In this document: in pieces, positions 1-64,000 of the stretch
Position numbering within the stretch: position 1 is the first letter of the stretch
Layout: each line of letters begins with the position of its first letter
Assembly: GCA_022827345.1 (NCBI GenBank)
Contig: JAJDTB010000035.1
Coordinates: 124,001 to 188,000, forward strand
Length of the DNA: 64,000 bases
Direction: 5' to 3'
Origin: Gemmatimonadota bacterium
GTDB taxonomy: Bacteria; Gemmatimonadota; Gemmatimonadetes; Longimicrobiales; Gaopeijiaceae
Program-made: the position numbers and the translations under genes
The notes under the pieces: model-generated
What the model saw: only the letters and a program-made list of their open reading frames with translations
Told to the model about the DNA's origin: nothing
Databases searched by the model: none

Positions 1-35
1 GAGTTCTGATGACTATCGATAACGGGCGAAACTGA

Positions 36-806
36 ATGACGCGACCCGGACCACTGCGATTTGCGGCGACCCTGCTGGCAGCAGGCACTGCGGCAGGCGG
101 CGTCGCGGGACAGGACACGCTCCCGCCGGGACCGACCTTCACTCTCTCGGGCCAGATCGTCGACGCGCTGAACGATGCGCCCGTCGTATCCGCGGTGATC
201 AAGGTGCCGGAGCTCAGGCGATACGTCTTCTCGAACACGAGCGGCCGCTTTCGTTTCCCCGACTTTCCGCAAGGGACGTGGAACATCGTGGTCGAGATGC
301 TGGGGTACCACACCCTCGACGGCTCGATGACGGTCTCGGAAGGCAACGGGCTCCTCCTTCGGCTCAATCCGGACCCGATTGCGCTGGAGGGGCTGCGCGC
401 GCGCAGCCGGGCGGCCGGACTGCTCGACAATCGGCGGCGGCGCTATCCCTTCCGCGTTACCACGATTTCGGCCCAGGTGATTGCCGACGCGGCGGGCCTG
501 GACCCAGCCGCAATCTTCAAGCGGAATGCAAACTCCTACGTTACCGCCTGCTCGAACAAATTTGGAGAATGGGTGCTGGCGGGTTGCTTTTACAGGCGGA
601 ACTACCTTCGCCCGATAACGGTATTCCTCAACGGCGGACCGGTTCTGGGCGGAATGCAGGAGCTGTCGATGTTCCCGAGGCAGGACATCCATTCGATGGA
701 CTGGCTTAAGGACACCGGAGAGCTTCACGTTTACACGAAATGGTTCATCGATCGTCTCAACAAGTCTCGAACGAGGCTTGCACCGTTCAAGTGGCCAATC
801 GGGTAG
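36..806 (+). CDS. CarboxypepD_reg / receptor-plug-like secreted protein (paralogue A)
   Basis: Exported protein of unknown function. Seen: a signal peptide of about 25 residues (hydrophobic AATLLAAGTAAGG), a CarboxypepD_reg-like beta-sandwich at about residues 36-110 (FTLSGQIVDALNDAPVV, EMLGYHTLDG), then about 145 residues resembling the plug of a TonB-dependent receptor (DPIALEGLRARSR, VFLNGGPVLGG). There is no beta-barrel behind the plug, so at 256 residues it cannot be a transporter by itself. Two cysteines (TACSNK, LAGCFY) are kept in the paralogue at 2068-2877, suggesting a disulfide. The ATG follows TGA at 33-35, which may be the end of a gene cut by the window edge. Family membership is fairly sure; role is not known. 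Confidence 0.8.
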   Translation: MTRPGPLRFAATLLAAGTAAGGVAGQDTLPPGPTFTLSGQIVDALNDAPVVSAVIKVPELRRYVFSNTSGRFRFPDFPQGTWNIVVEMLGYHTLDGSMTVSEGNGLLLRLNPDPIALEGLRARSRAAGLLDNRRRRYPFRVTTISAQVIADAAGLDPAAIFKRNANSYVTACSNKFGEWVLAGCFYRRNYLRPITVFLNGGPVLGGMQELSMFPRQDIHSMDWLKDTGELHVYTKWFIDRLNKSRTRLAPFKWPIG

Positions 807-856
807 CCGCGAGCGACGGCCAACTGTGCCGAGCCCGGGCGACGAGGGGTCCAGGC

Positions 857-2071
857 GTGCGCCGTTCGGGTCGTGTCGCACGATGCCGGCGGCGACATCG
901 GTTGCTGGCCAGACTGGTCGTTGGAGGAGTGATTTCCGGCGCAATATCGGGCTGCACCCGCCAGGTCCCCGAAGCCCAGGCCCTCGGTGACCCGGTGCCG
1001 GGCCTGACGGACGACGAGCTTGCCCGCTTCGAAGCCGGACGGGCTCTTTTCGACCGGGTGTTTTCGGTGGAGGAAGGAACCGGGCCGCTCTTCAACGAGA
1101 ACCAGTGCAGCGCCTGTCACACGGTCCCGGCGGTTGGGGGGACGGGGGAACAGCTCGTCATCAAGGCCACCAGGCGGCGAGGGGACGGCAGCTGCGACAT
1201 CCTCGCGAGCGAGAGCGGCGAGAACCTGCGGCGGCAGGCAACCCCCGTCCTCGCCCGGCACGGCATCGAGCGCGACACGCTCCCGTCCGCGACGGCCGAC
1301 ATCGCCACCTTCTCGGTCCCCTTCCTCTTCGGGCTCGGCGCGGCCGACCTGGTCCCGGAGGACGCCCTGCGCGCCGCCGCCGATCCCGACGACGCGGACG
1401 GCGACGGCATCTCGGGCCGGGTCGGCCTCACCCCGGACGGCCGCGTCGGCCGTTTCGGGCGGAAGGCCGACGTAGCCTCCCTGCACGACTTCACGCACCT
1501 CGCCTTCTTCAACGAGATGGGGATCACCACCACCTCACACCCCGTCGAGCGCGGGCCGAACGGGGCACCGCTTCCACCCGGCACCGATCCCGCGCCCGAC
1601 CCCGAGATCGACGACGCCTCCGCCGACCTCATCACCGACTTCGTGCGCATGCTCGCCCCCCCACCCCGCCCCACACCCACCCCCGACGCGGCCGCCCTGA
1701 TCGAACGCGGCGAAGCCCTCTTCACCGCCACCGGCTGCGCCGCCTGCCACACGCCCCACGTCACCACCGGCCCGTCCGCCGTCGCAGCCCTCGACCGCGT
1801 CCGCGCCCGCCTGTACTCCGACCTGCTCCTCCACGACCTCGGCCCCGCCCTGGCCAGCACCTGCGCCCCCGGCGCCTCCGAGACCGAATACCGCACCGCG
1901 CCGCTCCTCGGCCTCGCGGCCAGGCGCAGCTACCTTCACGACCTGCGCGCCTTCAGCCTGGAGCGCGCCATCGAACTGCACGGCGGCGAGGCGCAGGGGG
2001 CACGGGACGCGTTCGCCGCCCTCTCCGTCCTCGATCAGCAGGCGCTGCTGCGCTTCCTGCGCTCGTTATGA
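857..2071 (+). CDS. Di-haem oxidoreductase (DHOR/DUF1111-type) lipoprotein
   Basis: c-type cytochrome of the di-haem oxidoreductase/putative peroxidase family (PF06537), expected in the periplasm. Seen: lipoprotein signal (arginine-rich n-region, lipobox AISGC at residue 33), haem site 1 CSACH (84-88), haem site 2 CAACH (294-298), and the family block DPDDADGDGISGR followed by GRFGRKADVASL and NEMGIT. I chose GTG 857, which has GAGGGG about 7 bases upstream and gives a clean lipoprotein signal; ATG 740 is also in frame but would overlap the upstream gene by 67 bases. Its stop overlaps the start of the next gene (ATGA-type), so the two are probably translated together. Substrate unknown; members near TonB receptors are often assumed to act in redox steps of nutrient uptake, which is inference. 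Confidence 0.85.
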   Translation: MRRSGRVARCRRRHRLLARLVVGGVISGAISGCTRQVPEAQALGDPVPGLTDDELARFEAGRALFDRVFSVEEGTGPLFNENQCSACHTVPAVGGTGEQLVIKATRRRGDGSCDILASESGENLRRQATPVLARHGIERDTLPSATADIATFSVPFLFGLGAADLVPEDALRAAADPDDADGDGISGRVGLTPDGRVGRFGRKADVASLHDFTHLAFFNEMGITTTSHPVERGPNGAPLPPGTDPAPDPEIDDASADLITDFVRMLAPPPRPTPTPDAAALIERGEALFTATGCAACHTPHVTTGPSAVAALDRVRARLYSDLLLHDLGPALASTCAPGASETEYRTAPLLGLAARRSYLHDLRAFSLERAIELHGGEAQGARDAFAALSVLDQQALLRFLRSL

Positions 2072-2877
2072 TGCGGGCACCCCGGATGCCGCCCTTCCGG
2101 ATGCGGATGCGCCCGTCACTGCGGCCAGCACTCCTGGCCGCCATCCTGTGCGCGGCGACCTCGAGCCCGGCCGCCACCCAGGACACCATCCCATCCCCCA
2201 CCACCTTCACCCTCACCGGACAGATCCTCGACGCGCTGAACGAGACGCCCGTCATCTCCGCGGTGATCAAGGTGCCGGAACTCAGGCGCTACGTCTTTTC
2301 GAACGTGAACGGACGGTTCCAGTTCACCGACTTCGCCGAAGGCACCTGGGAGATCGTGGTCGAGATGCTCGGCTACCACACGCTGGACGGGTCGGTAACC
2401 GTCAGCGAGGGCAACGGACTCCTGCTCCGGCTGAACCCCGATCCCATCGCGCTCGAAGGCCTGCGGGTCCGCACGCGCGCCGACGGACTCTTCGAAGAGC
2501 GCCGGCGGCGCTACCCGTTTCGCGTCACCAACATCTCGCCGCGGGACATCGCCGACGCCATCAATCCCGATCCGGCCTTCATCTTCAGGCGGAACGCGAA
2601 TTCCTACGTGACTTCCTGCTCGATCAATTCAAGCGAACTGACGCTGGCAGGCTGCTACCACCGCAGGGGCAAGCTGCTGCCGGTCCGGGTATTCCTCGAC
2701 GAGGGACCGCTCCTGGGGGGCATGCAGGAGTTGTCGATGTTCCCCGCGGCCCACCTGCACTCGATGGACTGGCTCAAGGACACCGGTGAACTCCACGTCT
2801 ACACGAAGGTGTTCGTGGAGCGGCTCAATGATTCCCGAATGCGGCTGATGCCGTTCAGGTGGCCGTTTGGCGAATAG
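2068..2877 (+). CDS. CarboxypepD_reg / receptor-plug-like secreted protein (paralogue B)
   Basis: Close paralogue of the protein at 36-806: the same FTLTGQILDALNETPVI start of the regulatory domain, the same AVIKVPELRRYVFSN block, VSEGNGLLLRLNPDPIALEG, GGMQELSMF and DTGELHVYTK, with most residues identical. Signal peptide of about 40 residues (LRPALLAAILCAATSSPAATQ). It ends after the plug-like part with no barrel. ATG 2068 overlaps the stop of the di-haem protein; a second in-frame ATG lies at 2071. The conserved Cys pair (TSCSIN, LAGCYH) supports a periplasmic or surface fold with a disulfide. Function unknown. Confidence 0.8.
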   Translation: MMRAPRMPPFRMRMRPSLRPALLAAILCAATSSPAATQDTIPSPTTFTLTGQILDALNETPVISAVIKVPELRRYVFSNVNGRFQFTDFAEGTWEIVVEMLGYHTLDGSVTVSEGNGLLLRLNPDPIALEGLRVRTRADGLFEERRRRYPFRVTNISPRDIADAINPDPAFIFRRNANSYVTSCSINSSELTLAGCYHRRGKLLPVRVFLDEGPLLGGMQELSMFPAAHLHSMDWLKDTGELHVYTKVFVERLNDSRMRLMPFRWPFGE

Positions 2878-2890
2878 CAGTCATGCCGAT

Positions 2891-2930
2891 GCCCCAAGGG
2901 CGCTGACCCGCATAAACCGGGCGTGGGGGC
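2891..2930. terminator. Possible bidirectional terminator hairpin
   Basis: Between convergent genes ending at 2877 and 2933. An outer GCCCC (2891-2895) pairs with GGGGC (2926-2930), and an inner CCCG (2907-2910) with CGGG (2918-2921) around a 7-base loop. No T tract on either side, so intrinsic termination is only a guess from position and folding. Confidence 0.35.
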
Positions 2931-2932
2931 GA

Positions 2933-4207
2933 CTATCGCACCTCGGCCCGAAACAGCCGGTCCGTAAGAGTGGTGAGCACCGGCACGGCCAAGGTCAACG
3001 TCACGATCCCCAGGCCCTCCAGGAAGCCGGTTTCCTCGCGCTGCCCCGAAATCCCCATGGCGTAGCCCGGGACGAGCGCGACCGCCGCGCCGATCATCGC
3101 CGGTCCCAGCGACCCGCGCGACCGCTCGGTGCGGCCGCCGAGCCGGGCGCCCAGCGCCGAGCCCAGCGCCGGCAGCGCCACGGCCGCGGCCGTGACCGCC
3201 ATGGTGGTGGTCGCACTGCAGTCGGTGAAGAGGGCGTCGTCGTCCGGCCCCCTGAACCCGATGCACCGGCTCGCCACCGCGACTCCCGCCGCCAGTCCCG
3301 CGACGTTGCCGACCGCCGACCCGAGGAAGACCCTTCCGGTGCGGTGCGATGCTTCCTCGAGCGACCAGTCGTACCGTTGCGGACCCCTTGCCCACCGCCG
3401 CGGCTCGGCGTCCGGATTCAGGCCGGGTCTGCGCGTCTCGATGATGAGCGCCCCCCACATCGACCCGGTCCCGAAGCGGGCGCCGGCTTCCGACGGCTGC
3501 ACCACTTCGATGCTCTCGATCGTCTCGATCGGCAGCGTGGCGTATAGCGTGGCCGGATTGCGGATGAGCACGCCGTCCAGGTAGACCTCGGGAGAGTTGC
3601 AGCCCGGATCGCTGCTGCTCAGGCCGCGAATGAAGTTCCCCACGCGGGCGCCGCGGAATTCCAGACAGGTGGGCTGTCCGACTACGCCGCTGCGGGTGAT
3701 CTGGACACCGGGCACCTGGGCGGTGAGGAGCTCGACCAGGGTGACCGCCGTATTCTCGTATCTCTCGATCTCTTCGCGCGAGACCCGGTTGAGCTGGCGG
3801 CCGGCTCCGCGGCGCTCCCGCCCCTCCCGGCTCATCGCTTCCACCACCAGGGGCGCCAGGGTGATTCCCGTCTGCGTGAGGCGGATCGTCAGGCTCAGGG
3901 GCTCGTCGCCTGCCTCGATCTCCTGCCAGTGCGACCCGTAGGCGACATGGCGCACCGTCAGCACCCAACCCCCCGGCGGCACGCTCGCAAACTCGAACGA
4001 TCCGTCGGCATCGGTGACCCTCGTGCCCACGCCGTCGATCCACACTTCCACATCGGCTACGGGCGTGCCGGCGGCCTGATCCACGACCCGCCCTGTCAGC
4101 GCCGTGCCCCCCTGAGCCATTCCCACGGAAGGCGTCCCACAAAACGCGGCCAACACGGCCGCCAGCAGGCACTGCACCTGTGTCCGCCAGGTCCACTGCA
4201 TCGACAC
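2933..4207 (-). CDS. Barrel-less receptor-plug protein with C-terminal hydrophobic segments
   Basis: 424-residue exported protein. Seen: signal peptide (LLAAVLAAFCGTPSVGMAQ), CarboxypepD_reg-like domain about 35-115 (LTGRVVDQAAGTPVADVEV), then a TonB-receptor plug-like domain about 130-255 (VTLVELLTAQVPGVQITRSG, VYLDGVLIRNP, IETIESIEVVQPSEA, GALIIETRRPG). Instead of a 500-residue barrel, the remainder carries about four glycine/alanine-rich hydrophobic stretches (for example VFLGSAVGNVAGLAAGVAVA and PAMIGAAVALVPGYAMGI). A plug joined to helices is unusual. It is divergent from the SusC gene and shares its control region. It might be a receptor-derived regulator or surface anchor; both are guesses. 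Confidence 0.75.
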   Translation of the reverse strand: MSMQWTWRTQVQCLLAAVLAAFCGTPSVGMAQGGTALTGRVVDQAAGTPVADVEVWIDGVGTRVTDADGSFEFASVPPGGWVLTVRHVAYGSHWQEIEAGDEPLSLTIRLTQTGITLAPLVVEAMSREGRERRGAGRQLNRVSREEIERYENTAVTLVELLTAQVPGVQITRSGVVGQPTCLEFRGARVGNFIRGLSSSDPGCNSPEVYLDGVLIRNPATLYATLPIETIESIEVVQPSEAGARFGTGSMWGALIIETRRPGLNPDAEPRRWARGPQRYDWSLEEASHRTGRVFLGSAVGNVAGLAAGVAVASRCIGFRGPDDDALFTDCSATTTMAVTAAAVALPALGSALGARLGGRTERSRGSLGPAMIGAAVALVPGYAMGISGQREETGFLEGLGIVTLTLAVPVLTTLTDRLFRAEVR

Positions 4208-4243
4208 CTCCGGCCCTGACGTGAACCCCTCGACTTCACTACT

Positions 4244-4273
4244 CTACGCAATGTTCGCCAGATCATTGCGTAG
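4244..4273. promoter_or_regulatory. Perfect inverted repeat, candidate operator between divergent genes
   Basis: CTACGCAATG (4244-4253) and CATTGCGTAG (4264-4273) are exact reverse complements separated by 10 bases, so half-sites repeat every two helical turns. A second small palindrome TTGTG-T-CACAA follows at 4280-4290. The site is 37 bases upstream of the leftward gene starting at 4207 and about 100 bases upstream of susC. A TATTGT at 4278-4283 could be a -10 element for susC. Regulator unknown. Confidence 0.6.
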
Positions 4274-4375
4274 GTAGTATTGTGTCACAACCATAGTAGG
4301 GAGTTCGCGATGGTACTGCGAGCCGTACGGAGTGTGTACACTCTGGAATCCACAACCCGTCCAAAGGAGGACGCC

Positions 4376-7300
4376 ATGGAAAGAGGAACGCGTAAGAAGC
4401 CGTGCATCGGCAGGGGGATCGTCGCCTTGGCGGCGCTCTTCCTGGCCCTGCCTTCCGCTCTCGAAGCTCAGACGGGCTCGATCAGGGGGCAGGTGGTCGA
4501 CGCAATCACCCAGAGGGCGGTCGGAGGCGCCCAGGTCGAGATTGTCGACACTCGCCAGGGTGGCCTGACCAACACCTCCGGCCAGTTTCTGATCCTCAAT
4601 GTTCCCGTAGGTGAACATGAGGTGCGGGTTCAGTTCATCGGTTTCGGCACCGTAACGCAAACCGTGACGGTCACCAGCGGCGAGGCCGCGCAGCTCGACT
4701 TCGAGCTCGCCCAGGCAGCGCTCCAGCTCGACCAGATCGTGGTCACCGGAACCGCGCAGGGGACGCAGGCCCGGTCGATCGGGAACACGGTTTCGACGAT
4801 CGACGCTGCGGACATCGTGGAGATCGCGCCGATCAGCACCGTACAGGAACTGCTGACCGCCCGTACCCCCGGCTTGACGCTGATGAAGAACTCCGGCCAG
4901 GCCGGATCGAGCTCCAAGCTGCGGATCCGGGGAGCGGGTTCCCTGGCGGCAGGGCTGCAACCCGTCGTCTACGTCGATGGAATTCGCATGAAGTCCGGTA
5001 CGCAGGGCGGGCAGGACGTAGGCTGGGGCGGTGCGCAGGGAACCGACGCCCTCGACTTCCTGAACCCGCAGGACATCGAGTCGGTCGAGACCATCAAGGG
5101 TCCTGCCGCGTCCACCCTCTACGGGGCCGACGCGGCCGGCGGCGTCATCCAGATCATCACCAAGAAGGGCCGTGCCGGATCCGGACTGGTGTGGAATGCT
5201 TCCTTCGAGACCGGCTACAACGAGTGGGCGCTGGACACCCCGACGAACTACTGGAGATGTACCGCGTCCAATATCGGTAACCCCGGTGTCTACCCGGGGT
5301 GCCAGGGCGTCGCGGAGAACACGGTGTTGATGGATGATCCCGTGAAGCGTCATCCGATGGCGCTCCGTCAGAATGAAGGCGGACCGGACAGCTACGCCGA
5401 CCTCAGCACCTTCAACCTGTCCGCCCGCGGCGGAGGGGAAGCCTTCAACTACTACCTCTCGTTCGAGAAGGGCGGCGAAGAGGGCGTCTACTACAACAAC
5501 TTCTCCAACCGGACCTCCGGGCGCGCGAACTTCGGTTTCACACCGACCGAACGATTCTCTGCGTCGGTCAACGTCGGGTACGCTCGCACTCATGTGCAGA
5601 TGCCGTTCGCGAACAACTCGTCGAACTCGATTCTGCGGAACGGATTCAGGGGGCGGCCCGGGTCGTCCGCACCGTGGGAAGAGGGTTTCCGGGGCTTCGG
5701 ACCCAACCTCTCCAACGAGTACGACAATCAGACCGAGGCCGAGCGCACGACGATCGCCATGACCGTCAACTACCAGCCGTGGGACTGGTTCACGAACCGG
5801 CTGACGCTGGGAATGGACAAGCAGGATCGGAACAACTCCGAGATCAACATGATCGACACCACCGGTCTGCAGCCGTGGGGTGCCACCTCCTCCGGCGGCC
5901 GGGTGCAGCGCTTCCTGCCCGTCGATCACTCGTGGACGGCCGACTACGCCGGCACCGTCGGAACCGACATCACCGATGACGTCACCTCTTCGCTGTCCTT
6001 CGGGGCACAGTTGGTGAGGGAACAGTTCTCATCGCACTTCGTCGATGGACAGGGTTTCGTGGCCAACAACCTGAACCTCATCGGAACCGCCGCGGTTACA
6101 TCGGCGTCGGAGGGGTTCGTCGAGCAGACTTCGCTGGGGGTCTATCTGCAGGAACAGGCAGCCTGGCGAGATCGCCTGTACGGCACGGTGGCCGTGCGTG
6201 TCGACGACAACTCGGCGTTCGGAAACGACTTCTCGCTCGTCGTATACCCGAAGGCCTCGCTGTCCTACATCATCTCGGACGAAGAGTTCTTCAGCTTGCC
6301 CTATGTGGATGAGTTGAAGCTGCGCGGCGCCTGGGGCCAGGCGGGCAAGGCACCCGCTCCCTTCACGGCGGACCGCGCCTACGCGCCTGACGTGACCGTG
6401 GTCGGTGATATGGCCGTGAACCAGCTGTCGACCGCTTCGTATGGGAACCCCGACCTGAAAGCCGAGACAGGTACCGAGATTGAGCTCGGCTTCGATGCGT
6501 CGCTCATGGAGGGACGCGCTGCTCTTGAAGTCACGTACTACAACCAGCGCACCACCGATGCGTTGATCTCCGTGCCCGATCCGCCCTCGAGCGGATTCAG
6601 CGGCAGCCACTTCGTGAACATCGGCGAGATCGCGAACAGCGGATTCGAGGTGCTCCTCACGGGATCCCCGATCTACACGCGCAATCTTCAATGGGACGCG
6701 AGCGTGTCAGTATACACCAACTCGAACGAGCTCGTCTCCTTCGGCGGTGCACTGGAAGACATCAGCTTCGGAGCGTTCGCCCAGGTGCACAAGCACATCG
6801 AGGGCTACCCGCTGGGCGGGTACTGGTCGGTGGACGTTGTGCGGGACGCGAGCGGCAACCCCGTTCTCACCCCGAGCGGAGGCGTAACCGTCGACTACGA
6901 CAACGAGGAGTTCGTGGGACCGCAGCTGCCCACGCGGGAGATTGCGTTCTCCAACACCTTCACGCTGCTCGGGAACCTCCGCGTCTTCGCCCAGTTCGAC
7001 TACAAGGGCGGCCACCACCAGTGGTGCGCGATCTGCTCGATCCGCAACCGAATCGACCGCAACAGCTGGGAGGTGAACAACCCCGACGCCGATCCGACGG
7101 AAGTCCTGGTGTGGCGCAGCCGCCAGACCAAGACGCACCTGTTCCCGGCGGATTTCCTGAAGTTCCGGGAGATCGCCGTGAGCTACACGTTGCCGTCCGA
7201 TTTGAGCAACGCCTTCCGCGCGGACCGTGCCACGGTGACGCTATCGGGCCGGAACATCTGGATGTGGACCAAGTACGGAGGCACTTCCGATCCGGAAGTC

Positions 7301-7393
7301 ACCTTCTACAGCACGAGCGAGTTCAATGAGCTCGATTACGCGTCCACGCCGATGACCCGCAGGGTGTCGGCATCGATCGCCCTGCAGTTCTGA
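4376..7393 (+). CDS. SusC/RagA-family TonB-linked outer-membrane transporter
   Basis: Outer-membrane active transporter that, with the SusD-like lipoprotein encoded next, imports oligosaccharides or peptides using TonB energy. Seen: signal peptide (LAALFLALPSALEAQ), CarboxypepD_reg domain about 35-115 (GSIRGQVVDAITQRAVGGAQ), plug about 125-245 (VQELLTARTPGLTLM, LRIRGAGSL, VVYVDGIRM, ESVETIKGPAASTLYGADAA, GVIQIITKKG), then a long barrel ending in the aromatic C-terminus SIALQF. Length 1005 residues is normal for the family. Start ATG 4376 has AAAGGAGG five bases upstream; an in-frame ATG at 4310 lacks one. Substrate cannot be read from sequence. Confidence 0.93.
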   Translation: MERGTRKKPCIGRGIVALAALFLALPSALEAQTGSIRGQVVDAITQRAVGGAQVEIVDTRQGGLTNTSGQFLILNVPVGEHEVRVQFIGFGTVTQTVTVTSGEAAQLDFELAQAALQLDQIVVTGTAQGTQARSIGNTVSTIDAADIVEIAPISTVQELLTARTPGLTLMKNSGQAGSSSKLRIRGAGSLAAGLQPVVYVDGIRMKSGTQGGQDVGWGGAQGTDALDFLNPQDIESVETIKGPAASTLYGADAAGGVIQIITKKGRAGSGLVWNASFETGYNEWALDTPTNYWRCTASNIGNPGVYPGCQGVAENTVLMDDPVKRHPMALRQNEGGPDSYADLSTFNLSARGGGEAFNYYLSFEKGGEEGVYYNNFSNRTSGRANFGFTPTERFSASVNVGYARTHVQMPFANNSSNSILRNGFRGRPGSSAPWEEGFRGFGPNLSNEYDNQTEAERTTIAMTVNYQPWDWFTNRLTLGMDKQDRNNSEINMIDTTGLQPWGATSSGGRVQRFLPVDHSWTADYAGTVGTDITDDVTSSLSFGAQLVREQFSSHFVDGQGFVANNLNLIGTAAVTSASEGFVEQTSLGVYLQEQAAWRDRLYGTVAVRVDDNSAFGNDFSLVVYPKASLSYIISDEEFFSLPYVDELKLRGAWGQAGKAPAPFTADRAYAPDVTVVGDMAVNQLSTASYGNPDLKAETGTEIELGFDASLMEGRAALEVTYYNQRTTDALISVPDPPSSGFSGSHFVNIGEIANSGFEVLLTGSPIYTRNLQWDASVSVYTNSNELVSFGGALEDISFGAFAQVHKHIEGYPLGGYWSVDVVRDASGNPVLTPSGGVTVDYDNEEFVGPQLPTREIAFSNTFTLLGNLRVFAQFDYKGGHHQWCAICSIRNRIDRNSWEVNNPDADPTEVLVWRSRQTKTHLFPADFLKFREIAVSYTLPSDLSNAFRADRATVTLSGRNIWMWTKYGGTSDPEVTFYSTSEFNELDYASTPMTRRVSASIALQF

Positions 7394-7406
7394 GAGGAGG
7401 AAGCAA

Positions 7407-8756
7407 ATGACTAGATTCAGCAAGACGCTGCGGCTCCTGGCCGCATTGGCCGTCGTTGGACCGGTCGCCGGCTGCGACACCCTCGACGAACTTCTGATCG
7501 CGAACAACCCCGAACGCATCTCCGAGGACGCGCTCAACGACGCGCTCCTGGTCGACGTGCTCACCAACAGCGTCATCGGCGAGTTCTCGGCGATGTTCGA
7601 CGACCCGTTCATCTGGCGGGGAAGCATGTTCACCGATGAGCAGATCACCGGGATCAACTGGGAATCGACCGCGCGGCTGAGCCAGCGGCTGGTCCGGTTC
7701 GACGAGGGCGACCCCGACAACATGTTCTCGCAAATCAGCGCCGCCCGGGTCATGGCGGACAGCGCCGCGGGACGGTTCCGCACCCTGCTCGACAATGCGG
7801 CAGCGGACGAGCGCATGGCGACCGCACTGATCTACGCCGGCTATTCCCACATCATTCTGGGCGACGCCATGTGCGAAGCCGTCTTCAACGTTGGCGAGTC
7901 CATCGCATCGCAGGCACAGGTGTATGAGCGCGGCCTGTCCAGGTTCGAGGAGGGCATGCAGGTGGCTGGCGCCGCCGGGCGCGATGACCTCGTGAACCTT
8001 GCCCGTACGGGCCTGGCACGCGCGCACCTGAACCTCGGCAACCACAGCCAGGTGATGCAGTACGCCGGCGATGTCCCCGCCGATTTCGTCCATTGGGTCG
8101 AATACGAGCAGACGTCCGACGGCGGCACCGACCTCGTGCTGTGGGGACGGATCAACGGCGGGAACCACTCGCTCGGCGTGCACCCGAACTTCCTGAACGG
8201 CACGTTCGGCGAGCAGGACATCGTCGCGGGCCAGACCGACCCGCGGGTGCAGCACACGGAGAGCTGGTCGCTGGGGCACAACCGCCTGACCCGCCTTTAC
8301 AAGCCGTACCAGTCGCTGCCGTTCAGCGGATACAACGGCGAAGCGATCGCCGACGGCGGGGCTCCTCCCTTCTACGAGAGGGGCACGGACATCAAGATGG
8401 CTTCGGGTCTCGAGGCCATGCACCACTACTACGAGGCGGCGGGTCCCGACGGCATGGGTCCGGCCGGGTCGACGCTCGACTTCGTGAACGCGCGCCGTGC
8501 GGCGGGCAATCAGGATCCGGTCGACCTCTCGGGTGCGGATCTGATGGCCGAACTGCGCGATCAGCGCGGGCGTGACATGTACCTGGGCGGCTTCCGCCTG
8601 GGCGACCTGCGCCGCTGGAAGAACCAGGGCGTGGGCGACTTCTTCCCGAGCGGGGTCCACCCGACCACGGAGTGGGGCATGTACGGCGACGCCACGTGCT
8701 TCCCGCTGCCGCTCGAGGAATACGAAGGCAACCCGAACCTCACCAAGCCCGGTTGA
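7407..8756 (+). CDS. SusD/RagB-family nutrient-binding lipoprotein
   Basis: Surface lipoprotein that caps the SusC channel and captures substrate. Seen: lipobox GPVAGC with Cys23, alpha-helical SusD-like body (ISAARVMADSAAGRFRTLLD, YAGYSHIILGDAMCEAVFN), and a C-terminal RagB-like region (LRDQRGRDMYLGGFRLGDLR, then CFPLPLEEYEGNPNL). 449 residues, within the usual 450-550 range. It starts 13 bases after susC with GAGGAGGAAG as ribosome site, so one operon. The LGDLRRW and FPLP(L)xE motifs are typical of SusD members. Confidence 0.9.
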   Translation: MTRFSKTLRLLAALAVVGPVAGCDTLDELLIANNPERISEDALNDALLVDVLTNSVIGEFSAMFDDPFIWRGSMFTDEQITGINWESTARLSQRLVRFDEGDPDNMFSQISAARVMADSAAGRFRTLLDNAAADERMATALIYAGYSHIILGDAMCEAVFNVGESIASQAQVYERGLSRFEEGMQVAGAAGRDDLVNLARTGLARAHLNLGNHSQVMQYAGDVPADFVHWVEYEQTSDGGTDLVLWGRINGGNHSLGVHPNFLNGTFGEQDIVAGQTDPRVQHTESWSLGHNRLTRLYKPYQSLPFSGYNGEAIADGGAPPFYERGTDIKMASGLEAMHHYYEAAGPDGMGPAGSTLDFVNARRAAGNQDPVDLSGADLMAELRDQRGRDMYLGGFRLGDLRRWKNQGVGDFFPSGVHPTTEWGMYGDATCFPLPLEEYEGNPNLTKPG

Positions 8757-8797
8757 TCGTCCGGCGTGACGGTGAAAGAGCGTGTGTGAGCGCATGA

Positions 8798-8842
8798 CGG
8801 GAGGGGGTGCGGCGGCGACAACGGCCGCCGTGCCCCCTCCCG
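8798..8842 (+). terminator. Strong stem-loop after susCD
   Basis: CGGGAGGGGG (8798-8807) pairs exactly with CCCCCTCCCG (8833-8842); the stem continues through two G-T wobbles into CGGCGG/CCGCCG. It lies 41 bases after the susD stop and ahead of the next gene. No T run follows, so it may terminate weakly or serve to stabilise the 3' end of susCD mRNA. Confidence 0.5.
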
Positions 8843-8928
8843 GCGCTGATGGCCTGAACCCTGGTCGGCGCGAGGCGCGTCCGGTCGTACCGGATCGGGG
8901 CCGGAGGGGCTCCGCCGGTTCGCGCCAG

Positions 8929-9363
8929 ATGGGGCGGTTGCGCCAGCGGCTCGTCGTGGGAATCCTGGCCGCGGTGTTGCCGGCCGCGAGCCTCGCCAGC
9001 TGCAATCTCCTGGACGACGACCAGCCGCTCCCGGGCACGGCGCGCGTGGAGATCACGGGCAGCGCACCTCAACCCCTGGAGCTGGTGGTCTCCGACAACT
9101 TCGAGAGGGTGGCGGATTTCGACCAGGGTGCGCGGTATACCCGGGTGATATCGGCGGACACCTCTCTTGTGCAGCCCGATTTCACCAGGGAGTATGACAT
9201 CGGGGGCACGCACAGGTTCTATGTGCGATTGACCAACCACAGCTCCGAGGTCGCGCAGATCCTACTCCAGGTGGCCTTTGACGGGGAGGTCGAATATACG
9301 CAGCGCGCGAATCTCTCCGAGGGCGGCGCTCTCGAGTTCAGCGAGGTCTTCTTCGGCACGTGA
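8929..9363 (+). CDS. Small lipoprotein downstream of susCD
   Basis: 144-residue lipoprotein of unknown function. Signal with lipobox SLASC (Cys25), then about 115 residues rich in beta-strand pattern (TARVEITGSAPQPLELVVSD, HRFYVRLTNHSSEVAQILL). The size and strand pattern suggest a single beta-sandwich domain. ATG 8929 gives the proper signal peptide; earlier in-frame starts (8782) would read through the stem-loop. Position after susD suggests an accessory surface binding protein, comparable in place, not in sequence, to SusE/F. Confidence 0.6.
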   Translation: MGRLRQRLVVGILAAVLPAASLASCNLLDDDQPLPGTARVEITGSAPQPLELVVSDNFERVADFDQGARYTRVISADTSLVQPDFTREYDIGGTHRFYVRLTNHSSEVAQILLQVAFDGEVEYTQRANLSEGGALEFSEVFFGT

Positions 9364-9382
9364 TCGCCGGGCACCGGTCCCG

Positions 9383-10777
9383 GTGACGTCTTCGCAGAAG
9401 CAGCGACGTTGCCCTGGGCCCATCGCTTCAGGCGTCCGGCTCGCCACCGTGCTTCTCGCCTGCGCTGCCTGCGGCGGAGACACCACGGAGCCCGTCGTCG
9501 AGCCTCCCGACCCCGAACCTCCCCCCATCCCCGCCGAAGCCACCGCCTGGATCGAGAGCAACGCGATCCCCTTCGACGGCTCCCACCTCTCCCTGCCCCA
9601 CGACGACATCGGGTTCCTGCGCAACCTCGTCGGCGACGCCCGCATCGTGTCGCTGGGCGAAAACACCCATGGAACCCGGGACTTCTTCGAGATGAAGGCG
9701 CGCATCCTGCGCTTCCTCGTCGAGGAGATGGCCTTCGACGCCTTCGCGATCGAGGCGACATGGCCCGAAGCCAACCGCCTCGACACCTACGTCCGCACCG
9801 GCGAGGGCGACCCCGCGGAGCTTCTGTCGGGGCTCTACTTCTGGACCTGGAACACCGAATCGGTGCTGGAGATGATCGAGTGGATCCGGGCGCACAACGA
9901 GGCCGGCGGCGACGTCGGCTTCTACGGCTTCGACATGCAGTCGCCCGGCATGGCGCTGCACAATGTGCTCGAGTACTTCGACGACGTGGATCCGGATCGG
10001 ACCGATTCCATTGCGGCCCGGGTCGAATGCCTCAACCGGTACGCCAACGACCCGTCCGGCCGGACTCCCGATCCCAACTACCGTTCGCAGACGGCGGACT
10101 ACCGCACGTCCTGCGGCGCCGCGCTCGCCGAGGTGTACGACCTGCTTCTCGCAAAGCGGAGCGACTACGAGACGATCGCCGGCGAGAACGCGTTCGCGAT
10201 CGGCCTGCAGAGCATGCGGGTCGCCATCCAGTACCACCTGATGATCGCCGAGGAGCAGAGCCGCGACCAATCGATGGCCGAGAATACCGTGTGGCTTCAG
10301 CGGCAGTTGGGACCCGACGCGCGGTTGGTTCTGTGGGCCCACAACTTCCACGTCTCCACGCAGCCGGGCGCCCAGGGGTCGTTCCTGCGCCAGGCCTACG
10401 GCGATGCGATGGTCGTGTTCGGCTTCACCCACGAACTCGGCACCTTCACCGGCGTGCGCCAACGCGGCTCGAGCTACCTCGGCCTCGACCAGATGCTCCT
10501 CGACGATGTTCAGCCCCTGTCGCATGAGCACTACCTGTCGTCCGCCAGCGCACCCCGCTTCGTCCTCGACCTGCGCAACCGGGACCTCGGCGCGGCCGGG
10601 ACCGCCTGGCTGTCCAGCCAGCGCAACTTCCGCACGATCGGCTGCTGCTACAACCCGGACACGCCCACGCGTTACTGGAACCGGCTTCCCGCCGCCGAGT
10701 GGTTCGATGTCCTGATCCACTACAAGATCACGCGGCCGACCACGGTGCTGGAGTTCCGGTACCCGGATTCGTTCTGA
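9383..10777 (+). CDS. Erythromycin-esterase-fold lipoprotein
   Basis: Member of the erythromycin esterase family (PF05139). Seen: lipoprotein-like signal (TVLLACAAC, Cys27 or Cys30) and the family landmarks GENTHGTRDF (Glu93, His96, equivalent to the catalytic Glu/His of EreB), FDAFAIEATWPEANRLDTYV, LLSGLYFWTWNTE, GFYGFDMQ and VLWAHNFHVS. Length about 464 fits. GTG 9383 is the first usable start after the preceding gene ends; ribosome site poor, so the start is uncertain. Chromosomal, lipid-anchored members in environmental bacteria probably hydrolyse other esters; macrolide resistance should not be assumed. Confidence 0.85.
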   Translation: MTSSQKQRRCPGPIASGVRLATVLLACAACGGDTTEPVVEPPDPEPPPIPAEATAWIESNAIPFDGSHLSLPHDDIGFLRNLVGDARIVSLGENTHGTRDFFEMKARILRFLVEEMAFDAFAIEATWPEANRLDTYVRTGEGDPAELLSGLYFWTWNTESVLEMIEWIRAHNEAGGDVGFYGFDMQSPGMALHNVLEYFDDVDPDRTDSIAARVECLNRYANDPSGRTPDPNYRSQTADYRTSCGAALAEVYDLLLAKRSDYETIAGENAFAIGLQSMRVAIQYHLMIAEEQSRDQSMAENTVWLQRQLGPDARLVLWAHNFHVSTQPGAQGSFLRQAYGDAMVVFGFTHELGTFTGVRQRGSSYLGLDQMLLDDVQPLSHEHYLSSASAPRFVLDLRNRDLGAAGTAWLSSQRNFRTIGCCYNPDTPTRYWNRLPAAEWFDVLIHYKITRPTTVLEFRYPDSF

Positions 10778-10783
10778 GGACGT

Positions 10784-10811
10784 GGGGGGCCGAGGACGGT
10801 CAGTCCCCCCC
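10784..10811. terminator. Possible hairpin between convergent genes
   Basis: A run of six G (10784-10789) faces a run of C (10805-10811) with about 15 bases between, located just after the esterase stop and before the end of the leftward PepSY gene. No T tract. Weak evidence. Confidence 0.25.
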
Positions 10812-10845
10812 CGCGCGCCGTCCGGTCGAGTGACCGCCTGGAGCC

Positions 10846-12033
10846 CTACCCGCGTTGGCTGCGCCAGCCCCGGACGAACCGCCGCGCGCGCCGAAGTGCC
10901 AGGGACAGCCCCGTCCACACCATCACCGTGGCTGCGAGCGAGAACAGACCCGCCAGCAGCTGTCCAGCCAGTCCCCAATACTCCCCGGTATGCGCGTACC
11001 GGAGGAACTGCTGCGCGCGCCGTCCCGGCGAGTCATCGGCGAAGGACCGCCACTCCCGTATGTCCCCGGTAGCCGCATCTACGGTGAGGTGGCCGATCCT
11101 CTGGGGCTGGCCCGCACGGCCCCCCCGCACCTCGACCCGGACTTCGCGGGCCCCGACCCGTGGCAACGTCAAGACCAGGGTCCGCCACTCCGGCACCCAC
11201 GCCTCGGCCGTTGCGAGAACGGCCCCCAGCGCTCCGGCACCGTCGCCCACGGCGCCCGTCCCGCCGGCCGGCGCTTCCGCGCTCCGCGCGTCCAGGGCAT
11301 CCTCCTCGGTCGCCGGCGCCGCCACGGCCTCCACCCCCACCCCACCCGGCCACACCCCCACCGGCACCACCGCCCCCACCACCGGATTCACCCGATCCCC
11401 CACCCCCGGATACGACGTCGTGATGCCGGTCGCCGCGATCGCCAGCAGCGGCACCGCCGACCAGAACCCCACCACCTGGTGCCAGCTCAAGTCACGCCAG
11501 GCCCCCTTTGCGCCGGGCTGGATCAGCAGCGCACCTGCGAGCGCCCTCCTGGTCAGCCGCCGCGGGATCCACAGCAACGGCCCCGTGACCAGCAGGAAAA
11601 CGAACGCGACATTCACCGCTCCCGTAACCGCGCGCGCCCGGCGCACCGACCGGTCCGACACGTTGAACCACCGGTGCCAGTCGTGGACGCCTTCGAAGAA
11701 GCCCTCCAGCGCACCCGGACCGTGGCCCAGAACGTCGCCCGTGTAGGGATCGACACGGGCGTATCGGTCGCGCCCCTCGTAGACCCGCACGGGCGATCGG
11801 GGATGCGCGCGGTACTGCATCGAGGTCGCCTCGAAGCCCACGGCCGCCGCGATCGCCTCCGGCGCCAGTCGCGGGGCACCGAACGTCGCGTCCACGAAGT
11901 GCCGCCGCTCCGTCAGCCCCGTCACTGTTTCTCGAAGCGACAGGATCACCCCGGTCACCGCCATCATGAGGATCACCAGGCCAGCGGCCACCGCCACCGA
12001 CAGGTGCAGCCGGAAGACGACTGCCCGGACCAT
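10846..12033 (-). CDS. PepSY-associated transmembrane protein
   Basis: Inner-membrane protein of the PepSY_TM family (PF03929). Seen: N-terminal segment LSVAVAAGLVILMMAVTGVI, further membrane segments near residues 135-155 (VNVAFVFLLVTGPLLWIPRR), 190-210 (VPLLAIAATGITTSYPG) and the C-terminus (LLAGLFSLAATVMVWTGLSL), PepSY-like folds in the external loops (VDPYTGDVLGHGPG, VDAATGDIREW), and the family signature DWHRWFN / YAHTGEYWG. Such proteins often accompany iron uptake genes and may act in siderophore or haem reduction. It lies 8 bases after the HhH lipoprotein gene, so one operon. 395 residues. Confidence 0.85.
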   Translation of the reverse strand: MVRAVVFRLHLSVAVAAGLVILMMAVTGVILSLRETVTGLTERRHFVDATFGAPRLAPEAIAAAVGFEATSMQYRAHPRSPVRVYEGRDRYARVDPYTGDVLGHGPGALEGFFEGVHDWHRWFNVSDRSVRRARAVTGAVNVAFVFLLVTGPLLWIPRRLTRRALAGALLIQPGAKGAWRDLSWHQVVGFWSAVPLLAIAATGITTSYPGVGDRVNPVVGAVVPVGVWPGGVGVEAVAAPATEEDALDARSAEAPAGGTGAVGDGAGALGAVLATAEAWVPEWRTLVLTLPRVGAREVRVEVRGGRAGQPQRIGHLTVDAATGDIREWRSFADDSPGRRAQQFLRYAHTGEYWGLAGQLLAGLFSLAATVMVWTGLSLALRRARRFVRGWRSQRG

Positions 12034-12041
12034 GCCCGGCC

Positions 12042-12740
12042 TCAGTTCAAGGTCACGTAGCGCTCGAACCGGGCGACCTCGTCCTCGTCCACGTACTTGC
12101 CGATCTCCCTGCGGAACTCGTCCATATCGACGTACGGGCGGTACTCCTCGAACTCGTGCGCCATGCGCTCGCTCATGCCCGGAACCGCCATGATCTCCTC
12201 GCGGGTCGCGGCGTTCAGATCGATCGGGACATACACGTACCGCGCGAGCCGCTCCACCTCGTCCTCGTCCACGTACTTCCCGATCTCCCTGCGGAACTCG
12301 TCCATATCGACGTACGGGCGGTACTCCTCGAACTCGTGCGCCATCCGGTCGCCCACGCCGGGGATCAGGAGGATCTCCTCGGTCGTCACGTCGTTGAGGT
12401 TGATCGGCAGCCAGAGCGCATCGTAAGCTGCCAGAGCGCCCTCTTCGCCGAGTGCTTCGGAAAGCACCGCGTGCAGATCAGCCGCCCGCAGATAGGGGCG
12501 GCCCGCAGTCACCGCGGCAGCGTTTTCGCCGCCGATCCCGGCACCTGCCATCAATTCCTCGTCCGTTGCCAGGTTGGGATTGACGAGGGCGCCCGTGGCG
12601 GCCGCCGCGCCCATCTCATCCCCGGCCTCGACGGCCTCCACGGGCGCGGACTCGGACTCCCCCGAATCTCCGCCACCGCCACAGCCCGCCAGCACCGGAA
12701 TCATCACAACGGCGAGTGGCACCGTGCGATTGCTGAACAT
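12042..12740 (-). CDS. Helix-hairpin-helix repeat lipoprotein (ComEA-like)
   Basis: 232-residue lipoprotein. Seen: signal with lipobox VLAGC, an acidic linker, then three HhH-type units (LVNPNLATDEELMAGAGIG; INLNDVTTEEILLIPGVGDR; IDLNAATREEIMAVPGMSER), the last two each followed by an almost identical 30-residue block with EFEEYRPYVDMDEF. HhH domains of ComEA bind DNA at the cell surface during competence; here the lipid anchor puts the repeats outside the cytoplasm as well, but acidic linkers make DNA binding doubtful. ATG 12740 has GGAAGGAGAG upstream; longer in-frame starts lack one. First gene of an operon with the PepSY protein. Confidence 0.75.
   Translation of the reverse strand: MFSNRTVPLAVVMIPVLAGCGGGGDSGESESAPVEAVEAGDEMGAAAATGALVNPNLATDEELMAGAGIGGENAAAVTAGRPYLRAADLHAVLSEALGEEGALAAYDALWLPINLNDVTTEEILLIPGVGDRMAHEFEEYRPYVDMDEFRREIGKYVDEDEVERLARYVYVPIDLNAATREEIMAVPGMSERMAHEFEEYRPYVDMDEFRREIGKYVDEDEVARFERYVTLN
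12076..12164 (-). repeat. Direct repeat copy 1 inside the HhH gene
   Basis: 89 bases matching 12256-12344 with a single mismatch (12099 G against 12279 C), exactly 180 bases apart, that is one 60-residue protein unit. Third-codon positions are preserved too, which indicates a recent tandem duplication or gene conversion. Confidence 0.9.
12256..12344 (-). repeat. Direct repeat copy 2 inside the HhH gene
   Basis: Second copy of the 89-base unit described for 12076-12164. The bases between the copies encode the diverged HhH core, so only the linker half of the unit is nearly identical. Confidence 0.9.
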
Positions 12741-13052
12741 GGTTCTCTCCTTCCACATCTGGATCGTGTCTTGCAGCTCCATGCGCGGGCACGACGCCGC
12801 ATGTGCGTGCAACCGCCCGAGTCCCGAAGTGCCCGGCCCATCCCTCCAGATACAGGACAGCCAGCGGGGTGACAACGTAACGCTTCGGGCCCGCGGGACA
12901 ATGCCCGCGGCGCGCGGCGGAGACCGCCCGGAACCGGGCGCGGCCACCCCTCCAACAATTACCCCGGCCACGGTGTCTGTTCCGTAGGGCCGAACCGCAG
13001 CGTTGGGCCGCCAACCGTGCATCGGGCCAGGGGCCAAGGAATCGAAACGCGA
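12741..13052. other. 312-base divergent intergenic region with stem-loop
   Basis: Control region between the leftward HhH operon and the rightward DUF5916 gene. It holds a perfect 7-bp stem, CCGCGGG (12891-12897) with CCCGCGG (12904-12910), around a 6-base loop. I see no convincing gene or sigma-70 promoter in it; a CAACGTAACGC at 12873-12883 partly resembles the GTAACGG motif seen near 37.5 and 42.0 kb. Confidence 0.4.
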
Positions 13053-15362
13053 ATGAGATCACTGCTCGCTCGAGCGCCTGGGTTCGCACCCTCGCTGCTC
13101 TTCTCTCTGGCCTTGCTGACATCCCCGGGCGACCTCGCGGCCCAGTCGTCCAACGGCGACAACGGTGGCGCGGTGGTGCTCGAAGCCGTCGTTCTCCCCT
13201 CTGCCTCGGATATCGACCTCGACGGGCGCATCGACGAGGACATCTGGCGCACCGCCACCCCGATCACCGACTTCACCCAGCAGGAGCCGGTTGAAGGCGG
13301 CGTCCCCTCCGAGCGGACCGAAGTCCGCGTCGTGTTTGACGAAGACAACCTCTACATCAGCGCCGTCCTCTACGGGGACCCCGCGGATATCCTCGCATAC
13401 CAGCGGCAGCGCGACGCGAGCCTGCGCACCGACGACCGCTTCATGTGGATCCTCGACACCTTCCTGGACGGACGCACCGGGTACTTCTTCGAGATCAATC
13501 CGGCCGGACTGATGGGAGACGGGATTCTGACGGGCAGCGGCGGCGGGGGGGGCGGGGGTGGAGGTGGAGGCGGCGGAGCCGGCAAGGCCTGGGACGGCAT
13601 CTGGGAGGCCCGCACGGCCCAGCGCGAAGACGGCTGGTCGGCCGAGATTCGCATCCCGTTCAGGACGCTCAACTTCAACCCCGAGCTGGACAGTTGGGGG
13701 ATCAACTTCCAGCGCACGATACGTCACCGGAACGAAGAGATCCTCTGGCGGGGCTACCGGCGCAACGAAGGGCTCTTCCGGCCGGTCAACGCGGGCCGCG
13801 TGACCGGCTTGAGAAATCTTTCACAAGGGCTGGGGCTGGAGGCGCGGCCGTCCGCGGTCACGACCTGGAAGAACGTGCCCGGCAACACCGATCCGACGAC
13901 CTTCCCGAGCGACGTCAGTCTCGACGTCAACTACAGCCTCACATCGAGCCTTCGCGCCTCGGCCAGCATCAACACCGACTTCGCCGAAGTGGAAAGCGAC
14001 GAGCGGCGCGTCAATCTCACGCGGTTCCCGCAGCGGTTTCGCGAGCGCCGCGACTTCTTCCTCGAAGGCTCGGGGGTCTTCAGCTTCGCACCCAGGAGTG
14101 GTCCAACCCCCTTCTTCTCAAGACGGATCGGCCTGAGCGCGGGCCAGCAGATACCTATTCAATACGGCACGCGGCTGACTGGACAGGCCGGCAGGTACGA
14201 ACTCGGCTTCTACCAGATCGGGACCGCCGAGCACTCGTTCTTCAGCGAAAGCAGCCTGGCCGACGTCAACGTGCCGCGCGAAGCGTTCACCGTCGCCCGC
14301 GTCAAGCGCTCGATCTTCGAGCAGTCTTCAATCGGCGCGATCTACACCCGCCGGGCCGCGGCACCGGGCCTCGATGGCCTGACAATCGCCGACGGACACA
14401 CCATGGGCATCGACGCCCAGCTGAACACGCGGCACTTCTTCGGCGACAAGCGGCTGGAGATGGAGGCCTTTTTCGTCTGGAACTCCAACCCGGATCCCAC
14501 GATCGAGCGGACGATGAACGACCTCACCGCCCGCGGCCTGCGGCTCAACTTCCCCAACGACATCTGGACCGCGCACATCTCGTACCGCGAGTTCGGCGAC
14601 GACTACAGTCCGTCTTTGGGGTTCGTGCCGCGCAACGGGTTCCGCCGGGTCGAGCCGCGTGTCGGGTGGGCGCCGCGGCCCGAGAGCATCGACTGGATAC
14701 GGCAACTTGATTTCGCGGTTCAGTTCCGCAATCTCACCAATCTGGACACCGGGGTGCTGGAAGAGCGCGAATGGCAGCTCGATGTCTTCGGGATCGATTT
14801 CGAGAGCGGCGACAACATCGAGATCGGCGCGACCCGCGTGCTGGAGTACCTCGACTACGGGTACGAGGTCAGCGACGGGATCGACATCCTTCCCGGGGAA
14901 TACACCACATGGGAATGGGAAGGGCGCCTCCGTTCGGCCGGCCATCGCCGGGTGTCGATGTTCGGCGGGATCAGCCATGGCGGGTTCTGGGACGGGACCA
15001 GGACGCGCATGAACGCCCGAGCGTCGTTCAGGCCGAATCCGGGAGTCAGCATCTCCACCAACTTCGAGCACAACGCCGTCTCACTGCCGCGCGGCGACTT
15101 CACGGCCGATGTCTACGAGATCGAGGGACAGTGGAATGCGAACCAGTGGGTCAGCGTCACCAACCAGATCCGCTACGACAACGACAGCGACATCGTGGGG
15201 CTCTTCGCGCGGCTGCGCTGGATCGTCAGGCCCGGCAACGACGTGTACCTGGTCTACACGCACAACTGGCGGAATCTCGGCCTGGACATTCTCAACGACC
15301 GCGACCTGATCACCCTGTCGCGCGGCAGCGCGATCAAGGCGAACTACACGTACCGGTTCTAG
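13053..15362 (+). CDS. DUF5916 outer-membrane protein with CBM9-like domain
   Basis: 769-residue exported protein. Seen: signal peptide (LLFSLALLTSPGDLAAQ), a family 9 carbohydrate-binding-like domain about residues 45-225 (DIDLDGRIDEDIWRTAT, FDEDNLYISAVLYG, WSAEIRIPFRTLNF), then a DUF5916 region (QRTIRHRNEEILWRGYRRN, NLTRFPQRFRERRDFFLEG, FSFAPRSGPTPFFSRRIGLS) expected to form an outer-membrane barrel ending in ANYTYRF. A run of 13 glycines (residues 163-175) interrupts the CBM9-like part. ATG 13053 starts the signal; the ribosome site (AAGGA) is 12 bases away. Family function is unknown, although members are common in secreted-peptide and glycan users. Confidence 0.88.
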   Translation: MRSLLARAPGFAPSLLFSLALLTSPGDLAAQSSNGDNGGAVVLEAVVLPSASDIDLDGRIDEDIWRTATPITDFTQQEPVEGGVPSERTEVRVVFDEDNLYISAVLYGDPADILAYQRQRDASLRTDDRFMWILDTFLDGRTGYFFEINPAGLMGDGILTGSGGGGGGGGGGGGGAGKAWDGIWEARTAQREDGWSAEIRIPFRTLNFNPELDSWGINFQRTIRHRNEEILWRGYRRNEGLFRPVNAGRVTGLRNLSQGLGLEARPSAVTTWKNVPGNTDPTTFPSDVSLDVNYSLTSSLRASASINTDFAEVESDERRVNLTRFPQRFRERRDFFLEGSGVFSFAPRSGPTPFFSRRIGLSAGQQIPIQYGTRLTGQAGRYELGFYQIGTAEHSFFSESSLADVNVPREAFTVARVKRSIFEQSSIGAIYTRRAAAPGLDGLTIADGHTMGIDAQLNTRHFFGDKRLEMEAFFVWNSNPDPTIERTMNDLTARGLRLNFPNDIWTAHISYREFGDDYSPSLGFVPRNGFRRVEPRVGWAPRPESIDWIRQLDFAVQFRNLTNLDTGVLEEREWQLDVFGIDFESGDNIEIGATRVLEYLDYGYEVSDGIDILPGEYTTWEWEGRLRSAGHRRVSMFGGISHGGFWDGTRTRMNARASFRPNPGVSISTNFEHNAVSLPRGDFTADVYEIEGQWNANQWVSVTNQIRYDNDSDIVGLFARLRWIVRPGNDVYLVYTHNWRNLGLDILNDRDLITLSRGSAIKANYTYRF

Positions 15363-15454
15363 CAATCGCCGGGTCCGGGAGTCGCCCGGCCGGGGTCACC
15401 GCAGACGCCGCGGTCCGCCTGGGCGGAGGTGTGTGCGGCCTGATTCGGGCACGA

Positions 15455-15527
15455 TGGAGCCAACCGGGATCGAACCGGTGACCTCTGGCTTGCAAAGCCA
15501 GCGCTCTCCCAGCTGAGCTATGGCCCC
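15455..15527 (-). tRNA. tRNA-Ala (anticodon UGC)
   Basis: On the minus strand: acceptor GGGGCCA pairs with TGGCTCC, D arm GCTCAGCTGGGAGAGC, anticodon stem CTGGC/GCCAG around loop TTTGCAA giving anticodon TGC, and T arm ending in the GGTTCGATCCC block. 73 bases, discriminator A, CCA not encoded. No integrase or direct repeat next to it. Confidence 0.95.
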
Positions 15528-15652
15528 GTGGCCGGCGCCAGGGCCGGCGGCACGGAAGATAGCGGAGCCCGGTCGCGGGCGGAATCGCGGTAGCCCGTGC
15601 GCTCGAAACGCTGCCGCAAAGACACGCGAAGCGATTTGCGCTAGATTGTGCC

Positions 15653-17026
15653 ATGAAACGTGTCCTGCAGGTCATCGTCACCGCGGTTCTCGCGACAGCC
15701 TGCACGGCCGACCGCGGCACTGATCACGCCCCCGCCGGAGCCGCTGCCGAAGACGTATCCGTCTCATCGTCCGCGCAGCCCGAAGTGACGCCGTCGCCAG
15801 CCGCCGAAACCGCTCCCGCACCTGAGCAGGCGCAGGCCCCTCCACCCGTTGAACCCGACCCGTTCGGGCCGGGGCGGATCTTCGACTTCCCGCGTCCCGA
15901 CAACGTCCGCGGCCTCTACGTCAACGCCTGGTCCGCCGGGTCGCGGAGGCGCATCACCGCCCTGACCGCCCTGGCCCAGCGCACCGAGGTCAACTCCTTC
16001 GTCGTCGACATCAAGGATGCCACCGGCTTCATCAGCTACCCAACCGACATCCCGCTGGCCATCGAGATCGGTGCCACCGACGAGATCCGGATTCCCAACC
16101 TGCGGGTAATGCTCGACCGCCTCGAAAAGGCCGGCGTCTATCCGATCGCGCGAATCGTGATCGTGAAGGACCCGCTGATCGCGGCGGCGCGGCCCGACCT
16201 GGCCGTACAGGACACCGCTGGCGGCCCCTGGAGCGACGACAAGGGGATCGTCTGGCTGAACCCCTATAACCGCGAGGTCTGGGACTACCACGTCGCAATC
16301 GCGCGCGAGGTCGCCGAGATCGGCTTCCCGGAGATCCAGTGGGACTATGTGCGGTTCCCGGATGCGCCCAGGTCCGCGATGAACCGGGCGCACTTTCCGG
16401 GCGGCGACGGGATGGAGAGGCGTGACGCCATTCGCGACTTCCTCGCCTACAGCCGCGATGCCCTCTCGGACCTCGATGTCGAGGTGACCGCCGATGTTTT
16501 CGGCGTGACGACGTCAGCGACTCGGGATGTGGGGATCGGGCAGGTGTGGGAGTCCTTCATCGATGTGGTCGATGTGGCGCTCCCGATGGTGTATCCGAGC
16601 CACTACTGGAAGGGGAGCTTCGGTTTCGACGAGCCGAATTCGCATCCCTACGAAATCGTGCGGGCCGCGCTCGAGGACGCGCTCGAACGGTCGGCGGTCA
16701 TCGCGGGCGCCGGTACCACACGGCCCTGGCTGCAGGACTTCGACCTGGGGCCGCCGCGGTACGACGCACCGGAAGTGCGCGCCCAGATCCAGGCCACCTA
16801 CGATGTCGGGATCGACGAGTGGATCCTCTGGAATCCGGGCAGCCGCTACACGCAGGACGCGCTCGAGCCCGCGGAAGGCTTCGCCGAGGAGCCGCTCATG
16901 CGGGTGGCCAACCAGATCATCCCGGTGTCACGGCGTTTCGAATTCTACGACACCGTGACCGTTGTCGTCGATCCGGACGAGGCGGAGGTGCCGGGCACGC
17001 GGAATCCGGGCAGCGGCTCCCGCTAG
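15653..17026 (+). CDS. DUF4015-type putative glycoside hydrolase lipoprotein
   Basis: Lipoprotein (lipobox LATAC, Cys17), a Pro/Ala-rich linker to about residue 70, then a TIM-barrel domain of the putative glycoside hydrolase family PF13200. Seen landmarks: VRGLYVNAWSAGS, NSFVVDIKDATGFISYPTD, GVYPIARIVIVKDP, IVWLNPYNREVWDYHVAIA, EIQWDYVRFPD, VTADVFGVTTS, VDVALPMVYPSHYWKG. Acidic residues at strand ends (IKD, QWDYVRFPD, ADVFG) fit a retaining hydrolase-like site, but no enzyme activity is established for the family. It converges with the next gene, with 4 bases of overlap at the stops. Confidence 0.85.
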   Translation: MKRVLQVIVTAVLATACTADRGTDHAPAGAAAEDVSVSSSAQPEVTPSPAAETAPAPEQAQAPPPVEPDPFGPGRIFDFPRPDNVRGLYVNAWSAGSRRRITALTALAQRTEVNSFVVDIKDATGFISYPTDIPLAIEIGATDEIRIPNLRVMLDRLEKAGVYPIARIVIVKDPLIAAARPDLAVQDTAGGPWSDDKGIVWLNPYNREVWDYHVAIAREVAEIGFPEIQWDYVRFPDAPRSAMNRAHFPGGDGMERRDAIRDFLAYSRDALSDLDVEVTADVFGVTTSATRDVGIGQVWESFIDVVDVALPMVYPSHYWKGSFGFDEPNSHPYEIVRAALEDALERSAVIAGAGTTRPWLQDFDLGPPRYDAPEVRAQIQATYDVGIDEWILWNPGSRYTQDALEPAEGFAEEPLMRVANQIIPVSRRFEFYDTVTVVVDPDEAEVPGTRNPGSGSR

Positions 17027-18006
17027 CGCGTCAGCGAGTCAAGCGCTCCGGCGTACCGCCGGATGATGTCGCCCGCCCCTTCGATCTTCGAGATTCCCGC
17101 GACGCTCTTCCCCGCCTGCCACAACTCGCGGTCCTCGCGGTGCAGCGATCGCTTCAGCTGCCGGAATGACTTGACCGCGTAGAAGAGCCGCATCCAGTGC
17201 TTGGTGCGGTTGCTTCTCAGCAGCCGCTTCGCGATGGGTCCGGCCCGCAGGCCCATGCGCTGGATGTGCGGCGTGTTGATCACCGACACCGGCACGCCCG
17301 TCAGCTTCTCCGAGAGAACCACATCGGCTTCATCCGCTTCCAGGATGGCCCGCTTGTAGGCGTCCGACGCGGTGCATTCGTGTGTGGCGATGAACCGTGT
17401 GCCCAGCTGCACACCCGCGTAGCCCAGTTCGAGCGCCCGGACGAACTCGGCCGGCGACCCCACTCCTCCCGCGCAAACCACCGGCACGCCAAGGTCGCCC
17501 ACTTCGCCGATCAGCGCCTCGACCGCCCGAGGGCCCGCGTGCCCCCCCGCCCTGCGATTCACCCCGATCAGCCCGTGCACCCCCGATTCGAGCCCCTTGA
17601 GCGCCCACTTCCGCTCGGTCACGTCGTGGTAGACCACACCGCCGTGCGGCGCGACCCTGTCCACCACCCAGCGCGGCTTCCCCAGCGAGGTCACGAAAAA
17701 CCGAACGCCCTCCTCCAGCGCGATGTCCACCCACTCGGACATGCGTTCGTGGTAGCGCTTCGACCCCTTTTCGATCAGCGCGTTCATGCCGATCGGCCTG
17801 GACGTAAGGCTCCGGATATGGCGCAGCCCTTCGCGAAAGTCGTAGCCATGCACGTATGTGAGGCTCAGCGGCTGCAGGATCCCGATGCCGCCCGCCTCCG
17901 ACGCCGCTGCGACGAGTTCGGGATTGCTGCACGGGTACATGGCGCCGCAGATCAGCGGCACATCGATCCCGGCGTGTGTGGTCAGGGGGGTCTCGCGGGT
18001 GGCCAT
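17023..18006 (-). CDS. Nitronate monooxygenase-type flavoprotein
   Basis: NAD(P)H-dependent flavin oxidoreductase of the nitronate monooxygenase/2-nitropropane dioxygenase family. Seen: TIM-barrel with N-terminal PLICGAMYPCSNPELVAAAS, EAGGIGILQ, GVRFFVTSLGKP, VNRRAGGHAG (the usual flavin-site G-H-x-G region), VPVVCAGGVGSP, and AGVQLGTRFIATHEC. 327 residues, typical. It lies 41 bases after uS14 on the same strand, perhaps co-transcribed. These enzymes detoxify nitronates such as 3-nitropropionate or act as enoyl reductase-like proteins; substrate cannot be told. Confidence 0.85.
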   Translation of the reverse strand: MATRETPLTTHAGIDVPLICGAMYPCSNPELVAAASEAGGIGILQPLSLTYVHGYDFREGLRHIRSLTSRPIGMNALIEKGSKRYHERMSEWVDIALEEGVRFFVTSLGKPRWVVDRVAPHGGVVYHDVTERKWALKGLESGVHGLIGVNRRAGGHAGPRAVEALIGEVGDLGVPVVCAGGVGSPAEFVRALELGYAGVQLGTRFIATHECTASDAYKRAILEADEADVVLSEKLTGVPVSVINTPHIQRMGLRAGPIAKRLLRSNRTKHWMRLFYAVKSFRQLKRSLHREDRELWQAGKSVAGISKIEGAGDIIRRYAGALDSLTR

Positions 18007-18047
18007 CCCTGCGCGGCTCTTACAACGCGGCCGCTACGCGATCGAAG

Positions 18048-18353
18048 CTACCAGGACGACTTCCGAACTCCCGGAATGAACCCGTGCAGCGACATGTCGC
18101 GGAACGCGATCCTGGAAAGGCCGAACTTGCGGAGGAAGCCGCGGGGGCGGCCGGACATCTGACAGCGGTTGCGGTACCGGACCGCCGAGGAATCGCGCGG
18201 CAGGGCCTGCAGCCTGGCCATCGCTTCCCGCTTCTCGCCGGAAGTGGCTTCGGCGCTCTTCATGATCTTCGTGAGCTCGAGCCGCCGCTCGGCGTACTTT
18301 TCGACCAGCTTCGCGCGCCGATCGTTCTTTTCCAGTTTGCCCTTCTTGGCCAT
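18048..18353 (-). CDS. rpsN: 30S ribosomal protein uS14, zinc-free form
   Basis: 101-residue uS14. Seen: [20 protein letters not shown], the [19 protein letters not shown] core and the C-terminus [19 protein letters not shown]. The long form with no CxxC...CxxC zinc ribbon (a single Cys remains) is the C-minus type. Outside the usual spc ribosomal operon: neighbours are mog upstream (92 bases) and the nitronate monooxygenase gene downstream. See the zinc-sparing island finding. Confidence 0.95.
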
Positions 18354-18445
18354 TCGGTGCTTCTCTGTCGCGGGTTCGACGAATGATGCAGCCTTGAATC
18401 GTCGCGAATGCGCGCGGCAAGATCAAGGGGGCCGCGCGCGGTTTC

Positions 18446-19000
18446 TCAGTGCGGCCGGTGCGCCTTCACCCATTCCGGGTCCGTCTCCAGATACGGCCCC
18501 CCGATCAGGTCCACACAGTCGGGCACCGCCGCGAAGACGGCATCCATACATTCGCGCACCGCCTTGGGCGACCCCGGCAGGTTCATGATCAGCGCCGATC
18601 CCCTCACCCCCGCCATCTGGCGCGACAGGATCGCGGTCGGAACGTGCGGACGCGACACGGCGCGCATGGCCTCGCCGAACCCGGCCAGTTCCTTGTCCAG
18701 CACGGCCGCGGTCGCCTCCGGGGTGACGTCGCGCGGCGCCGGGCCCGTCCCCCCCGTCGTCACGACCAGGCAGCACCCTTCCTCGTCCACCAATTCCACC
18801 AGCGTGGCGCGGATCAGCCCCTCCTCGTCGGGGATCACCCGCCCGACCATCTGCCACGAGGTCGCCAGCACCCTGTCCAGGTAGGCCTGAACCGCCGGCC
18901 CGCCCCGGTCCTCGTATTCTCCGCGCGAAGCCCGGTCCGACACCGTAACCACGCCGATGCGTACCGCCGCCACGCCCGAGCCCGTCGCTGAGTCGCCCAT
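18446..19000 (-). CDS. mog: Molybdopterin adenylyltransferase (MogA/MoaB family)
   Basis: Enzyme of molybdenum cofactor synthesis that adenylylates molybdopterin before metal insertion. Seen: VRIGVVTVSDRASRGEYEDR at the start, LVVTTGGTGPAPRDVTPEAT (residues 79-97, the family signature), and SALIMNLPGSPKAVRECMDA. 184 residues, typical. ATG 19000 chosen; an in-frame GTG at 19015 starts inside the palindrome 19003-19015. Shine-Dalgarno is poor for both. First gene of a leftward set mog-rpsN-nitronate monooxygenase. Confidence 0.9.
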   Translation of the reverse strand: MGDSATGSGVAAVRIGVVTVSDRASRGEYEDRGGPAVQAYLDRVLATSWQMVGRVIPDEEGLIRATLVELVDEEGCCLVVTTGGTGPAPRDVTPEATAAVLDKELAGFGEAMRAVSRPHVPTAILSRQMAGVRGSALIMNLPGSPKAVRECMDAVFAAVPDCVDLIGGPYLETDPEWVKAHRPH

Positions 19001-19002
19001 GC

Positions 19003-19015
19003 GTGATAATATCAC
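19003..19015. promoter_or_regulatory. GTGATA-A-TATCAC palindrome, Zur-like candidate
   Basis: Perfect 6-bp arms around one base, located between divergent mog-rpsN and mazG-folE2. It differs from the core of the enterobacterial Zur site (GTTATA-n-TATAAC) at one symmetrical position per arm. It could instead simply be a -10 element (GATAAT at 19005-19010) for the rightward operon; both may be true. The leftward start codon is only two bases away. Confidence 0.45.
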
Positions 19016-19071
19016 CCCTCGGCCCCGTTTTTCACTAGTTTGGACGAAGCCGCACAACCAAAGCGACTGCC

Positions 19072-19443
19072 ATGAACCGACAATCAATCCGGGATTCCGC
19101 GAGCCGGATGCTGCCCGGCCGCTACGGCGGGCTTCAGACGCTGCAGGCGGAGTTCGACCGCTATCAACAGGCCGCCTTTCCCTATCGCCCCCCGCGCTTC
19201 TTCGCTCTCGAACTGGCGGGCGAGACCGGCGAACTGGCCAACCTCGAGAAGAAGGTCTGGAAGGGCCGCCAGGTCGACGAGGCCGACTTCGAAGACGAAT
19301 CCGCCGATGTCTGCATCGCCCTGCTGAACTACGCCAACAGCCGCGGCATCGACCTGGCGGGGGCAGTGGAGGCCAAGATGCGCCGGATCGACGCAGGGCG
19401 GCTGGCCGAGCCGGAATTCCCGGGCACACCCGAAGACGAATGA
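19072..19443 (+). CDS. MazG-like nucleotide pyrophosphohydrolase
   Basis: 123-residue all-alpha NTP pyrophosphohydrolase-like protein. Seen: the metal-binding ELAGETGELANLEKK (EExxE-type first helix) and the second acidic helix DEADFEDESADVCIALLNYA, with YPYRPP-like leader (AFPYRPPRFFALEL). One MazG domain only, as in the short house-cleaning enzymes. Its stop overlaps the folE2 start (ATGA), so the two are translationally coupled. This raises the idea that its substrate is the FolE2 product, dihydroneopterin triphosphate; that is inference. Confidence 0.82.
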   Translation: MNRQSIRDSASRMLPGRYGGLQTLQAEFDRYQQAAFPYRPPRFFALELAGETGELANLEKKVWKGRQVDEADFEDESADVCIALLNYANSRGIDLAGAVEAKMRRIDAGRLAEPEFPGTPEDE

Positions 19444-20243
19444 CAAGACTCCTCGAGACCACTCCGCTTGCCGATGTCCAGGCCCACCCCGACACCCGCA
19501 GGGTGCCGATCAGCCGGGTCGGCGTGCAGAACATCCGCTTCCCGATCGCCGTGAAGGACCGTCAGAAGTCGGCGCAGCACACGGTTGGCACCATCGACAT
19601 GTCCGTGGATCTGCCCCACCATTTCAAGGGCACCCACATGAGCCGCTTCATGGAGATCCTCAACTCGCACGACGAAGTGATCTCGGGGGACGCGCTGCCG
19701 GACATTCTGCGGACGATGCGCGAACGGCTCAATGCCCGGACCGCCCACCTGCGCATTTCCTTTCCGTACTTCATGGAGAAGGCGGCCCCCGTCACCGGCT
19801 CCGCGGGGCTGCTCTCGTACGATTGCGCCTTCGACGCCTCCAGCGGGCCCACGGACGACTTCGTCCTCACGGTGAAGGTTCCGGTCACGACGCTGTGCCC
19901 GTGTTCGCGGGAGATCAGCGCGCGGGGCGCTCACAACCAGCGCAGCATGGTCACGGTAGAGACGCGCTTTGAAGGGGAGCTGTGGATCGAGGACATCGTC
20001 GCCCTGGTGGACGAGTCGGCGTCGTGCGAGCTGTACCCGGTCCTGAAGCGGGCCGACGAGAAGTGGGTGACCGAGCACGCCTACGACAACCCCCGGTTCG
20101 TGGAGGACCTGGTGCGCGAGATCACGCTGCGGCTGCGCGCGCTCGACCAGGTGACCTGGTTCAGCGTCCACGTGGTCAACTTCGAGTCGATCCACGAGCA
20201 CGACGCCTACGCTCAGGTGGAGGAGCCGTCGCCCGCCGACTGA
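19440..20243 (+). CDS. folE2: GTP cyclohydrolase FolE2 (type IB)
   Basis: Converts GTP to 7,8-dihydroneopterin triphosphate, first step of folate and other pterins. Seen: VGVQNIRFPIAVKD, QHTVGTIDMSVDLPHHFKGT, SHMSRF-type block (THMSRFMEIL), VPVTTLCPCSREISARGAHN with the conserved Cys (153 or 155) and His165, and ESIHEHDAYA at the end. 267 residues, typical. FolE2 does not depend on zinc, unlike FolE, and in several bacteria is controlled by Zur. Coupled to the MazG-like gene. Confidence 0.95.
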   Translation: MTRLLETTPLADVQAHPDTRRVPISRVGVQNIRFPIAVKDRQKSAQHTVGTIDMSVDLPHHFKGTHMSRFMEILNSHDEVISGDALPDILRTMRERLNARTAHLRISFPYFMEKAAPVTGSAGLLSYDCAFDASSGPTDDFVLTVKVPVTTLCPCSREISARGAHNQRSMVTVETRFEGELWIEDIVALVDESASCELYPVLKRADEKWVTEHAYDNPRFVEDLVREITLRLRALDQVTWFSVHVVNFESIHEHDAYAQVEEPSPAD

Positions 20244-20282
20244 CGGCCCCAACGGCATCGCCCCGCGCGCGGGCGGACCTCG

Positions 20283-20909
20283 CTACAGCGCCACGATTCC
20301 CCCGCCCGGGACCTCCAGGTACGCCTCCAGCGCGGCCCGGCCGGGCTGCACGTCCAGCGCAACACCCAGGGCCGACAGGTGGGACCGCACCGTCTCCACG
20401 GTCGGATGGCGGCCCCGCAGCGCTCTCAGCCGGACGCCGTAGTCGTCCAGGCCGGTGCACGGGTGGGCCGTGTCGCCCCAATCGATGAAGAAGGGCACGA
20501 TCCCGCCGTGTGGCGGGGGCGCGACCGGCATGGTGAGCGTCCAGGCGAGGCGGGCGCCGGCGGGCGTGGTTCGTGACATCGCCTTTACGGGACCGATGAG
20601 GTCCTGACCGGGTCCTTCCGAAAGTCCGGCCAGGTCGCCGGAGCGCACGCACCAGGTCGCGAGCGAGTGGCGCACGGCCTCTTCGGCGCCGAGCCAGAGG
20701 CCGCTGGAAGGACGGGGTTGTTCGGGGTCGGGGCCCAGCAGCTCGAGGTAGATCCGCGGCCCGATCCGGAGCAGCGCATTGCGGGTACCGAGACCGGGGT
20801 GACTGCCGCCGGGGGTGAAGGGGACGCCGAGCCGGGCCTCCATCTCGCACACGGCAATCCCCAGGTCGGGGACGACGTAGACGAGGTGGTCGGTCGCCGG
20901 ATCGATCAT
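20283..20909 (-). CDS. VOC/glyoxalase-like protein
   Basis: 208-residue protein with the fold of Glyoxalase_3-type VOC proteins. Seen: DHLVYVVPDLGIAVCEMEAR with the usual metal-ligand His, LGVPFTPGGSHPGLGTRNAL, IYLELLGPDP (Glu ligand), and PFFIDWGDTAHP. Substrate unknown. It converges with folE2 (39 bases apart) and is followed on its own strand by nothing of the same operon; bL31 lies 49 bases upstream on the same strand, so they may share a transcript. Confidence 0.8.
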   Translation of the reverse strand: MIDPATDHLVYVVPDLGIAVCEMEARLGVPFTPGGSHPGLGTRNALLRIGPRIYLELLGPDPEQPRPSSGLWLGAEEAVRHSLATWCVRSGDLAGLSEGPGQDLIGPVKAMSRTTPAGARLAWTLTMPVAPPPHGGIVPFFIDWGDTAHPCTGLDDYGVRLRALRGRHPTVETVRSHLSALGVALDVQPGRAALEAYLEVPGGGIVAL

Positions 20910-20958
20910 GGGAGCCGCGGGCCCCTGCCGGTCCGGCGGGCCGGGCGAGCGGCGCGCC

Positions 20959-21207
20959 CTATTCCTCGATGCCGTAGCGGCGCTGGAAGCGCTCCACTCG
21001 TCCCGCCGTGTCCAGCAGGCGCTGCGTTCCCGTATAGAAGGGATGCGACGAAGACGAGATCTCGAGCGTGACCAGTGGGTATTCCTTCCCGTCCTCCCAC
21101 TCGATCGAGCGCTTGCTCGAAACCGTGGAGCGGGTCAGGAACGCGTAACCGGTGGAGACGTCCTGGAAAACGACGGGCCGGTACTTGGGATGTATGTCTT
21201 TCTTCAC
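20959..21207 (-). CDS. rpmE2: 50S ribosomal protein bL31 type B, zinc-free form
   Basis: 82 residues. Seen: [59 protein letters not shown] and [11 protein letters not shown]. It lacks the CxxC motifs of type A bL31. GTG 21207 gives the usual N-terminus and has CCGGAAG upstream; the ATG at 21255 would add 16 basic residues not seen in the family. Divergent from rpmG-rpmB. Type B bL31 is a zinc-starvation replacement in many bacteria. Confidence 0.93.
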
Positions 21208-21341
21208 TGCTGTCTTCCGGGTTGTCGCTCGGTGCCGGCCGCTGCGTGCGGCCATCGAAGGGCAGCACTAATTGTATTCCGACTGGACGATTGCGGTCAA
21301 CCGGCTATCTTATCTGGGGTCTGTCGAACCAAGGAGAAATC

Positions 21342-21512
21342 ATGGCGAAGAAGTCGTCGAAGGGTCCTCGGGTGACCATCAAGATGTCCAGTACCGAGAG
21401 CCCCTATCGCTTCACCACCACCAAGAACAAGCGCAACAACCCCCAGCGGCTGGAACTCAAGCGGTACGATCCGGTCCTGCGCCGCCACGTCCTCTTCAAG
21501 GAGGAGAAGTAG
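21342..21512 (+). CDS. rpmG: 50S ribosomal protein bL33, zinc-free form
   Basis: 56 residues. Seen: [40 protein letters not shown]. The CxxC pairs of zinc-binding bL33 are missing (ESPY and DPVL at their places), so this is the C-minus form. AAGGAGAAATC ribosome site before ATG 21342. Followed by rpmB after 31 bases. Confidence 0.95.
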
Positions 21513-21543
21513 GCGCTCGGGGTAGCAACGGAGGACTATTGCG

Positions 21544-21783
21544 ATGTCCCGCAAATGCGACATCACCGGGAAGCGGCCCCTGGTCGGGAATAACGTTTCC
21601 CACGCTCACAACAAGACCAGGAAGCGGCAGCTGCCGAACCTGCAGACGAAGCGGATCTACGTGCCGGAGCTGAGCAAGTCCATTCGGATCAAGGTCTCCA
21701 CCTCCGCTCTGCGGTCGATCGACAAGATGGGGTTGACGGCATTCCTGCGGAAAAACGGCCTGACGCTCAGCGACGTTACCTGA
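21544..21783 (+). CDS. rpmB: 50S ribosomal protein bL28, zinc-free form
   Basis: 79 residues. Seen: MSRKCDITGKRPLVGNNVSH, ARNKTRKRQLPNL-like block (NKTRKRQLPNLQTKRIYVPE) and a C-terminal IKVSTSALRSIDKMGL. Only one Cys near the start (position 5, with Thr at 8), so no zinc ribbon: C-minus form. Its stop codon overlaps a possible CTG start of the next gene. Confidence 0.95.
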   Translation: MSRKCDITGKRPLVGNNVSHAHNKTRKRQLPNLQTKRIYVPELSKSIRIKVSTSALRSIDKMGLTAFLRKNGLTLSDVT

Positions 21784-21872
21784 TCCGGCGACGCCGGTCG
21801 GCCGGCATCGCCAAGCAAGTCGTCTTCTTCAACCTTCTGTGCGCCTGCGCCGGGTTCGCGGGCGCCGACCTC

Positions 21873-23867
21873 ATGCCGGGCCGCTCTCTCACGGCCCAGG
21901 CGGCCGCCGTCGATGACCCCGCCGCTCTGTCCCTCGTGCGGCGGGCGCGGGAGCTGCGTGAATCCCCGCTGACCAACGGAACGGTCGCGTCCTACAAGGC
22001 TGCGGCCGAGGGTCACATCTACTTCTTTCTCGACCGCGACGACGGACGTGCATCGATCCCGATGCGCGTGGACCAGGTGGCTGTCGATCTCTACCAGAAC
22101 TCGCTCGGCCGGCGGCGGCAGATCATTCGCGGGCTGCGCAAGCGGGAACTGCTGCCGATCGAGGACTTCCGCTACTACATCGACCGGCTCACCGCCGTGC
22201 AGAACGGGTTCGGCGACCGGATCGCGATCGGGGAGGGGCGCGACGTGCGCGATGTGCCGCACCCCCTCGGCAGCGACGGCGAGACGACCTATCACTACCG
22301 CGTCGTCGACTCGATCCGCGTCGGCACCGCCGCCCGGCCCGCCCCCGTCCGCGTCTACGAGCTGGAGGTGAGGCCCCGCCGGGAGGACCGCCCGGGATTC
22401 GTGGGCAGCGTGTTCCTGGAGGCGGAGACGGGGGCGCTGGTGCGGATGATCTTCAGCTTCACCCCCGCCTCGTACGTGGACCCGCGGACCGACCGGGTCA
22501 CGGTGCGGCTGGAGCATTCGCTGTGGGAGGACGGCCTGTCGCTGCCGTATCGCCAGGTCGTGGAGGTGCGGCGGGAGGTCCCCGAGCTGGATCTGCCGGT
22601 GGGCACGGTGATTCGCGCCACCCTGAACGTGAGCGACTACGAGTTCAACCCGGAGCTGCAGCCGGGTTTCTTCTACGGCCCCGCCCTGCTCGTCGGTTCG
22701 TACGGAGCCGCTGACTCCAGCGTGTTCCGCGACGGGCTGATGGACCGCATGGCGGACGAGGGGTTGTCGCCGGCGAGCCTGGCGCAGGTCGAGGCCGAGG
22801 CGAGGCGTGCGGCGCGGGCGCAGCTGACAAGCGGGCTCCCCAGGGTGCGCGTGTACGCGGACCGCGTCTCGTCGGTGCTGCGCGCGAATCGCGCCGAGGG
22901 GGTGCATGTGGGGCTCGGCGGTTCGTATGCGCCGCGGGAGTCCGTCAAGGTGGATGTCCTGCCCGGGTACGGGATCGGCGGCCGCGCTCTGGCCGGGAGG
23001 ATGCGGTGGCGGTGGATCGCGGGGGAGGCGGCGACGGCCGCGGTGGAGCTCTACCGGCGCCAGCTGCGGGATGCGGGGCCGTTTCCCGGTGCGTCGGGAG
23101 CCGTGAACACCCTGTCCACCGTTTTCCGGGACCTGGACTACACCGACCCCTGGTTCGCCACGGGCGTGACGCTGGAGCTCGATCGGACGGTGGGGGAGTC
23201 GGCCGGCATCAGGGTCGGCGCGTTTTGGGAGGAGATGTCGGGGGCGGGGTCGATCGACGCATTCGGGGCCGCGGCGGCGCGGCGGCCGCTCCGCCGGGCG
23301 GACGAAGGGGTTTTCGCCGGCGTTCACGGCGGGCTTGTGCGGCGCTGGGGGGGGCTGGGCGGATGGGAAGGCGAGTTGGCGCTGGACGGGACTCTGGGCC
23401 GGTGGGACAGCGAGGCAAGCGCCACGCTGCGGGGGCGGATCGAGGTCAGCCGGGTCCCGAGCGACCTGTCCAGCCACACGTCGCTGTCTCTCGAGGCGGG
23501 GACGGCGTGGGGCACCCTGCCCCTGCAGCACCACTTCCTGCTCGGAGGCAGGGGGACGCTGCCCGGCCACGACTTCCGGGCCTACGGCGGCCGCCGCTTC
23601 GTGCTGGCCCGCGGCGAGACGACGCGCGCTCTGGCGCCCGGCTGGTTGTCGGTCCGGCTGCTGGCGGGCGCGGGAGCCGTCGGCGCCACACCCGCACCGC
23701 TGGCCGAGGCCTGGGAGGTGGGCGGCACCGGAGGGGTGCGCGGATACGCGGGCGCCGGCCTGGCCACCCTGCACGACATCGTCCGGATCGACGGGGTCCG
23801 GGGGATGCCGGATGGTGCGTTCGAGCTGGTGCTCAGCGTCTCGCCGGTCCTGCGGCCTTACCTTTAG
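21873..23867 (+). CDS. BamA/DUF5686-like outer-membrane barrel protein
   Basis: Outer-membrane protein of unknown role. Seen: N-terminal soluble part about 1-290 (RARELRESPLTNGTVASYKA, MRVDQVAVDLYQN, ETTYHYRVVDS), then a barrel with the Omp85/ShlB-like signature LLGGRGTLPGHDFRAYGGRR, WEVGGTGGVRGYAGAGLATL, ending LSVSPVLRPYL. ATG 21873 is the first ordinary start, yet the 31 in-frame codons before it read like a signal peptide (RRRRSAG then VVFFNLLCACAGFAGA). True start may be CTG 21780 in a CTGA overlap with rpmB. Gene certain, start uncertain. Confidence 0.72.
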   Translation: MPGRSLTAQAAAVDDPAALSLVRRARELRESPLTNGTVASYKAAAEGHIYFFLDRDDGRASIPMRVDQVAVDLYQNSLGRRRQIIRGLRKRELLPIEDFRYYIDRLTAVQNGFGDRIAIGEGRDVRDVPHPLGSDGETTYHYRVVDSIRVGTAARPAPVRVYELEVRPRREDRPGFVGSVFLEAETGALVRMIFSFTPASYVDPRTDRVTVRLEHSLWEDGLSLPYRQVVEVRREVPELDLPVGTVIRATLNVSDYEFNPELQPGFFYGPALLVGSYGAADSSVFRDGLMDRMADEGLSPASLAQVEAEARRAARAQLTSGLPRVRVYADRVSSVLRANRAEGVHVGLGGSYAPRESVKVDVLPGYGIGGRALAGRMRWRWIAGEAATAAVELYRRQLRDAGPFPGASGAVNTLSTVFRDLDYTDPWFATGVTLELDRTVGESAGIRVGAFWEEMSGAGSIDAFGAAAARRPLRRADEGVFAGVHGGLVRRWGGLGGWEGELALDGTLGRWDSEASATLRGRIEVSRVPSDLSSHTSLSLEAGTAWGTLPLQHHFLLGGRGTLPGHDFRAYGGRRFVLARGETTRALAPGWLSVRLLAGAGAVGATPAPLAEAWEVGGTGGVRGYAGAGLATLHDIVRIDGVRGMPDGAFELVLSVSPVLRPYL

Positions 23868-24007
23868 AGGAGTTGCGGATAGCCTGCGGACGCGCCGGGA
23901 GCGGCGAGGGCGCCGCGTTTGGCACGGCGCGCAGCGGGAGCGACCAGGCCCTGTGTCAAGCACGGCGCGACGAGGAACGCGCACCGGGACCACCGAGGAG
24001 CGACGCC

Positions 24008-24703
24008 ATGGAGATTCGCATTCCGATGCTGCGGCGGACGGTCGCCGCGTGCACGACTCTTCTCGCTTGCGCCGGCTTCGACGCGCCGGAGCTCGCGGCC
24101 CAGGAGGCCGAAGAGCTGTCGATGGGCCAGATCGTGCGAATCACGGGAGCGACGGTCCTTCGCGGCGGACCCGCGTCGCCGCCCGTCCTCTACCCGGTAA
24201 CGCTCGAGGGCAACGTGGTGGGATTGCAGGGCGACACGCTCCTGTTCGAGACCGGCCTCGAACCCGTCTACTGGATTCCGCTTGGCGCGGGCGAGCTGTT
24301 GGAGCGGCGGGCCACGGTGACGGACACGAAGCGCATGATTCTCGTCGCCGGTGGCGTCTCGGGACTTGCGGGCGCGACGTTTTCGTGGGCTCTCAAGGAC
24401 GAGTGCCACACCAACGAGGTGGCGCTGGAACTTGGTATCAACCTCACGAGCTGCCGGGAAAACGAGTCCGGCGGAAGCGTGGCCCTGCGGGGATTCGCAA
24501 TCGGGGCCGCGGTAGGTGTCGCTGCCGGTCTGGTTCTGGGACGTTTCGCGAAACGGCAGTCCTGGATACCGGTTCGCCTCGACGGCCTCGGGTTTCGCGG
24601 CACGCCGGGGCGGGGCGCCGCGGAGGCCGGAATCGTGTTCAGGGTGCCTGTGGGGGGCAGGCCCGGCGGGATTCTGTCCGGACTGGCCAACTTGGCCAGA
24701 TAG
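24008..24703 (+). CDS. Exported protein with glycine-rich hydrophobic segments
   Basis: 231 residues, not recognised. Seen: signal peptide (TVAACTTLLACAGFDAPELAAQ), a beta-rich part about 30-110 (GQIVRITGATVLRGG, LYPVTLEGNVVGLQGDTLLF, YWIPLGAGELLERR), then two glycine-zipper-like membrane segments (MILVAGGVSGLAGATFSWAL and GFAIGAAVGVAAGLVLGRFA) with two Cys between them (DECHTN, LTSCRE). GAGGAG-type ribosome site before ATG 24008. The paired glycine-rich segments resemble those at the end of the 2933-4207 protein; they may insert in a membrane as a hairpin. Confidence 0.65.
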   Translation: MEIRIPMLRRTVAACTTLLACAGFDAPELAAQEAEELSMGQIVRITGATVLRGGPASPPVLYPVTLEGNVVGLQGDTLLFETGLEPVYWIPLGAGELLERRATVTDTKRMILVAGGVSGLAGATFSWALKDECHTNEVALELGINLTSCRENESGGSVALRGFAIGAAVGVAAGLVLGRFAKRQSWIPVRLDGLGFRGTPGRGAAEAGIVFRVPVGGRPGGILSGLANLAR

Positions 24704-24770
24704 TCAGCTAAACTCTGCGGGGGAGACGTCCAGGCCTTGGCCCCGGTGGGTCTCGATGGACAGGCCTGGG

Positions 24771-25694
24771 TCAGGCGGAGGCCCGTCCCTCCGCGACCGC
24801 CGTCTCGTAGGTATACAGGAAGTTGGTGAATCCCCGGTCGTAGTCGGACAGGCCGTTCTGCCCCGTCAGCTTCATGCGCGAGTCGTACAGCTCCTTGAGC
24901 GCGTCGGAGATCAGTCCCGAGCGCTGATCCGGGGGGCGGAGACGGCGGAAGTCCTCCAGAACCTGGCCCGAGAGCGGGGTTTCGTCCAGGAGTGCGCCGT
25001 AGCGCTCCGGATCGTCGCCGTCGAGGACGCGCAGGTTGCGGTAGACGCGTTCGGCGAGGGCCGCCTGGCGCAGCTGAGGGTCGCGTGACCGGGAGAGCGC
25101 CAGGTAGGCGAGCGCCTGTGCCTCGAGTTCCTTCAGATAGCCCTTCCGGTGACAGAACTCGTGGGCGAGGATGTGTGGTTCGAAGACCCCCGTGGTGCGG
25201 AAGACCGCGATGTCGCCCGAGAGGATGTCGCAGCTGCCGACGGCGAAGGGCACCATGAAGCGGGTCAGGGTCAGCTGGCGCACGGCGCTGCTGGTCTCGA
25301 CGCGCTGGCCCGTCACGCTGGCGATGTACGAGGTGAGGCGTTCGTTGACGTCGGCGGCAAGGATGTCGCGTTCGCGCGCGACGGGTTCGTAGATCGCCAT
25401 CAGCTCGCCGGAGTAGCGGCGCACGTCGTCCATCCGCCGGGCCTCGGACATCTCGTCCATGTGCTTGACGTCGGAGGTGTAGGTCTCGAGGAAATCGATC
25501 TTCCTGACGCCGCGCCGGCTTGCCCAGTCCCCCAGCACGGCACCCGCGTACGCGCCCGCCGCGGCCGCCTGCAGCACCCTGCCGGGCAGCGTCGCACCGA
25601 GCAGGAGCCGCGACGCCAACGGGGCCGCGAACATCACGTCGGTGAGCGCGAGGGGCGAGTAGGTCGCGCTGTTGGGGATCTTCACCGTGTCCAT
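24771..25694 (-). CDS. Putative HExxH zinc peptidase (DUF3810-like)
   Basis: 307-residue protein. Seen: possible membrane/amphipathic stretch near 20-55 (MFAAPLASRLLLGATLPGRV, AAAAGAYAGAVLG), then a metallopeptidase-like block with AHEFCHRKGYLKELEAQALA: H178-E179-x-x-H182 and Glu189 or 191 as third ligand, as in gluzincin-like DUF3810 proteins. The active-site Cys within HEFCH is unusual. No signal peptide is obvious. Divergent from the CoA-transferase gene with 51 bases between. Substrate unknown. Confidence 0.65.
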   Translation of the reverse strand: MDTVKIPNSATYSPLALTDVMFAAPLASRLLLGATLPGRVLQAAAAGAYAGAVLGDWASRRGVRKIDFLETYTSDVKHMDEMSEARRMDDVRRYSGELMAIYEPVARERDILAADVNERLTSYIASVTGQRVETSSAVRQLTLTRFMVPFAVGSCDILSGDIAVFRTTGVFEPHILAHEFCHRKGYLKELEAQALAYLALSRSRDPQLRQAALAERVYRNLRVLDGDDPERYGALLDETPLSGQVLEDFRRLRPPDQRSGLISDALKELYDSRMKLTGQNGLSDYDRGFTNFLYTYETAVAEGRASA

Positions 25695-25745
25695 ATCTTG
25701 TATCGTCCCGTCCTTCGAGTTCGCCGTTCTGTAAAGAAGCCGCGC

Positions 25746-26915
25746 ATGTCACATCCCGGCAAGGGAGACCCCGCCAAAGCCGCCATCGCGCCCCTCGACG
25801 GAGTGCGCGTGGCCGACTTCTCCCAGAACCTGGCAGGACCCTATGCCGCCCAGATCCTGGCGGACCTGGGAGCCGACGTGGTCAAGGTCGAGCCGCCCGG
25901 TGGCGATCCGGCCCGCCGCTGGGGACCTCCGTTCGTCTGGGGCCATGGCACGCTGTTCAATGCCGTGAACCGCAACAAGCGGAGTGTGGTCCTGGACCTG
26001 AAGACGGATGCGGGCCGGGCGCGCGCACTGGAGCTCGCCACCGAAGCCGATGTGGTGTTCCAGGCCCTACGGCCGGGCGCGGCCGAGCGTTTCGGCATCG
26101 GGTACGAGAGCGTTCGCGGCGTCAACCCTTCGGTCGTCTATGTGTCGATCCTGGCGTACGGGGACAGCGGGCCGCTGCGCGGCGAGCCCGGATACGACCC
26201 GCTCATGCAGGCTCGGTCGGGGCTGATGTCGGTGACGGGCGAGGCCGGGGGCGCGCCGGTGCGGGTCGGCGCCTCGGTCGTGGACCTGGGCGCGGGGATG
26301 TGGGCCGCGATCGCCGTGCTGGGCGCCCTCAGGGAACGCGACCGGACCGGGCGCGGCTGCCATGTGTCGACCTCGCTGCTGGACACGTCCCTCGCCTGGA
26401 TGTCGTACCACATGACCGGGTACCTGGCCGGCGGACCGCTCCCCGGGCCGATGGGGACGTCCATCGCGATGATCGCACCGTATGAGGCGTTTCCCTGCAC
26501 CGACGGCTCGGTGATGATCGCGGCGGGCAACGACGACATCTTCAGGCGCCTTTGCCGCGCGCTCGAGCTGGATCTGGCGTCGCACCGCGCCTACGCCGAC
26601 AACGCGTCCCGGGTGGCCCGCAGCACCGAGCTGGCGGCGATCGTCGCCGGGCGGACGCGGAAGCATTCGGTGGCGTCGCTGCTGCGCCGTCTGAGCGAAC
26701 ACCGGGTGCCGGCGGCGCCGATTCACACGGTCGCGTCGGCGCTCGAGGATCCCCAGACGGCGGCCAGCGGGATGCTCGTGCGGTACGATCACGAGCGGGG
26801 CGAGTATGTGGACGTGCCCATGCCGATAAAGTGGGACGGGCGGCGGGCGGAGCTGCGCCGGTTCCCCCCGCAGCCCGGAGAGCATCAGGGGGAGCTCTTT
26901 CCGGACGATGAGTAG
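25746..26915 (+). CDS. CaiB/BaiF family CoA-transferase
   Basis: Family III CoA-transferase, moving CoA between carboxylic acids. Seen: PLDGVRVADFSQNLAGPYAA, ADLGADVVKVEPPGGDPAR, NRNKRSVVLDLKTDAGR, ADVVFQALRPGAAERFGIGY, YVSILAYGDSGP, GYDPLMQARSGLMSVTGE (contains the catalytic Asp region), VDLGAGMWAAIAVLGALRER, and HRVPAAPIHTVASALEDPQ. 389 residues, standard. ATG 25746 matches the family start. No operon partner, so substrate acid cannot be named. Confidence 0.92.
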   Translation: MSHPGKGDPAKAAIAPLDGVRVADFSQNLAGPYAAQILADLGADVVKVEPPGGDPARRWGPPFVWGHGTLFNAVNRNKRSVVLDLKTDAGRARALELATEADVVFQALRPGAAERFGIGYESVRGVNPSVVYVSILAYGDSGPLRGEPGYDPLMQARSGLMSVTGEAGGAPVRVGASVVDLGAGMWAAIAVLGALRERDRTGRGCHVSTSLLDTSLAWMSYHMTGYLAGGPLPGPMGTSIAMIAPYEAFPCTDGSVMIAAGNDDIFRRLCRALELDLASHRAYADNASRVARSTELAAIVAGRTRKHSVASLLRRLSEHRVPAAPIHTVASALEDPQTAASGMLVRYDHERGEYVDVPMPIKWDGRRAELRRFPPQPGEHQGELFPDDE

Positions 26916-27008
26916 ACGGGTGGTCCGGAGCGGAAACCTTCCCCGGGCGCATCCAGTACCATATACATGAGCGGTGCGGTTGGCGGAAACCCGGGGGAGA
27001 TGAGGTCC

Positions 27009-28103
27009 ATGTCAAACAACCGATTCCTGCGCTACGGTACGCTGGCGCTCGCGATCGTCCTGGACGCCCTCTTCTTCCGGCCCGCGGGTGATCTGCGGCA
27101 CCGCTACGACGATGGCGACGGATTCGGCTACGGCGGCCTGGCCGCCGCCATCTCCGCCCAGGAACTCCTCAATCAGGACCTGCTGAGCCAACCCGGCGTG
27201 GCCGGCACCGCCGTCGCATTCGACCTGAGCGGCCAGCCCGTGGTGAAGGTCTTCCTGACCCACCCGGGCGCCCTGGCGCTTCCCGCCAGCTTCGACGGCC
27301 ACCCCGTCGTCAGCGAAGTCACCGGGCCGTTCCGGGCGCTCGGCGACCTCCAGGACCCGGCTCCCAACCGGGACGAATCCGGCACGCCCGCCCGCGCCGC
27401 GGCCAGCGACATCACGAATCCCAAGCTCTCCTTCCCCCGCCCCGTCCCGATCGGCGTGTCGACCGGCCAGGTCGACGTGACGGCGGGCACCATTGCCGCG
27501 CGGGTTGTATCCGACTCGAAGGTCTATGCGCTGAGCAACAATCACGTGTTCGCGAACCGGAACCAGGCGGAGGTCGGCGACAACATCCTCCAGCCCGGCA
27601 CCGTCGACGGCGGCGCCAACCCTACCGACGCGATCGGCACCCTGCACGACTTCGAGCCGATCAGATTCTGTCAGCCCTTCCCGGTCTGCCCCGCCAACCG
27701 GATCGACGCGGCCATCGCCGAGACGACGACCGGGAATCTGGGCAACGCCACCCCGTCCAACGGCTATGGCACGCCGCGCACCGAGACGGCCGCCGCCCGC
27801 ATCGGCATGCCGGTCCAGAAATACGGCCGCACGACCGGTCACACCAAGGGGCGGATCACCGGCATCAACGCCACCATGAACATCGGCTTCCGCGATCGGA
27901 CGGCGCGCTTCAGCGGTCAGATCGTCATCTCGGGCGCCGGGTTCTCGGGTCCGGGCGACTCGGGTTCGCTCATCGTCGGCGGCGTTGGGCCCGAAGAGCG
28001 CAAGCCTGTGGGGCTGCTCTTCGCCGGCAGTCAGACCACCACCCTGGCCAATCCCATCGACCTGGTCCTCGACCGATTCGACATCTCGATCGACGGGAAC
28101 TGA
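27009..28103 (+). CDS. Trypsin-like serine protease with N-terminal pro-domain
   Basis: Chymotrypsin-fold protease, probably exported (YGTLALAIVLDALFF near the N-terminus). Seen: a small alpha/beta domain at about 50-110 (PGVAGTAVAFDLSGQPVVKV, GHPVVSEVTGPF), linker, then catalytic His179 (ALSNNHVF), Asp233 (RIDAAIAE) and Ser318 (GPGDSGSLI). GGGGGAG at 26993-26999 favours ATG 27009 over in-frame ATGs at 26967 and 27000. Similar proteases lack the six-Cys trypsin pattern. Next gene, 4 bases on, encodes a copy of the N-terminal domain alone. Confidence 0.82.
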   Translation: MSNNRFLRYGTLALAIVLDALFFRPAGDLRHRYDDGDGFGYGGLAAAISAQELLNQDLLSQPGVAGTAVAFDLSGQPVVKVFLTHPGALALPASFDGHPVVSEVTGPFRALGDLQDPAPNRDESGTPARAAASDITNPKLSFPRPVPIGVSTGQVDVTAGTIAARVVSDSKVYALSNNHVFANRNQAEVGDNILQPGTVDGGANPTDAIGTLHDFEPIRFCQPFPVCPANRIDAAIAETTTGNLGNATPSNGYGTPRTETAAARIGMPVQKYGRTTGHTKGRITGINATMNIGFRDRTARFSGQIVISGAGFSGPGDSGSLIVGGVGPEERKPVGLLFAGSQTTTLANPIDLVLDRFDISIDGN

Positions 28104-28107
28104 GACC

Positions 28108-28323
28108 GTGAGCGACCCGATCGGCAAGGCGCAGCGGCAGGTCGACCGCAAGGTGCTGGGGATGAAGGGCGTGGCCGGAACAGCCCAGGGGATGAGCCGC
28201 GGCAAGCCGTGCATCAAGGTCTACCTGGAGAAGGACGACCCGCGGCTGCGGGCGAAGCTGCCGCGCAAGGTTGGCGGCGTTCCCGTAGAGGTCGAGGTGA
28301 CGGGCAGGATGCGGCGTCTGTAG
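28108..28323 (+). CDS. Free-standing homologue of the protease N-terminal domain
   Basis: 71-residue protein starting at GTG 28108, four bases after the protease stop. Its middle matches the protease's N-terminal domain: GMKGVAGTAQGMSRGKPCIKV against QPGVAGTAVAF...GQPVVKV, then VGGVPVEVEVTGRMRRL against FDGHPVVSEVTGPFRAL. No signal peptide is seen, so it may stay in the cytoplasm while the protease is exported. It could inhibit the protease before export or assist its folding, like pro-peptides acting in trans; that is inference from the match and operon position. Confidence 0.7.
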   Translation: MSDPIGKAQRQVDRKVLGMKGVAGTAQGMSRGKPCIKVYLEKDDPRLRAKLPRKVGGVPVEVEVTGRMRRL

Positions 28324-28389
28324 CTCCTGACGTGACCAGGACGTTTCTCGGCTGTCAGGCCGGCCATCGTCCGGACCGGCTCGATTCGC

Positions 28390-30174
28390 TCACCGCTCCA
28401 GGCGCCAGAACCTCGCTTCGTAGCTGAACACGGTGTAGGCGAGCCATTCGCCCGTGGGATCGTACGCGGGCTGGGTCTTCTGCGTCTCATCCACCGTCAG
28501 CTGCTCCGACTGGCCGCCGCCGAAGGGGACGCGGTGGACCTGGAAGAATCCCTCGCTGCCCGGACCGATGTAGGCAACCCAATCGCCCTGCGGCGACACC
28601 GCGATGCCGGAGTGGACCTGGTTCGACTCCCATTCGTGGAAGCGCTGCGGCTCGCCGCCGTCGCGGGGCACCCAGTACAGCGCCTTCCGGCCCGGCCCCT
28701 CTGCCGCCTCGAAGATCAGCCGCTCCGAGTCCGGAGTCCATTCGGCCTGCAGCGCGTCGTGCGGGAAGTCGCCCATCGGCACGGGCTGCTGGGGCGCGGT
28801 CTCGCCTGTCTCCTGGTCCACGGGGATGACGTAGAGGTAGCTCTTGCGCCCGCCCGTTGCGTCGAGGGTGTAGCTGGGGAACGCGATCCAGCGCCCGTCG
28901 GGGGACCAGCGCGGCCAGCCGGTTTCGTGGCCGTGAGCTGAAACCAGGCGTGGGGACGACGGATCGCCGGCGGGAATGAGGTAGATGTCGTCGGTGGCGT
29001 CGATGTGGCTGTGATAGGTGATCCAGCGTCCGTTGGGGGACCAGTGCATCCCCTGGTCCTCGGAGTAGGACTGGCGGACGATGCGGTCGGGGGCGTCCCT
29101 GGGGAGCGGGCCATCGAATGCGACGATGCCGATGTGCTGGTCGATATCGGGGTAGTCCACGTCGTCGGTGGCGATGCGCCAGCCGCCGAAGGTGAACGAG
29201 ACTTCGGTGCCGGCCGGGTCCCAGGTGGGGGTCTCGGACTGGAAGTTGGTGATTCGGGTGACGTCGCCTCCGGCCGCGGGGACGGCCGACAGGGAGACCA
29301 TGTACCACTGGCTGCGATAGACCACGTCGCCGCCGCGCGTGACGCCGGGGCCGTAGACGTCTCGCTCGGCCGTGTCCAGCATCTCGGCGGGGCCGCCGCC
29401 GACGGGGCGCGCCCAGAGTTCGAGCGGGCCGTCTTCGCGCGGGGCGGCGTAGTAGATCTCCTCCGCATCTGCCGAAAACGCGACGTGGCCGTAGGGTTGG
29501 TGACCCTTGAGCCAGTCCACGGGGTCCTCCGCGCACGGATAGCGCAGGTACTGGACGCTCTCGGACCGCTCGATGCACGCCACTTCACCGTCGGGGCTCA
29601 CCACCGGGAGGGAGAGCCGCTGCCCCTCGGCAACGACCTCGCCGGAATCGCCTTCCCGGGAGATGCGCCAGACCTGCGATGCGGCCATGGAGCGGACCAC
29701 GCCCACCACCGACTCGCCGTCCGGCGCCCAGGTGATCTCCAGCAGGCTCGAACGGGGCGGGAGGTCGCCGGAAAAGCCGCCGTCGCCACCCCAGAGCGTC
29801 TCCTTCGCACCCGTGGCGATATCGTACACGAACCAGTCCTGGCGGCGGCGGTCGAAGGACCGCTCGTGGACCAGGAGGCTCGCGCTGGCGGGATGCCAGG
29901 TCAGGTACCGGACCTGGCTGGGTGCTGTACCGAGGGTGCGGGTCGCCCCGTCGGCGATGGACATGATGATCACGTCGCGGCCTTGCGTGAATGCCAGCCA
30001 CCGGCCGTCCGGCGACACCGCGCCCGCCGGGTCGCGATAGGCCACCGGCCCCATCTGGTGCGCCGTGACGAGGTGGGTGGGCTCCTGGTTGGATTCGCAG
30101 GCTGTGAGGAGGGCGGCGGCGATGGCGGCGGCGCGGGCTGCGGTGGCGCGGGCGCGTGGGCGCGTAGGGGTCAT
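28390..30174 (-). CDS. WD40-like/TolB-type beta-propeller lipoprotein
   Basis: 594-residue lipoprotein (AAALLTAC, Cys26). Seen: repeated PD40-type blades with SPDG/WSPDG turns (AVSPDGRWLAFTQGRDV, WAPDGESVVGVV, VSPDGEVACIER, WSPNGRWITYHSH, WSPDGRWIAFPSY, WTPDSERLIFEA, VSPQGDWVAYIG). This is the propeller of TolB or of S9 peptidase N-termini, but no hydrolase domain follows. ATG 30174 has GGGAGGAGA upstream. Divergent from the 30369 gene. Function unknown; propellers of this type bind proteins or peptides. Confidence 0.82.
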   Translation of the reverse strand: MTPTRPRARATAARAAAIAAALLTACESNQEPTHLVTAHQMGPVAYRDPAGAVSPDGRWLAFTQGRDVIIMSIADGATRTLGTAPSQVRYLTWHPASASLLVHERSFDRRRQDWFVYDIATGAKETLWGGDGGFSGDLPPRSSLLEITWAPDGESVVGVVRSMAASQVWRISREGDSGEVVAEGQRLSLPVVSPDGEVACIERSESVQYLRYPCAEDPVDWLKGHQPYGHVAFSADAEEIYYAAPREDGPLELWARPVGGGPAEMLDTAERDVYGPGVTRGGDVVYRSQWYMVSLSAVPAAGGDVTRITNFQSETPTWDPAGTEVSFTFGGWRIATDDVDYPDIDQHIGIVAFDGPLPRDAPDRIVRQSYSEDQGMHWSPNGRWITYHSHIDATDDIYLIPAGDPSSPRLVSAHGHETGWPRWSPDGRWIAFPSYTLDATGGRKSYLYVIPVDQETGETAPQQPVPMGDFPHDALQAEWTPDSERLIFEAAEGPGRKALYWVPRDGGEPQRFHEWESNQVHSGIAVSPQGDWVAYIGPGSEGFFQVHRVPFGGGQSEQLTVDETQKTQPAYDPTGEWLAYTVFSYEARFWRLER

Positions 30175-30274
30175 GGGGTCTCCTCCCGGGGATGCTTCTG
30201 GCGGGGCCATCAAGATGACACCTTCTGGCCGGGTGCGCCTCTCCCCATGACCCCGACTGGATAGCGGCGGCGTT

Positions 30275-30302
30275 CGGCTTCATTATTCCAGCGACGAAGC
30301 CG
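30275..30302. promoter_or_regulatory. Inverted repeat between divergent propeller genes
   Basis: CGGCTTC (30275-30281) and GAAGCCG (30296-30302), exact, 14 bases apart, within the 194-base control region between genes starting at 30174 and 30369. Operator or transcript hairpin; nothing further to decide. Confidence 0.3.
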
Positions 30303-30368
30303 GCGCGGTTTGGCAGGGAACGCCATCCGGCCCGGCGCGGCACCACCCCTCCAGAGGATCGGGATCCC

Positions 30369-32819
30369 ATGCGACTCCGGCACGCCCTTTTCGTTGCGAC
30401 GGCACTCCTTCTCGCCGCACCCGCTGCGGCCCTCGGTCAGACGACGGCGCGGCCCGCGGGCGCCGTCCCGATGGCGTTGCCCGCGGCCTCCGTCCCCACG
30501 GCGGCGGGACTCTCGGCATTTTCGGCGGCGGTCGTCGTGCAGGACGGCCGGATCTTTGTGGGCAGGCCCGGCGGGATCGCCCTGTTCCCCATGCCGTCGG
30601 GACGGCAGGGAGGCGTGCACGTCTTCGGCCGGACGGGCGGCGAGTGGGCGCAGACGGCGACGCTGTCCCCCTCCGAGTCGGGCTCGGCGACGGGCTTCGG
30701 CGGCGGGCTCGACGCCGCCGGCGACCTGTTGGTGGTGGGCGCGCCGACGGAGGGCGCGGGCGCGGCATACGTCTTCCGCTGGGGCGGCTCGGAGTGGGTG
30801 CAGGACGGGCGGCTGACGTGGGACGATGGGGGCGCCGACAACGGTTTCGGCCAGGTGGTGGCCACGAACGGCAACGCGGTTCTGGTGGGGGCGCCGGGGG
30901 CCGGGGCGGTGGTGGCGTTCGCATCCGGGGATGGCGGATGGACGCTGAGCGCCGTGCTGGAGGCGGCCGATGAGCCCGAGGGGGCCGGATTCGGGACTTC
31001 GGTCGACATCGAGGGGGATCTCGCGGCCGTGGGCGCTCCCGGTGAAATGATCGGACTGGTCCCCGGGACGGGGCAGCCGGTGCTGCTGCCCGGTGCCGTG
31101 CACGTCTTCCGGCATGGCGCCCAGGGATGGACCCGTGAAGAGCGGCTGACGCCCCCCGGACCCGCGCCCGGTGCGATGGGGTGGAGCGTCGCCGTGTCGG
31201 GGGGCGAGGTCTTTGCCGGCGCACCGCTGGACGCGGGGACCGGCACCGTCCAGCGCTTCACGTCCGGCGGCGGCGACTGGAGTCACGCTGGTACGATCAC
31301 GGCCAGCGACGCGCCCATTCCCGCCGGCTTCGGCATGGCCATCGCGGCGTCGGGCGATGACCTGGTGGTCGGGATGCCGCTGGTCGGCGGGGGGATCGGC
31401 GGCGGCGCTGCCTTCCGCCGGGACGCGTCCGGGGATTGGAGCGAGGTCGCGTCGTTCGGTCCCGGAGCACCGTTCAACTTCTACGGCCTTGCGGTTGCCG
31501 TGGACGGGGACATGGCGGTTGTGGGGGCGCCCGGCGCCGACTTCTTCGAGGGCACGGGCTTCCTCTTCCGGCGCACGGACTCGGGGTGGGAGCCCGAAGG
31601 CACCCTGATCGACGACAACCCCGGGCTGGACCCGCTGCTGGGCGAGGAACGCGAGTGCGAGGAGGGTGCGGCGGGCGGCTTCAGCTGCAGCGAGGTCGAC
31701 CTGGTCGCGTTCCTGCCGACGCACGCTGCCGGCGGCGCCCGTGGGATGATCGCCAACGACCTGTGGGGATGGACCGACCCCGAGAGCGGCCGCGAGTACG
31801 CGATCATGGGGCGCGCGGACGCGACCACCTTCATCGACCTGGGCGACCCCTCGAACCCCGTCTACCTCGGAGAGCTGCCGCTCACCGAAGGCGCGATCGT
31901 GAACATGTGGCGCGACATCAAGGTCTACGACAACCACGCCTACATCGTCGCGGACAACGCGGGCCCGCACGGTGTGCAGATCTTCGACCTGACGCAGCTG
32001 CGCGACGTGTCCGGGCCGCCGGTCACCTTCGAGGCCACCGCCCATTACGACGGCATCAACTCGGCGCACAACATCGTCATCAACGAGGAGACCGGGTTCG
32101 CCTATGTCGTGGGGGCTTCGGGAGGCGGGGAGACGTGTGGGGGCGGCCTGCACATGATCGACGTCCGCAACCCGGCGGCGCCCGTCTTCGCGGGTTGCTT
32201 CGCCGATCCCAACACCGGCAACGCCGGCACGGGCTACAGTCACGACGCGCAGTGCGTCCGCTACGACGGTCCCGACGAGGCCTACGCCGGCCGCGAGATC
32301 TGCTTCGGGGCCAACGAGACCGCGCTGTCGATCGCCGACGTGACGGACAAGGAAGCGCCGGTCACGCTATCCGCGGCCTCCTATCCAAACACCGGCTACC
32401 TCCACCAGGGCTGGATTTCGGACGACCACCGGTATTTCTACATGAACGACGAGACCGACGAGGTCGGCGGCAACGTATCGCGGACCCGCACGCTGGTTTG
32501 GGATGTCCAGGAGCTCGACGACCCCGTGCTGGTGAAGGAGCACTTCGGCACCACGGGCTCGTCGGACCACAACCTCTATGTGGTCGGCGACCTGATGTAC
32601 CAGGCCAACTACCTGAGCGGACTGCGGATTCTCGACATCTCGGATCCGGAGGAGCCAGTGGAGGTGGGCTACTTCGACACGGTCCCCTTCGGCGACGACG
32701 GGCCGGGCTTCGCGGGGGCGTGGAGCGTGTACCCGTACTTCGAGAGCGGGGTGCTTATCGTGTCGAGCATCAAGGAGGGGCTGTTCGTGCTCAAGAAGAG
32801 GCCGCCGCGGGTGTCGTAG
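30369..32819 (+). CDS. FG-GAP / choice-of-anchor B secreted protein
   Basis: 816-residue exported protein. Seen: signal peptide (LLLAAPAAALGQ), FG-GAP-like integrin-type repeats about 45-410 (FGGGLDAAGDLLVVGAPTEG, FGTSVDIEGDLAAVGAPGE, FYGLAVAVDGDMAVVGAPGA), then a choice-of-anchor B region about 440-810 with LVIVD-type repeats (NDLWGWTDPESGREYAIMG, VNMWRDIKVYDNHAYIVAD, GYSHDAQCVRYDGPD, GYLHQGWISDDHRYFYMND, GLRILDISDPEEPVEVGYFD). The latter group is found on outer surfaces of Bacteroidota and related bacteria; no enzyme activity known. Confidence 0.85.
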   Translation: MRLRHALFVATALLLAAPAAALGQTTARPAGAVPMALPAASVPTAAGLSAFSAAVVVQDGRIFVGRPGGIALFPMPSGRQGGVHVFGRTGGEWAQTATLSPSESGSATGFGGGLDAAGDLLVVGAPTEGAGAAYVFRWGGSEWVQDGRLTWDDGGADNGFGQVVATNGNAVLVGAPGAGAVVAFASGDGGWTLSAVLEAADEPEGAGFGTSVDIEGDLAAVGAPGEMIGLVPGTGQPVLLPGAVHVFRHGAQGWTREERLTPPGPAPGAMGWSVAVSGGEVFAGAPLDAGTGTVQRFTSGGGDWSHAGTITASDAPIPAGFGMAIAASGDDLVVGMPLVGGGIGGGAAFRRDASGDWSEVASFGPGAPFNFYGLAVAVDGDMAVVGAPGADFFEGTGFLFRRTDSGWEPEGTLIDDNPGLDPLLGEERECEEGAAGGFSCSEVDLVAFLPTHAAGGARGMIANDLWGWTDPESGREYAIMGRADATTFIDLGDPSNPVYLGELPLTEGAIVNMWRDIKVYDNHAYIVADNAGPHGVQIFDLTQLRDVSGPPVTFEATAHYDGINSAHNIVINEETGFAYVVGASGGGETCGGGLHMIDVRNPAAPVFAGCFADPNTGNAGTGYSHDAQCVRYDGPDEAYAGREICFGANETALSIADVTDKEAPVTLSAASYPNTGYLHQGWISDDHRYFYMNDETDEVGGNVSRTRTLVWDVQELDDPVLVKEHFGTTGSSDHNLYVVGDLMYQANYLSGLRILDISDPEEPVEVGYFDTVPFGDDGPGFAGAWSVYPYFESGVLIVSSIKEGLFVLKKRPPRVS

Positions 32820-32847
32820 GCAAGCGGGGCGGCAGACTCGGCGGCGT

Positions 32848-32879
32848 GGCGGGAGTGTAGAAGTCGGGGGGCTCCCGCC
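32848..32879. terminator. Hairpin between convergent genes
   Basis: GGCGGGAG (32848-32855) and CTCCCGCC (32872-32879) are exact complements with a 16-base loop, between the ends of the choice-of-anchor gene (32819) and the binding-protein gene (32889). Likely a shared terminator; no T tract. Confidence 0.45.
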
Positions 32880-32888
32880 CGGGGCAGC

Positions 32889-33863
32889 CTATGGCCGGGC
32901 GGCGCCGTGGAGCCGGTAGGCCAGGTACCGCGCCGCTTCGCCCATTCGCGGGCCCGGGCGCCCGAACAGCGAGGCGTCGACCGAGACGACGCGGCCTGCG
33001 GCAACCGCCGACAGCGCCGCCCAGCCGGGAGAGGCGGCCAGTCGGTCGAGTGACGGATCGCGGTAGCCGGGCCGGATCGACGGTGTCCCGTAGCCCGCCA
33101 CCGGCACGATGACGTATTCGGGGTCGCGCCGCACCGCCTCTTCAAGGCTGATCCGCGGCCAGTTCCCCTCGATGTCTCCGAATACGTTGACGGCACCTCC
33201 AGCCACGAAGACCGAGTCGAGGAAGGTGCCGGGACCGGCAGTCATCGGCGGATCCAGCTGCACGACGTGGAAGATCTCGACCGGGGCACGGTCGGACCAC
33301 GCGGCGCGCGCGCCGGCCAGGTCGGCCCGCACCGCGGCGATCACCGAGTCGGCCTGCCGTTCAAGTCCGAGAAGCTGCCCGAAGTTGCGGGCATTGCGCT
33401 CGAAGTCGGCCATGGTCTGGATCGCGGCCCCGTACCAGCCGATTCCCACCCGGTCGAGCTGCTCCCCGACCGCCCCGCCGTCCCCGCCCGAAGGCCACAT
33501 GATCACCAGATCGGGAACGAGCCGGGTCAGTGCCTCCACGCTCGGTTGCAGCAACGCGCTCAGGACCGGCAGGGTTTCGAGTTCCGGCTGGTCATCGTAC
33601 TCGGTGCGCGCGACCAGCCGATCCGAGGCGCCGATTGCCACCAGGGTCTCGGTCACGCCCGGAATCAGTGAGATGATCCGCTCGCGCGAGCCGGTGGCAT
33701 CGTGAAGGCGGCCGGCATCATCGACGATTCCGCCAGCCTGGGTGTCGGGACGATCGGGCGCGCATCCGGGGAGCACGGCAAACAGGGCAATGGCGGCCAG
33801 GCGCGCGGACGCGGGGTTGAGAATGGTGAAACGCCCGGGGCCACCGGCAGGGGAACGCATCAC
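32889..33863 (-). CDS. Periplasmic binding protein, cobalamin/iron-complex type (BtuF-like)
   Basis: 324-residue lipoprotein (AVLPGC, about Cys34) with the helical-backbone metal-receptor fold (PF01497). Seen: RIISLIPGVTETLVAIGASD, VGRT-like block LVARTEYDDQPELETLPVL, PSVEALTRLVPDLVI, VFVAGGAVNVFGDIEGNWPR, ISLEEAVRRDPEYVI, and WAALSAVAAGRVVSVDASLF. GTG 33863 with ATG 33860 directly behind. It lies 18 bases after feoB on the same strand, so probably in one operon, with no ABC permease or ATPase in the window. Ligand could be ferric siderophore, haem or cobalamin. Confidence 0.85.
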   Translation of the reverse strand: MMRSPAGGPGRFTILNPASARLAAIALFAVLPGCAPDRPDTQAGGIVDDAGRLHDATGSRERIISLIPGVTETLVAIGASDRLVARTEYDDQPELETLPVLSALLQPSVEALTRLVPDLVIMWPSGGDGGAVGEQLDRVGIGWYGAAIQTMADFERNARNFGQLLGLERQADSVIAAVRADLAGARAAWSDRAPVEIFHVVQLDPPMTAGPGTFLDSVFVAGGAVNVFGDIEGNWPRISLEEAVRRDPEYVIVPVAGYGTPSIRPGYRDPSLDRLAASPGWAALSAVAAGRVVSVDASLFGRPGPRMGEAARYLAYRLHGAARP

Positions 33864-33881
33864 CGAATCGGCCGCCGGGCG

Positions 33882-35819
33882 TCAGAGCACCGCGTTCGCC
33901 ACCCACGCCCCGGCGTAGGCGAGAACCAGCATGTAGCCGAACTGAAGAGCCGGCCATTTCCACCCACCGGTTTCCCGCCGCATGATGGCCACCGTGGACA
34001 TGCACTGCAGCGCGAAGACGAAGAAGATGAGGAGGGCTACCGCCGAGCCGAGGTCCAGATCCTGCTGAAGCGCGGCCTGAAGCTCGAAACTCTGTTCGTC
34101 CTCGGCCTCCACACCGTAAATGGTGCCCAGCGTTCCGACGATCACCTCCCGGGCCGCCAGCGAGGTCACCAGCCCGATGCCGATCCGCCAGTCGAAGCCG
34201 AGCGGTTCGATCGCCGGCTCGACCACCTGCCCGATCCGCCCCAGAGCGCTGTCTCCGATCTCGGGTGTCTCGCCGGTGGGCCCGGCCGGGAACTGGGTGA
34301 GTACCCACAGAACCACCGTCACCGTCAGGATGATCTTGCCCGCGCGGCGCAGAAAGACCTTGGTGCGGTCCAGGAGCCGGGTGCCGATCGACCGCAGTCC
34401 CGGCATCCGATAGGGTGGCAGTTCCATCACGAAGGGGTGCGGCCGGCCTCTCAAGAGGGTGCCCTTGAGCAAGGCCGCCGTGACGATCGCGGCCAGCAGT
34501 CCCAGCGCGTAGAGCCCCATCAGCACGGCCGACCGCATCCCCAGGGGGCCGATCAGGGATCCGGCGGGGATGAAGGCGGCGATGAGGAGCGCGTACACAG
34601 GGAGGCGGGCGGAGCAGGTCATGAAGGGCGTGACGAAGATCGTGGCGATCCGGTCGCGTTCATCCTCGACCGTACGCGCCGCCATCACTGCGGGTACGGC
34701 GCAGGCGTAGGCCGAAAGGAGGGGCAGGAACGATCGCCCCTGGAGTCCCACGCGATGCATGAGCCGGTCGGCAATCACCGCCGCGCGGGCCATGTAGCCC
34801 GAATCCTCGAGGATCGCGATGAAGGCAAACAGGATGAGGATCTGGGGGAGGAATACGACCACCGAGCCGACCCCCGCCCACACCCCGTCGATCAGCAGCG
34901 ACCGGAACCAGCTCTCGGGCAGCGTGCGCGCCACGAACTCCCCCGAGGTCGCGATCAGGGCCTCCGTCCCGTCCATCAGAGGAACGGCCGCGGTGAATAT
35001 CGCCTCGAAGACGAGCGCGACGGTGGCCACGAAGACAAGCGGCCCCCAGAAGCGATGCAGCGCCACCGCGTCGATGCGGTGCGTGATGCCGGATGGACGG
35101 GGATCCTGGAAAGCGGCCGACCGACCGAGTTCGCGCGCACGCTTCCTCCGCTCCGCAAAGATGTCGATCACGGGAAGAGTGCGGCCCGGGGGATGTTCGG
35201 TGGCTGCCGCATCGGCCACTGAGATCGCCGGGCAGGCACGGGCTTCTTCGCCGCCGGTGTGGAGTGCCCGCAGGAAGCGGCGCACAGGCGCCAGGCTGGC
35301 CCCGTTCCGCGCATTGACCAGCGCGACCTCGACTCCCAGTTCCGCGGAGAGCAGGCCGATGTCCAGCGCGCCTCCCCGCCGCTTGAGTTCATCGGCCATG
35401 GTCAGCACGACGAGGGTCGGCAATCCCAGGCCGAGGACCGGGTCGGCGACCATGAGGTGGGTCTTGAGGCGGGTCCCGTCCAGAACCAGGATCACGGCGT
35501 CGGGTTGCCTGTCGCCTTCCATCCGGCCCATCAGGAAATCCCGGGTGACCTTCTGGTCGAGGCTGCGCGGAGCCAGGCTGTGGACACCGGGCAGGTCTAT
35601 CACCTCCACGGAACCGACGGATTCGGTGACGACGCCCGACTTCCGTTCGACGGTGACGCCAGGGTAGTTGGCGACCCGCTGGCGCAGTCCGGTGAGGCCG
35701 TTGAAGAGCGTCGACTTTCCGGAATTGGGCGGTCCGACCAGCGCGACACGGGGGTGGGCCTGGTCAGCCGTCCCCGGTAGCGTCGGCGAGAGTGAAGCTG
35801 CCTGTCCCCCGTTGCTCAA
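33882..35819 (-). CDS. feoB: Ferrous iron transporter FeoB
   Basis: Inner-membrane Fe(II) transporter with an N-terminal G protein. Seen: G1 GPPNSGKST (about 29-37), switch region YPGVTVERKSG, G3 DLPGVHSL, G4-like LTMADELKRRG, then two gate domains (PLVFVATVALVFEAIFTAA, FLPQILILFAFIAILEDSGY, MARAAVIADRLMHRVGLQG, LPLLSAYACAVPAVMAARTV; second half RSIGTRLLDRTKVFLRRAGK). G4 reads TMAD where most FeoB have N-x-x-D. TTG 35819 overlaps the feoA stop (TTGA), so feoA and feoB are coupled. 645 residues, a short but complete FeoB. Confidence 0.93.
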   Translation of the reverse strand: MSNGGQAASLSPTLPGTADQAHPRVALVGPPNSGKSTLFNGLTGLRQRVANYPGVTVERKSGVVTESVGSVEVIDLPGVHSLAPRSLDQKVTRDFLMGRMEGDRQPDAVILVLDGTRLKTHLMVADPVLGLGLPTLVVLTMADELKRRGGALDIGLLSAELGVEVALVNARNGASLAPVRRFLRALHTGGEEARACPAISVADAAATEHPPGRTLPVIDIFAERRKRARELGRSAAFQDPRPSGITHRIDAVALHRFWGPLVFVATVALVFEAIFTAAVPLMDGTEALIATSGEFVARTLPESWFRSLLIDGVWAGVGSVVVFLPQILILFAFIAILEDSGYMARAAVIADRLMHRVGLQGRSFLPLLSAYACAVPAVMAARTVEDERDRIATIFVTPFMTCSARLPVYALLIAAFIPAGSLIGPLGMRSAVLMGLYALGLLAAIVTAALLKGTLLRGRPHPFVMELPPYRMPGLRSIGTRLLDRTKVFLRRAGKIILTVTVVLWVLTQFPAGPTGETPEIGDSALGRIGQVVEPAIEPLGFDWRIGIGLVTSLAAREVIVGTLGTIYGVEAEDEQSFELQAALQQDLDLGSAVALLIFFVFALQCMSTVAIMRRETGGWKWPALQFGYMLVLAYAGAWVANAVL

Positions 35820-36109
35820 TTCGCGTCGAGAACCCCTGCGGCCTCGAGTGCGCTGCGCACGCAGAGACAGGACGCGGTCTCCCTCCGCAGGGCAATCAGG
35901 TGGCCGTCCACTCGATAGACGGTCGGGCCGCCCGCGGGAGAATTCCTCACCGGGCAGACCTTGCACCCGGGCACGATGCCCCGCTCCAGCAACGGCTCGA
36001 TATCTTCCCCGGCCACATCAATCCTGACCACGACAACCTCCTCTTCCAGAGGCACGTCAGCCAGCGTGCGGTCGGCGGGGTTGGAGGCCGGATCCCTCGT
36101 GCTGCCCAA
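35816..36109 (-). CDS. feoA: FeoA family protein
   Basis: SH3-like cytoplasmic partner of FeoB. Seen: RTLADVPLEEEVVVVRID, the family's LLERGIVPGCKVCPVRNSPA and VYRVDGHLIALRRETASCL. Start chosen at TTG 36109 because GGAGGAAAC stands directly upstream; 97 residues, normal. An upstream ATT-led extension to 36190 has no ribosome site and would run through the palindromic box at 36171-36191. First gene of feoA-feoB-binding protein. Confidence 0.88.
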   Translation of the reverse strand: MGSTRDPASNPADRTLADVPLEEEVVVVRIDVAGEDIEPLLERGIVPGCKVCPVRNSPAGGPTVYRVDGHLIALRRETASCLCVRSALEAAGVLDAN

Positions 36110-36170
36110 GTTTCCTCCAGCGAGAGCGCTGCTCCCTGTGACGTTGTGATGCGCGGAAAGGTCACCGTTG

Positions 36171-36191
36171 AGATTGAGACTGATTCTCAAT
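36171..36191. promoter_or_regulatory. Fur-like box upstream of feoA
   Basis: GATTGAGA (36171-36178) and TCTCAATC (36184-36191) are exact reverse complements 5 bases apart; the minus strand reads TGAGAATCAGTCTCA, matching the 7-1-7 Fur pattern (TGATAATnATTATCA) in layout. It lies 62 bases upstream of the feoA start, between divergent feoA and the YigZ gene. Iron repression of feoAB by Fur is the expected use. Confidence 0.7.
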
Positions 36192-36270
36192 CAGCAGCGG
36201 AAGATGTACAGTAAGGGGGCCAACAGGAATTGGAAAGACCCCGGTCGGGGATCAGGAACGGAACTCGGAC

Positions 36271-36888
36271 TTGCCCGGTCAATACAGCGTACCCGGAACG
36301 TCGGTCGAGGTTCAGGAGTTGATCAGGCGCAGCCGCTTTTTCACCAGTCTCGCGCGCGCCGCCAGCCGGGACCAAGCCATGGCATTCGTGCAGGAGGTGA
36401 GAACCCTGCATCCTGGAGCGACCCACCACTGCTGGGCGTTCAACGCGGGTGCTCCTTCCTCCACCGCGCACGTCGGCATGAGCGACGACGGCGAGCCTCA
36501 TGGAACCGCCGGGAGGCCAATGCTCACGGTCCTCCTCCACTCCGGTGTCGGCGAAGTGGTCGCCGTCTGTGCGCGCTACTACGGCGGAGTCAAGCTCGGT
36601 ACGGGCGGGCTGGCCCGTGCCTACGCCGGCGGGGTCAGGCGCGCCCTGGAAGCGTGCCCCAGGATCGAGAAGATCGAGAGGGTGCCGATCAGTGTTGTGG
36701 TGACCTACGACGCCGCAGACAGCGTGGAACGCGCCCTCGCCGCTCTCGACGCCGTCGTCACCGAGAGGGACTTCGCTGCTGAGGTCCGGTACCGCTGCCT
36801 GATTGCGACGGATCGCCGATCCGAGCTGGCAGCCGCCATCGCCGATGTGACGGCCGGTCGGGGAGTCGTCAGCGACGATCCGCGGTAG
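36271..36888 (+). CDS. YigZ/IMPACT family protein
   Basis: 205 residues of the UPF0029/YigZ family. Seen: IRRSRFFTSLARAASRDQAM, HHCWAFNAGAPSSTAHVGMS, DDGEPHGTAGRPMLTVLLHS, VCARYYGGVKLGTGGLARAY, then a C-terminal ferredoxin-like domain. The family relates to the eukaryotic regulator IMPACT; in bacteria the role is unsettled, with suggestions of nucleic-acid or translation-factor binding. TTG 36271 is the likely start with GGAACGGA upstream. Divergent from feoA. Confidence 0.9.
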   Translation: MPGQYSVPGTSVEVQELIRRSRFFTSLARAASRDQAMAFVQEVRTLHPGATHHCWAFNAGAPSSTAHVGMSDDGEPHGTAGRPMLTVLLHSGVGEVVAVCARYYGGVKLGTGGLARAYAGGVRRALEACPRIEKIERVPISVVVTYDAADSVERALAALDAVVTERDFAAEVRYRCLIATDRRSELAAAIADVTAGRGVVSDDPR

Positions 36889-36905
36889 CGGCGCGGCCAG
36901 CCGCT

Positions 36906-37409
36906 CTACGGCAGTTCTGCAATCCGAAGCCTGGAAGTTCTCTTGTGGCCAGGATTGCAGAGCAGCGTGGGCCGGGCCGGGTTGAGACATGGCGCAGCTT
37001 CGACCGACAGCGTGTCCATCACGAAGTCGCCCGAAGTCGTCAGCCCCGAGACGACCAGCCGGAAGTCGTACGCCCTCGCGATGTTGCCCCACACCCGCGC
37101 CGTGTCGGGTGACTCGAAGCTGCGGCCTCCCGCCTTGCTGATCACAGGGGGCCACCAGAAGGGATTCGCGGTTTCCGCCTCCAGCTCCCAGGTCAGCACC
37201 AGGTCTTCACGGACGGGAGGAACGGCGCTAATGCGTATCCACAGCGATTGTACTTCGATGTCCAGCGTGTCCAGCGCCAATTCGAAACGTGGTTGGCGCT
37301 GCCCCTCCTCCAGTGCGGTGGGCAGGGCCGGTCCGCATCCGTGGAAAACTAGAACTGCGAGCAGAGGTCGAAAGCCCGGTCGGGCGGTGCGCGTCCAGGA
37401 GCCGTTCAT
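36906..37409 (-). CDS. Small lipoprotein, unknown
   Basis: 167-residue lipoprotein (LAVLVFHGC, Cys25) that I do not recognise. One beta-rich domain: RFELALDTLDIEVQSLWIRI, EDLVLTWELEAETANPFWWP, YDFRLVVSGLTTSGDFVMDT. A late Cys pair (APCLNP, LLCNPGH) may form a disulfide. AAGGAGGACGGG precedes ATG 37409. A TTAGG-n4-CCTAA box stands 61 bases upstream, so it may respond to metal. It converges with the YigZ gene. Confidence 0.65.
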   Translation of the reverse strand: MNGSWTRTARPGFRPLLAVLVFHGCGPALPTALEEGQRQPRFELALDTLDIEVQSLWIRISAVPPVREDLVLTWELEAETANPFWWPPVISKAGGRSFESPDTARVWGNIARAYDFRLVVSGLTTSGDFVMDTLSVEAAPCLNPARPTLLCNPGHKRTSRLRIAELP

Positions 37410-37469
37410 CCCGTCCTCCTTCGAATCGCGTTTCGTCTGCCATCTCTCATTCGATGCATTAACGATAAA

Positions 37470-37483
37470 TTAGGATTGCCTAA
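37470..37483. promoter_or_regulatory. TTAGG-n4-CCTAA box, DtxR/MntR-like candidate
   Basis: Perfect inverted repeat TTAGG (37470-37474) / CCTAA (37479-37483); the minus strand reads TTTAGGCAATCCTAATT. Layout resembles sites for DtxR-family metal regulators (IdeR, MntR). 61 bases upstream of the leftward lipoprotein gene. Confidence 0.45.
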
Positions 37484-37496
37484 ATCGCAACATTTT

Positions 37497-37508
37497 CGTT
37501 ACGTAACG
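37497..37508. promoter_or_regulatory. CGTTACGTAACG palindrome
   Basis: Uninterrupted 12-bp palindrome. With the next base it contains GTTACGTAACGG (37498-37509), which recurs at 41996-42007 ahead of the TonB receptor gene. Confidence 0.5.
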
Positions 37509-37789
37509 GTCACAGAAATGGTGTTTTCCCATATCTGAACGGTGTCGAGGTGTCCGTGACACCCCCGTTCACACCGATCCTGGAGAAGGTCGGCCTACGA
37601 CAGCCGACGGGCTATCGCGCCTGCGGAAGACCGATCCGTTCCCGAACCGTTCCCGCAATGAGCCAGAGAAAGTGCCAAATCATCGCAGGCAAGGAGCGAT
37701 GATTCGCGTGGTCACCCCCCGGGCCCTGCAGGCCGGGGGCAAGCCGGTTCATCCGGCCGGATCAACACCCATCAGGGGGTTTGCCACAA

Positions 37790-38713
37790 ATGCCAGGCTT
37801 GCACCTCCACAGGATGCTCGCCCAACGGATGCTCGATCACTGGGACGGTGAGGGCATCAACGAGCTGAATCATTACCGTCCACACTGTTCCGATAGCAGG
37901 AATGCCTTCTTCGCGGGCGCCTTTGGACCTGATCTGGGGTATTTCCCGGGTGGTCACAGACTTATCTCCGACCTGGCCCATCGGGTCAGGAGCGGACAGC
38001 TGGTCCGGCACCTGCTGACCACCGCCGCGACTCCGATTGAGCGGTGCTTTGCCGCGGGATGGCTCACCCATGTCGTTGGCGACCTTCTGATACACCCCGC
38101 GATCGCCCGTGGAGTTGGTGAGTTGGTGAACGGAGATCGGACCCGCCCCCTCGGCGGCGGATCCCATCCCGCCGAGCACGTCCGTGTCGAGACGGGTCTG
38201 GACGCATGGTGGGCGGCTGAAGAGCCTGGACCCGTATCGTGCAGGGTCACCTTTGATCCCACCACCGTCACGTTCCTGCGCAGGGCATTCAAGGACGTTT
38301 ACGGCATCGACGTGTCGGCGGAACATTTCCTTTCGTCCCAACGCGCTGCGACGAGGGGCAGCCTGGTGGGCATGCAGTTGGTCGGCTGGCTCGGGCGAAA
38401 CGGCCGCACACCCCTGCAGCGACCGCTCAGCAGTGCTGCCGCGAGAGCCCTTGAAGGCGTTCGGCAACTCCTGGAAACGGTCGGGATTCGTCCCCTGTTC
38501 CTGTCACTCCTGACTCCCGAAAACCCGGCAAGCTGGCTGCTCACGCACACCGAGCGGTGTCTTGCCCTGTCACCCCGGTTGATTGACCATCATCTCGGAA
38601 CGGGCGGACGCGAACTGGGCAACTTCAACCTGGACACCGGCGCGGCGGAGTGCGCGAGCCAAAGCCCCCCTGCGGTGCGAGGTGTGCCGAAAAGGCTGGG
38701 ATGGGGCGCCTGA
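37790..38713 (+). CDS. Zinc-dependent phospholipase C-like protein
   Basis: 307-residue protein of PF00882 (Zn_dep_PLPC). Seen: MPGLHLHRMLAQRML, the His/Asp-rich FFAGAFGPDLGYFPGGHRLI followed by SDLAHRV, and FAAGWLTHVVGDLLIHPAI, which supply the usual His and Asp ligands. ATG 37790 has AGGGGG 11 bases upstream; TTG 37781 is also in frame. No signal peptide, so cytoplasmic or peripheral. It overlaps the next gene by 13 bases. Possible product is diacylglycerol from phospholipid, in keeping with the lipid genes that follow. Confidence 0.75.
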   Translation: MPGLHLHRMLAQRMLDHWDGEGINELNHYRPHCSDSRNAFFAGAFGPDLGYFPGGHRLISDLAHRVRSGQLVRHLLTTAATPIERCFAAGWLTHVVGDLLIHPAIARGVGELVNGDRTRPLGGGSHPAEHVRVETGLDAWWAAEEPGPVSCRVTFDPTTVTFLRRAFKDVYGIDVSAEHFLSSQRAATRGSLVGMQLVGWLGRNGRTPLQRPLSSAAARALEGVRQLLETVGIRPLFLSLLTPENPASWLLTHTERCLALSPRLIDHHLGTGGRELGNFNLDTGAAECASQSPPAVRGVPKRLGWGA

Positions 38714-39405
38714 AATCCGTTTCTGTTGTGATTCCGACGCTCAATGAGGAAGACTCGATTTCGGCCACTATCGACGCACTCAAGGCCCAGTCGATACCAC
38801 CCGAACAGATCGTGATCGCCGACGCTGGATCGACGGATCGCACGACCGGGATCGGACGCGCTCTGGGGTGCCGGATCGTCGCCGGGGGACTTCCCGGAGT
38901 CGGTCGGAACAACGGCGCCCGCGCGACCGACTCGGCCTGGATCCTCTTTCTCGACGCCGATGTCCTGGTGCCGCCGGACGGGCTCGAGCAAGCGCTCTCC
39001 GCAGCTGAGGAAGGCCGCCTGGATGCACTGAGCTGCTGGTTCGTGCCGGATGTCGCCGCGTGGCGGATCCGTTTCACGCACTGGCTCTCCGCAGCCTACT
39101 TTCGGGTCAGCACGCATTTTCGGTGGGCCCATTCGATCGGCGGATTCCTGCTCGTGCGACGAGAGGTGCACGAGGCCATCGGCGGCTTCGACGAATCCGT
39201 GCTGGTGGCCGAGGATCAGGACTACGTCCGCAGGACCAGCCGGATCGGGCGCTACGGGTTCGTCCGCCGGCCCACCGTCGTAATCTCGGCCAGGCGCTTC
39301 CGCGCCGACGGATTCCTGCGAGCCTCCGCACGCTGGATCGGGATAGAACTCCACCGAATGTTCGTGGGCGAGATCAGGCGACCCCTGTTCCGCTATTTCG
39401 ACTAG
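38701..39405 (+). CDS. Family 2 glycosyltransferase
   Basis: 234-residue GT-A fold transferase. Seen: SVSVVIPTLNEEDSISATID, IVIADAGSTDRTTGIGRALG, the metal-binding ILFLDADVLVPPDG, and SIGGFLLVRREVHEAIGGFD with EDQDYVRR as the likely catalytic-acid region. ATG 38701 chosen because it begins the domain directly; it overlaps the phospholipase-like gene. Ends with FDR-type basic tail (RRPLFRYFD). Substrate not known; context suggests a lipid or lipid-linked acceptor. Confidence 0.87.
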   Translation: MGRLKSVSVVIPTLNEEDSISATIDALKAQSIPPEQIVIADAGSTDRTTGIGRALGCRIVAGGLPGVGRNNGARATDSAWILFLDADVLVPPDGLEQALSAAEEGRLDALSCWFVPDVAAWRIRFTHWLSAAYFRVSTHFRWAHSIGGFLLVRREVHEAIGGFDESVLVAEDQDYVRRTSRIGRYGFVRRPTVVISARRFRADGFLRASARWIGIELHRMFVGEIRRPLFRYFD

Positions 39406-39437
39406 GCCGCTTGCGGGCAAACACTGGCGACCCTTCG

Positions 39438-40085
39438 TCAGACGCCGGCCAGTGCCCGCCCCGCGGACTCCACGAGCCAGAGGACCAGGGCGGTCGCGAC
39501 CGGGACGGTCAGGTTGTCGTCGACTCCTGTAGGGAGGACCTCGAAGATCGCGACCGAGACCGCCGCAACGAGGGCGCCGGGCAGGCCGACGAATGGAAAT
39601 GTCACCGCGCAGGCAACGAGGAAGAACGTGATCGTCCCCTCCCAGCTTCCCTTGCCGAGGGAATGTCTGCCCCACAACCGGCCGACGACGCTCGCCGCCG
39701 GATCCGCGAGGGCGAGGACGAGCACGGCGGGCGCGAAGAGGTGGGCGGGGGCAATGAGGAGGGTCGCAAGGACGCCCATGAGAAACCATGTGGACGACGC
39801 GACCCTGCGTGCCTCCCGCGGCGACGCCAGTGCCGCGAACCAGCGGAAGAAGATGAAGTTCGCGCCGGGGACCCTCAATCGAACCCAGTCGAGGGTCAGG
39901 GATGCCAGCGTACCGCCGCCGAGGAGGAAAAGGATGACTCCAGTGCCGAGGCCGCTGTATTCCACCAGGGCCACCATCGTCAGGCCGCAGGCGGCATGGA
40001 ATACCCGGCGCCATGGCTGGAGGCCCCGGGTCTTGCGGACCACGCGCGTGAAGTCGCCGGTCGTCGTGTGGGCCGCGTTCTTCAC
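39438..40085 (-). CDS. CTP-dependent lipid kinase-like protein (SEC59/DGK1/VTE5 group)
   Basis: About 215-residue polytopic membrane protein. Seen: RRVFHAACGLTMVALVEYSG, membrane segments VILFLLGGGTLASLTLDWVR, WFLMGVLATLLIAPAHLFAP, and the group signature DPAASVVGRLWGRHSLGKGS followed by WEGTITFFLVACAVTFPFVG. Members phosphorylate dolichol, diacylglycerol or phytol with CTP. GTG 40085 gives the usual length; ATG 40214 is also in frame and neither has a clear ribosome site. Reads opposite to its neighbours within the lipid cluster. Confidence 0.75.
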   Translation of the reverse strand: MKNAAHTTTGDFTRVVRKTRGLQPWRRVFHAACGLTMVALVEYSGLGTGVILFLLGGGTLASLTLDWVRLRVPGANFIFFRWFAALASPREARRVASSTWFLMGVLATLLIAPAHLFAPAVLVLALADPAASVVGRLWGRHSLGKGSWEGTITFFLVACAVTFPFVGLPGALVAAVSVAIFEVLPTGVDDNLTVPVATALVLWLVESAGRALAGV

Positions 40086-40240
40086 CGAGGAGTGGCCGGA
40101 AAGCGTCTTGCCCTGGAAGGGTAGACCGGATCGAACCGAGGTCGTTTCACAGAGGTTACCCTGCCTTCGCTCCGATGTTGCCGCCGGTCTCCAAGCTAGT
40201 GGTGCCTGATCCATCCTGTTCAATATATGGAGAATCATCA

Positions 40241-40759
40241 GTGGCAAGTCTGGGCGTTCGCATTGCCGGGGTCGACCAGCGCATCCTGCTCGCAGTGGTG
40301 GCACGCCGTACGCCCTGGCTGGATGGGCCAATGCGAGCCGTGACCGTTCTTGCGAATGCGTCGGTCGTCATCACCCTCACGGTGGCGCTGGCACTCGGCC
40401 TGCTTCCGGGACTGGAAGCAGCCGGCCGCGAGGCTGCGGTGGTGCTCTGCGTTTCACACCTGCTGGTGCAGATCGTCAAGCGTCTGGCCACCCGTCCACG
40501 GCCGACGCTGCCCATTGGCATCGACTCGATCATCCAGGCTCCGGATCGATTCTCGTTCCCGTCGGGCCATGCCACGGCGGGACTGTCGGTCGCACTGCCG
40601 ATTGCAGCCGCACTCTCACCGGCTCTGGCGGCTGCCGTCGTCGGCCTGGGCGTGACCATCGGCATATCACGCTGTTACCTCGGAATCCATTACCCCGGGG
40701 ACGTGATCGTCGGGTGGGGGCTGGCGGCATTCGCCTGGATCCTGATCCCTCCGATCTGA
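40241..40759 (+). CDS. PAP2-family membrane phosphatase
   Basis: 172-residue phosphatidic acid phosphatase-type enzyme. All three motifs are present: KRLATRPRP (K-x6-RP), FPSGH and SRCYLGIHYPGD (SR-x5-H-x3-D), between membrane segments such as ASVVITLTVALALGLLPGL. GTG 40241 has GGAG eight bases upstream. Substrates in the family include phosphatidate and undecaprenyl pyrophosphate. The next gene starts 1 base after its stop. Confidence 0.9.
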   Translation: MASLGVRIAGVDQRILLAVVARRTPWLDGPMRAVTVLANASVVITLTVALALGLLPGLEAAGREAAVVLCVSHLLVQIVKRLATRPRPTLPIGIDSIIQAPDRFSFPSGHATAGLSVALPIAAALSPALAAAVVGLGVTIGISRCYLGIHYPGDVIVGWGLAAFAWILIPPI

Positions 40760-40760
40760 T

Positions 40761-41981
40761 TTGCGTAGTGCCATCCGCATAGCGGTCTTTTCCGAAGTCG
40801 GACACCCCCGCTCCGGCCTCGCGCATTTCAGCGGCGTCAGCAATTTCCTCTTCTACAAGATGCGGTACTGCAGGGAGCGCGGGGTGGAGATGGATCTCTA
40901 CAGCTACGCGGTACGGGATCGGGCGGACGAGGACGGCTCCCTTCGCCACTACGGCTGGCGACCACGGAGCCCTGTCTACGTCGATCCGTCGATCCCTCAG
41001 GATCTGGGCCATCTGGTCCCAAACCGGCGGATCCTGGCGCTCGCGGCCTCGCGGGAATATGACGTTATCAATGTCGTGGCCCCCGGAACGATGGGAATGC
41101 AGGGCTTGTGGGCCGCCCGCCGCCTGCAGGTGCCAGCGGTGGCGATGTACACGACCAGCCTGGCGGAATACGCCGGTCACCGCGTATCCGACGCCTTGTC
41201 GCGACTGGGCCGGGCCAGGGCGCCGGCGGTGAGGGCAGCGGAGGCCCTGGGTTGGTGGATCATGCGCCGCTTCTACTCCCGACGGAACGGCATCAGAGAG
41301 GTTCTGGCTCCCACGCGGCGGATCGCGGACGAGGTGGCGCCACGGCTTGATGCCCCCCTGGCGGTGCTGGGCCGTGGCGTGGACACGGAGCTGTTCAGAC
41401 CCGGCCCGGCCGAGTCCCGGTGCGCGGCGGGAGCCGCTCCGGTCGCCCTCTACTCCGGGAGACTACACCGGGGAGAGAAGGGCCTGGACAGGTTCATCGA
41501 GATTCTGGAAGCGATCCCGGACCTGCGGTTGCTGGTGGTGGGCGACGGTCCCCATCGCAGCGAGCTCGAGCGCGCGTTCGGTTCCCGGGCCTGCTTCACT
41601 GGGAGGCTGGCCGGCGAGGAGCTCGCTGCCGCATATCGGCGGGCCGACCTGTTCGTCTTCCCAAGCAGGCACGACACCTTCGGGCAGGTCGTAATGGAAG
41701 CGATGGCCACGGGATTGCCGGTGGTCGTCACCGACCAGGGTGGACCCCAGGAGCTGGTGGAGGACGGAGTCACGGGATTCGTTGCGGACGACGCCTCGTT
41801 TGTTTCACGCGTGCGCCAACTCACCGAATCGTGCGAGCTGAGAACCAGGATGGGGCGGAACGCCCGGTCCGCCGCCGACGCTCGAAGCTGGAACTGCATC
41901 TTCGACGAGCTCATGGACCGCTATTCCAGGGCCGCGCGCCGAGAAAGCGGGGGCGCGGTCCCTGCAGCTCCGGGTCGATGA
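40761..41981 (+). CDS. Family 4 glycosyltransferase
   Basis: 406-residue GT-B transferase similar in layout to mannosyl/sulfoquinovosyl-diacylglycerol synthases (MgtA/SqdX). Seen: IRIAVFSEVGHPRSGLAHFS, INVVAPGTMGMQGLWAARRL, YTTSLAEYAGHR, VLGRGVDTELFRPG, ALYSGRLHRGEKGLDRFIEI, and E-x7-E in EAMATGLPVVVTDQGGPQEL. TTG 40761 follows the PAP2 stop by one base. The phospholipase, phosphatase and this enzyme together could replace phospholipid with glycolipid; that is inference. Confidence 0.87.
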   Translation: MRSAIRIAVFSEVGHPRSGLAHFSGVSNFLFYKMRYCRERGVEMDLYSYAVRDRADEDGSLRHYGWRPRSPVYVDPSIPQDLGHLVPNRRILALAASREYDVINVVAPGTMGMQGLWAARRLQVPAVAMYTTSLAEYAGHRVSDALSRLGRARAPAVRAAEALGWWIMRRFYSRRNGIREVLAPTRRIADEVAPRLDAPLAVLGRGVDTELFRPGPAESRCAAGAAPVALYSGRLHRGEKGLDRFIEILEAIPDLRLLVVGDGPHRSELERAFGSRACFTGRLAGEELAAAYRRADLFVFPSRHDTFGQVVMEAMATGLPVVVTDQGGPQELVEDGVTGFVADDASFVSRVRQLTESCELRTRMGRNARSAADARSWNCIFDELMDRYSRAARRESGGAVPAAPGR

Positions 41982-41995
41982 AGATGCCGCGTGCG

Positions 41996-42048
41996 GTTAC
42001 GTAACGGGAGTTTCAGGACCGTTACACAAAGATGGATGGCACCGTTAC
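41996..42048. promoter_or_regulatory. Cluster of three GTAACGG/CCGTTAC sites
   Basis: GTTACGTAACGG (41996-42007), ACCGTTAC (42018-42025) and ACCGTTAC (42041-42048; 23 bases from the second) within 53 bases, 124 bases upstream of the TonB receptor start. The first is identical over 12 bases to the site at 37498-37509. Looks like a multi-site operator. Confidence 0.55.
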
Positions 42049-42171
42049 GCCCGGTCGGAATCTTGCCTTGTGACATCACATCGATGATTCGGCGGCTGGA
42101 CCCCGAACCCGATCTGGAACCAGGGCCTGAGGGCTCTGCACGACAACACAGGCCAAAAGACGGATTACCAG

Positions 42172-44979
42172 ATGTTCAATGGCTTTCAAGGCATGCGACT
42201 CGTCCTGCTGACGATGTCGGCAGTCGCCATCCCGGCATCGGTTTCGGCGCAGGGAGTCGGGAGAATCGTGGGCCGGGTCGTGGACCTGAGGACCGCGCAA
42301 CCCCTGCCCAGTGCCCAGGTCTACCTGGAAGATCAATCCATTGGTTCCCTTTCGTCCGTCGACGGCAGATTCGTGCTGCGGAATGTCCCGGCGGGCGAGC
42401 GCGTAGTCGTTGTTCAGATGCTCGGATACGGCAGCAAGACGCTGACGGGTGTCTCGGTGGCTCCCGACGGCGTGGCGACGGTCGAGGTGGGCCTGGAGCA
42501 GGCTGCGGTGGAACTCGAGGGAATCACGGTCGAAGCCACGGTGGAGACGGGGTCGACCGCGGCCCTTCTCAACGAGCGCCAGACCGAGTCCTTCGTCGTG
42601 GACGCCATCGGCGCCGACCAGATCTCCCGCTCGCCCGACGGCAACGCCGCCGCCGCCCTCAAGCGAGTGCCGGGACTGTCGGTGGTGGACGGGAGATTCG
42701 CGTACGTGCGGGGCCTGGGTGAGCGATACAGCTCCACGACCCTCAACGGCGCACCCCTCGCGTCGCCCATGCCCGACCGCAAGGTCGTGCCGCTCGATGT
42801 GGTTCCCTCGGACCTCCTCGAGTCGATCGTGACCGCCAAGAGCTATTCGCCCGACCAGCCCGGCGACTACGCGGGGGGGCTCGTGGAGTTGCGCACCAAG
42901 GACTTCCCGACCCGGCGCATCTTCTCGGTGTCCGCTTCCAGCAGCTACAACTCGGCGGCCACCTTCGGCGATGGACTCCGCTACGCCGGGGGCGGCCTGG
43001 ATCTGCTGGGCTTCGAGGACGGTACGCGCAACCTTCCCGACCTGCTCCCGACCGACCGCCGAGTCATCTTCCCGAACTACACGCGCAGCGACCTCGAGCA
43101 CTTCGGCGAGGCGTTCGGCGGCGATTGGGGCCCCACGGTCGGCAGTCTTCCCCCCAACTCGTCCTTCGGCGCCTCGTTCGGCGACGACCTCGAACTCTTC
43201 GGCCGCTCCTTCGGCGTCCTGGGTTCGCTGACGTACTCGAATTCGTACGGCAACAAGGGCGACGTGATCGAGCGGGTCTTCTCCACCGCGGGTCTGGCGA
43301 ACCCCGAAGTGGACTACACCGGAGACGAAACCACCCACTCCGTGTCGCTGGGCGGCCTGGCGAATCTGTCGTACGAGCTGGCGCCCACCAGCCGGATCAC
43401 CGCCAACTTCCTCTACAACCGATTGATGGACGACGAGGCGCGGGTTTACGAGGGGTACAACCTCGACTCGGGAACGGACCAGCGGAACTACCGCATCCGC
43501 TTCCTCGCCCAGACGCTCATCAATGCACAGCTCAAGGGCGAGCACCGACTCGGTTTTCTCAACAACGCCAAGTTCGACTGGCGCGGGGCGTGGTCCCAGG
43601 CGGGCCGTTACGAGCCGAACACCCGCGAGGTGCTCTACCGCGAAGTGAATGGCCGCTTCCTGTTCGACAACTTCGTTTCGTCGGGATCGGTCTTCCATCA
43701 GGACCTGGTGGACGACACCTACAGCGGCGCGGGCGACCTCAGCATCCCCTTCACCGCGGGCGACCGCACCGGCGCCTTCAAGGTGGGCGGCTCCATGAGC
43801 GCCAAGGACCGGAACGCCTTCACCCGGCGCTTCCGCTACCTGCTGATCCCGGGCGGTGTGGTGACGAACGATGTCCGGCAGCGCGACCCCAACGGCCTCT
43901 TCAACCCGGAGACGATCGCCTCCAACGGCTTCGAACTCGTCGAGGCCACCTTCAGGCCCGACAACTACGATGCCCAGGAGGACATCAGCGCGGGCTACGC
44001 CATGGTCGACACCGAGGTGTCGGAATCCGTGAAGGTGCTGGCCGGTCTGCGCGTCGAGTCCGCGACGCAGATGGTCACCCCGTTTGATCTGCATGACGTG
44101 GGACGGGAGGCGCTCGAGGGCGCCAGTCTGGACAACACCGATATCCTCCCGGCGATCAACATGACCGTGGGACTGCGGGAAGGCATGAACCTGCGCCTCG
44201 CCGCGTCCCGCACGCTGGCCCGGCCGCAGCTTCGGGAACTCGCGCCCTTCTCCTTCGCCGACTACGCCGGCGGTTACCTGACCGTCGGGAACCCCGAGCT
44301 GGTCCGGTCGCTGATCCGGAACTACGACGCCCGCTGGGAGTTCTTCTTCGCTCCGGGCGCCCTGGTCGCCGCCAGCGGCTTCTACAAGACGTTCGACGAT
44401 CCCATCGAGGTCGCCGTGCTGCCCAGCACGGAGCTTCTCAAGTCGTGGATCAACGGCGGATCCGCCAACAACTACGGGATCGAACTCGAATTCCGGTCGG
44501 ATCTCGGCTTCGTGTCCCCCGGCCTGGAATCCGTGTCCCTCAACAGCAACCTGACACTCGTTCGATCCGAAGTGACGACTCCGGACGTGATCCGCATCTA
44601 CATCCCGGGAGAGGGCGGGACGGATCTGCCGAGCGTGCCGAAGACGCGGGCTCTGCAGGGCCAGTCCCCCTACGTCTTCAACGTCTCGGCGACCTACGCA
44701 TCCGGATCCGGCGACTCCCGTGCAAGCGTCCTGTTCAATCGCTTCGGGCGCCGCATCGACGCCGTGGGAGGCCAGGCCACCGCGGACATCTTCGAGGAGG
44801 CCCGCAGCCAGCTGGACATCGTGCTGGAACAGCGGCTCTCCAACGGCGCCAAGGTCAAGCTCTCGGCGAGCCGGCTCCTGGGCAATGTGGTCGAATTCAC
44901 CCAGGAAAGAGAACTGCTGCGCCGCTGGAACAACGGCCGGACGGTCTCTCTTTCCATCGGCTGGGACACCGGAAACTAG
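42172..44979 (+). CDS. TonB-dependent outer-membrane receptor
   Basis: 935-residue receptor. Seen: signal peptide (LVLLTMSAVAIPASVSAQ), CarboxypepD_reg domain about 30-108 (GRIVGRVVDLRTAQPLPSAQ), plug about 120-240 (FVVDAIGADQISRSPDGNAA, AALKRVPGLSVVDGRFAYVR, GLGERYSSTTLNGAPLASPM, DLLESIVTAKSYSPDQPGDY, AGGLVELRTKDFP), then barrel strands to the end (TVSLSIGWDTGN). The LGERYSSTTLNG block is typical of Caulobacter/Xanthomonas-type receptors. Substrate unknown. It leads a set with two lipoproteins and a response regulator. Confidence 0.9.
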   Translation: MFNGFQGMRLVLLTMSAVAIPASVSAQGVGRIVGRVVDLRTAQPLPSAQVYLEDQSIGSLSSVDGRFVLRNVPAGERVVVVQMLGYGSKTLTGVSVAPDGVATVEVGLEQAAVELEGITVEATVETGSTAALLNERQTESFVVDAIGADQISRSPDGNAAAALKRVPGLSVVDGRFAYVRGLGERYSSTTLNGAPLASPMPDRKVVPLDVVPSDLLESIVTAKSYSPDQPGDYAGGLVELRTKDFPTRRIFSVSASSSYNSAATFGDGLRYAGGGLDLLGFEDGTRNLPDLLPTDRRVIFPNYTRSDLEHFGEAFGGDWGPTVGSLPPNSSFGASFGDDLELFGRSFGVLGSLTYSNSYGNKGDVIERVFSTAGLANPEVDYTGDETTHSVSLGGLANLSYELAPTSRITANFLYNRLMDDEARVYEGYNLDSGTDQRNYRIRFLAQTLINAQLKGEHRLGFLNNAKFDWRGAWSQAGRYEPNTREVLYREVNGRFLFDNFVSSGSVFHQDLVDDTYSGAGDLSIPFTAGDRTGAFKVGGSMSAKDRNAFTRRFRYLLIPGGVVTNDVRQRDPNGLFNPETIASNGFELVEATFRPDNYDAQEDISAGYAMVDTEVSESVKVLAGLRVESATQMVTPFDLHDVGREALEGASLDNTDILPAINMTVGLREGMNLRLAASRTLARPQLRELAPFSFADYAGGYLTVGNPELVRSLIRNYDARWEFFFAPGALVAASGFYKTFDDPIEVAVLPSTELLKSWINGGSANNYGIELEFRSDLGFVSPGLESVSLNSNLTLVRSEVTTPDVIRIYIPGEGGTDLPSVPKTRALQGQSPYVFNVSATYASGSGDSRASVLFNRFGRRIDAVGGQATADIFEEARSQLDIVLEQRLSNGAKVKLSASRLLGNVVEFTQERELLRRWNNGRTVSLSIGWDTGN

Positions 44980-45105
44980 GAACCGTGCCAGGCAATGCAG
45001 GAACACCAACGCCCGACCCAATCACGAGCCGGCACCGGTCCGGCCAGGAACGGGCAGCAACCCGGGCGAATGAAACGCCCGAAACCAATCAGAGGAGAAG
45101 CAAAC

Positions 45106-46634
<1,529 letters not shown>

Positions 46635-46659
<25 letters not shown>

Positions 46660-47261
46660 CAGGCAGCGACCATGCAGGACGGGGCTCCCGCGCCGCCGCG
46701 CGCGGGAGGAGCCGGTCCTGGCTGGTCGCTGCCCTGCTGGCCGCCGCGCTCGGGTGCGGCGGCCAGCAGCCTTTCCCTGGTTCGGCACGCAGCCTCGACG
46801 AGTTGGGGCGCGAGGTGCTGGACGCTCTCGCCCGGGACGACCGCGACGCACTGGCGAGTTTCCGCCTCACCGAGACCGAGCACAACACCGTAGTGTGGCC
46901 CGAACTGCCGGCCGCGCAGGGGCCCTCGCCCTTCCCCATCGATCTCGCCTGGCAGAACATACAGTTGAGGAACAGTCGGGCGATTCCCCGCGCGGCGAGA
47001 ATCGTGCGCAGCGCGCAGCCCCTGGAGTTCGAATCCGTGCTGTGCGTCGGTGAGCTCGAGACCTTCGAGACGTTTTCGGTGCACACCGACTGCTACACGC
47101 ACTTCCGTTCCCGCGGCGGCCGATACCGCCTGCAGCTGTTCAAGGATGTGCTGGAACGGGGCGGCGGCTTTAAGATATTCCGTTACTACGATGAGGATCC
47201 CGAGTTCGCGGGCACGGCAGTCCGCGGCGACCCCGAGGGTCCTGCCGGAGGCAAGTCATGA
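46635..47261 (+). CDS. Lipoprotein of unknown function
   Basis: 208-residue lipoprotein (LLAAALGC, Cys41). The rest is alpha/beta: ARSLDELGREVLDALARDDR, ALASFRLTETEHNTVVWPEL, RGGRYRLQLFKDVLERGGGF, resembling small DUF-type periplasmic proteins with a helical N-terminus and a beta-sheet. ATG 46635 overlaps the previous gene by 25 bases; GTG 46623 is possible and no ribosome site decides. Its stop overlaps the response-regulator ATG, so the two are coupled. Confidence 0.65.
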
Positions 47262-48034
47262 GTCCCTCCCGCTCCGAAGCCGTCGAACTGGCCGGCCTCC
47301 AGCGGCCCGACGCGAAGCGCGAGCACCCCGCTCGCATCCTTGTCGTTGAGGACGAAGCCGAGATCGCGGCGCTGATCGCCTATCAGCTCACCCGTGAAGG
47401 CTACCGCGTCGAAACCGCGCTGACCGGCACCGTCGCGCTCGACGCCATCCACAGGGACGTACCCGACCTGATCGTCCTGGACCGGATGCTGCCGGGTCTT
47501 TCGGGTGATGAGGTGCTGAGATCGCTGAAGTCGGACCCGGCCACGCAGGGCGTTCCGATCCTGTTCGTGACCGCGAAGCGCGAACAGCGGGACCGGATCG
47601 ACGGCCTCGAGCTGGGAGCCGACGACTATCTCACCAAGCCCTTCAGTCCTCGCGAGCTCGTGCTGCGCGTCGATGCCATTCTGCGCCGGGCCCACGGTGA
47701 GCTGAAACCGGTCACAGGGGGCGGAAGGATCCTGAGCGCGGGTCCGCTGCGGGTGGACACGGGCGCGCACATCGTCACGCTGGATGGCGGGGAGGTGCCG
47801 CTCACGCCGACGGAGTTCCGCCTGCTGCGTACGTTGATGGAGCGGCGCGGCCGCACGCAGAGCCGGCGGCAGCTCCTGTCCGAGGCCTGGAACGTGGACT
47901 CGGGCACGGCTGGCCGGCTCCACACCCGCACCGTGGACATGCATGTGCGCCGGCTCAGGGGCAAGCTGGGCAGCGCGGGCGACTGGATCGAGACCGTACG
48001 GGGATTCGGCTACCGGTTTCAGCAGTCCCGCTGA
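47258..48034 (+). CDS. OmpR/PhoB-family response regulator
   Basis: 258-residue DNA-binding response regulator. Seen: receiver with ILVVEDEAEIAALIAYQL (Glu31, Asp32), phospho-acceptor Asp75 in LIVLDRMLPG, Thr105 and Lys127 (LTKPFSP); winged-helix effector about 155-255 with VPLTPTEFRLLRTLMERRGR, RTVDMHVRRLRGKLG and IETVRGFGYRF. CCGGAGGCA ribosome site. No histidine kinase is next to it; it follows directly on the lipoprotein gene in the receptor operon, so it may control that operon, or respond to the state of the envelope. Confidence 0.93.
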   Translation: MSPSRSEAVELAGLQRPDAKREHPARILVVEDEAEIAALIAYQLTREGYRVETALTGTVALDAIHRDVPDLIVLDRMLPGLSGDEVLRSLKSDPATQGVPILFVTAKREQRDRIDGLELGADDYLTKPFSPRELVLRVDAILRRAHGELKPVTGGGRILSAGPLRVDTGAHIVTLDGGEVPLTPTEFRLLRTLMERRGRTQSRRQLLSEAWNVDSGTAGRLHTRTVDMHVRRLRGKLGSAGDWIETVRGFGYRFQQSR

Positions 48035-48109
48035 GGGCGCCGAAGCTCCTCCTCGCCCCAGGCACGATGCTAGCACGTGATGCTGGCACCCGCCGGATCC
48101 CCCTCCCGC

Positions 48110-50707
48110 CTACCCCGGCCGGCGGCTTGTAGCGCTCCCCCCGATCGGATCGCCCGGCGGCAGCTGCAGCGACTCGCCCGGCGTCGTGTTCTCGATCCGC
48201 TGCTGCCAGCGGCGAATGTCGGCCGCCACCAGGCGCTGGTGCGGCGACGCTCCCGCGAGCGCCTCCAGCCTCCCCGCCAGCGCCTCGAGGCGATCCGCCA
48301 GCACCGCGCGCGCCTCGGTCAGGACATCCGCGCTGCCGGCCTGCCGCATCATCCGGTCGGCCACGGCCCGCTGAATGGCGTGCTGGACCCGCGCCCGGTA
48401 CTCGTCCCCCTCGGCCGGCGCGTCCCAGGTCGCCTCGATCAGGCGGTCCGTCACCTCCTCCAGGTCGGGGTAGTCGCCCATGCTGCCGTACACCACGAGG
48501 CGCGCCATCCGCTGCGGGTGCAGGATCTCGCCCACCGTGAAGTCGGCGGCGGCCTCGGCCGCGCCCAGCGGGTCGAAGATCACCTCGGTGTGGCCCGCGA
48601 AGACCTCACCCTCGTCGTGCCGGAAGGCGGGCGGCGGAATCATCGACACCACCTCTTCGGGCATCGCCAGGAAGTCCACGGTCAGCGCCGACAGGATCGT
48701 CTCCAGCGCGTCCCGCTGCTCCTCGCCGGCGACGATCTCCACCGCCGTCTGTCCGTCGCCCTTCAGCGCATAGTTGTAGTCGGCCCCGCCCAGGCTCTGC
48801 GCCGCGGCCCGCAGCTGGAAGCGGTGATGCATGTAGAGCGGCAGCAGCACGAACTCCAGGTCGGAGAGCGGCCGGCCCGCGCGGATCATGTCCTCGCCGA
48901 AGCCCTGCATGCCGATGTTGCGGACCCGGATCTCGTGCTTGAGGTGGTCCACCAGGTTGGCGCCGTTGTCCCAGACGCCCGCGTAGGGGTGCGCCGCGCC
49001 GATGAAGTTGTTGTTGGTGTGGGCCATGAACCCGAGGCCGTCGCGAATCCCCTGCATCACGATCGCCTCGAGCGCCGCAGCCTCGTTCGTCCCCTCGGAA
49101 AACTCCCGGTACAGCCAGTTCACCGAGAGCTTGTCGTACTCGCCGATCCTCTGGACGTAGGCGTTGGAGAGGTCCAGGTCGCCGTTCGAATCGATCTCGA
49201 CGTACGGCGCCGGGTAGTCCATCACGCTCTCGCGCCCGTAGGTGCTCGACAGGTAGTTGTGGGGGAAGCCCAGCGTGTGCCCGACCTCGTGGGCCGAAAG
49301 CTGCCGCACCCGCGCCAGCGCCATCTCGACCGCATCCGACCCCTCGGCCACCTGCGCCAGGTATTCGAAGCCCGGGGCGAACGACAGGCCGCAGGACATC
49401 GACCCCGCGCCCCCCATCGACCCCATCCAGCCCATCGACCCCATCGCCGCATCGTCACCCACCGTGCCCACGAACGGCGCCACCATCCCCTGCCCGTGCA
49501 GGTAGTCCTGCCGCAGCCGCAGGCTCCCCAGATTCACCACGCCGCGGATGATCTCGCCAGTCCGCGGATCGGTCACCGTGTTGCCGTACGAGTACCCCCG
49601 AGTCCGCCGGTGCGTCCAGTGGATCATGTTGTAGCGGATGTCCTGCGGGTCCACGCCCTCCGGCAGCACCTCCACCCTGTAGGCATCGATGAACCCCGCG
49701 GCCTCGAAGGCGTCCTCCCACCACGCCGCTCCCTCGATCAACGCGCTGCGGATCGGCTCGGGCGTCCCCGGATCGACGTAGTACACGATCGGCTCCACCG
49801 CCTCCGACGGGTCCGCTCCCGGATTGCGCTTCTCGAGCCGGTGGCGAGCCACGAGCCGGATGCGCAGGTCCTCGTCGATCGGCGACGCGTAGTTGAAGAT
49901 CGTCGGCCCGTTCACCCCGATGCGCGGGTCGGCCAGCCGCGGCCGGTACCCGTCGTCCGGGAGCTGGATGAACGAGTGGTGCTGGCGCAGCGTCACCGCT
50001 TCGGGATTCACCGCCACTCCCCGCACCAGCCCGCCCGCATCGCTGCCGGTGAAAGTCAGCAGCGCTTCCACCTCGGTGTTCTCCGGGTAGGACGCCGTCG
50101 CCGGCAGGTGAATCGCCGAACGGGACGCGTCGAGGCTGAAGTTCCCCTGCCCCCGCTGCGCAATCTGCCCGATCGCGTTGCGCGCGTCCCGGATGAAGAA
50201 CGGCGTCGCATCCACCAGCACCCGGCTCCCGGTCTGCGCGGCGATGTCGAACCCCCAGTATACCGACGGCGCAAAGGCGTCGCGCACCGCCTGCACCTCG
50301 GTCGGATTGTCGCTCCGCGCCTGGAACTGGTAGTTGGGCTCCATGAGCAGCACCCGCGGCCCCACCCGCTTCGCCTCCAGCACATGCGTCCCGCGCAGCT
50401 GCCCGCGATCGATCCCGACCGGATTCGAACCCAGACCCGACCCCATCGAGATCTGGTAGAGGAACTCGCCCCCCTCCAGGTCCAGCTCCCAGTAAAGCAG
50501 CCCCGCCCCGTCGTCCCAGTAGAGGTCGAAGAACCCCTCCATCGCCGTCATGCCCTCGGTCTTCGCCTCGATGGTCGGGCGGTCGTCCTGCGCGGTGGCC
50601 TCGGGCGCAGCGAGGACCGCGCCGAGAGTGAAGGTCAGCGCGGCGAGGACCGTAGTATTAAAGGGCCTCGATTCGCTCGGGGGCGCGGCGTTGCGTGAAG
50701 AGAACAT
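48110..50707 (-). CDS. Zinc metalloprotease (DUF5117/DUF4953 type)
   Basis: 865-residue secreted protease. Seen: signal peptide (AALTFTLGAVLAAPEATAQ), DUF5117-like N-terminal beta part (GFFDLYWDDGAGLLYWELDL, LLMEPNYQFQARSDNPTEVQ), and catalytic HEVGHTLGFPHNYLSS at about 470-485 (HExGHxxGxxHN) followed by SVMDYPAPYVEI as the Met-turn (metzincin). Before it WWEDAFEAAGFIDAYRVEVL and YNMIHWTHRRTRGYSYGNTV match the DUF4953 portion. A Met/Gly-rich insert (MGSMGWMGSMGGAGSM) precedes the active site. Likely peptide degradation outside the cell. Confidence 0.92.
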   Translation of the reverse strand: MFSSRNAAPPSESRPFNTTVLAALTFTLGAVLAAPEATAQDDRPTIEAKTEGMTAMEGFFDLYWDDGAGLLYWELDLEGGEFLYQISMGSGLGSNPVGIDRGQLRGTHVLEAKRVGPRVLLMEPNYQFQARSDNPTEVQAVRDAFAPSVYWGFDIAAQTGSRVLVDATPFFIRDARNAIGQIAQRGQGNFSLDASRSAIHLPATASYPENTEVEALLTFTGSDAGGLVRGVAVNPEAVTLRQHHSFIQLPDDGYRPRLADPRIGVNGPTIFNYASPIDEDLRIRLVARHRLEKRNPGADPSEAVEPIVYYVDPGTPEPIRSALIEGAAWWEDAFEAAGFIDAYRVEVLPEGVDPQDIRYNMIHWTHRRTRGYSYGNTVTDPRTGEIIRGVVNLGSLRLRQDYLHGQGMVAPFVGTVGDDAAMGSMGWMGSMGGAGSMSCGLSFAPGFEYLAQVAEGSDAVEMALARVRQLSAHEVGHTLGFPHNYLSSTYGRESVMDYPAPYVEIDSNGDLDLSNAYVQRIGEYDKLSVNWLYREFSEGTNEAAALEAIVMQGIRDGLGFMAHTNNNFIGAAHPYAGVWDNGANLVDHLKHEIRVRNIGMQGFGEDMIRAGRPLSDLEFVLLPLYMHHRFQLRAAAQSLGGADYNYALKGDGQTAVEIVAGEEQRDALETILSALTVDFLAMPEEVVSMIPPPAFRHDEGEVFAGHTEVIFDPLGAAEAAADFTVGEILHPQRMARLVVYGSMGDYPDLEEVTDRLIEATWDAPAEGDEYRARVQHAIQRAVADRMMRQAGSADVLTEARAVLADRLEALAGRLEALAGASPHQRLVAADIRRWQQRIENTTPGESLQLPPGDPIGGSATSRRPG

Positions 50708-50902
50708 CTGGCTGCCTTACCCGGACGTCTGCCGGTGCACTGGGTTGGTCGGAGCCGCGCGGCTGGTGGGCCGCGGAGAGGCTCGGGTACGCCGGGGAGA
50801 CTGTAACCGCCGGGTTGCGGGCGCAAGGCTGGAGGCGTGGGCGGGCCGAGGGGTGACGGGCACCGGTCGCCTGAGTGTGGTGGATGAAGGGCGGCCGTCG
50901 CC

Positions 50903-52531
50903 TTACCGCGGCTTCTCCACGAGCACCGGCGGAACCCGGCCCAGCGACGCCTGCTCCAGGTCGTAGGCGTAGGCAAGAAGGTCCGCATCGGCCCAGAGGT
51001 CGCCGATGAAGGCGACGACGAAGGGGGTCCCGTCGTCGTAGTAGCCGAAGGGGACGGCCACCGTCGGCAGCCCGATGTCGTTGATGATGTTGCTCGGCAG
51101 TTCGGCGTGGTTGTTGGGCCGATAGTCGGGGCGCTCGGGGTCCTCCACCAGAGGACGGATCGGTTCGCCCGCCTGGGGGAAGAAGAGCCCGTCCAGGTCG
51201 TTCTCCTCCAGCACCGCCCTGAACAGCGCGCGCATCTCCCTGCGCCAGGCCTGGAACGCGTCCGCCTCCTCGGTCGCGGTCGGTGCGATCGGCGGACGGG
51301 AGCTGCTCCCGCCGCGAAACTGACGGCCGGCCAGTGCCTCCCACTCCTCCGCGCTATGGAAGGCGGCGTCGGGGCCCAGCCCCTGGAAGTAGACCGCCAG
51401 GTCGTGGCTCCCGACCGAGGGCACGCGGGGCCGCTCGTCATACAGCTCCACCCATCCCCGCTCGGCGAACGGGTCTTCCACGACTTCCGCCCCTTCGCTC
51501 TCCAGGATCCCGACCGCGTCGCGGTACAGTGCTTCCGTCTCCGGCGCGAGCGGCAGGAAGGACGTCCTCCACCCCAGCCCGACAAGCCCGAACCGCTTCC
51601 CGGTCAGCGCCGACACCGACAGCGCGGCCTCGTAGCCGAATTCCGGGATGTGTTCGGCGCCCGCGTAGGACGCGAAGTCCTCGGGGCTGGGTCCGGCGAT
51701 GACGTCGAGGGTGATCGCGGCGCCGCGCACGGTGCGGGCGAGCGGCCCGACCACGTCCCGGTAGGTGGCGTCGATCGGCACCACGCCTTCGAGCGGGACC
51801 AGGCCGAAGGTCGGCTTCACGCCCACCAGCGCCTGGGCGGCGGCCGGATTCTGGATCGACCCGCCCGTCTCGGTCCCCAGCCCCAGCACGGCGAAGCTGG
51901 CGTTCACCGCGGTGGCCGTCCCGCCGCTGGAGCCGCCCGGCACCCTGTCCGTCGCGTACGGGTTGAGCGTCTCGCCGGCCACGGTGCTGCGGGTGCGGGT
52001 GCCGTGCCCCGCGAAGTCGGGCATGTTCGTCTTGCCGAGGACGACCGCGCCGGCGGCCCTGAGGCGCTCCACGGCCACCGCATCGTCGCCGGGGATCATG
52101 TCGATCCCTTCCGTCGCCGCGCTGAACCCGTTGAAGCCCGCCGTGGTCACCAGGCCCGCGTAGTCGAGGTTGTCCTTGATCACCACGGGAACTCCGTGCA
52201 GCGGCCCGCGGGGACCGGTGGCGCGAAGCTCCTCGTCGAGCGCGGCGGCGATCTCCAGCGCGTCCGGATTCATCGAGATGAACGCGTTGTAGTGGTTCTC
52301 GTAGCGCTCGATGCGGTCGAGGAAGGCCTGCACGACTTCCACGACTGTGTAGGCGGAGGCGCGATAGGCTTCCTGGAGTTCGACCACGGTGAGTTCGACG
52401 ATGTCGACGGCGGCGGTCGGCTGCTGCGCGGATGCGGGCAAGGGCACCGGCAGGCCCGCCAGAGCCGCCACGACCGAAACGACCATGGCCCGGCGCATGA
52501 CGCACGTCGAGGAGGGGGTTGCATCATCCAT
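50903..52531 (-). CDS. Amidase-signature family amidohydrolase
   Basis: 542-residue exported amidase. Seen: signal peptide (VVSVVAALAGLPVPLPASAQ) and the Lys/Ser/Ser triad: Lys119 in GVPVVIKDN, cis-Ser in GGSSGGTATA (about 201-202), nucleophile Ser225 in TETGGSIQNPA. Further: LGKTNMPDFAGHGTRTRS, VGVKPTFGLVPLEGVVPI. ATG 52531 used; ATG 52498 would also keep a signal, and no ribosome site decides. Secreted amidases of this group cleave peptide amides or other carboxamides; substrate unknown. Confidence 0.9.
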   Translation of the reverse strand: MDDATPSSTCVMRRAMVVSVVAALAGLPVPLPASAQQPTAAVDIVELTVVELQEAYRASAYTVVEVVQAFLDRIERYENHYNAFISMNPDALEIAAALDEELRATGPRGPLHGVPVVIKDNLDYAGLVTTAGFNGFSAATEGIDMIPGDDAVAVERLRAAGAVVLGKTNMPDFAGHGTRTRSTVAGETLNPYATDRVPGGSSGGTATAVNASFAVLGLGTETGGSIQNPAAAQALVGVKPTFGLVPLEGVVPIDATYRDVVGPLARTVRGAAITLDVIAGPSPEDFASYAGAEHIPEFGYEAALSVSALTGKRFGLVGLGWRTSFLPLAPETEALYRDAVGILESEGAEVVEDPFAERGWVELYDERPRVPSVGSHDLAVYFQGLGPDAAFHSAEEWEALAGRQFRGGSSSRPPIAPTATEEADAFQAWRREMRALFRAVLEENDLDGLFFPQAGEPIRPLVEDPERPDYRPNNHAELPSNIINDIGLPTVAVPFGYYDDGTPFVVAFIGDLWADADLLAYAYDLEQASLGRVPPVLVEKPR

Positions 52532-52670
52532 GTCAGCACCACGATACGGCATGGCAGAGGACCCCGCACGATGGGGTGCGCCGCACGGGACGTTAGAATA
52601 GGATCGTGTCGGCCGGTTCCGCAGCCGGCCGGGCCACCCGGGCAATGACGAGAAAGGATGGAGGAGACTC

Positions 52671-53576
52671 ATGGCGAAATCCACCGAGTCACTCATCTCC
52701 ATCCTCGATCTCGAGCCGCTCGAGCTGAACATCTATCGCGGGCAGAACCACGACATCGGCTCGGGGCGCATCTTCGGCGGGCAGGTGCTCGCCCAGGCGC
52801 TGGTGGCGGCCCGGCGCACGATCGACGAGGTCGACCGGACGGCCCACTCGCTGCACGCGTACTTCATCCTCGAGGGCGACCTGGACGATCCGGTGGTGTA
52901 CTTCGTCGACCGCCTGCGCGACGGCCGGAGCTTCACCACGCGGCGCGTCACGGCGATCCAGCACGGCCGGGCCATCTTCACGCTGTCGGCATCGTTTCAC
53001 CGCGCGGAGGAGGGGCTCGCGCACCAGACCGGAATGCCCGATGTCCCGCCGCCCGAGGAACTGCGCTCCGAAGTCGACCTCCTCCGCGAGCGGGCCGACC
53101 TGATCCCCGATCACCTGCGGGCCATCCTCACGCAGGCTCGCCCGCTGCAGTTCCGCCCGGTGGAGCCCTTCACCTTCCTGGACCGCGCCCCCCGTCCTCC
53201 CCACCGCTGCATCTGGATCCGGTCGCCGGGCGCGCTCCCCAACAACCCCGTGTACCACCAGGGCGCCCTGGCCTACGCTTCCGACTACGGCCTCCTCTCC
53301 ACGGCGCTGCAGCCGCACGGCCGCACGGTGCGCGACACCGACGTGATGGCGGCGTCGCTGGACCACTCGCTCTGGTTCCACCGCCCCTTCCGCGCGGACG
53401 AGTGGCTCCTGTATTCGCTGGACAGCCCCGTGGCCCATGGCGCGAGGGGGTTCGCGGCCGGAACTTTCTTCACCCGTGACGGACAGATCGTGGCCTCGGC
53501 GGCGCAGGAGGGTTTGCTGCGTACCGGAATCCGGCGCAGCCGAAAGCGACCGCCCGCGACGCCCAACATCCCGTGA
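52671..53576 (+). CDS. tesB: Acyl-CoA thioesterase II
   Basis: 301-residue double hot-dog thioesterase that cleaves acyl-CoA to fatty acid and CoA. Seen: LDLEPLELNIYRGQNHD, RIFGGQVLAQALVAARRTID, SLHAYFILEGDLDDPVVYFV, RDGRSFTTRRVTAIQHGR, and the second half with VYHQGALAYASDYGLLSTAL, MAASLDHSLWFHRPF (catalytic Asp region) and FFTRDGQIVASAAQEGL. GGAGGAGACTC before ATG 52671. Followed by the thioredoxin-like gene after 52 bases. Confidence 0.93.
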   Translation: MAKSTESLISILDLEPLELNIYRGQNHDIGSGRIFGGQVLAQALVAARRTIDEVDRTAHSLHAYFILEGDLDDPVVYFVDRLRDGRSFTTRRVTAIQHGRAIFTLSASFHRAEEGLAHQTGMPDVPPPEELRSEVDLLRERADLIPDHLRAILTQARPLQFRPVEPFTFLDRAPRPPHRCIWIRSPGALPNNPVYHQGALAYASDYGLLSTALQPHGRTVRDTDVMAASLDHSLWFHRPFRADEWLLYSLDSPVAHGARGFAAGTFFTRDGQIVASAAQEGLLRTGIRRSRKRPPATPNIP

Positions 53577-53628
53577 CCGCCAGGCCGCATCGTCGTGCGA
53601 GCCCGAAACCAGGAGACCTTCCCACCCC

Positions 53629-54171
53629 ATGACTGACATGCGAGCCCGGTTCGAATCCGGCCTCCCCTTCCCCGAATACCTCGAAACGGTGCACAGGAAC
53701 CGCGAGCTCTGGCACGCCGTGTACAAGCGCGTCAAGCTGCCCGATGGAGCCGCCGAGGAGGCCCGCGCGATCCCCGGCACCTGGCACCTGCTCGCTCTGA
53801 GCGAGGACTGGTGCGGCGACGCCGTCAACATCCTTCCCGTCATCTCGCGCCTCACCGACGAGCTTCCCGGCGTGGACCTGCGCGTGCTGCTGCGTGACGA
53901 GAACCTCGACATCATGGACGCGCACCTGACCAACGGAACGAGCCGCTCGATCCCCATCATCGTGGTGTATGACGACGACTTCCGCGAACGCGGCTGGTGG
54001 GGTCCGCGCCCGGCCGGGCTCCAGAAGTGGGTGATGGAAGAGGGGATGAAGATGGAACCCGGTCCCCGCTACGCACAGGTCCGCCGTGTCTACGCCCGCG
54101 ACAAGGGCAAGGCGATCCTCGCCGAAATCCTCGATCTCATGCGGTCCGTCGCTACAACCCCCGCAACCTGA
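53629..54171 (+). CDS. Thioredoxin-like protein with a single active-site Cys
   Basis: 180-residue thioredoxin-fold protein of the WCGDC group. Seen: HLLALSEDWCGDAVNILPVI with Cys62 but Ala65 in place of the second Cys, DLRVLLRDENLDIMDAHLTN, and the cis-Pro loop SRSIPIIVVYDDDF. No signal peptide. A one-Cys site cannot do ordinary dithiol reduction, so peroxiredoxin-type, glutathionylation-type or non-redox roles are possible. ATG 53629; AGGAGA lies 13 bases upstream. Confidence 0.8.
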   Translation: MTDMRARFESGLPFPEYLETVHRNRELWHAVYKRVKLPDGAAEEARAIPGTWHLLALSEDWCGDAVNILPVISRLTDELPGVDLRVLLRDENLDIMDAHLTNGTSRSIPIIVVYDDDFRERGWWGPRPAGLQKWVMEEGMKMEPGPRYAQVRRVYARDKGKAILAEILDLMRSVATTPAT

Positions 54172-54180
54172 CCAGGCAAG

Positions 54181-55554
54181 ATGACCAACTCGATCCACGC
54201 CGCCGCCCTCCTCGCTCTTTCCCTCACCGCCTTCCCCGCCCCCGCCCTCCACGCCCAGGCGCGCGACTATGCCCCCGAGCGCCCCTTCGGCACCCTGCGC
54301 GAGCAGGCCCGCACCCAGCAGGCGTGGCTCGAGGAGCGGCTCGAGGTGAACCTCCCGATGCTGATGCGGAAGCACGGCGTCGAGATGTGGGTCGTGACCA
54401 TGCGCGAATACAACGAGGACCCCGTCTTCCGCGCGCTCGTCTCGCCCACCACCTTCGCCGCGCGGCGCCGCACGATCTACATCTTCCACGATCGCGGTCC
54501 CGATGCCGGCGTGGAGCGCCTCGCGCTGGGCGGCACCTCGCAAGGGGGCGTCTACGAGGCCGTGCGGGCCACCGTGACCGCCCCCGACGGCCGCGCGGCC
54601 GAGCTGTGGGGCAAGGACCAGTGGGATCTCTTCGCGCGCATGGTTCGTGAGCGCGACCCGGCGAACATCGCCGTCAACATCGCGCACGAGCACAACTTCG
54701 CCGACGGGCTCTCGGCGGGTGAATGGGAACAGATGGAAGAGGCGCTCGGGCCGGATCTGGCCGGGCGCGTGGTGCGGAAGCCGCTGCTGGCGATCGACTA
54801 CCTCGCCATGCGCGTCCCGTCGATGACGCCCGTCTACCGCAAGTTGCAGGCGATCGTGCACGAGATCATCGCCACCGCGTTCTCCGACGTGGTGATCGAG
54901 CCCGGCCGGACCTCCACCGCGGACGTGGTGTGGTGGATGCGCCAGCGCGTTCACGATCTGGGGCTCGGTTCGTGGTTCCAGCCATCGGTGTCGGTGCAGC
55001 GGCGGGGCGTGTCCATGGCCGACTCGATCGCGCCGGTGATCGTGCGCGGCGACGTCCTCCACTGCGATTTCGGGATCGTTGCGATGGGAATGACGACCGA
55101 CACCCAGCACATGGCCTACGTGCTCCGCGAGGGCGAGACAGAGGCGCCGGCGGGGCTGCAGCAGGCGCTCGCAAACTCGAACCGCCTCCAGGACATCCTG
55201 CTCGAGGAGACGAAGGTGGGGCGCACCGGCAACGAAATCCTCGCCTCGGTGCTGGAGACGATGCGCGCCGAAGGGCTGAACGGCACCATGTACACGCACC
55301 CCATCGGCGACCACGGCCACGGCGCCGGGCCCCTGATCGGGCTGTGGGACTACCAGACGGGCGTGCCCGGCCGCGGCGACCCGTATGTGATCCCCAGCAT
55401 GTGGTTCTCGACAGAGCTGCAGGCCACCACCCCGGTCCCGGAGTGGGGCGGCCAGCCCGTCCGCATGGCCCAGGAGGAGGAAGCCGAGGTTACCGCGGAC
55501 GGCGAGATGCGCTGGATGCTGAGGCGGCAGACGGAGCTGCACCTGGTGCGGTAG
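54181..55554 (+). CDS. M24-family metallopeptidase (Xaa-Pro aminopeptidase-like), exported
   Basis: 457 residues. Seen: signal peptide (LLALSLTAFPAPALHAQ), creatinase-like N-terminal domain (VEMWVVTMREYNEDPVFRAL), and pita-bread C-terminal domain with metal ligands in VLHCDFGIVAMGMTTDTQHM (two Asp), YTHPIGDHGHGAG (His), FSTELQATT and AQEEEAEVT (Glu). Likely removes N-terminal residues from proline-containing peptides in the periplasm. It begins 9 bases after the thioredoxin-like gene. Confidence 0.88.
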   Translation: MTNSIHAAALLALSLTAFPAPALHAQARDYAPERPFGTLREQARTQQAWLEERLEVNLPMLMRKHGVEMWVVTMREYNEDPVFRALVSPTTFAARRRTIYIFHDRGPDAGVERLALGGTSQGGVYEAVRATVTAPDGRAAELWGKDQWDLFARMVRERDPANIAVNIAHEHNFADGLSAGEWEQMEEALGPDLAGRVVRKPLLAIDYLAMRVPSMTPVYRKLQAIVHEIIATAFSDVVIEPGRTSTADVVWWMRQRVHDLGLGSWFQPSVSVQRRGVSMADSIAPVIVRGDVLHCDFGIVAMGMTTDTQHMAYVLREGETEAPAGLQQALANSNRLQDILLEETKVGRTGNEILASVLETMRAEGLNGTMYTHPIGDHGHGAGPLIGLWDYQTGVPGRGDPYVIPSMWFSTELQATTPVPEWGGQPVRMAQEEEAEVTADGEMRWMLRRQTELHLVR

Positions 55555-55572
55555 GACCGGAACACCGGACTT

Positions 55573-55601
55573 TTGCACGGCGTTGGACGCAACCTTATTG
55601 T
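55573..55601 (+). promoter_or_regulatory. Sigma-70-like promoter candidate
   Basis: TTGCAC (55573-55578), 17-base spacer, TATTGT (55596-55601), 33 bases before the start of the 55634 gene. Best promoter-like pair in the intergenic space here. Confidence 0.45.
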
Positions 55602-55633
55602 CAACCAGTCCAATCCACATTCCACGGAACCAG

Positions 55634-56482
55634 ATGCCACGAACACGCTCCCTGATTCCGGTGGTATTGGCCGTACTTTGCGGCCTCGCAGCACCGGAAC
55701 TCGCCACCGCCCAGGTCCCCCTCGGCATCCGCACCGCCAGCGGCCTCAGCATCTCACCCGTTTACGAAGGCTGGTACGAAAACCACGACGGCACCTTCAG
55801 CCTCTCGTTCGGCTACTACAACCGGAACTTCGAAGAGGTCGTCGATCTCCCGCACGGCTCGGCCAACCGCCTGGAGCCCGCGGCCTTCGACGGCGCGCAA
55901 CCCACGCGCTTCCACCCGAGGAGGCACTGGGGGGTCTTCACGGTGACGGTCCCGGCTGACTTCGGCGACCAGGAGGTCGTGTGGACCATCGATTTCCGCG
56001 GCGAGCGCTACTCGATCCCGGGGCGGCTTCATCTCGACTGGAGGATCGACGCCCTGGACGGCGAGGCCGAGACCGGCAACACCCCGCCCGTCCTCGCCTT
56101 TACAGAGGACGGACCCAGAGGCGCCGGACCGGGCGGACCGTGGGGCGGACCGGTCAAGGGCGCCGTGGACACGCCGGTGCCGCTGACCGTCTGGGCCTGG
56201 GACGATGGGCGTGCCCGCGGCAGCATCGCCAGGGCGGGACGCACCGGAGTTCCGGTCACCCTGACCTGGTTCAAGCACCAGGGTCCGGGCGATGTGACAT
56301 TCGAAGAGGGTGAAGCGAGGGTGCCGGTCGAGGGAGGCATGGCGACCACCATGGCCACCTTCTCGCAGCCCGGAGACTATGTGATTCGCGTGAGAGCGAA
56401 CGACGCGTCGGGAGTGTCCACCGCAGGCCACTCCCAGTGCTGCTGGACCAACGGATTCGTACGGGTGACAGTGACCCGCTGA
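55634..56482 (+). CDS. Exported protein, unknown, precedes cytochrome/copper monooxygenase gene
   Basis: 282-residue secreted protein with a signal peptide (VVLAVLCGLAAPELATAQ). Beta-rich: ISPVYEGWYENHDGTFSLSF, YYNRNFEEVVDLPHGSANRL, WGVFTVTVPADFGDQEVVWT, YVIRVRANDASGVSTAGHSQ. The C-terminal part is an immunoglobulin-like module (PGDYVIRVRAND). A late CC pair (SQCCWTNGF) could bind metal. Neighbouring gene starts 14 bases on, so one operon. I do not know the function. Confidence 0.65.
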   Translation: MPRTRSLIPVVLAVLCGLAAPELATAQVPLGIRTASGLSISPVYEGWYENHDGTFSLSFGYYNRNFEEVVDLPHGSANRLEPAAFDGAQPTRFHPRRHWGVFTVTVPADFGDQEVVWTIDFRGERYSIPGRLHLDWRIDALDGEAETGNTPPVLAFTEDGPRGAGPGGPWGGPVKGAVDTPVPLTVWAWDDGRARGSIARAGRTGVPVTLTWFKHQGPGDVTFEEGEARVPVEGGMATTMATFSQPGDYVIRVRANDASGVSTAGHSQCCWTNGFVRVTVTR

Positions 56483-56496
56483 CCGAAAGAGAAGAG

Positions 56497-57870
56497 ATGC
56501 AAGGACGACACCGCCTGTTCCGCAACGCCGCCGCCTGTACAGTGTTGGCGGCTACCGCCCTGGCGACCGCACCGACGCCCGCCACGACGCAGGACCACCC
56601 CACCTTCGCGAAGGACGTGGCGCCGATCATCCAGCAGAACTGCCAGATCTGCCACCAGCCCGGCTCGATCGCGCCCATGTCGCTGACCAGCTACGAGGCG
56701 GTCAAGCGCTACGCGCCCCGCATCCGCGACAAGGTGGCGACCCGCATCATGCCGCCGTGGCACATCGACCGGTCGGTGGGGATTCAGGAGTTCAAGAACG
56801 ACCGCGGCCTGACCGACGACGAGCTCGAGACGCTGGTCACCTGGCTCGACGGCGACATGCCCTTCGGCGACGAAGCCGACATGCCTCCCCCGCCGGAGTT
56901 CCCGGACGGGAGCGAGTGGCAGTACGCGGAACGGTTCGGGCAGCCCGACCTGGTCGTCCGCTCCGAGCCGTACACGCTGGCCGCGCAGACGCAGGACAAG
57001 TGGTTCCGGCCCGAAACGCCGACCGGCCTGACCGAGGAGCGCTGGGTCAAGGCCATCGAGATCCGGCCGTCCTGGCCCGACGGACGGCGCATCGTCCACC
57101 ACACGCTGGCCTATCTGGTCCAGGACGAGGACCCCGACGAGATGACCGCCGCGACCGCCGCGCTCAGCACCAGCAGCCGCGCGATGGGCGGACCCGGGCT
57201 CTTCATGGAGTGGGCCGTCGGCAAGGCGGGCGAGATCTTCCCGGACGGGGCTGGCAAGCTCATGCTCCCGGGATCGAAGATCCGGTGGGAAGTGCACATG
57301 CACGCGATCGGCCAGGAGGTCGAGGACAGCTACGTGGAACTCGGCATCTGGTTCTATCCGAAGGACCAGATCCCGCAGAACCGGACCCGCCTGGCGTTCT
57401 TCAACGCGACCGGCGACGATCTCGACATTCCCCCGGGCGAGATCGCGGTCACCCAGGACTTCCACCTCCTCAGGTGGCCGACGCGGCTCGAGAACTACCA
57501 GCCGCACATGCACATGCGGGGCAAGGCGATGTCCATGGCGGCGCTCTACCCCGACGGCCGCAAGGAAATCCTCAGCCAGGTCAACAACTTCCAGTGGAAC
57601 TGGCACATCAACTACATCTACGCGGACCACGCCGCGCCTCTGCTCCCCGCCGGCACGACGCTCATGTTCACCGCGTGGCACGACAACACCGCCGACAACC
57701 CCAACAATCCCGACCACACCCAGTGGGTCGGCTGGGGAGACCGGACGGTGGACGAGATGGCACACGCGTGGGTGGACGTGACCTATCTCAGCGAGGAGCA
57801 GTACGAGGCCGAGGTGGCCAAGCGGGAAGCGATGGCTGAAGAGAACGAGACGGAGGGGACCAACCGGTAG
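56497..57870 (+). CDS. Cytochrome c plus copper type II monooxygenase-like protein
   Basis: 457-residue exported protein. Seen: signal peptide, then a c-type haem site CQICH (49-53) with likely distal Met in MPPWH, and two peptidylglycine-monooxygenase-like beta domains with copper ligands: H201-H202 (RIVHHTLAYL), H267/H269 (WEVHMHAIG), H337-M-H339-M340 (QPHMHMRGKAM) and M390 (GTTLMFTAWHDNT). This joins a haem electron donor to a PHM-type site that uses ascorbate in animals. Oxidative substrate unknown. ATG 56497 with GAAGAG just upstream. Confidence 0.85.
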   Translation: MQGRHRLFRNAAACTVLAATALATAPTPATTQDHPTFAKDVAPIIQQNCQICHQPGSIAPMSLTSYEAVKRYAPRIRDKVATRIMPPWHIDRSVGIQEFKNDRGLTDDELETLVTWLDGDMPFGDEADMPPPPEFPDGSEWQYAERFGQPDLVVRSEPYTLAAQTQDKWFRPETPTGLTEERWVKAIEIRPSWPDGRRIVHHTLAYLVQDEDPDEMTAATAALSTSSRAMGGPGLFMEWAVGKAGEIFPDGAGKLMLPGSKIRWEVHMHAIGQEVEDSYVELGIWFYPKDQIPQNRTRLAFFNATGDDLDIPPGEIAVTQDFHLLRWPTRLENYQPHMHMRGKAMSMAALYPDGRKEILSQVNNFQWNWHINYIYADHAAPLLPAGTTLMFTAWHDNTADNPNNPDHTQWVGWGDRTVDEMAHAWVDVTYLSEEQYEAEVAKREAMAEENETEGTNR

Positions 57871-57897
57871 GCCGCGGCAAGGATCCTCCGCTCGAGC

Positions 57898-59079
57898 ATG
57901 TCAGACTTCCACAACATTTTCGCAAAGAGCCCGAAGCCGGTCGTCGTCGATGTCGAGACGACCGGCTTCGGCACGCATGACCGGATCGTCGAAATCGCCA
58001 TCGTAACCCTCGACCCGGATTCCTGGGAAACGCTGGACGAATACGACACGCTCATTAACCCGGAGAGGGATGTCGGACCAACCGGCGTTCACGGGGTAAC
58101 CGCCGGAATGGTGGAACTCGCGCCCGTCTTCGAAGAGGTTCTTCCGCCTCTCGCCCAACGACTGCGCGGAGCCGTCCTGATCGCTCACAATCTTCCGTTT
58201 GACACGCGCATGATGGGCTACGAATTCGAGCGCTTTGGCGTGCCCATCGATTTCGGTCAGGGCTGGTGCACCCTGAAGGCTACCCGGGTAAGGCTCGCAG
58301 CTGCTTGCCAGCGTGAAGGCATTCGACTGGAAAACGCGCACCGTGCGCTGACCGACGCCCGCGCGACGGCGGAACTTGCCAGGCGGCTCCGGTTGGGACG
58401 GGACAAGGGATCAACACGGCCCGTGCAGGTCGATGCACTCGACACGACAGCCAACGTACGCACTCATCGACGAGGTCTCGCCGATGCCGGCACGAGTCCA
58501 ATGCATCGCGTTGTCTGTCGGTCGCCATACCCACATGGGGACGAGGCCATGGCGCATTACCTCGATGCCCTGGACTGGGTTCTGGATGACGGTGTCATCG
58601 ACCGCACCGAGTGGGCCGCGATGGATGACCTTGCGACGGAGTGGGGACTTACCGAGGCGAAGCAACTGCAGGCCCACCACTCCTACGTGGAGTGCATGAT
58701 TGCAGCCGCTGAAAGAGACGGCTTCGTGAGTGAGGCGGAACACGCGATTCTCAGGCGGATAGCTGGCCAATTGAGAGTGGATGCCGAGATACCTGAGCCA
58801 AGCCGACAGACGGAGGTCGGACAACTGGCTCCGGGAATGCGCATTTGCTTCACCGGAGAGGCCGTGGTGGATGGTCGGTTGTGGAAGCGTCCCGACCTCT
58901 GGGAGATCGCACGACGCAACAATTGCGAGCCGGTCAAAAGCGTAACCAGGAAGAAATGCGACCTTCTCGTGGCAGCCGACATCTCCAGCGCATCGGGCAA
59001 GGCCCGGAAGGCCCGGCAATACGGAAAGCCGATCATCTCCGTTACCGACTTCCTTGGCCACTGCGGGACGGGAATCTGA
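57898..59079 (+). CDS. DnaQ-type exonuclease with TerB-like and BRCT domains
   Basis: 393 residues. Seen: DEDDh 3'-5' exonuclease about 10-165 with Asp18-x-Glu20 (VVVDVETTGF), Asp102 (AHNLPFDT), His148 and Asp153 (HRALTDARATAEL); a helical TerB-like middle about 215-295 (DWVLDDGVIDRTEWAAMDDL, IAAAERDGFVSEAEHAILRR); and a C-terminal BRCT domain about 311-385 (PGMRICFTGEAVVDGRLWKR, KCDLLVAADISSASGKARKA). Probably acts in DNA repair or RNA/DNA end trimming, with BRCT guiding it. Cytoplasmic. Confidence 0.87.
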   Translation: MSDFHNIFAKSPKPVVVDVETTGFGTHDRIVEIAIVTLDPDSWETLDEYDTLINPERDVGPTGVHGVTAGMVELAPVFEEVLPPLAQRLRGAVLIAHNLPFDTRMMGYEFERFGVPIDFGQGWCTLKATRVRLAAACQREGIRLENAHRALTDARATAELARRLRLGRDKGSTRPVQVDALDTTANVRTHRRGLADAGTSPMHRVVCRSPYPHGDEAMAHYLDALDWVLDDGVIDRTEWAAMDDLATEWGLTEAKQLQAHHSYVECMIAAAERDGFVSEAEHAILRRIAGQLRVDAEIPEPSRQTEVGQLAPGMRICFTGEAVVDGRLWKRPDLWEIARRNNCEPVKSVTRKKCDLLVAADISSASGKARKARQYGKPIISVTDFLGHCGTGI

Positions 59080-59094
59080 TTCGGTGGCACGGCG

Positions 59095-59775
59095 ATGAGT
59101 AGTGCCAAAGGCCTGAACACCCCGTCCGGGCCACAGATCATAGTCGAGAGCCTCTACGCGTTCCTGGCGGTAGGCTCGGTGATCCTCTTCGGCCTGCGGG
59201 AGATGTCGTCTCTCCAGGGAGAAGTGCTGCACCTGGCGGAGCTGGCCGATCTGGTCGTGTGCGCACTCTTCTGGGTCAAGGCCGGCTGGGATCTCTACCG
59301 CGCGCCGTCCAGACTGGAATGGCTGCGTTGGGGCTGGGCTGATCTGCTGGCGTCCATCCCGACCGTGGGTTTTCTCAGACCCCTCAGGGTCCTGAGGCTG
59401 ATCATGATGGTCAGAGTCATTCGCTCTACAACCCGCGGCATCCACGGGATCGCGACCTACTTCAACGTGGACAGGACCCGGTCCGTGGCGGCCACCGTGT
59501 TCGCACTAATCGTGATCTCGGTGCTGACGAGCAGCTTCGTGGTCCTCGGAGTCGAGAGCGGAGCACCCAACGCCAACATTCTGACTGCCGAAGACGCTTT
59601 GTGGTGGGCCGTGTCTACGCTGTTCGGTGCGGAAGCGGCTGGTTTCGGCGATCACTATACCGTCACAACGGGCGGTAGATTGATGTCTCTCTGGCTGCTC
59701 GTTCTGTCACTGGGACTTATCGGTTCACTCGCCGGCATAATATCGGCCTGGATCGAACAGGAACCCGGTCAGTGA
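59095..59775 (+). CDS. Voltage-gated-type cation channel protein with altered filter
   Basis: 226 residues, six membrane segments. Seen: a charged S4-like helix RPLRVLRLIMMVRVIRSTTR (95-114) and a pore region WWAVSTLFGAEAAGFGDHYT (170-189). Where potassium channels have TTVGYGD, this has AAGFGD with three extra residues before it, so selectivity is uncertain. A C-terminal S6-like segment SLWLLVLSLGLIGSLAGIIS. ATG 59095. It starts 15 bases after the exonuclease gene. Confidence 0.8.
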   Translation: MSSAKGLNTPSGPQIIVESLYAFLAVGSVILFGLREMSSLQGEVLHLAELADLVVCALFWVKAGWDLYRAPSRLEWLRWGWADLLASIPTVGFLRPLRVLRLIMMVRVIRSTTRGIHGIATYFNVDRTRSVAATVFALIVISVLTSSFVVLGVESGAPNANILTAEDALWWAVSTLFGAEAAGFGDHYTVTTGGRLMSLWLLVLSLGLIGSLAGIISAWIEQEPGQ

Positions 59776-59799
59776 CTTCACTTCCTACGCGATTCACCC

Positions 59800-61347
59800 A
59801 TGGCCGTTGAACGACAATCCACCTTGAAGGGCCGCGCCCTCGGCCTCTGGCTGGGCCTGGGCGCCTTCCTCCTCCTACTGATCTTCCCGGTAGACCCCGG
59901 CAACGCCCCGGCCAGCCGTCTCGCCGCCGTAGCCCTGCTCATGGCGATCTGGTGGGTCACCGACGCCATTCCGCTCTTCGCCACCGCGCTGATGCCGCTC
60001 GTCCTCTATCCCCTGCTGGGGATCATGTCAGGGCACGACACCGCGCCGATCTACTTCAACAGCACGATCGTGCTCTTCCTGGGCGGCTTCATGATCGCCC
60101 TGACGATGGAGAAGTGGGACCTGCACCGGCGCATCGCGCTGAACATCATCCACGCGGTCGGGGGCGGGCCGGCGCGCATCGTGCTCGGCTTCATGGTCGC
60201 GGCCGCGTTTCTGTCGATGTGGATCTCGAACACGGCAACGGCGGTGATGATGGTGCCGATCGGGCTCGCCATCTGCCTGCAGATCGAGAGCGAGGCGGGA
60301 CGCGAAGGCGCGAAGCACCTCTCGGTGGGGCTGATGCTGGGGATCGCCTACGGCTGCACGGTGGGCGGCCTCACGACGCTGGTGGGCACGCCGCCGAATC
60401 TGTCGTTCGTCCGCATCTTCCAGATTCTCTTCCCCGAGGCCCCGCCGATCGCCTTCGGCCAGTGGCTCATCATGGCGTTTCCGGTGGGGCTGATCATGCT
60501 CATCGTCTCATGGTTCCTGATCACGCACGTGCTGCACAGGGTGCCGGAGGGCGTCACCATCGATCGCAAGGTGGTGGAGAGGGAGCGGCAGGGGCTCGGC
60601 GGCATCTCCTTCGAGGAGCGGGCGGTGCTGGGGGTCTTTGCGGCGACGGCGCTGCTGTGGGTCTTCCGCGTCGACCTGGAACTTGGATTCCTGACCGTGC
60701 CTGGCTGGTCGCGCCTTCTCCCCGATGCCGCCCTGATCGACGACGGCACGGTAGCCATCACAATGGCGTCGCTCCTCTTCTTCATCCCCGCGCGCAACCC
60801 CAAGGACGGCGCGACGCGCGTCATGGGCCCTGACGTGATCCCGCGCCTGCCCTGGAACATCGTGCTGCTCTTCGGCGGCGGCTTCGCGCTGGCCGCGGGC
60901 TTCCAGCAGACAGGACTCGCCCAGCTCATCGGCAACCAGTTCGAGGTGTTGGGGAGCCTGCCGGTGTTTGTGATGATCCTCCTGGTCTGCGTATCGCTGA
61001 CCTTCCTCACCGAGTTCACCAGCAACACGGCCACGACGGAGATGATCCTGCCGATCCTGGCGTCGGTGGCGGTCGTGACCGGCACCCATCCCCTGGTGCT
61101 GATGATCCCGGCCACGCTGTCCGCCTCCTGCGCCTTCATGATGCCGGTGGCGACCCCGCCCAACGCGATCGTCTTCGGCAGCGACAGGATCACCGTGGGG
61201 CAGATGGCGCGCGCGGGCATCTTCCTCAACCTGATCGGCGTGCTCGTGATCGCCACCATCGTGTTCACGGTGGGGCTCCACGTCTTCGACATCGATCCGG
61301 CAGTGGTGCCGGAGTGGGCGCGGTCGATGGCGGTGGGGGTGCATTAG
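59800..61347 (+). CDS. DASS-family (SLC13) sodium:carboxylate/anion symporter
   Basis: 515-residue transporter. Seen: the two SNT motifs of the family, WISNTATAVMMVPIGLAICL and FTSNTATTEMILPILASVAV, with TVGGLTTLVGTPPNLSF, AVLGVFAATALLWVF and LFGGGFALAAGFQQTGLAQL. This marks re-entrant hairpins and the dicarboxylate/sulfate binding region. Substrate likely succinate or another di/tricarboxylate. ATG 59800. It ends well before the glycan locus that follows. Confidence 0.93.
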   Translation: MAVERQSTLKGRALGLWLGLGAFLLLLIFPVDPGNAPASRLAAVALLMAIWWVTDAIPLFATALMPLVLYPLLGIMSGHDTAPIYFNSTIVLFLGGFMIALTMEKWDLHRRIALNIIHAVGGGPARIVLGFMVAAAFLSMWISNTATAVMMVPIGLAICLQIESEAGREGAKHLSVGLMLGIAYGCTVGGLTTLVGTPPNLSFVRIFQILFPEAPPIAFGQWLIMAFPVGLIMLIVSWFLITHVLHRVPEGVTIDRKVVERERQGLGGISFEERAVLGVFAATALLWVFRVDLELGFLTVPGWSRLLPDAALIDDGTVAITMASLLFFIPARNPKDGATRVMGPDVIPRLPWNIVLLFGGGFALAAGFQQTGLAQLIGNQFEVLGSLPVFVMILLVCVSLTFLTEFTSNTATTEMILPILASVAVVTGTHPLVLMIPATLSASCAFMMPVATPPNAIVFGSDRITVGQMARAGIFLNLIGVLVIATIVFTVGLHVFDIDPAVVPEWARSMAVGVH

Positions 61348-61485
61348 GCGGGGATCAACTCAGGGGTCCCGCCCCGAATCGCTGCCGCGGTTTGGACCCT
61401 CGACGCCGGGCGCCGCCAGTGTGTGCAACCGTGAAGCGCCTGATTCCGTTGCGCTTCAACTTGACACGGCGCGACCTGTCCCCGC

Positions 61486-61510
61486 ACTTTGTTCGGTAAC
61501 CGAACAAAGT
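61486..61510. promoter_or_regulatory. 25-base perfect dyad, candidate ROK operator
   Basis: ACTTTGTTCGG (61486-61496), TAA, CCGAACAAAGT (61500-61510). TTGACA stands at 61461-61466, placing the dyad across the -10/start region of a promoter reading right. Ahead of the lipoprotein gene and of the ROK regulator gene that follows it. Confidence 0.7.
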
Positions 61511-61586
61511 CCTGAGACGTGGTGTCCCGGTGCTCTGCAGCAACAGCTGGATCCCCGGGGGTATCCGACCAACTGGGGATGGAAAG

Positions 61587-63539
61587 ATGACAGCGAGCAC
61601 CTCACAACGGTTGACCGTCGCAGCCCCGGCGACCCGCGACATGAGACGCGACTGGATCCGGGGAGCGATACCGCTCGTGTTCCTCCTCGGCGCCGCGGGC
61701 TGCGAGCGCGATATCTCCGTCCTGGAACCGGCTCCCTTCCCGCCCGAAGCGGTTGTCTTCGACGACGGCTTCGGACCCGGCGTCCAGTTCTCGGCCTTCG
61801 GCGGGTCCAAGGTCGACGCGCTGGACATCGAGCACGACGAGGTCTACCGCGGGACCGCCGCACTGAAGTTCACGATCCCCGCGCCCACGGATCCCTCCGG
61901 CGGCTATGCGGGAGGCGTTTTCTATTCCGAGGGTCCGCGCGATCTGACAGGATTCGACGCCCTTACCTTCTGGGCCAAGTCCAGCACCGCGGCCACCGTG
62001 AACACCATCGGGGTCGGCAACGACAACTCGGGCAACTCCCGCTATCCGGCCACCATCGAGGGCGTCCCGCTGTCCACGCGCTGGACCAGGTACGCGCTTC
62101 CCCTGCCCCTTCCCTCCAGGCTCGGCGAGGAGCGCGGCCTCTTCCTCATCGCCGAGGGCTCCGAGTATCCGGTCGGCTACGACATCTTCTTCGACGATGT
62201 GCAGTTCGAGCGCCTGGGGACGATCATCAACCCGAGGCCCGAAATCGCCACGCAGACCGTCAACGGCGAGGTGGGCGGCACGCTCTCGGTCGGCGGCACG
62301 CAGGTCACCTTCGACGTGAACGGCCAGGACCAGACCGTGCTCGCGGCCCCGGCCTACTTCACCTTCACCTCTTCCAACTCCGGCGTGGCATCCGTAACGC
62401 CGGACGGCTCGATTTCGCTCGTCTCGGCCGGCACGGCCACGATCACCGCGACCCTCGGCTCCACCGCCGCGTCGGGCGCCGTGACCGTGAACGTCACCGC
62501 TCCGCCCACCGGTGCGCCGCCGGTCCCGACCCGGGCCGCTTCGGATGTGATCTCCCTCTTCAGCGACGCCTACGACGACGTTCCGGTGGACACCTGGTCG
62601 GCGGTGTGGGACCAGGCCGACGTGGAGGACATCCAGGTCGCCGGCAACCCGGTCAAGAAGTACACGAACCTCGCCTACGCCGGGATCGAGTTCACCTCGC
62701 AGACCATCAACGCGTCGTCCATGACGGGCTTCCACGTCGATCTGTGGACGAACGATCCCTCCGCCTTCCGCATCAAGCTGGTGGACTTCGGGAGCGACGG
62801 CGCCTTCGGCGGGGGCGACGACAGCGAGCACGAGATCACCCTCGATCAGGGTTCCATGCCGCCCATCGCCGCGGGGGCCTGGAACTCGCTCGACATCCCG
62901 CTCTCCGACTTCGCGGGGCTGGTGAACCGTGGCCACGTGGCGCAGATGATCATCTCGGGCGCGAGCCCCACCGTCTATCTCGACAACATCTACTTCTTCA
63001 CCACCGAGCCGCCCGCGCCGACCACGCCCACCGATCCTGCGCCGACGCCGACGCATGCGGCCGCAAACGTAGTCTCGCTCTTCAGCGACGCCTATGACGA
63101 CGCCGCGGTCGACACCTGGTCGGCGTCGTGGGACCAGGCGGACGTGGAGGACGTGCAGGTGGCCGGGGACAACGTCAAGAAGTACAGCAACCTGGTCTTC
63201 GCGGGGATCGAATTCACCTCGTCGACGATCGGCGCCGATGAGATGACCCACTTCCACATGGACCTCTGGACGCCGGACCCCACTGCGGACCCCGCGGCCC
63301 TCCGCGTCAAGCTGGTCGATTTCGGCGCCGACGGCGGATTCGGCGGAGGCGACGACACCGAGCACGAGCTCACCCTCAACAGGATGTCCGACCCACCGCT
63401 GGCGACCGGCATGTGGGTCTCGTACGACATTCCGCTCACCGCTTTCACGGGATTGACCACGCGCGGCCACCTCGCGCAGATGATCATCTCCGGCGACCCC
63501 AACACCCTGTTCGTCGACAACGTTTACCTGCACAAGTGA
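61587..63539 (+). CDS. Big2-domain lipoprotein with two tandem glycan-binding-like modules
   Basis: 650-residue lipoprotein (FLLGAAGC, Cys39). Seen: an N-terminal beta-sandwich about 45-210 (SGGYAGGVFYSEGPRDLTGF, GYDIFFDDVQFERLG), a Big2 domain about 215-305 (FTSSNSGVASVTPDGSISLV), and two copies of one module at about 318-471 and 491-650 (DVISLFSDAYDDVPVDTWSA / NVVSLFSDAYDDAAVDTWSA; VKLVDFGADGGFGGGDDTEH; RGHLAQMIISG). Such modules occur in laminarin-type glycan systems. ATG 61587. Probable surface glycan binder with a ROK regulator beside it. Confidence 0.82.
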   Translation: MTASTSQRLTVAAPATRDMRRDWIRGAIPLVFLLGAAGCERDISVLEPAPFPPEAVVFDDGFGPGVQFSAFGGSKVDALDIEHDEVYRGTAALKFTIPAPTDPSGGYAGGVFYSEGPRDLTGFDALTFWAKSSTAATVNTIGVGNDNSGNSRYPATIEGVPLSTRWTRYALPLPLPSRLGEERGLFLIAEGSEYPVGYDIFFDDVQFERLGTIINPRPEIATQTVNGEVGGTLSVGGTQVTFDVNGQDQTVLAAPAYFTFTSSNSGVASVTPDGSISLVSAGTATITATLGSTAASGAVTVNVTAPPTGAPPVPTRAASDVISLFSDAYDDVPVDTWSAVWDQADVEDIQVAGNPVKKYTNLAYAGIEFTSQTINASSMTGFHVDLWTNDPSAFRIKLVDFGSDGAFGGGDDSEHEITLDQGSMPPIAAGAWNSLDIPLSDFAGLVNRGHVAQMIISGASPTVYLDNIYFFTTEPPAPTTPTDPAPTPTHAAANVVSLFSDAYDDAAVDTWSASWDQADVEDVQVAGDNVKKYSNLVFAGIEFTSSTIGADEMTHFHMDLWTPDPTADPAALRVKLVDFGADGGFGGGDDTEHELTLNRMSDPPLATGMWVSYDIPLTAFTGLTTRGHLAQMIISGDPNTLFVDNVYLHK

Positions 63540-63594
63540 CCGTGAAGGGCACCGCCATTGCCGGGTGTGTGTCCGGGTCGGTCCCTCTCAAGCC

Positions 63595-64000
63595 ATGGGA
63601 TACTCGAATCCGCCCCGTTCGGCCAGAGCACCCCACCGGGGGTTGACGACGGCAGTCCTCGACCTCGTCTGGAGACAGCGAAGGGTATCGCGAGCCGAAA
63701 TCGCCCGACACATCGGACGCTCTCGCTCCACGATTTCGGAGGTGGTCGCGCGGCTCCTTGCCACCGGTCTGGTCAGGGAAGTCGGCAGCGGCGAGAGCCG
63801 GGGAGGGCGGCGCCCCATCCTGATCGGGTTTCAGGACGATGCCGGGGTCATCCTCGGTGTGGACCTGGGTGCGACGCACGTCTCCGTCATCCTGACCGAC
63901 CTTCGCGGTTCGGCCCTGGCCTGGCGCAATCGATCGTACCCGGTTCGAACCGACCCCGGCGGCGCCGGGAAGCTCGCGCTGGAATTGTGCCGCGACTGCA
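63595..64000 (+). CDS. ROK-family transcriptional regulator, cut by window end
   Basis: Partial, 135 codons visible. Seen: winged helix-turn-helix about 18-75 (SRAEIARHIGRSRSTISEVV, LLATGLVREVGSGESRGGRR) and the start of the ROK ATP-binding fold (GVILGVDLGATHVSVILTDL). Regulators of this group sense a sugar and release DNA. It follows the lipoprotein gene on the same strand and probably acts on the dyad at 61486-61510. ATG 63595 assumed; TTG 63643 possible. Confidence 0.85.
   Translation, partial: MGYSNPPRSARAPHRGLTTAVLDLVWRQRRVSRAEIARHIGRSRSTISEVVARLLATGLVREVGSGESRGGRRPILIGFQDDAGVILGVDLGATHVSVILTDLRGSALAWRNRSYPVRTDPGGAGKLALELCRDC

Follow-up and report, generated by a model that had tools for sequence, protein, structure and literature searches.

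Can a locus beside phoB in a marine member of the Gemmatimonadota exchange the phosphate of membrane lipids for sugars, and does it do so with a phospholipase other than the one known from marine bacteria? Replacement of phospholipids by glycolipids is a main phosphorus-saving route in marine bacteria. Such remodeling has been surveyed in metagenomes via plcP (PMC4796936). If Gemmatimonadota of this kind use other phospholipases, or a route that runs through a PAP2 phosphatase and a GT4 glycosyltransferase, surveys based on plcP miss them. The genes described here apparently have the capacity for the exchange, with a phospholipase unlike the known marine one.

Layout of the locus

The source genome comprises 4.79 Mb and is 97% complete; the 64-kb stretch analyzed (the window) lies on a 246-kb contig. 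The five open reading frames that the sequence-only reading had placed at 37790-41981 were confirmed: a Zn-phospholipase C-like protein (PLPC), a GT2 glycosyltransferase, a protein resembling CTP-dependent lipid enzymes (KIN; minus strand), a PAP2 phosphatase, and a GT4 glycosyltransferase. Pfam supports the assignments of PLPC, GT2, PAP2, and GT4. The features of the locus are as follows.

36906..37409, minus strand: conserved hypothetical protein, probable lipoprotein, flank of the Pho island
37498..37513, plus strand: GTTACGTAACGGTCAC, 11-bp direct repeat with 1 mismatch, located between PLPC and the hypothetical gene, without a third repeat; weak Pho-box candidate
37790..38713, plus strand: PLPC, Zn-dependent phospholipase C-like protein (PF00882, ligand residues)
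38704..39405, plus strand: GT2 family glycosyltransferase (PF00535)
39438..40043, minus strand: KIN, putative membrane protein resembling CdsA and CTP-dependent lipid kinases (structural comparison)
40144..40183, plus strand: Pho-box-like array GTTTC-N6-GTTAC-N17-GTTGC, 5' of PAP2 and divergent to KIN
40202..40759, plus strand: PAP2 membrane phosphatase, PgpB/LpxE-like (PF01569; catalytic motifs invariant)
40761..41981, plus strand: GT4 glycosyltransferase with an FPSxHDTFG motif (PF13692/PF00534)
42010..42049, plus strand: Pho-box-like array GTTTC-N6-GTTAC-N18-GTTACG, 5' of the TonB gene
42172..44979, plus strand: TonB-dependent receptor (PF07715, PF13715, PF14905)
44995..46659, plus strand: fn3 protein, probable beta-helix (weak Beta_helix match, in a homologue only)
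46623..47261, plus strand: small probable lipoprotein, no family assigned
47258..48034, plus strand: PhoB-type response regulator (top PhoB match of the genome)

The five genes do not form one operon. PLPC and GT2 form a plus-strand pair with a 10-bp overlap, a second plus-strand pair consists of PAP2 and GT4 with a 1-bp gap, and KIN lies between the two pairs on the opposite strand. The upstream flank contains a small hypothetical gene, followed by UPF0029 and FeoB.

A PhoB-type regulator points to a Pho island

The regulator at the end of the locus scores 227 bits against the PhoB equivalog profile, the best match in the genome; the curated cut-off, 296 bits, is passed by only 2 of 14 control genomes. 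A second regulator, 59% identical to the window copy, sits in the genome's own pst-phoU locus. Comparison with pst-locus regulators covered the fetched loci, those of the relatives designated G026, G041, and G051: the window regulator is 71%, 71%, and 66 to 68% identical to them, respectively, whereas the genome's own pst-locus regulator reaches only 58%, 56%, and 52%. Judging from its sequence, we take the window regulator to be a PhoB. Wherever the genus retains the PAP2-GT4 pair (7 genomes), this regulator gene follows it, either directly or one TonB cassette away. The cassette intervenes in G000 and G008, and the GT4 frame overlaps phoB in four genomes (G005, G007, G011, and G020). We read the locus as a Pho island, in which the TonB receptor, the fn3/beta-helix-type protein, the lipoprotein-like protein, and the PhoB-type regulator are encoded downstream of the lipid genes. 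This Pho context is firmer than the reaction chain proposed below.

Promoter repeats as a candidate Pho box

Reading the sequence first revealed GTTAC repeats 5' of PLPC and 5' of the TonB gene, and the PAP2 promoter was added by a search allowing at most 1 mismatch. At that threshold, the 64-kb window contains 3 copies of GTTACN6GTTAC versus 0.36 expected, each in an intergenic region of this locus, a count that is partly post hoc because the motif was first seen here. The motif was therefore tested on other sequences. Across cluster and pst loci totaling 629 kb, the short repeat gave 17 matches, some of them orthologous, versus 3 for the reversed pattern, and a perfect copy lies 5' of the Porin_O_P-pst-phoU cluster of G051. 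Across its own genome, the short repeat is not enriched at ≤1 mismatch (35 matches versus 46 for the control); no phosphate gene was found at the eight further sites whose surroundings were read, and the genome's own pst promoter region lacks the repeat.

A composite array, GTTACN6GTTACN18GTTACG, was likewise derived from the TonB promoters and has the higher specificity. It gave 29 matches in 58 genomes of the family versus 13 for the reversed control (binomial p 0.01), and perfect arrays occur 3 times versus about 0.02 expected from base composition. The genes behind intergenic matches, named from their translations, include pstS with a porin-like gene (G104), phoB (G037), and TonB receptors with carboxypeptidase-regulatory-like starts (G021, G030, G045, G047, G053, and G112); the remaining matches lie within genes or 5' of unrelated genes. 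In G047, the homologue of the hypothetical gene at 36906..37409 is divergent to a TonB gene across a perfect array. Within the 4.79-Mb source genome, the TonB array of the window is the sole match at ≤2 mismatches. When the third repeat was permitted at position 33 or 34, two arrays were found in the window (PAP2 and TonB) and 10 in the loci, versus 0 for the control in both. The spacing of the PAP2 array is kept in five genomes, including G008, G011, G020, and, in degenerate form, G007, and is also retained at a PAP2 remnant in G021. No good array was found in the KIN/PLPC intergenic regions of other genera. The GTTAC-type array probably serves the family as its Pho box, for which this locus supplies a candidate sequence.

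A putatively cytoplasmic phospholipase C-like protein

PLPC matches PF00882 (Zn_dep_PLPC) with 41.8 bits against a cut-off of 26.8; this is the sole Pfam family matched, and it is also matched by all 16 PLPC homologues. A profile search of the PDB with PLPC gave no usable match, and Foldseek alone gave no significant one for the AlphaFold model (pLDDT 84). A second look at the model with VIA-align placed four Zn-PLCs on top (Z 7.6 to 8.4), with all others at ≤2.7. One of the enzymes compared, the Zn-dependent phospholipase C of Bacillus cereus (2huc), shares the fold (Z 7.8, 152 residues aligned) and 12% identity. Its metal ligands are Trp1, His14, Asp55, His69, His118, Asp122, His128, His142, and Glu146, and the residues invariant in the PLPC alignment (Pro2, His7, Asp48, His64, His94, Asp98, His102, His130, and Glu134) follow in the same order. 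Unlike the B. cereus enzyme, PLPC has a C-terminal extension and no signal peptide or hydrophobic signal sequence, and an invariant Met-Pro start (16/16 homologues) takes the place of the N-terminal Trp of the mature secreted enzyme. The VIA-align superposition pairs residue 2 of the model with the first residue of the mature secreted Zn-PLCs, and we infer that Pro2 may become the N-terminal ligand. No published function for cytoplasmic Zn-PLC-like proteins was found in the literature searched; the locus suggests a possible role for them.

Phosphatase, glycosyltransferases, and KIN

PAP2 matches PF01569 with 68.2 bits and contains the motifs KxxxxxxRP, PSGH, and SRxxxxxHxxxD. Among 13 sequences, K93, R100-P101, P120-H123, R157, H163, and D167 are invariant and S156 is nearly so. 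The nearest solved structures are PgpB and LpxE, and the best NCBIfam matches, below cut-off, are the undecaprenyl-diphosphatases SepP/PRK11837. GT4 matches PF13692/PF00534 with about 110 bits. Its FPSxHDTFG motif has Asp at the first EX7E position, as in the diacylglycerol glucosyltransferase GTcp, in which the Asp of the FPSXTDTFG motif is essential. The YHT motif of GT4 reads YTT, a replacement of His by Thr found in 6/6 close orthologues; catalysis or the donor may therefore differ. GT2 matches PF00535 with 81.5 bits.

KIN had been described as CTP kinase-like, a label that finds some backing in structure and none in profiles. No credible Pfam or NCBIfam match was obtained across 22 homologues, including against profiles of CTP-dependent lipid kinases of the Sec59/Dgk1/phytol kinase type. 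The model is confident (pLDDT 93.5), and Foldseek alone found nothing significant with it. In the second look with VIA-align, the CDP-DAG synthase (CdsA) of Thermotoga maritima came first with Z 7.9 over 171 residues, a value in the range reachable by unrelated helical proteins; the next unrelated row reached 5.3. The identification of KIN as a CTP-using, kinase-like lipid enzyme is plausible but unproven. A tblastn search of plasmids with a KIN homologue gave no match.

Conservation across the genus and family

The sequence-only reading had joined the five genes into a single path, which their conservation does not bear out. Among 23 genomes of the genus, PAP2-GT4 is present in 7 and KIN in 16: one genome, the present one, has both, 15 have KIN only, 6 have PAP2-GT4 only, and 1 has neither. 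The six GT4-bearing relatives are Gemmatimonadetes metagenome-assembled genomes. This near mutual exclusion (Fisher p 0.0005, kinship ignored) does not fit one obligatory five-gene cycle. Full-length PLPC occurs in the genus only here and in G020; its middle is missing in G007 and G011, and most genomes retaining PAP2-GT4 have either lost it or carry it in decayed form. Thus, PAP2-GT4 is the stable core, and PLPC, often decayed, and KIN, nearly absent beside that pair, look accessory. The relatives share a common backbone, FeoB-UPF0029-[variable]-regulator-DUF4953, whose variable part carries the five genes completely, in part, or not at all. Gene loss is indicated by a scar of GT2 in G013 and by the PAP2 remnant in G021.

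Outside the genus, KIN, PLPC, PAP2, and a glycosyltransferase recur close together in G026, G041, and G051, in differing gene orders. PAP2 and KIN occur without PLPC in G033 and G050, and in G043, KIN is divergent to PLPC and followed by a Porin_O_P gene. Parts of the set thus occur together in several further genera of this family, so the grouping is not due to chance.

Proposed function and alternative explanations

The gene set, the phoB neighborhood, the shared promoter repeats, and the conserved folds and residues are compatible with the following scheme, in which each reaction and its direction, the sugars involved, and the regulation by PhoB are predictions. At low phosphate, PhoB, whose gene closes the locus, would bind the 11-bp repeat arrays and thereby induce PAP2-GT4 together with the TonB uptake cassette. 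PAP2 would dephosphorylate phosphatidate-type lipids to diacylglycerol, which in this strain the cytoplasmic PLPC may also free directly from phospholipids. Sugar would then be added by GT4, and perhaps subsequently by GT2, to yield a phosphate-free glycolipid, and the divergent KIN could use CTP to turn surplus diacylglycerol back to phosphatidate. A Pho-controlled lipid-remodeling locus is the probable reading, and there is a reasonable case, resting on sequence, that its membrane-lipid remodeling cassette is a variant of the PlcP-Agt type. The connection that the sequence-only reading drew with phosphate starvation and membrane lipids is supported by the adjacency of phoB, the Pho-box-like arrays at PAP2 and TonB, and a Pi-induced parallel in Flavobacterium.

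A bolder version, in which the locus would be a second, independently assembled phosphate-starvation system, is tentative. A cytoplasmic Zn-PLC that, once Met is removed, has an N-terminal Pro in place of the metal-binding N-terminal Trp of the secreted enzymes would replace PlcP, and a CTP-driven diacylglycerol kinase would run the exchange backwards, giving a two-way switch under PhoB.

It is unlikely that the genes instead serve polyprenyl-phosphate metabolism and glycan assembly, with PAP2 recycling undecaprenyl diphosphate, KIN phosphorylating undecaprenol, and GT4 and GT2 building a lipid-linked glycan. The undecaprenyl-diphosphatases among the PAP2 matches agree with such a role, CTP-type kinases are able to act on polyprenols, and GT2 and GT4 enzymes are common in glycan assembly. 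However, this does not account for the Zn-phospholipase C or for the recurrent association of KIN, PLPC, and PAP2, the setting is a Pho island, and no initiating sugar-phosphate transferase, flippase, or polymerase was found among the genes of the locus.

Somewhat less likely still, the lipid genes might merely be located in the Pho island and serve constitutive phospholipid turnover outside PhoB control. Their position away from phoB and lack of good arrays in the G026, G041, and G051 loci would fit, as would the gene loss and scars at this spot in the genus. Against it stand the GT4/phoB overlap in four genomes, the conserved spacing of the PAP2 array, and the survival of that promoter beside the broken PAP2 in G021. 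Export of PLPC to scavenge phosphate from external phospholipids, suggested by its structural likeness to secreted Zn-PLCs and the nearby TonB uptake cassette, is highly improbable given its missing hydrophobic signal sequence and invariant Met-Pro start.

Comparison with known systems

PlcP-Agt lipid remodeling is known from SAR11, Phaeobacter, and P. aeruginosa (PMC4796936, PMC8528852). The locus shares with it a phospholipase C combined with a GT4 enzyme, Pho boxes (here candidates), a predicted diacylglycerol intermediate, and a glycolipid product, here predicted from the genes. In contrast, its phospholipase belongs to the Zn_dep_PLPC family (PF00882) rather than to the PlcP metallophosphoesterase family, it adds GT2, KIN, and PAP2, the last of which is the partner conserved with GT4, phoB itself lies within it, and the candidate Pho-box sequence is different. 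The locus would work like PlcP-Agt but is no member of that system, since the phospholipase family differs. The claim that the families here are unrelated to those of PlcP-Agt holds for the phospholipase but not for the glycosyltransferase, as Agt itself is a GT4 enzyme (PMC8231724) and thus of the same broad family. As to the Agt/GTcp clade, GT4 of the locus has the Asp of FPSxxDTFG but Thr for the His of YHT.

The closest published layout found is the PhoBR operon of Flavobacterium johnsoniae, Fjoh_0541-0549, which encodes a glycosyltransferase, OprP, PhoR, PhoB, a TonB receptor (PF07715, PF13715, and PF14905), and lipoproteins; most of the listed genes are induced by Pi depletion, with OprP and PhoR not significant (PMC8115612). 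It differs from the present locus in gene order, in including OprP and PhoR, in its glycosyltransferase (PF04101, not GT4), and in the absence of PAP2, PLPC, and KIN from the published table; its PlcP, listed under PF12850 (PMC8115612), is encoded elsewhere. Conversely, the two loci have in common a glycosyltransferase, PhoB, lipoproteins, and a TonB receptor whose three Pfam domains are identical in both, and one of the F. johnsoniae lipoproteins is annotated as having a pectin-lyase fold (IPR011050).

Within the genus, the gene for a putative CTP-lipid-enzyme-like membrane protein (window 39438-40043, minus strand) and the phosphatase-glycosyltransferase pair PAP2-GT4 (window 40202-41981) are nearly mutually exclusive; only 1 of the 23 genus genomes, the window's own, carries both. 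The GT4 orthologues of the genus (window 40761-41981) have YTT in place of the YHT of most other GT4 relatives, the histidine of which is usually the catalytic residue.

In two relatives, G011 (L018/L021) and G007 (L019/L022), the phospholipase C-like gene is missing approximately its middle two thirds, together with most of the ligands, and GT2-PAP2-GT4 are retained in position around it.

Two families of small probable lipoproteins (window 36906-37409 and 46623-47261), neither with a credible Pfam match, accompany the Pho island in several genomes. The genome's own pst locus (L079) encodes, at 5444-6196, another regulator of the PhoB type, which shares 59% identity with the one in the window. 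The repeat GTTAC-N6-GTTAC, a candidate Pho box, is absent from this pst locus; a perfect repeat is present at the pst loci of G002, G013, and G015, upstream of a nucleotidyltransferase gene.
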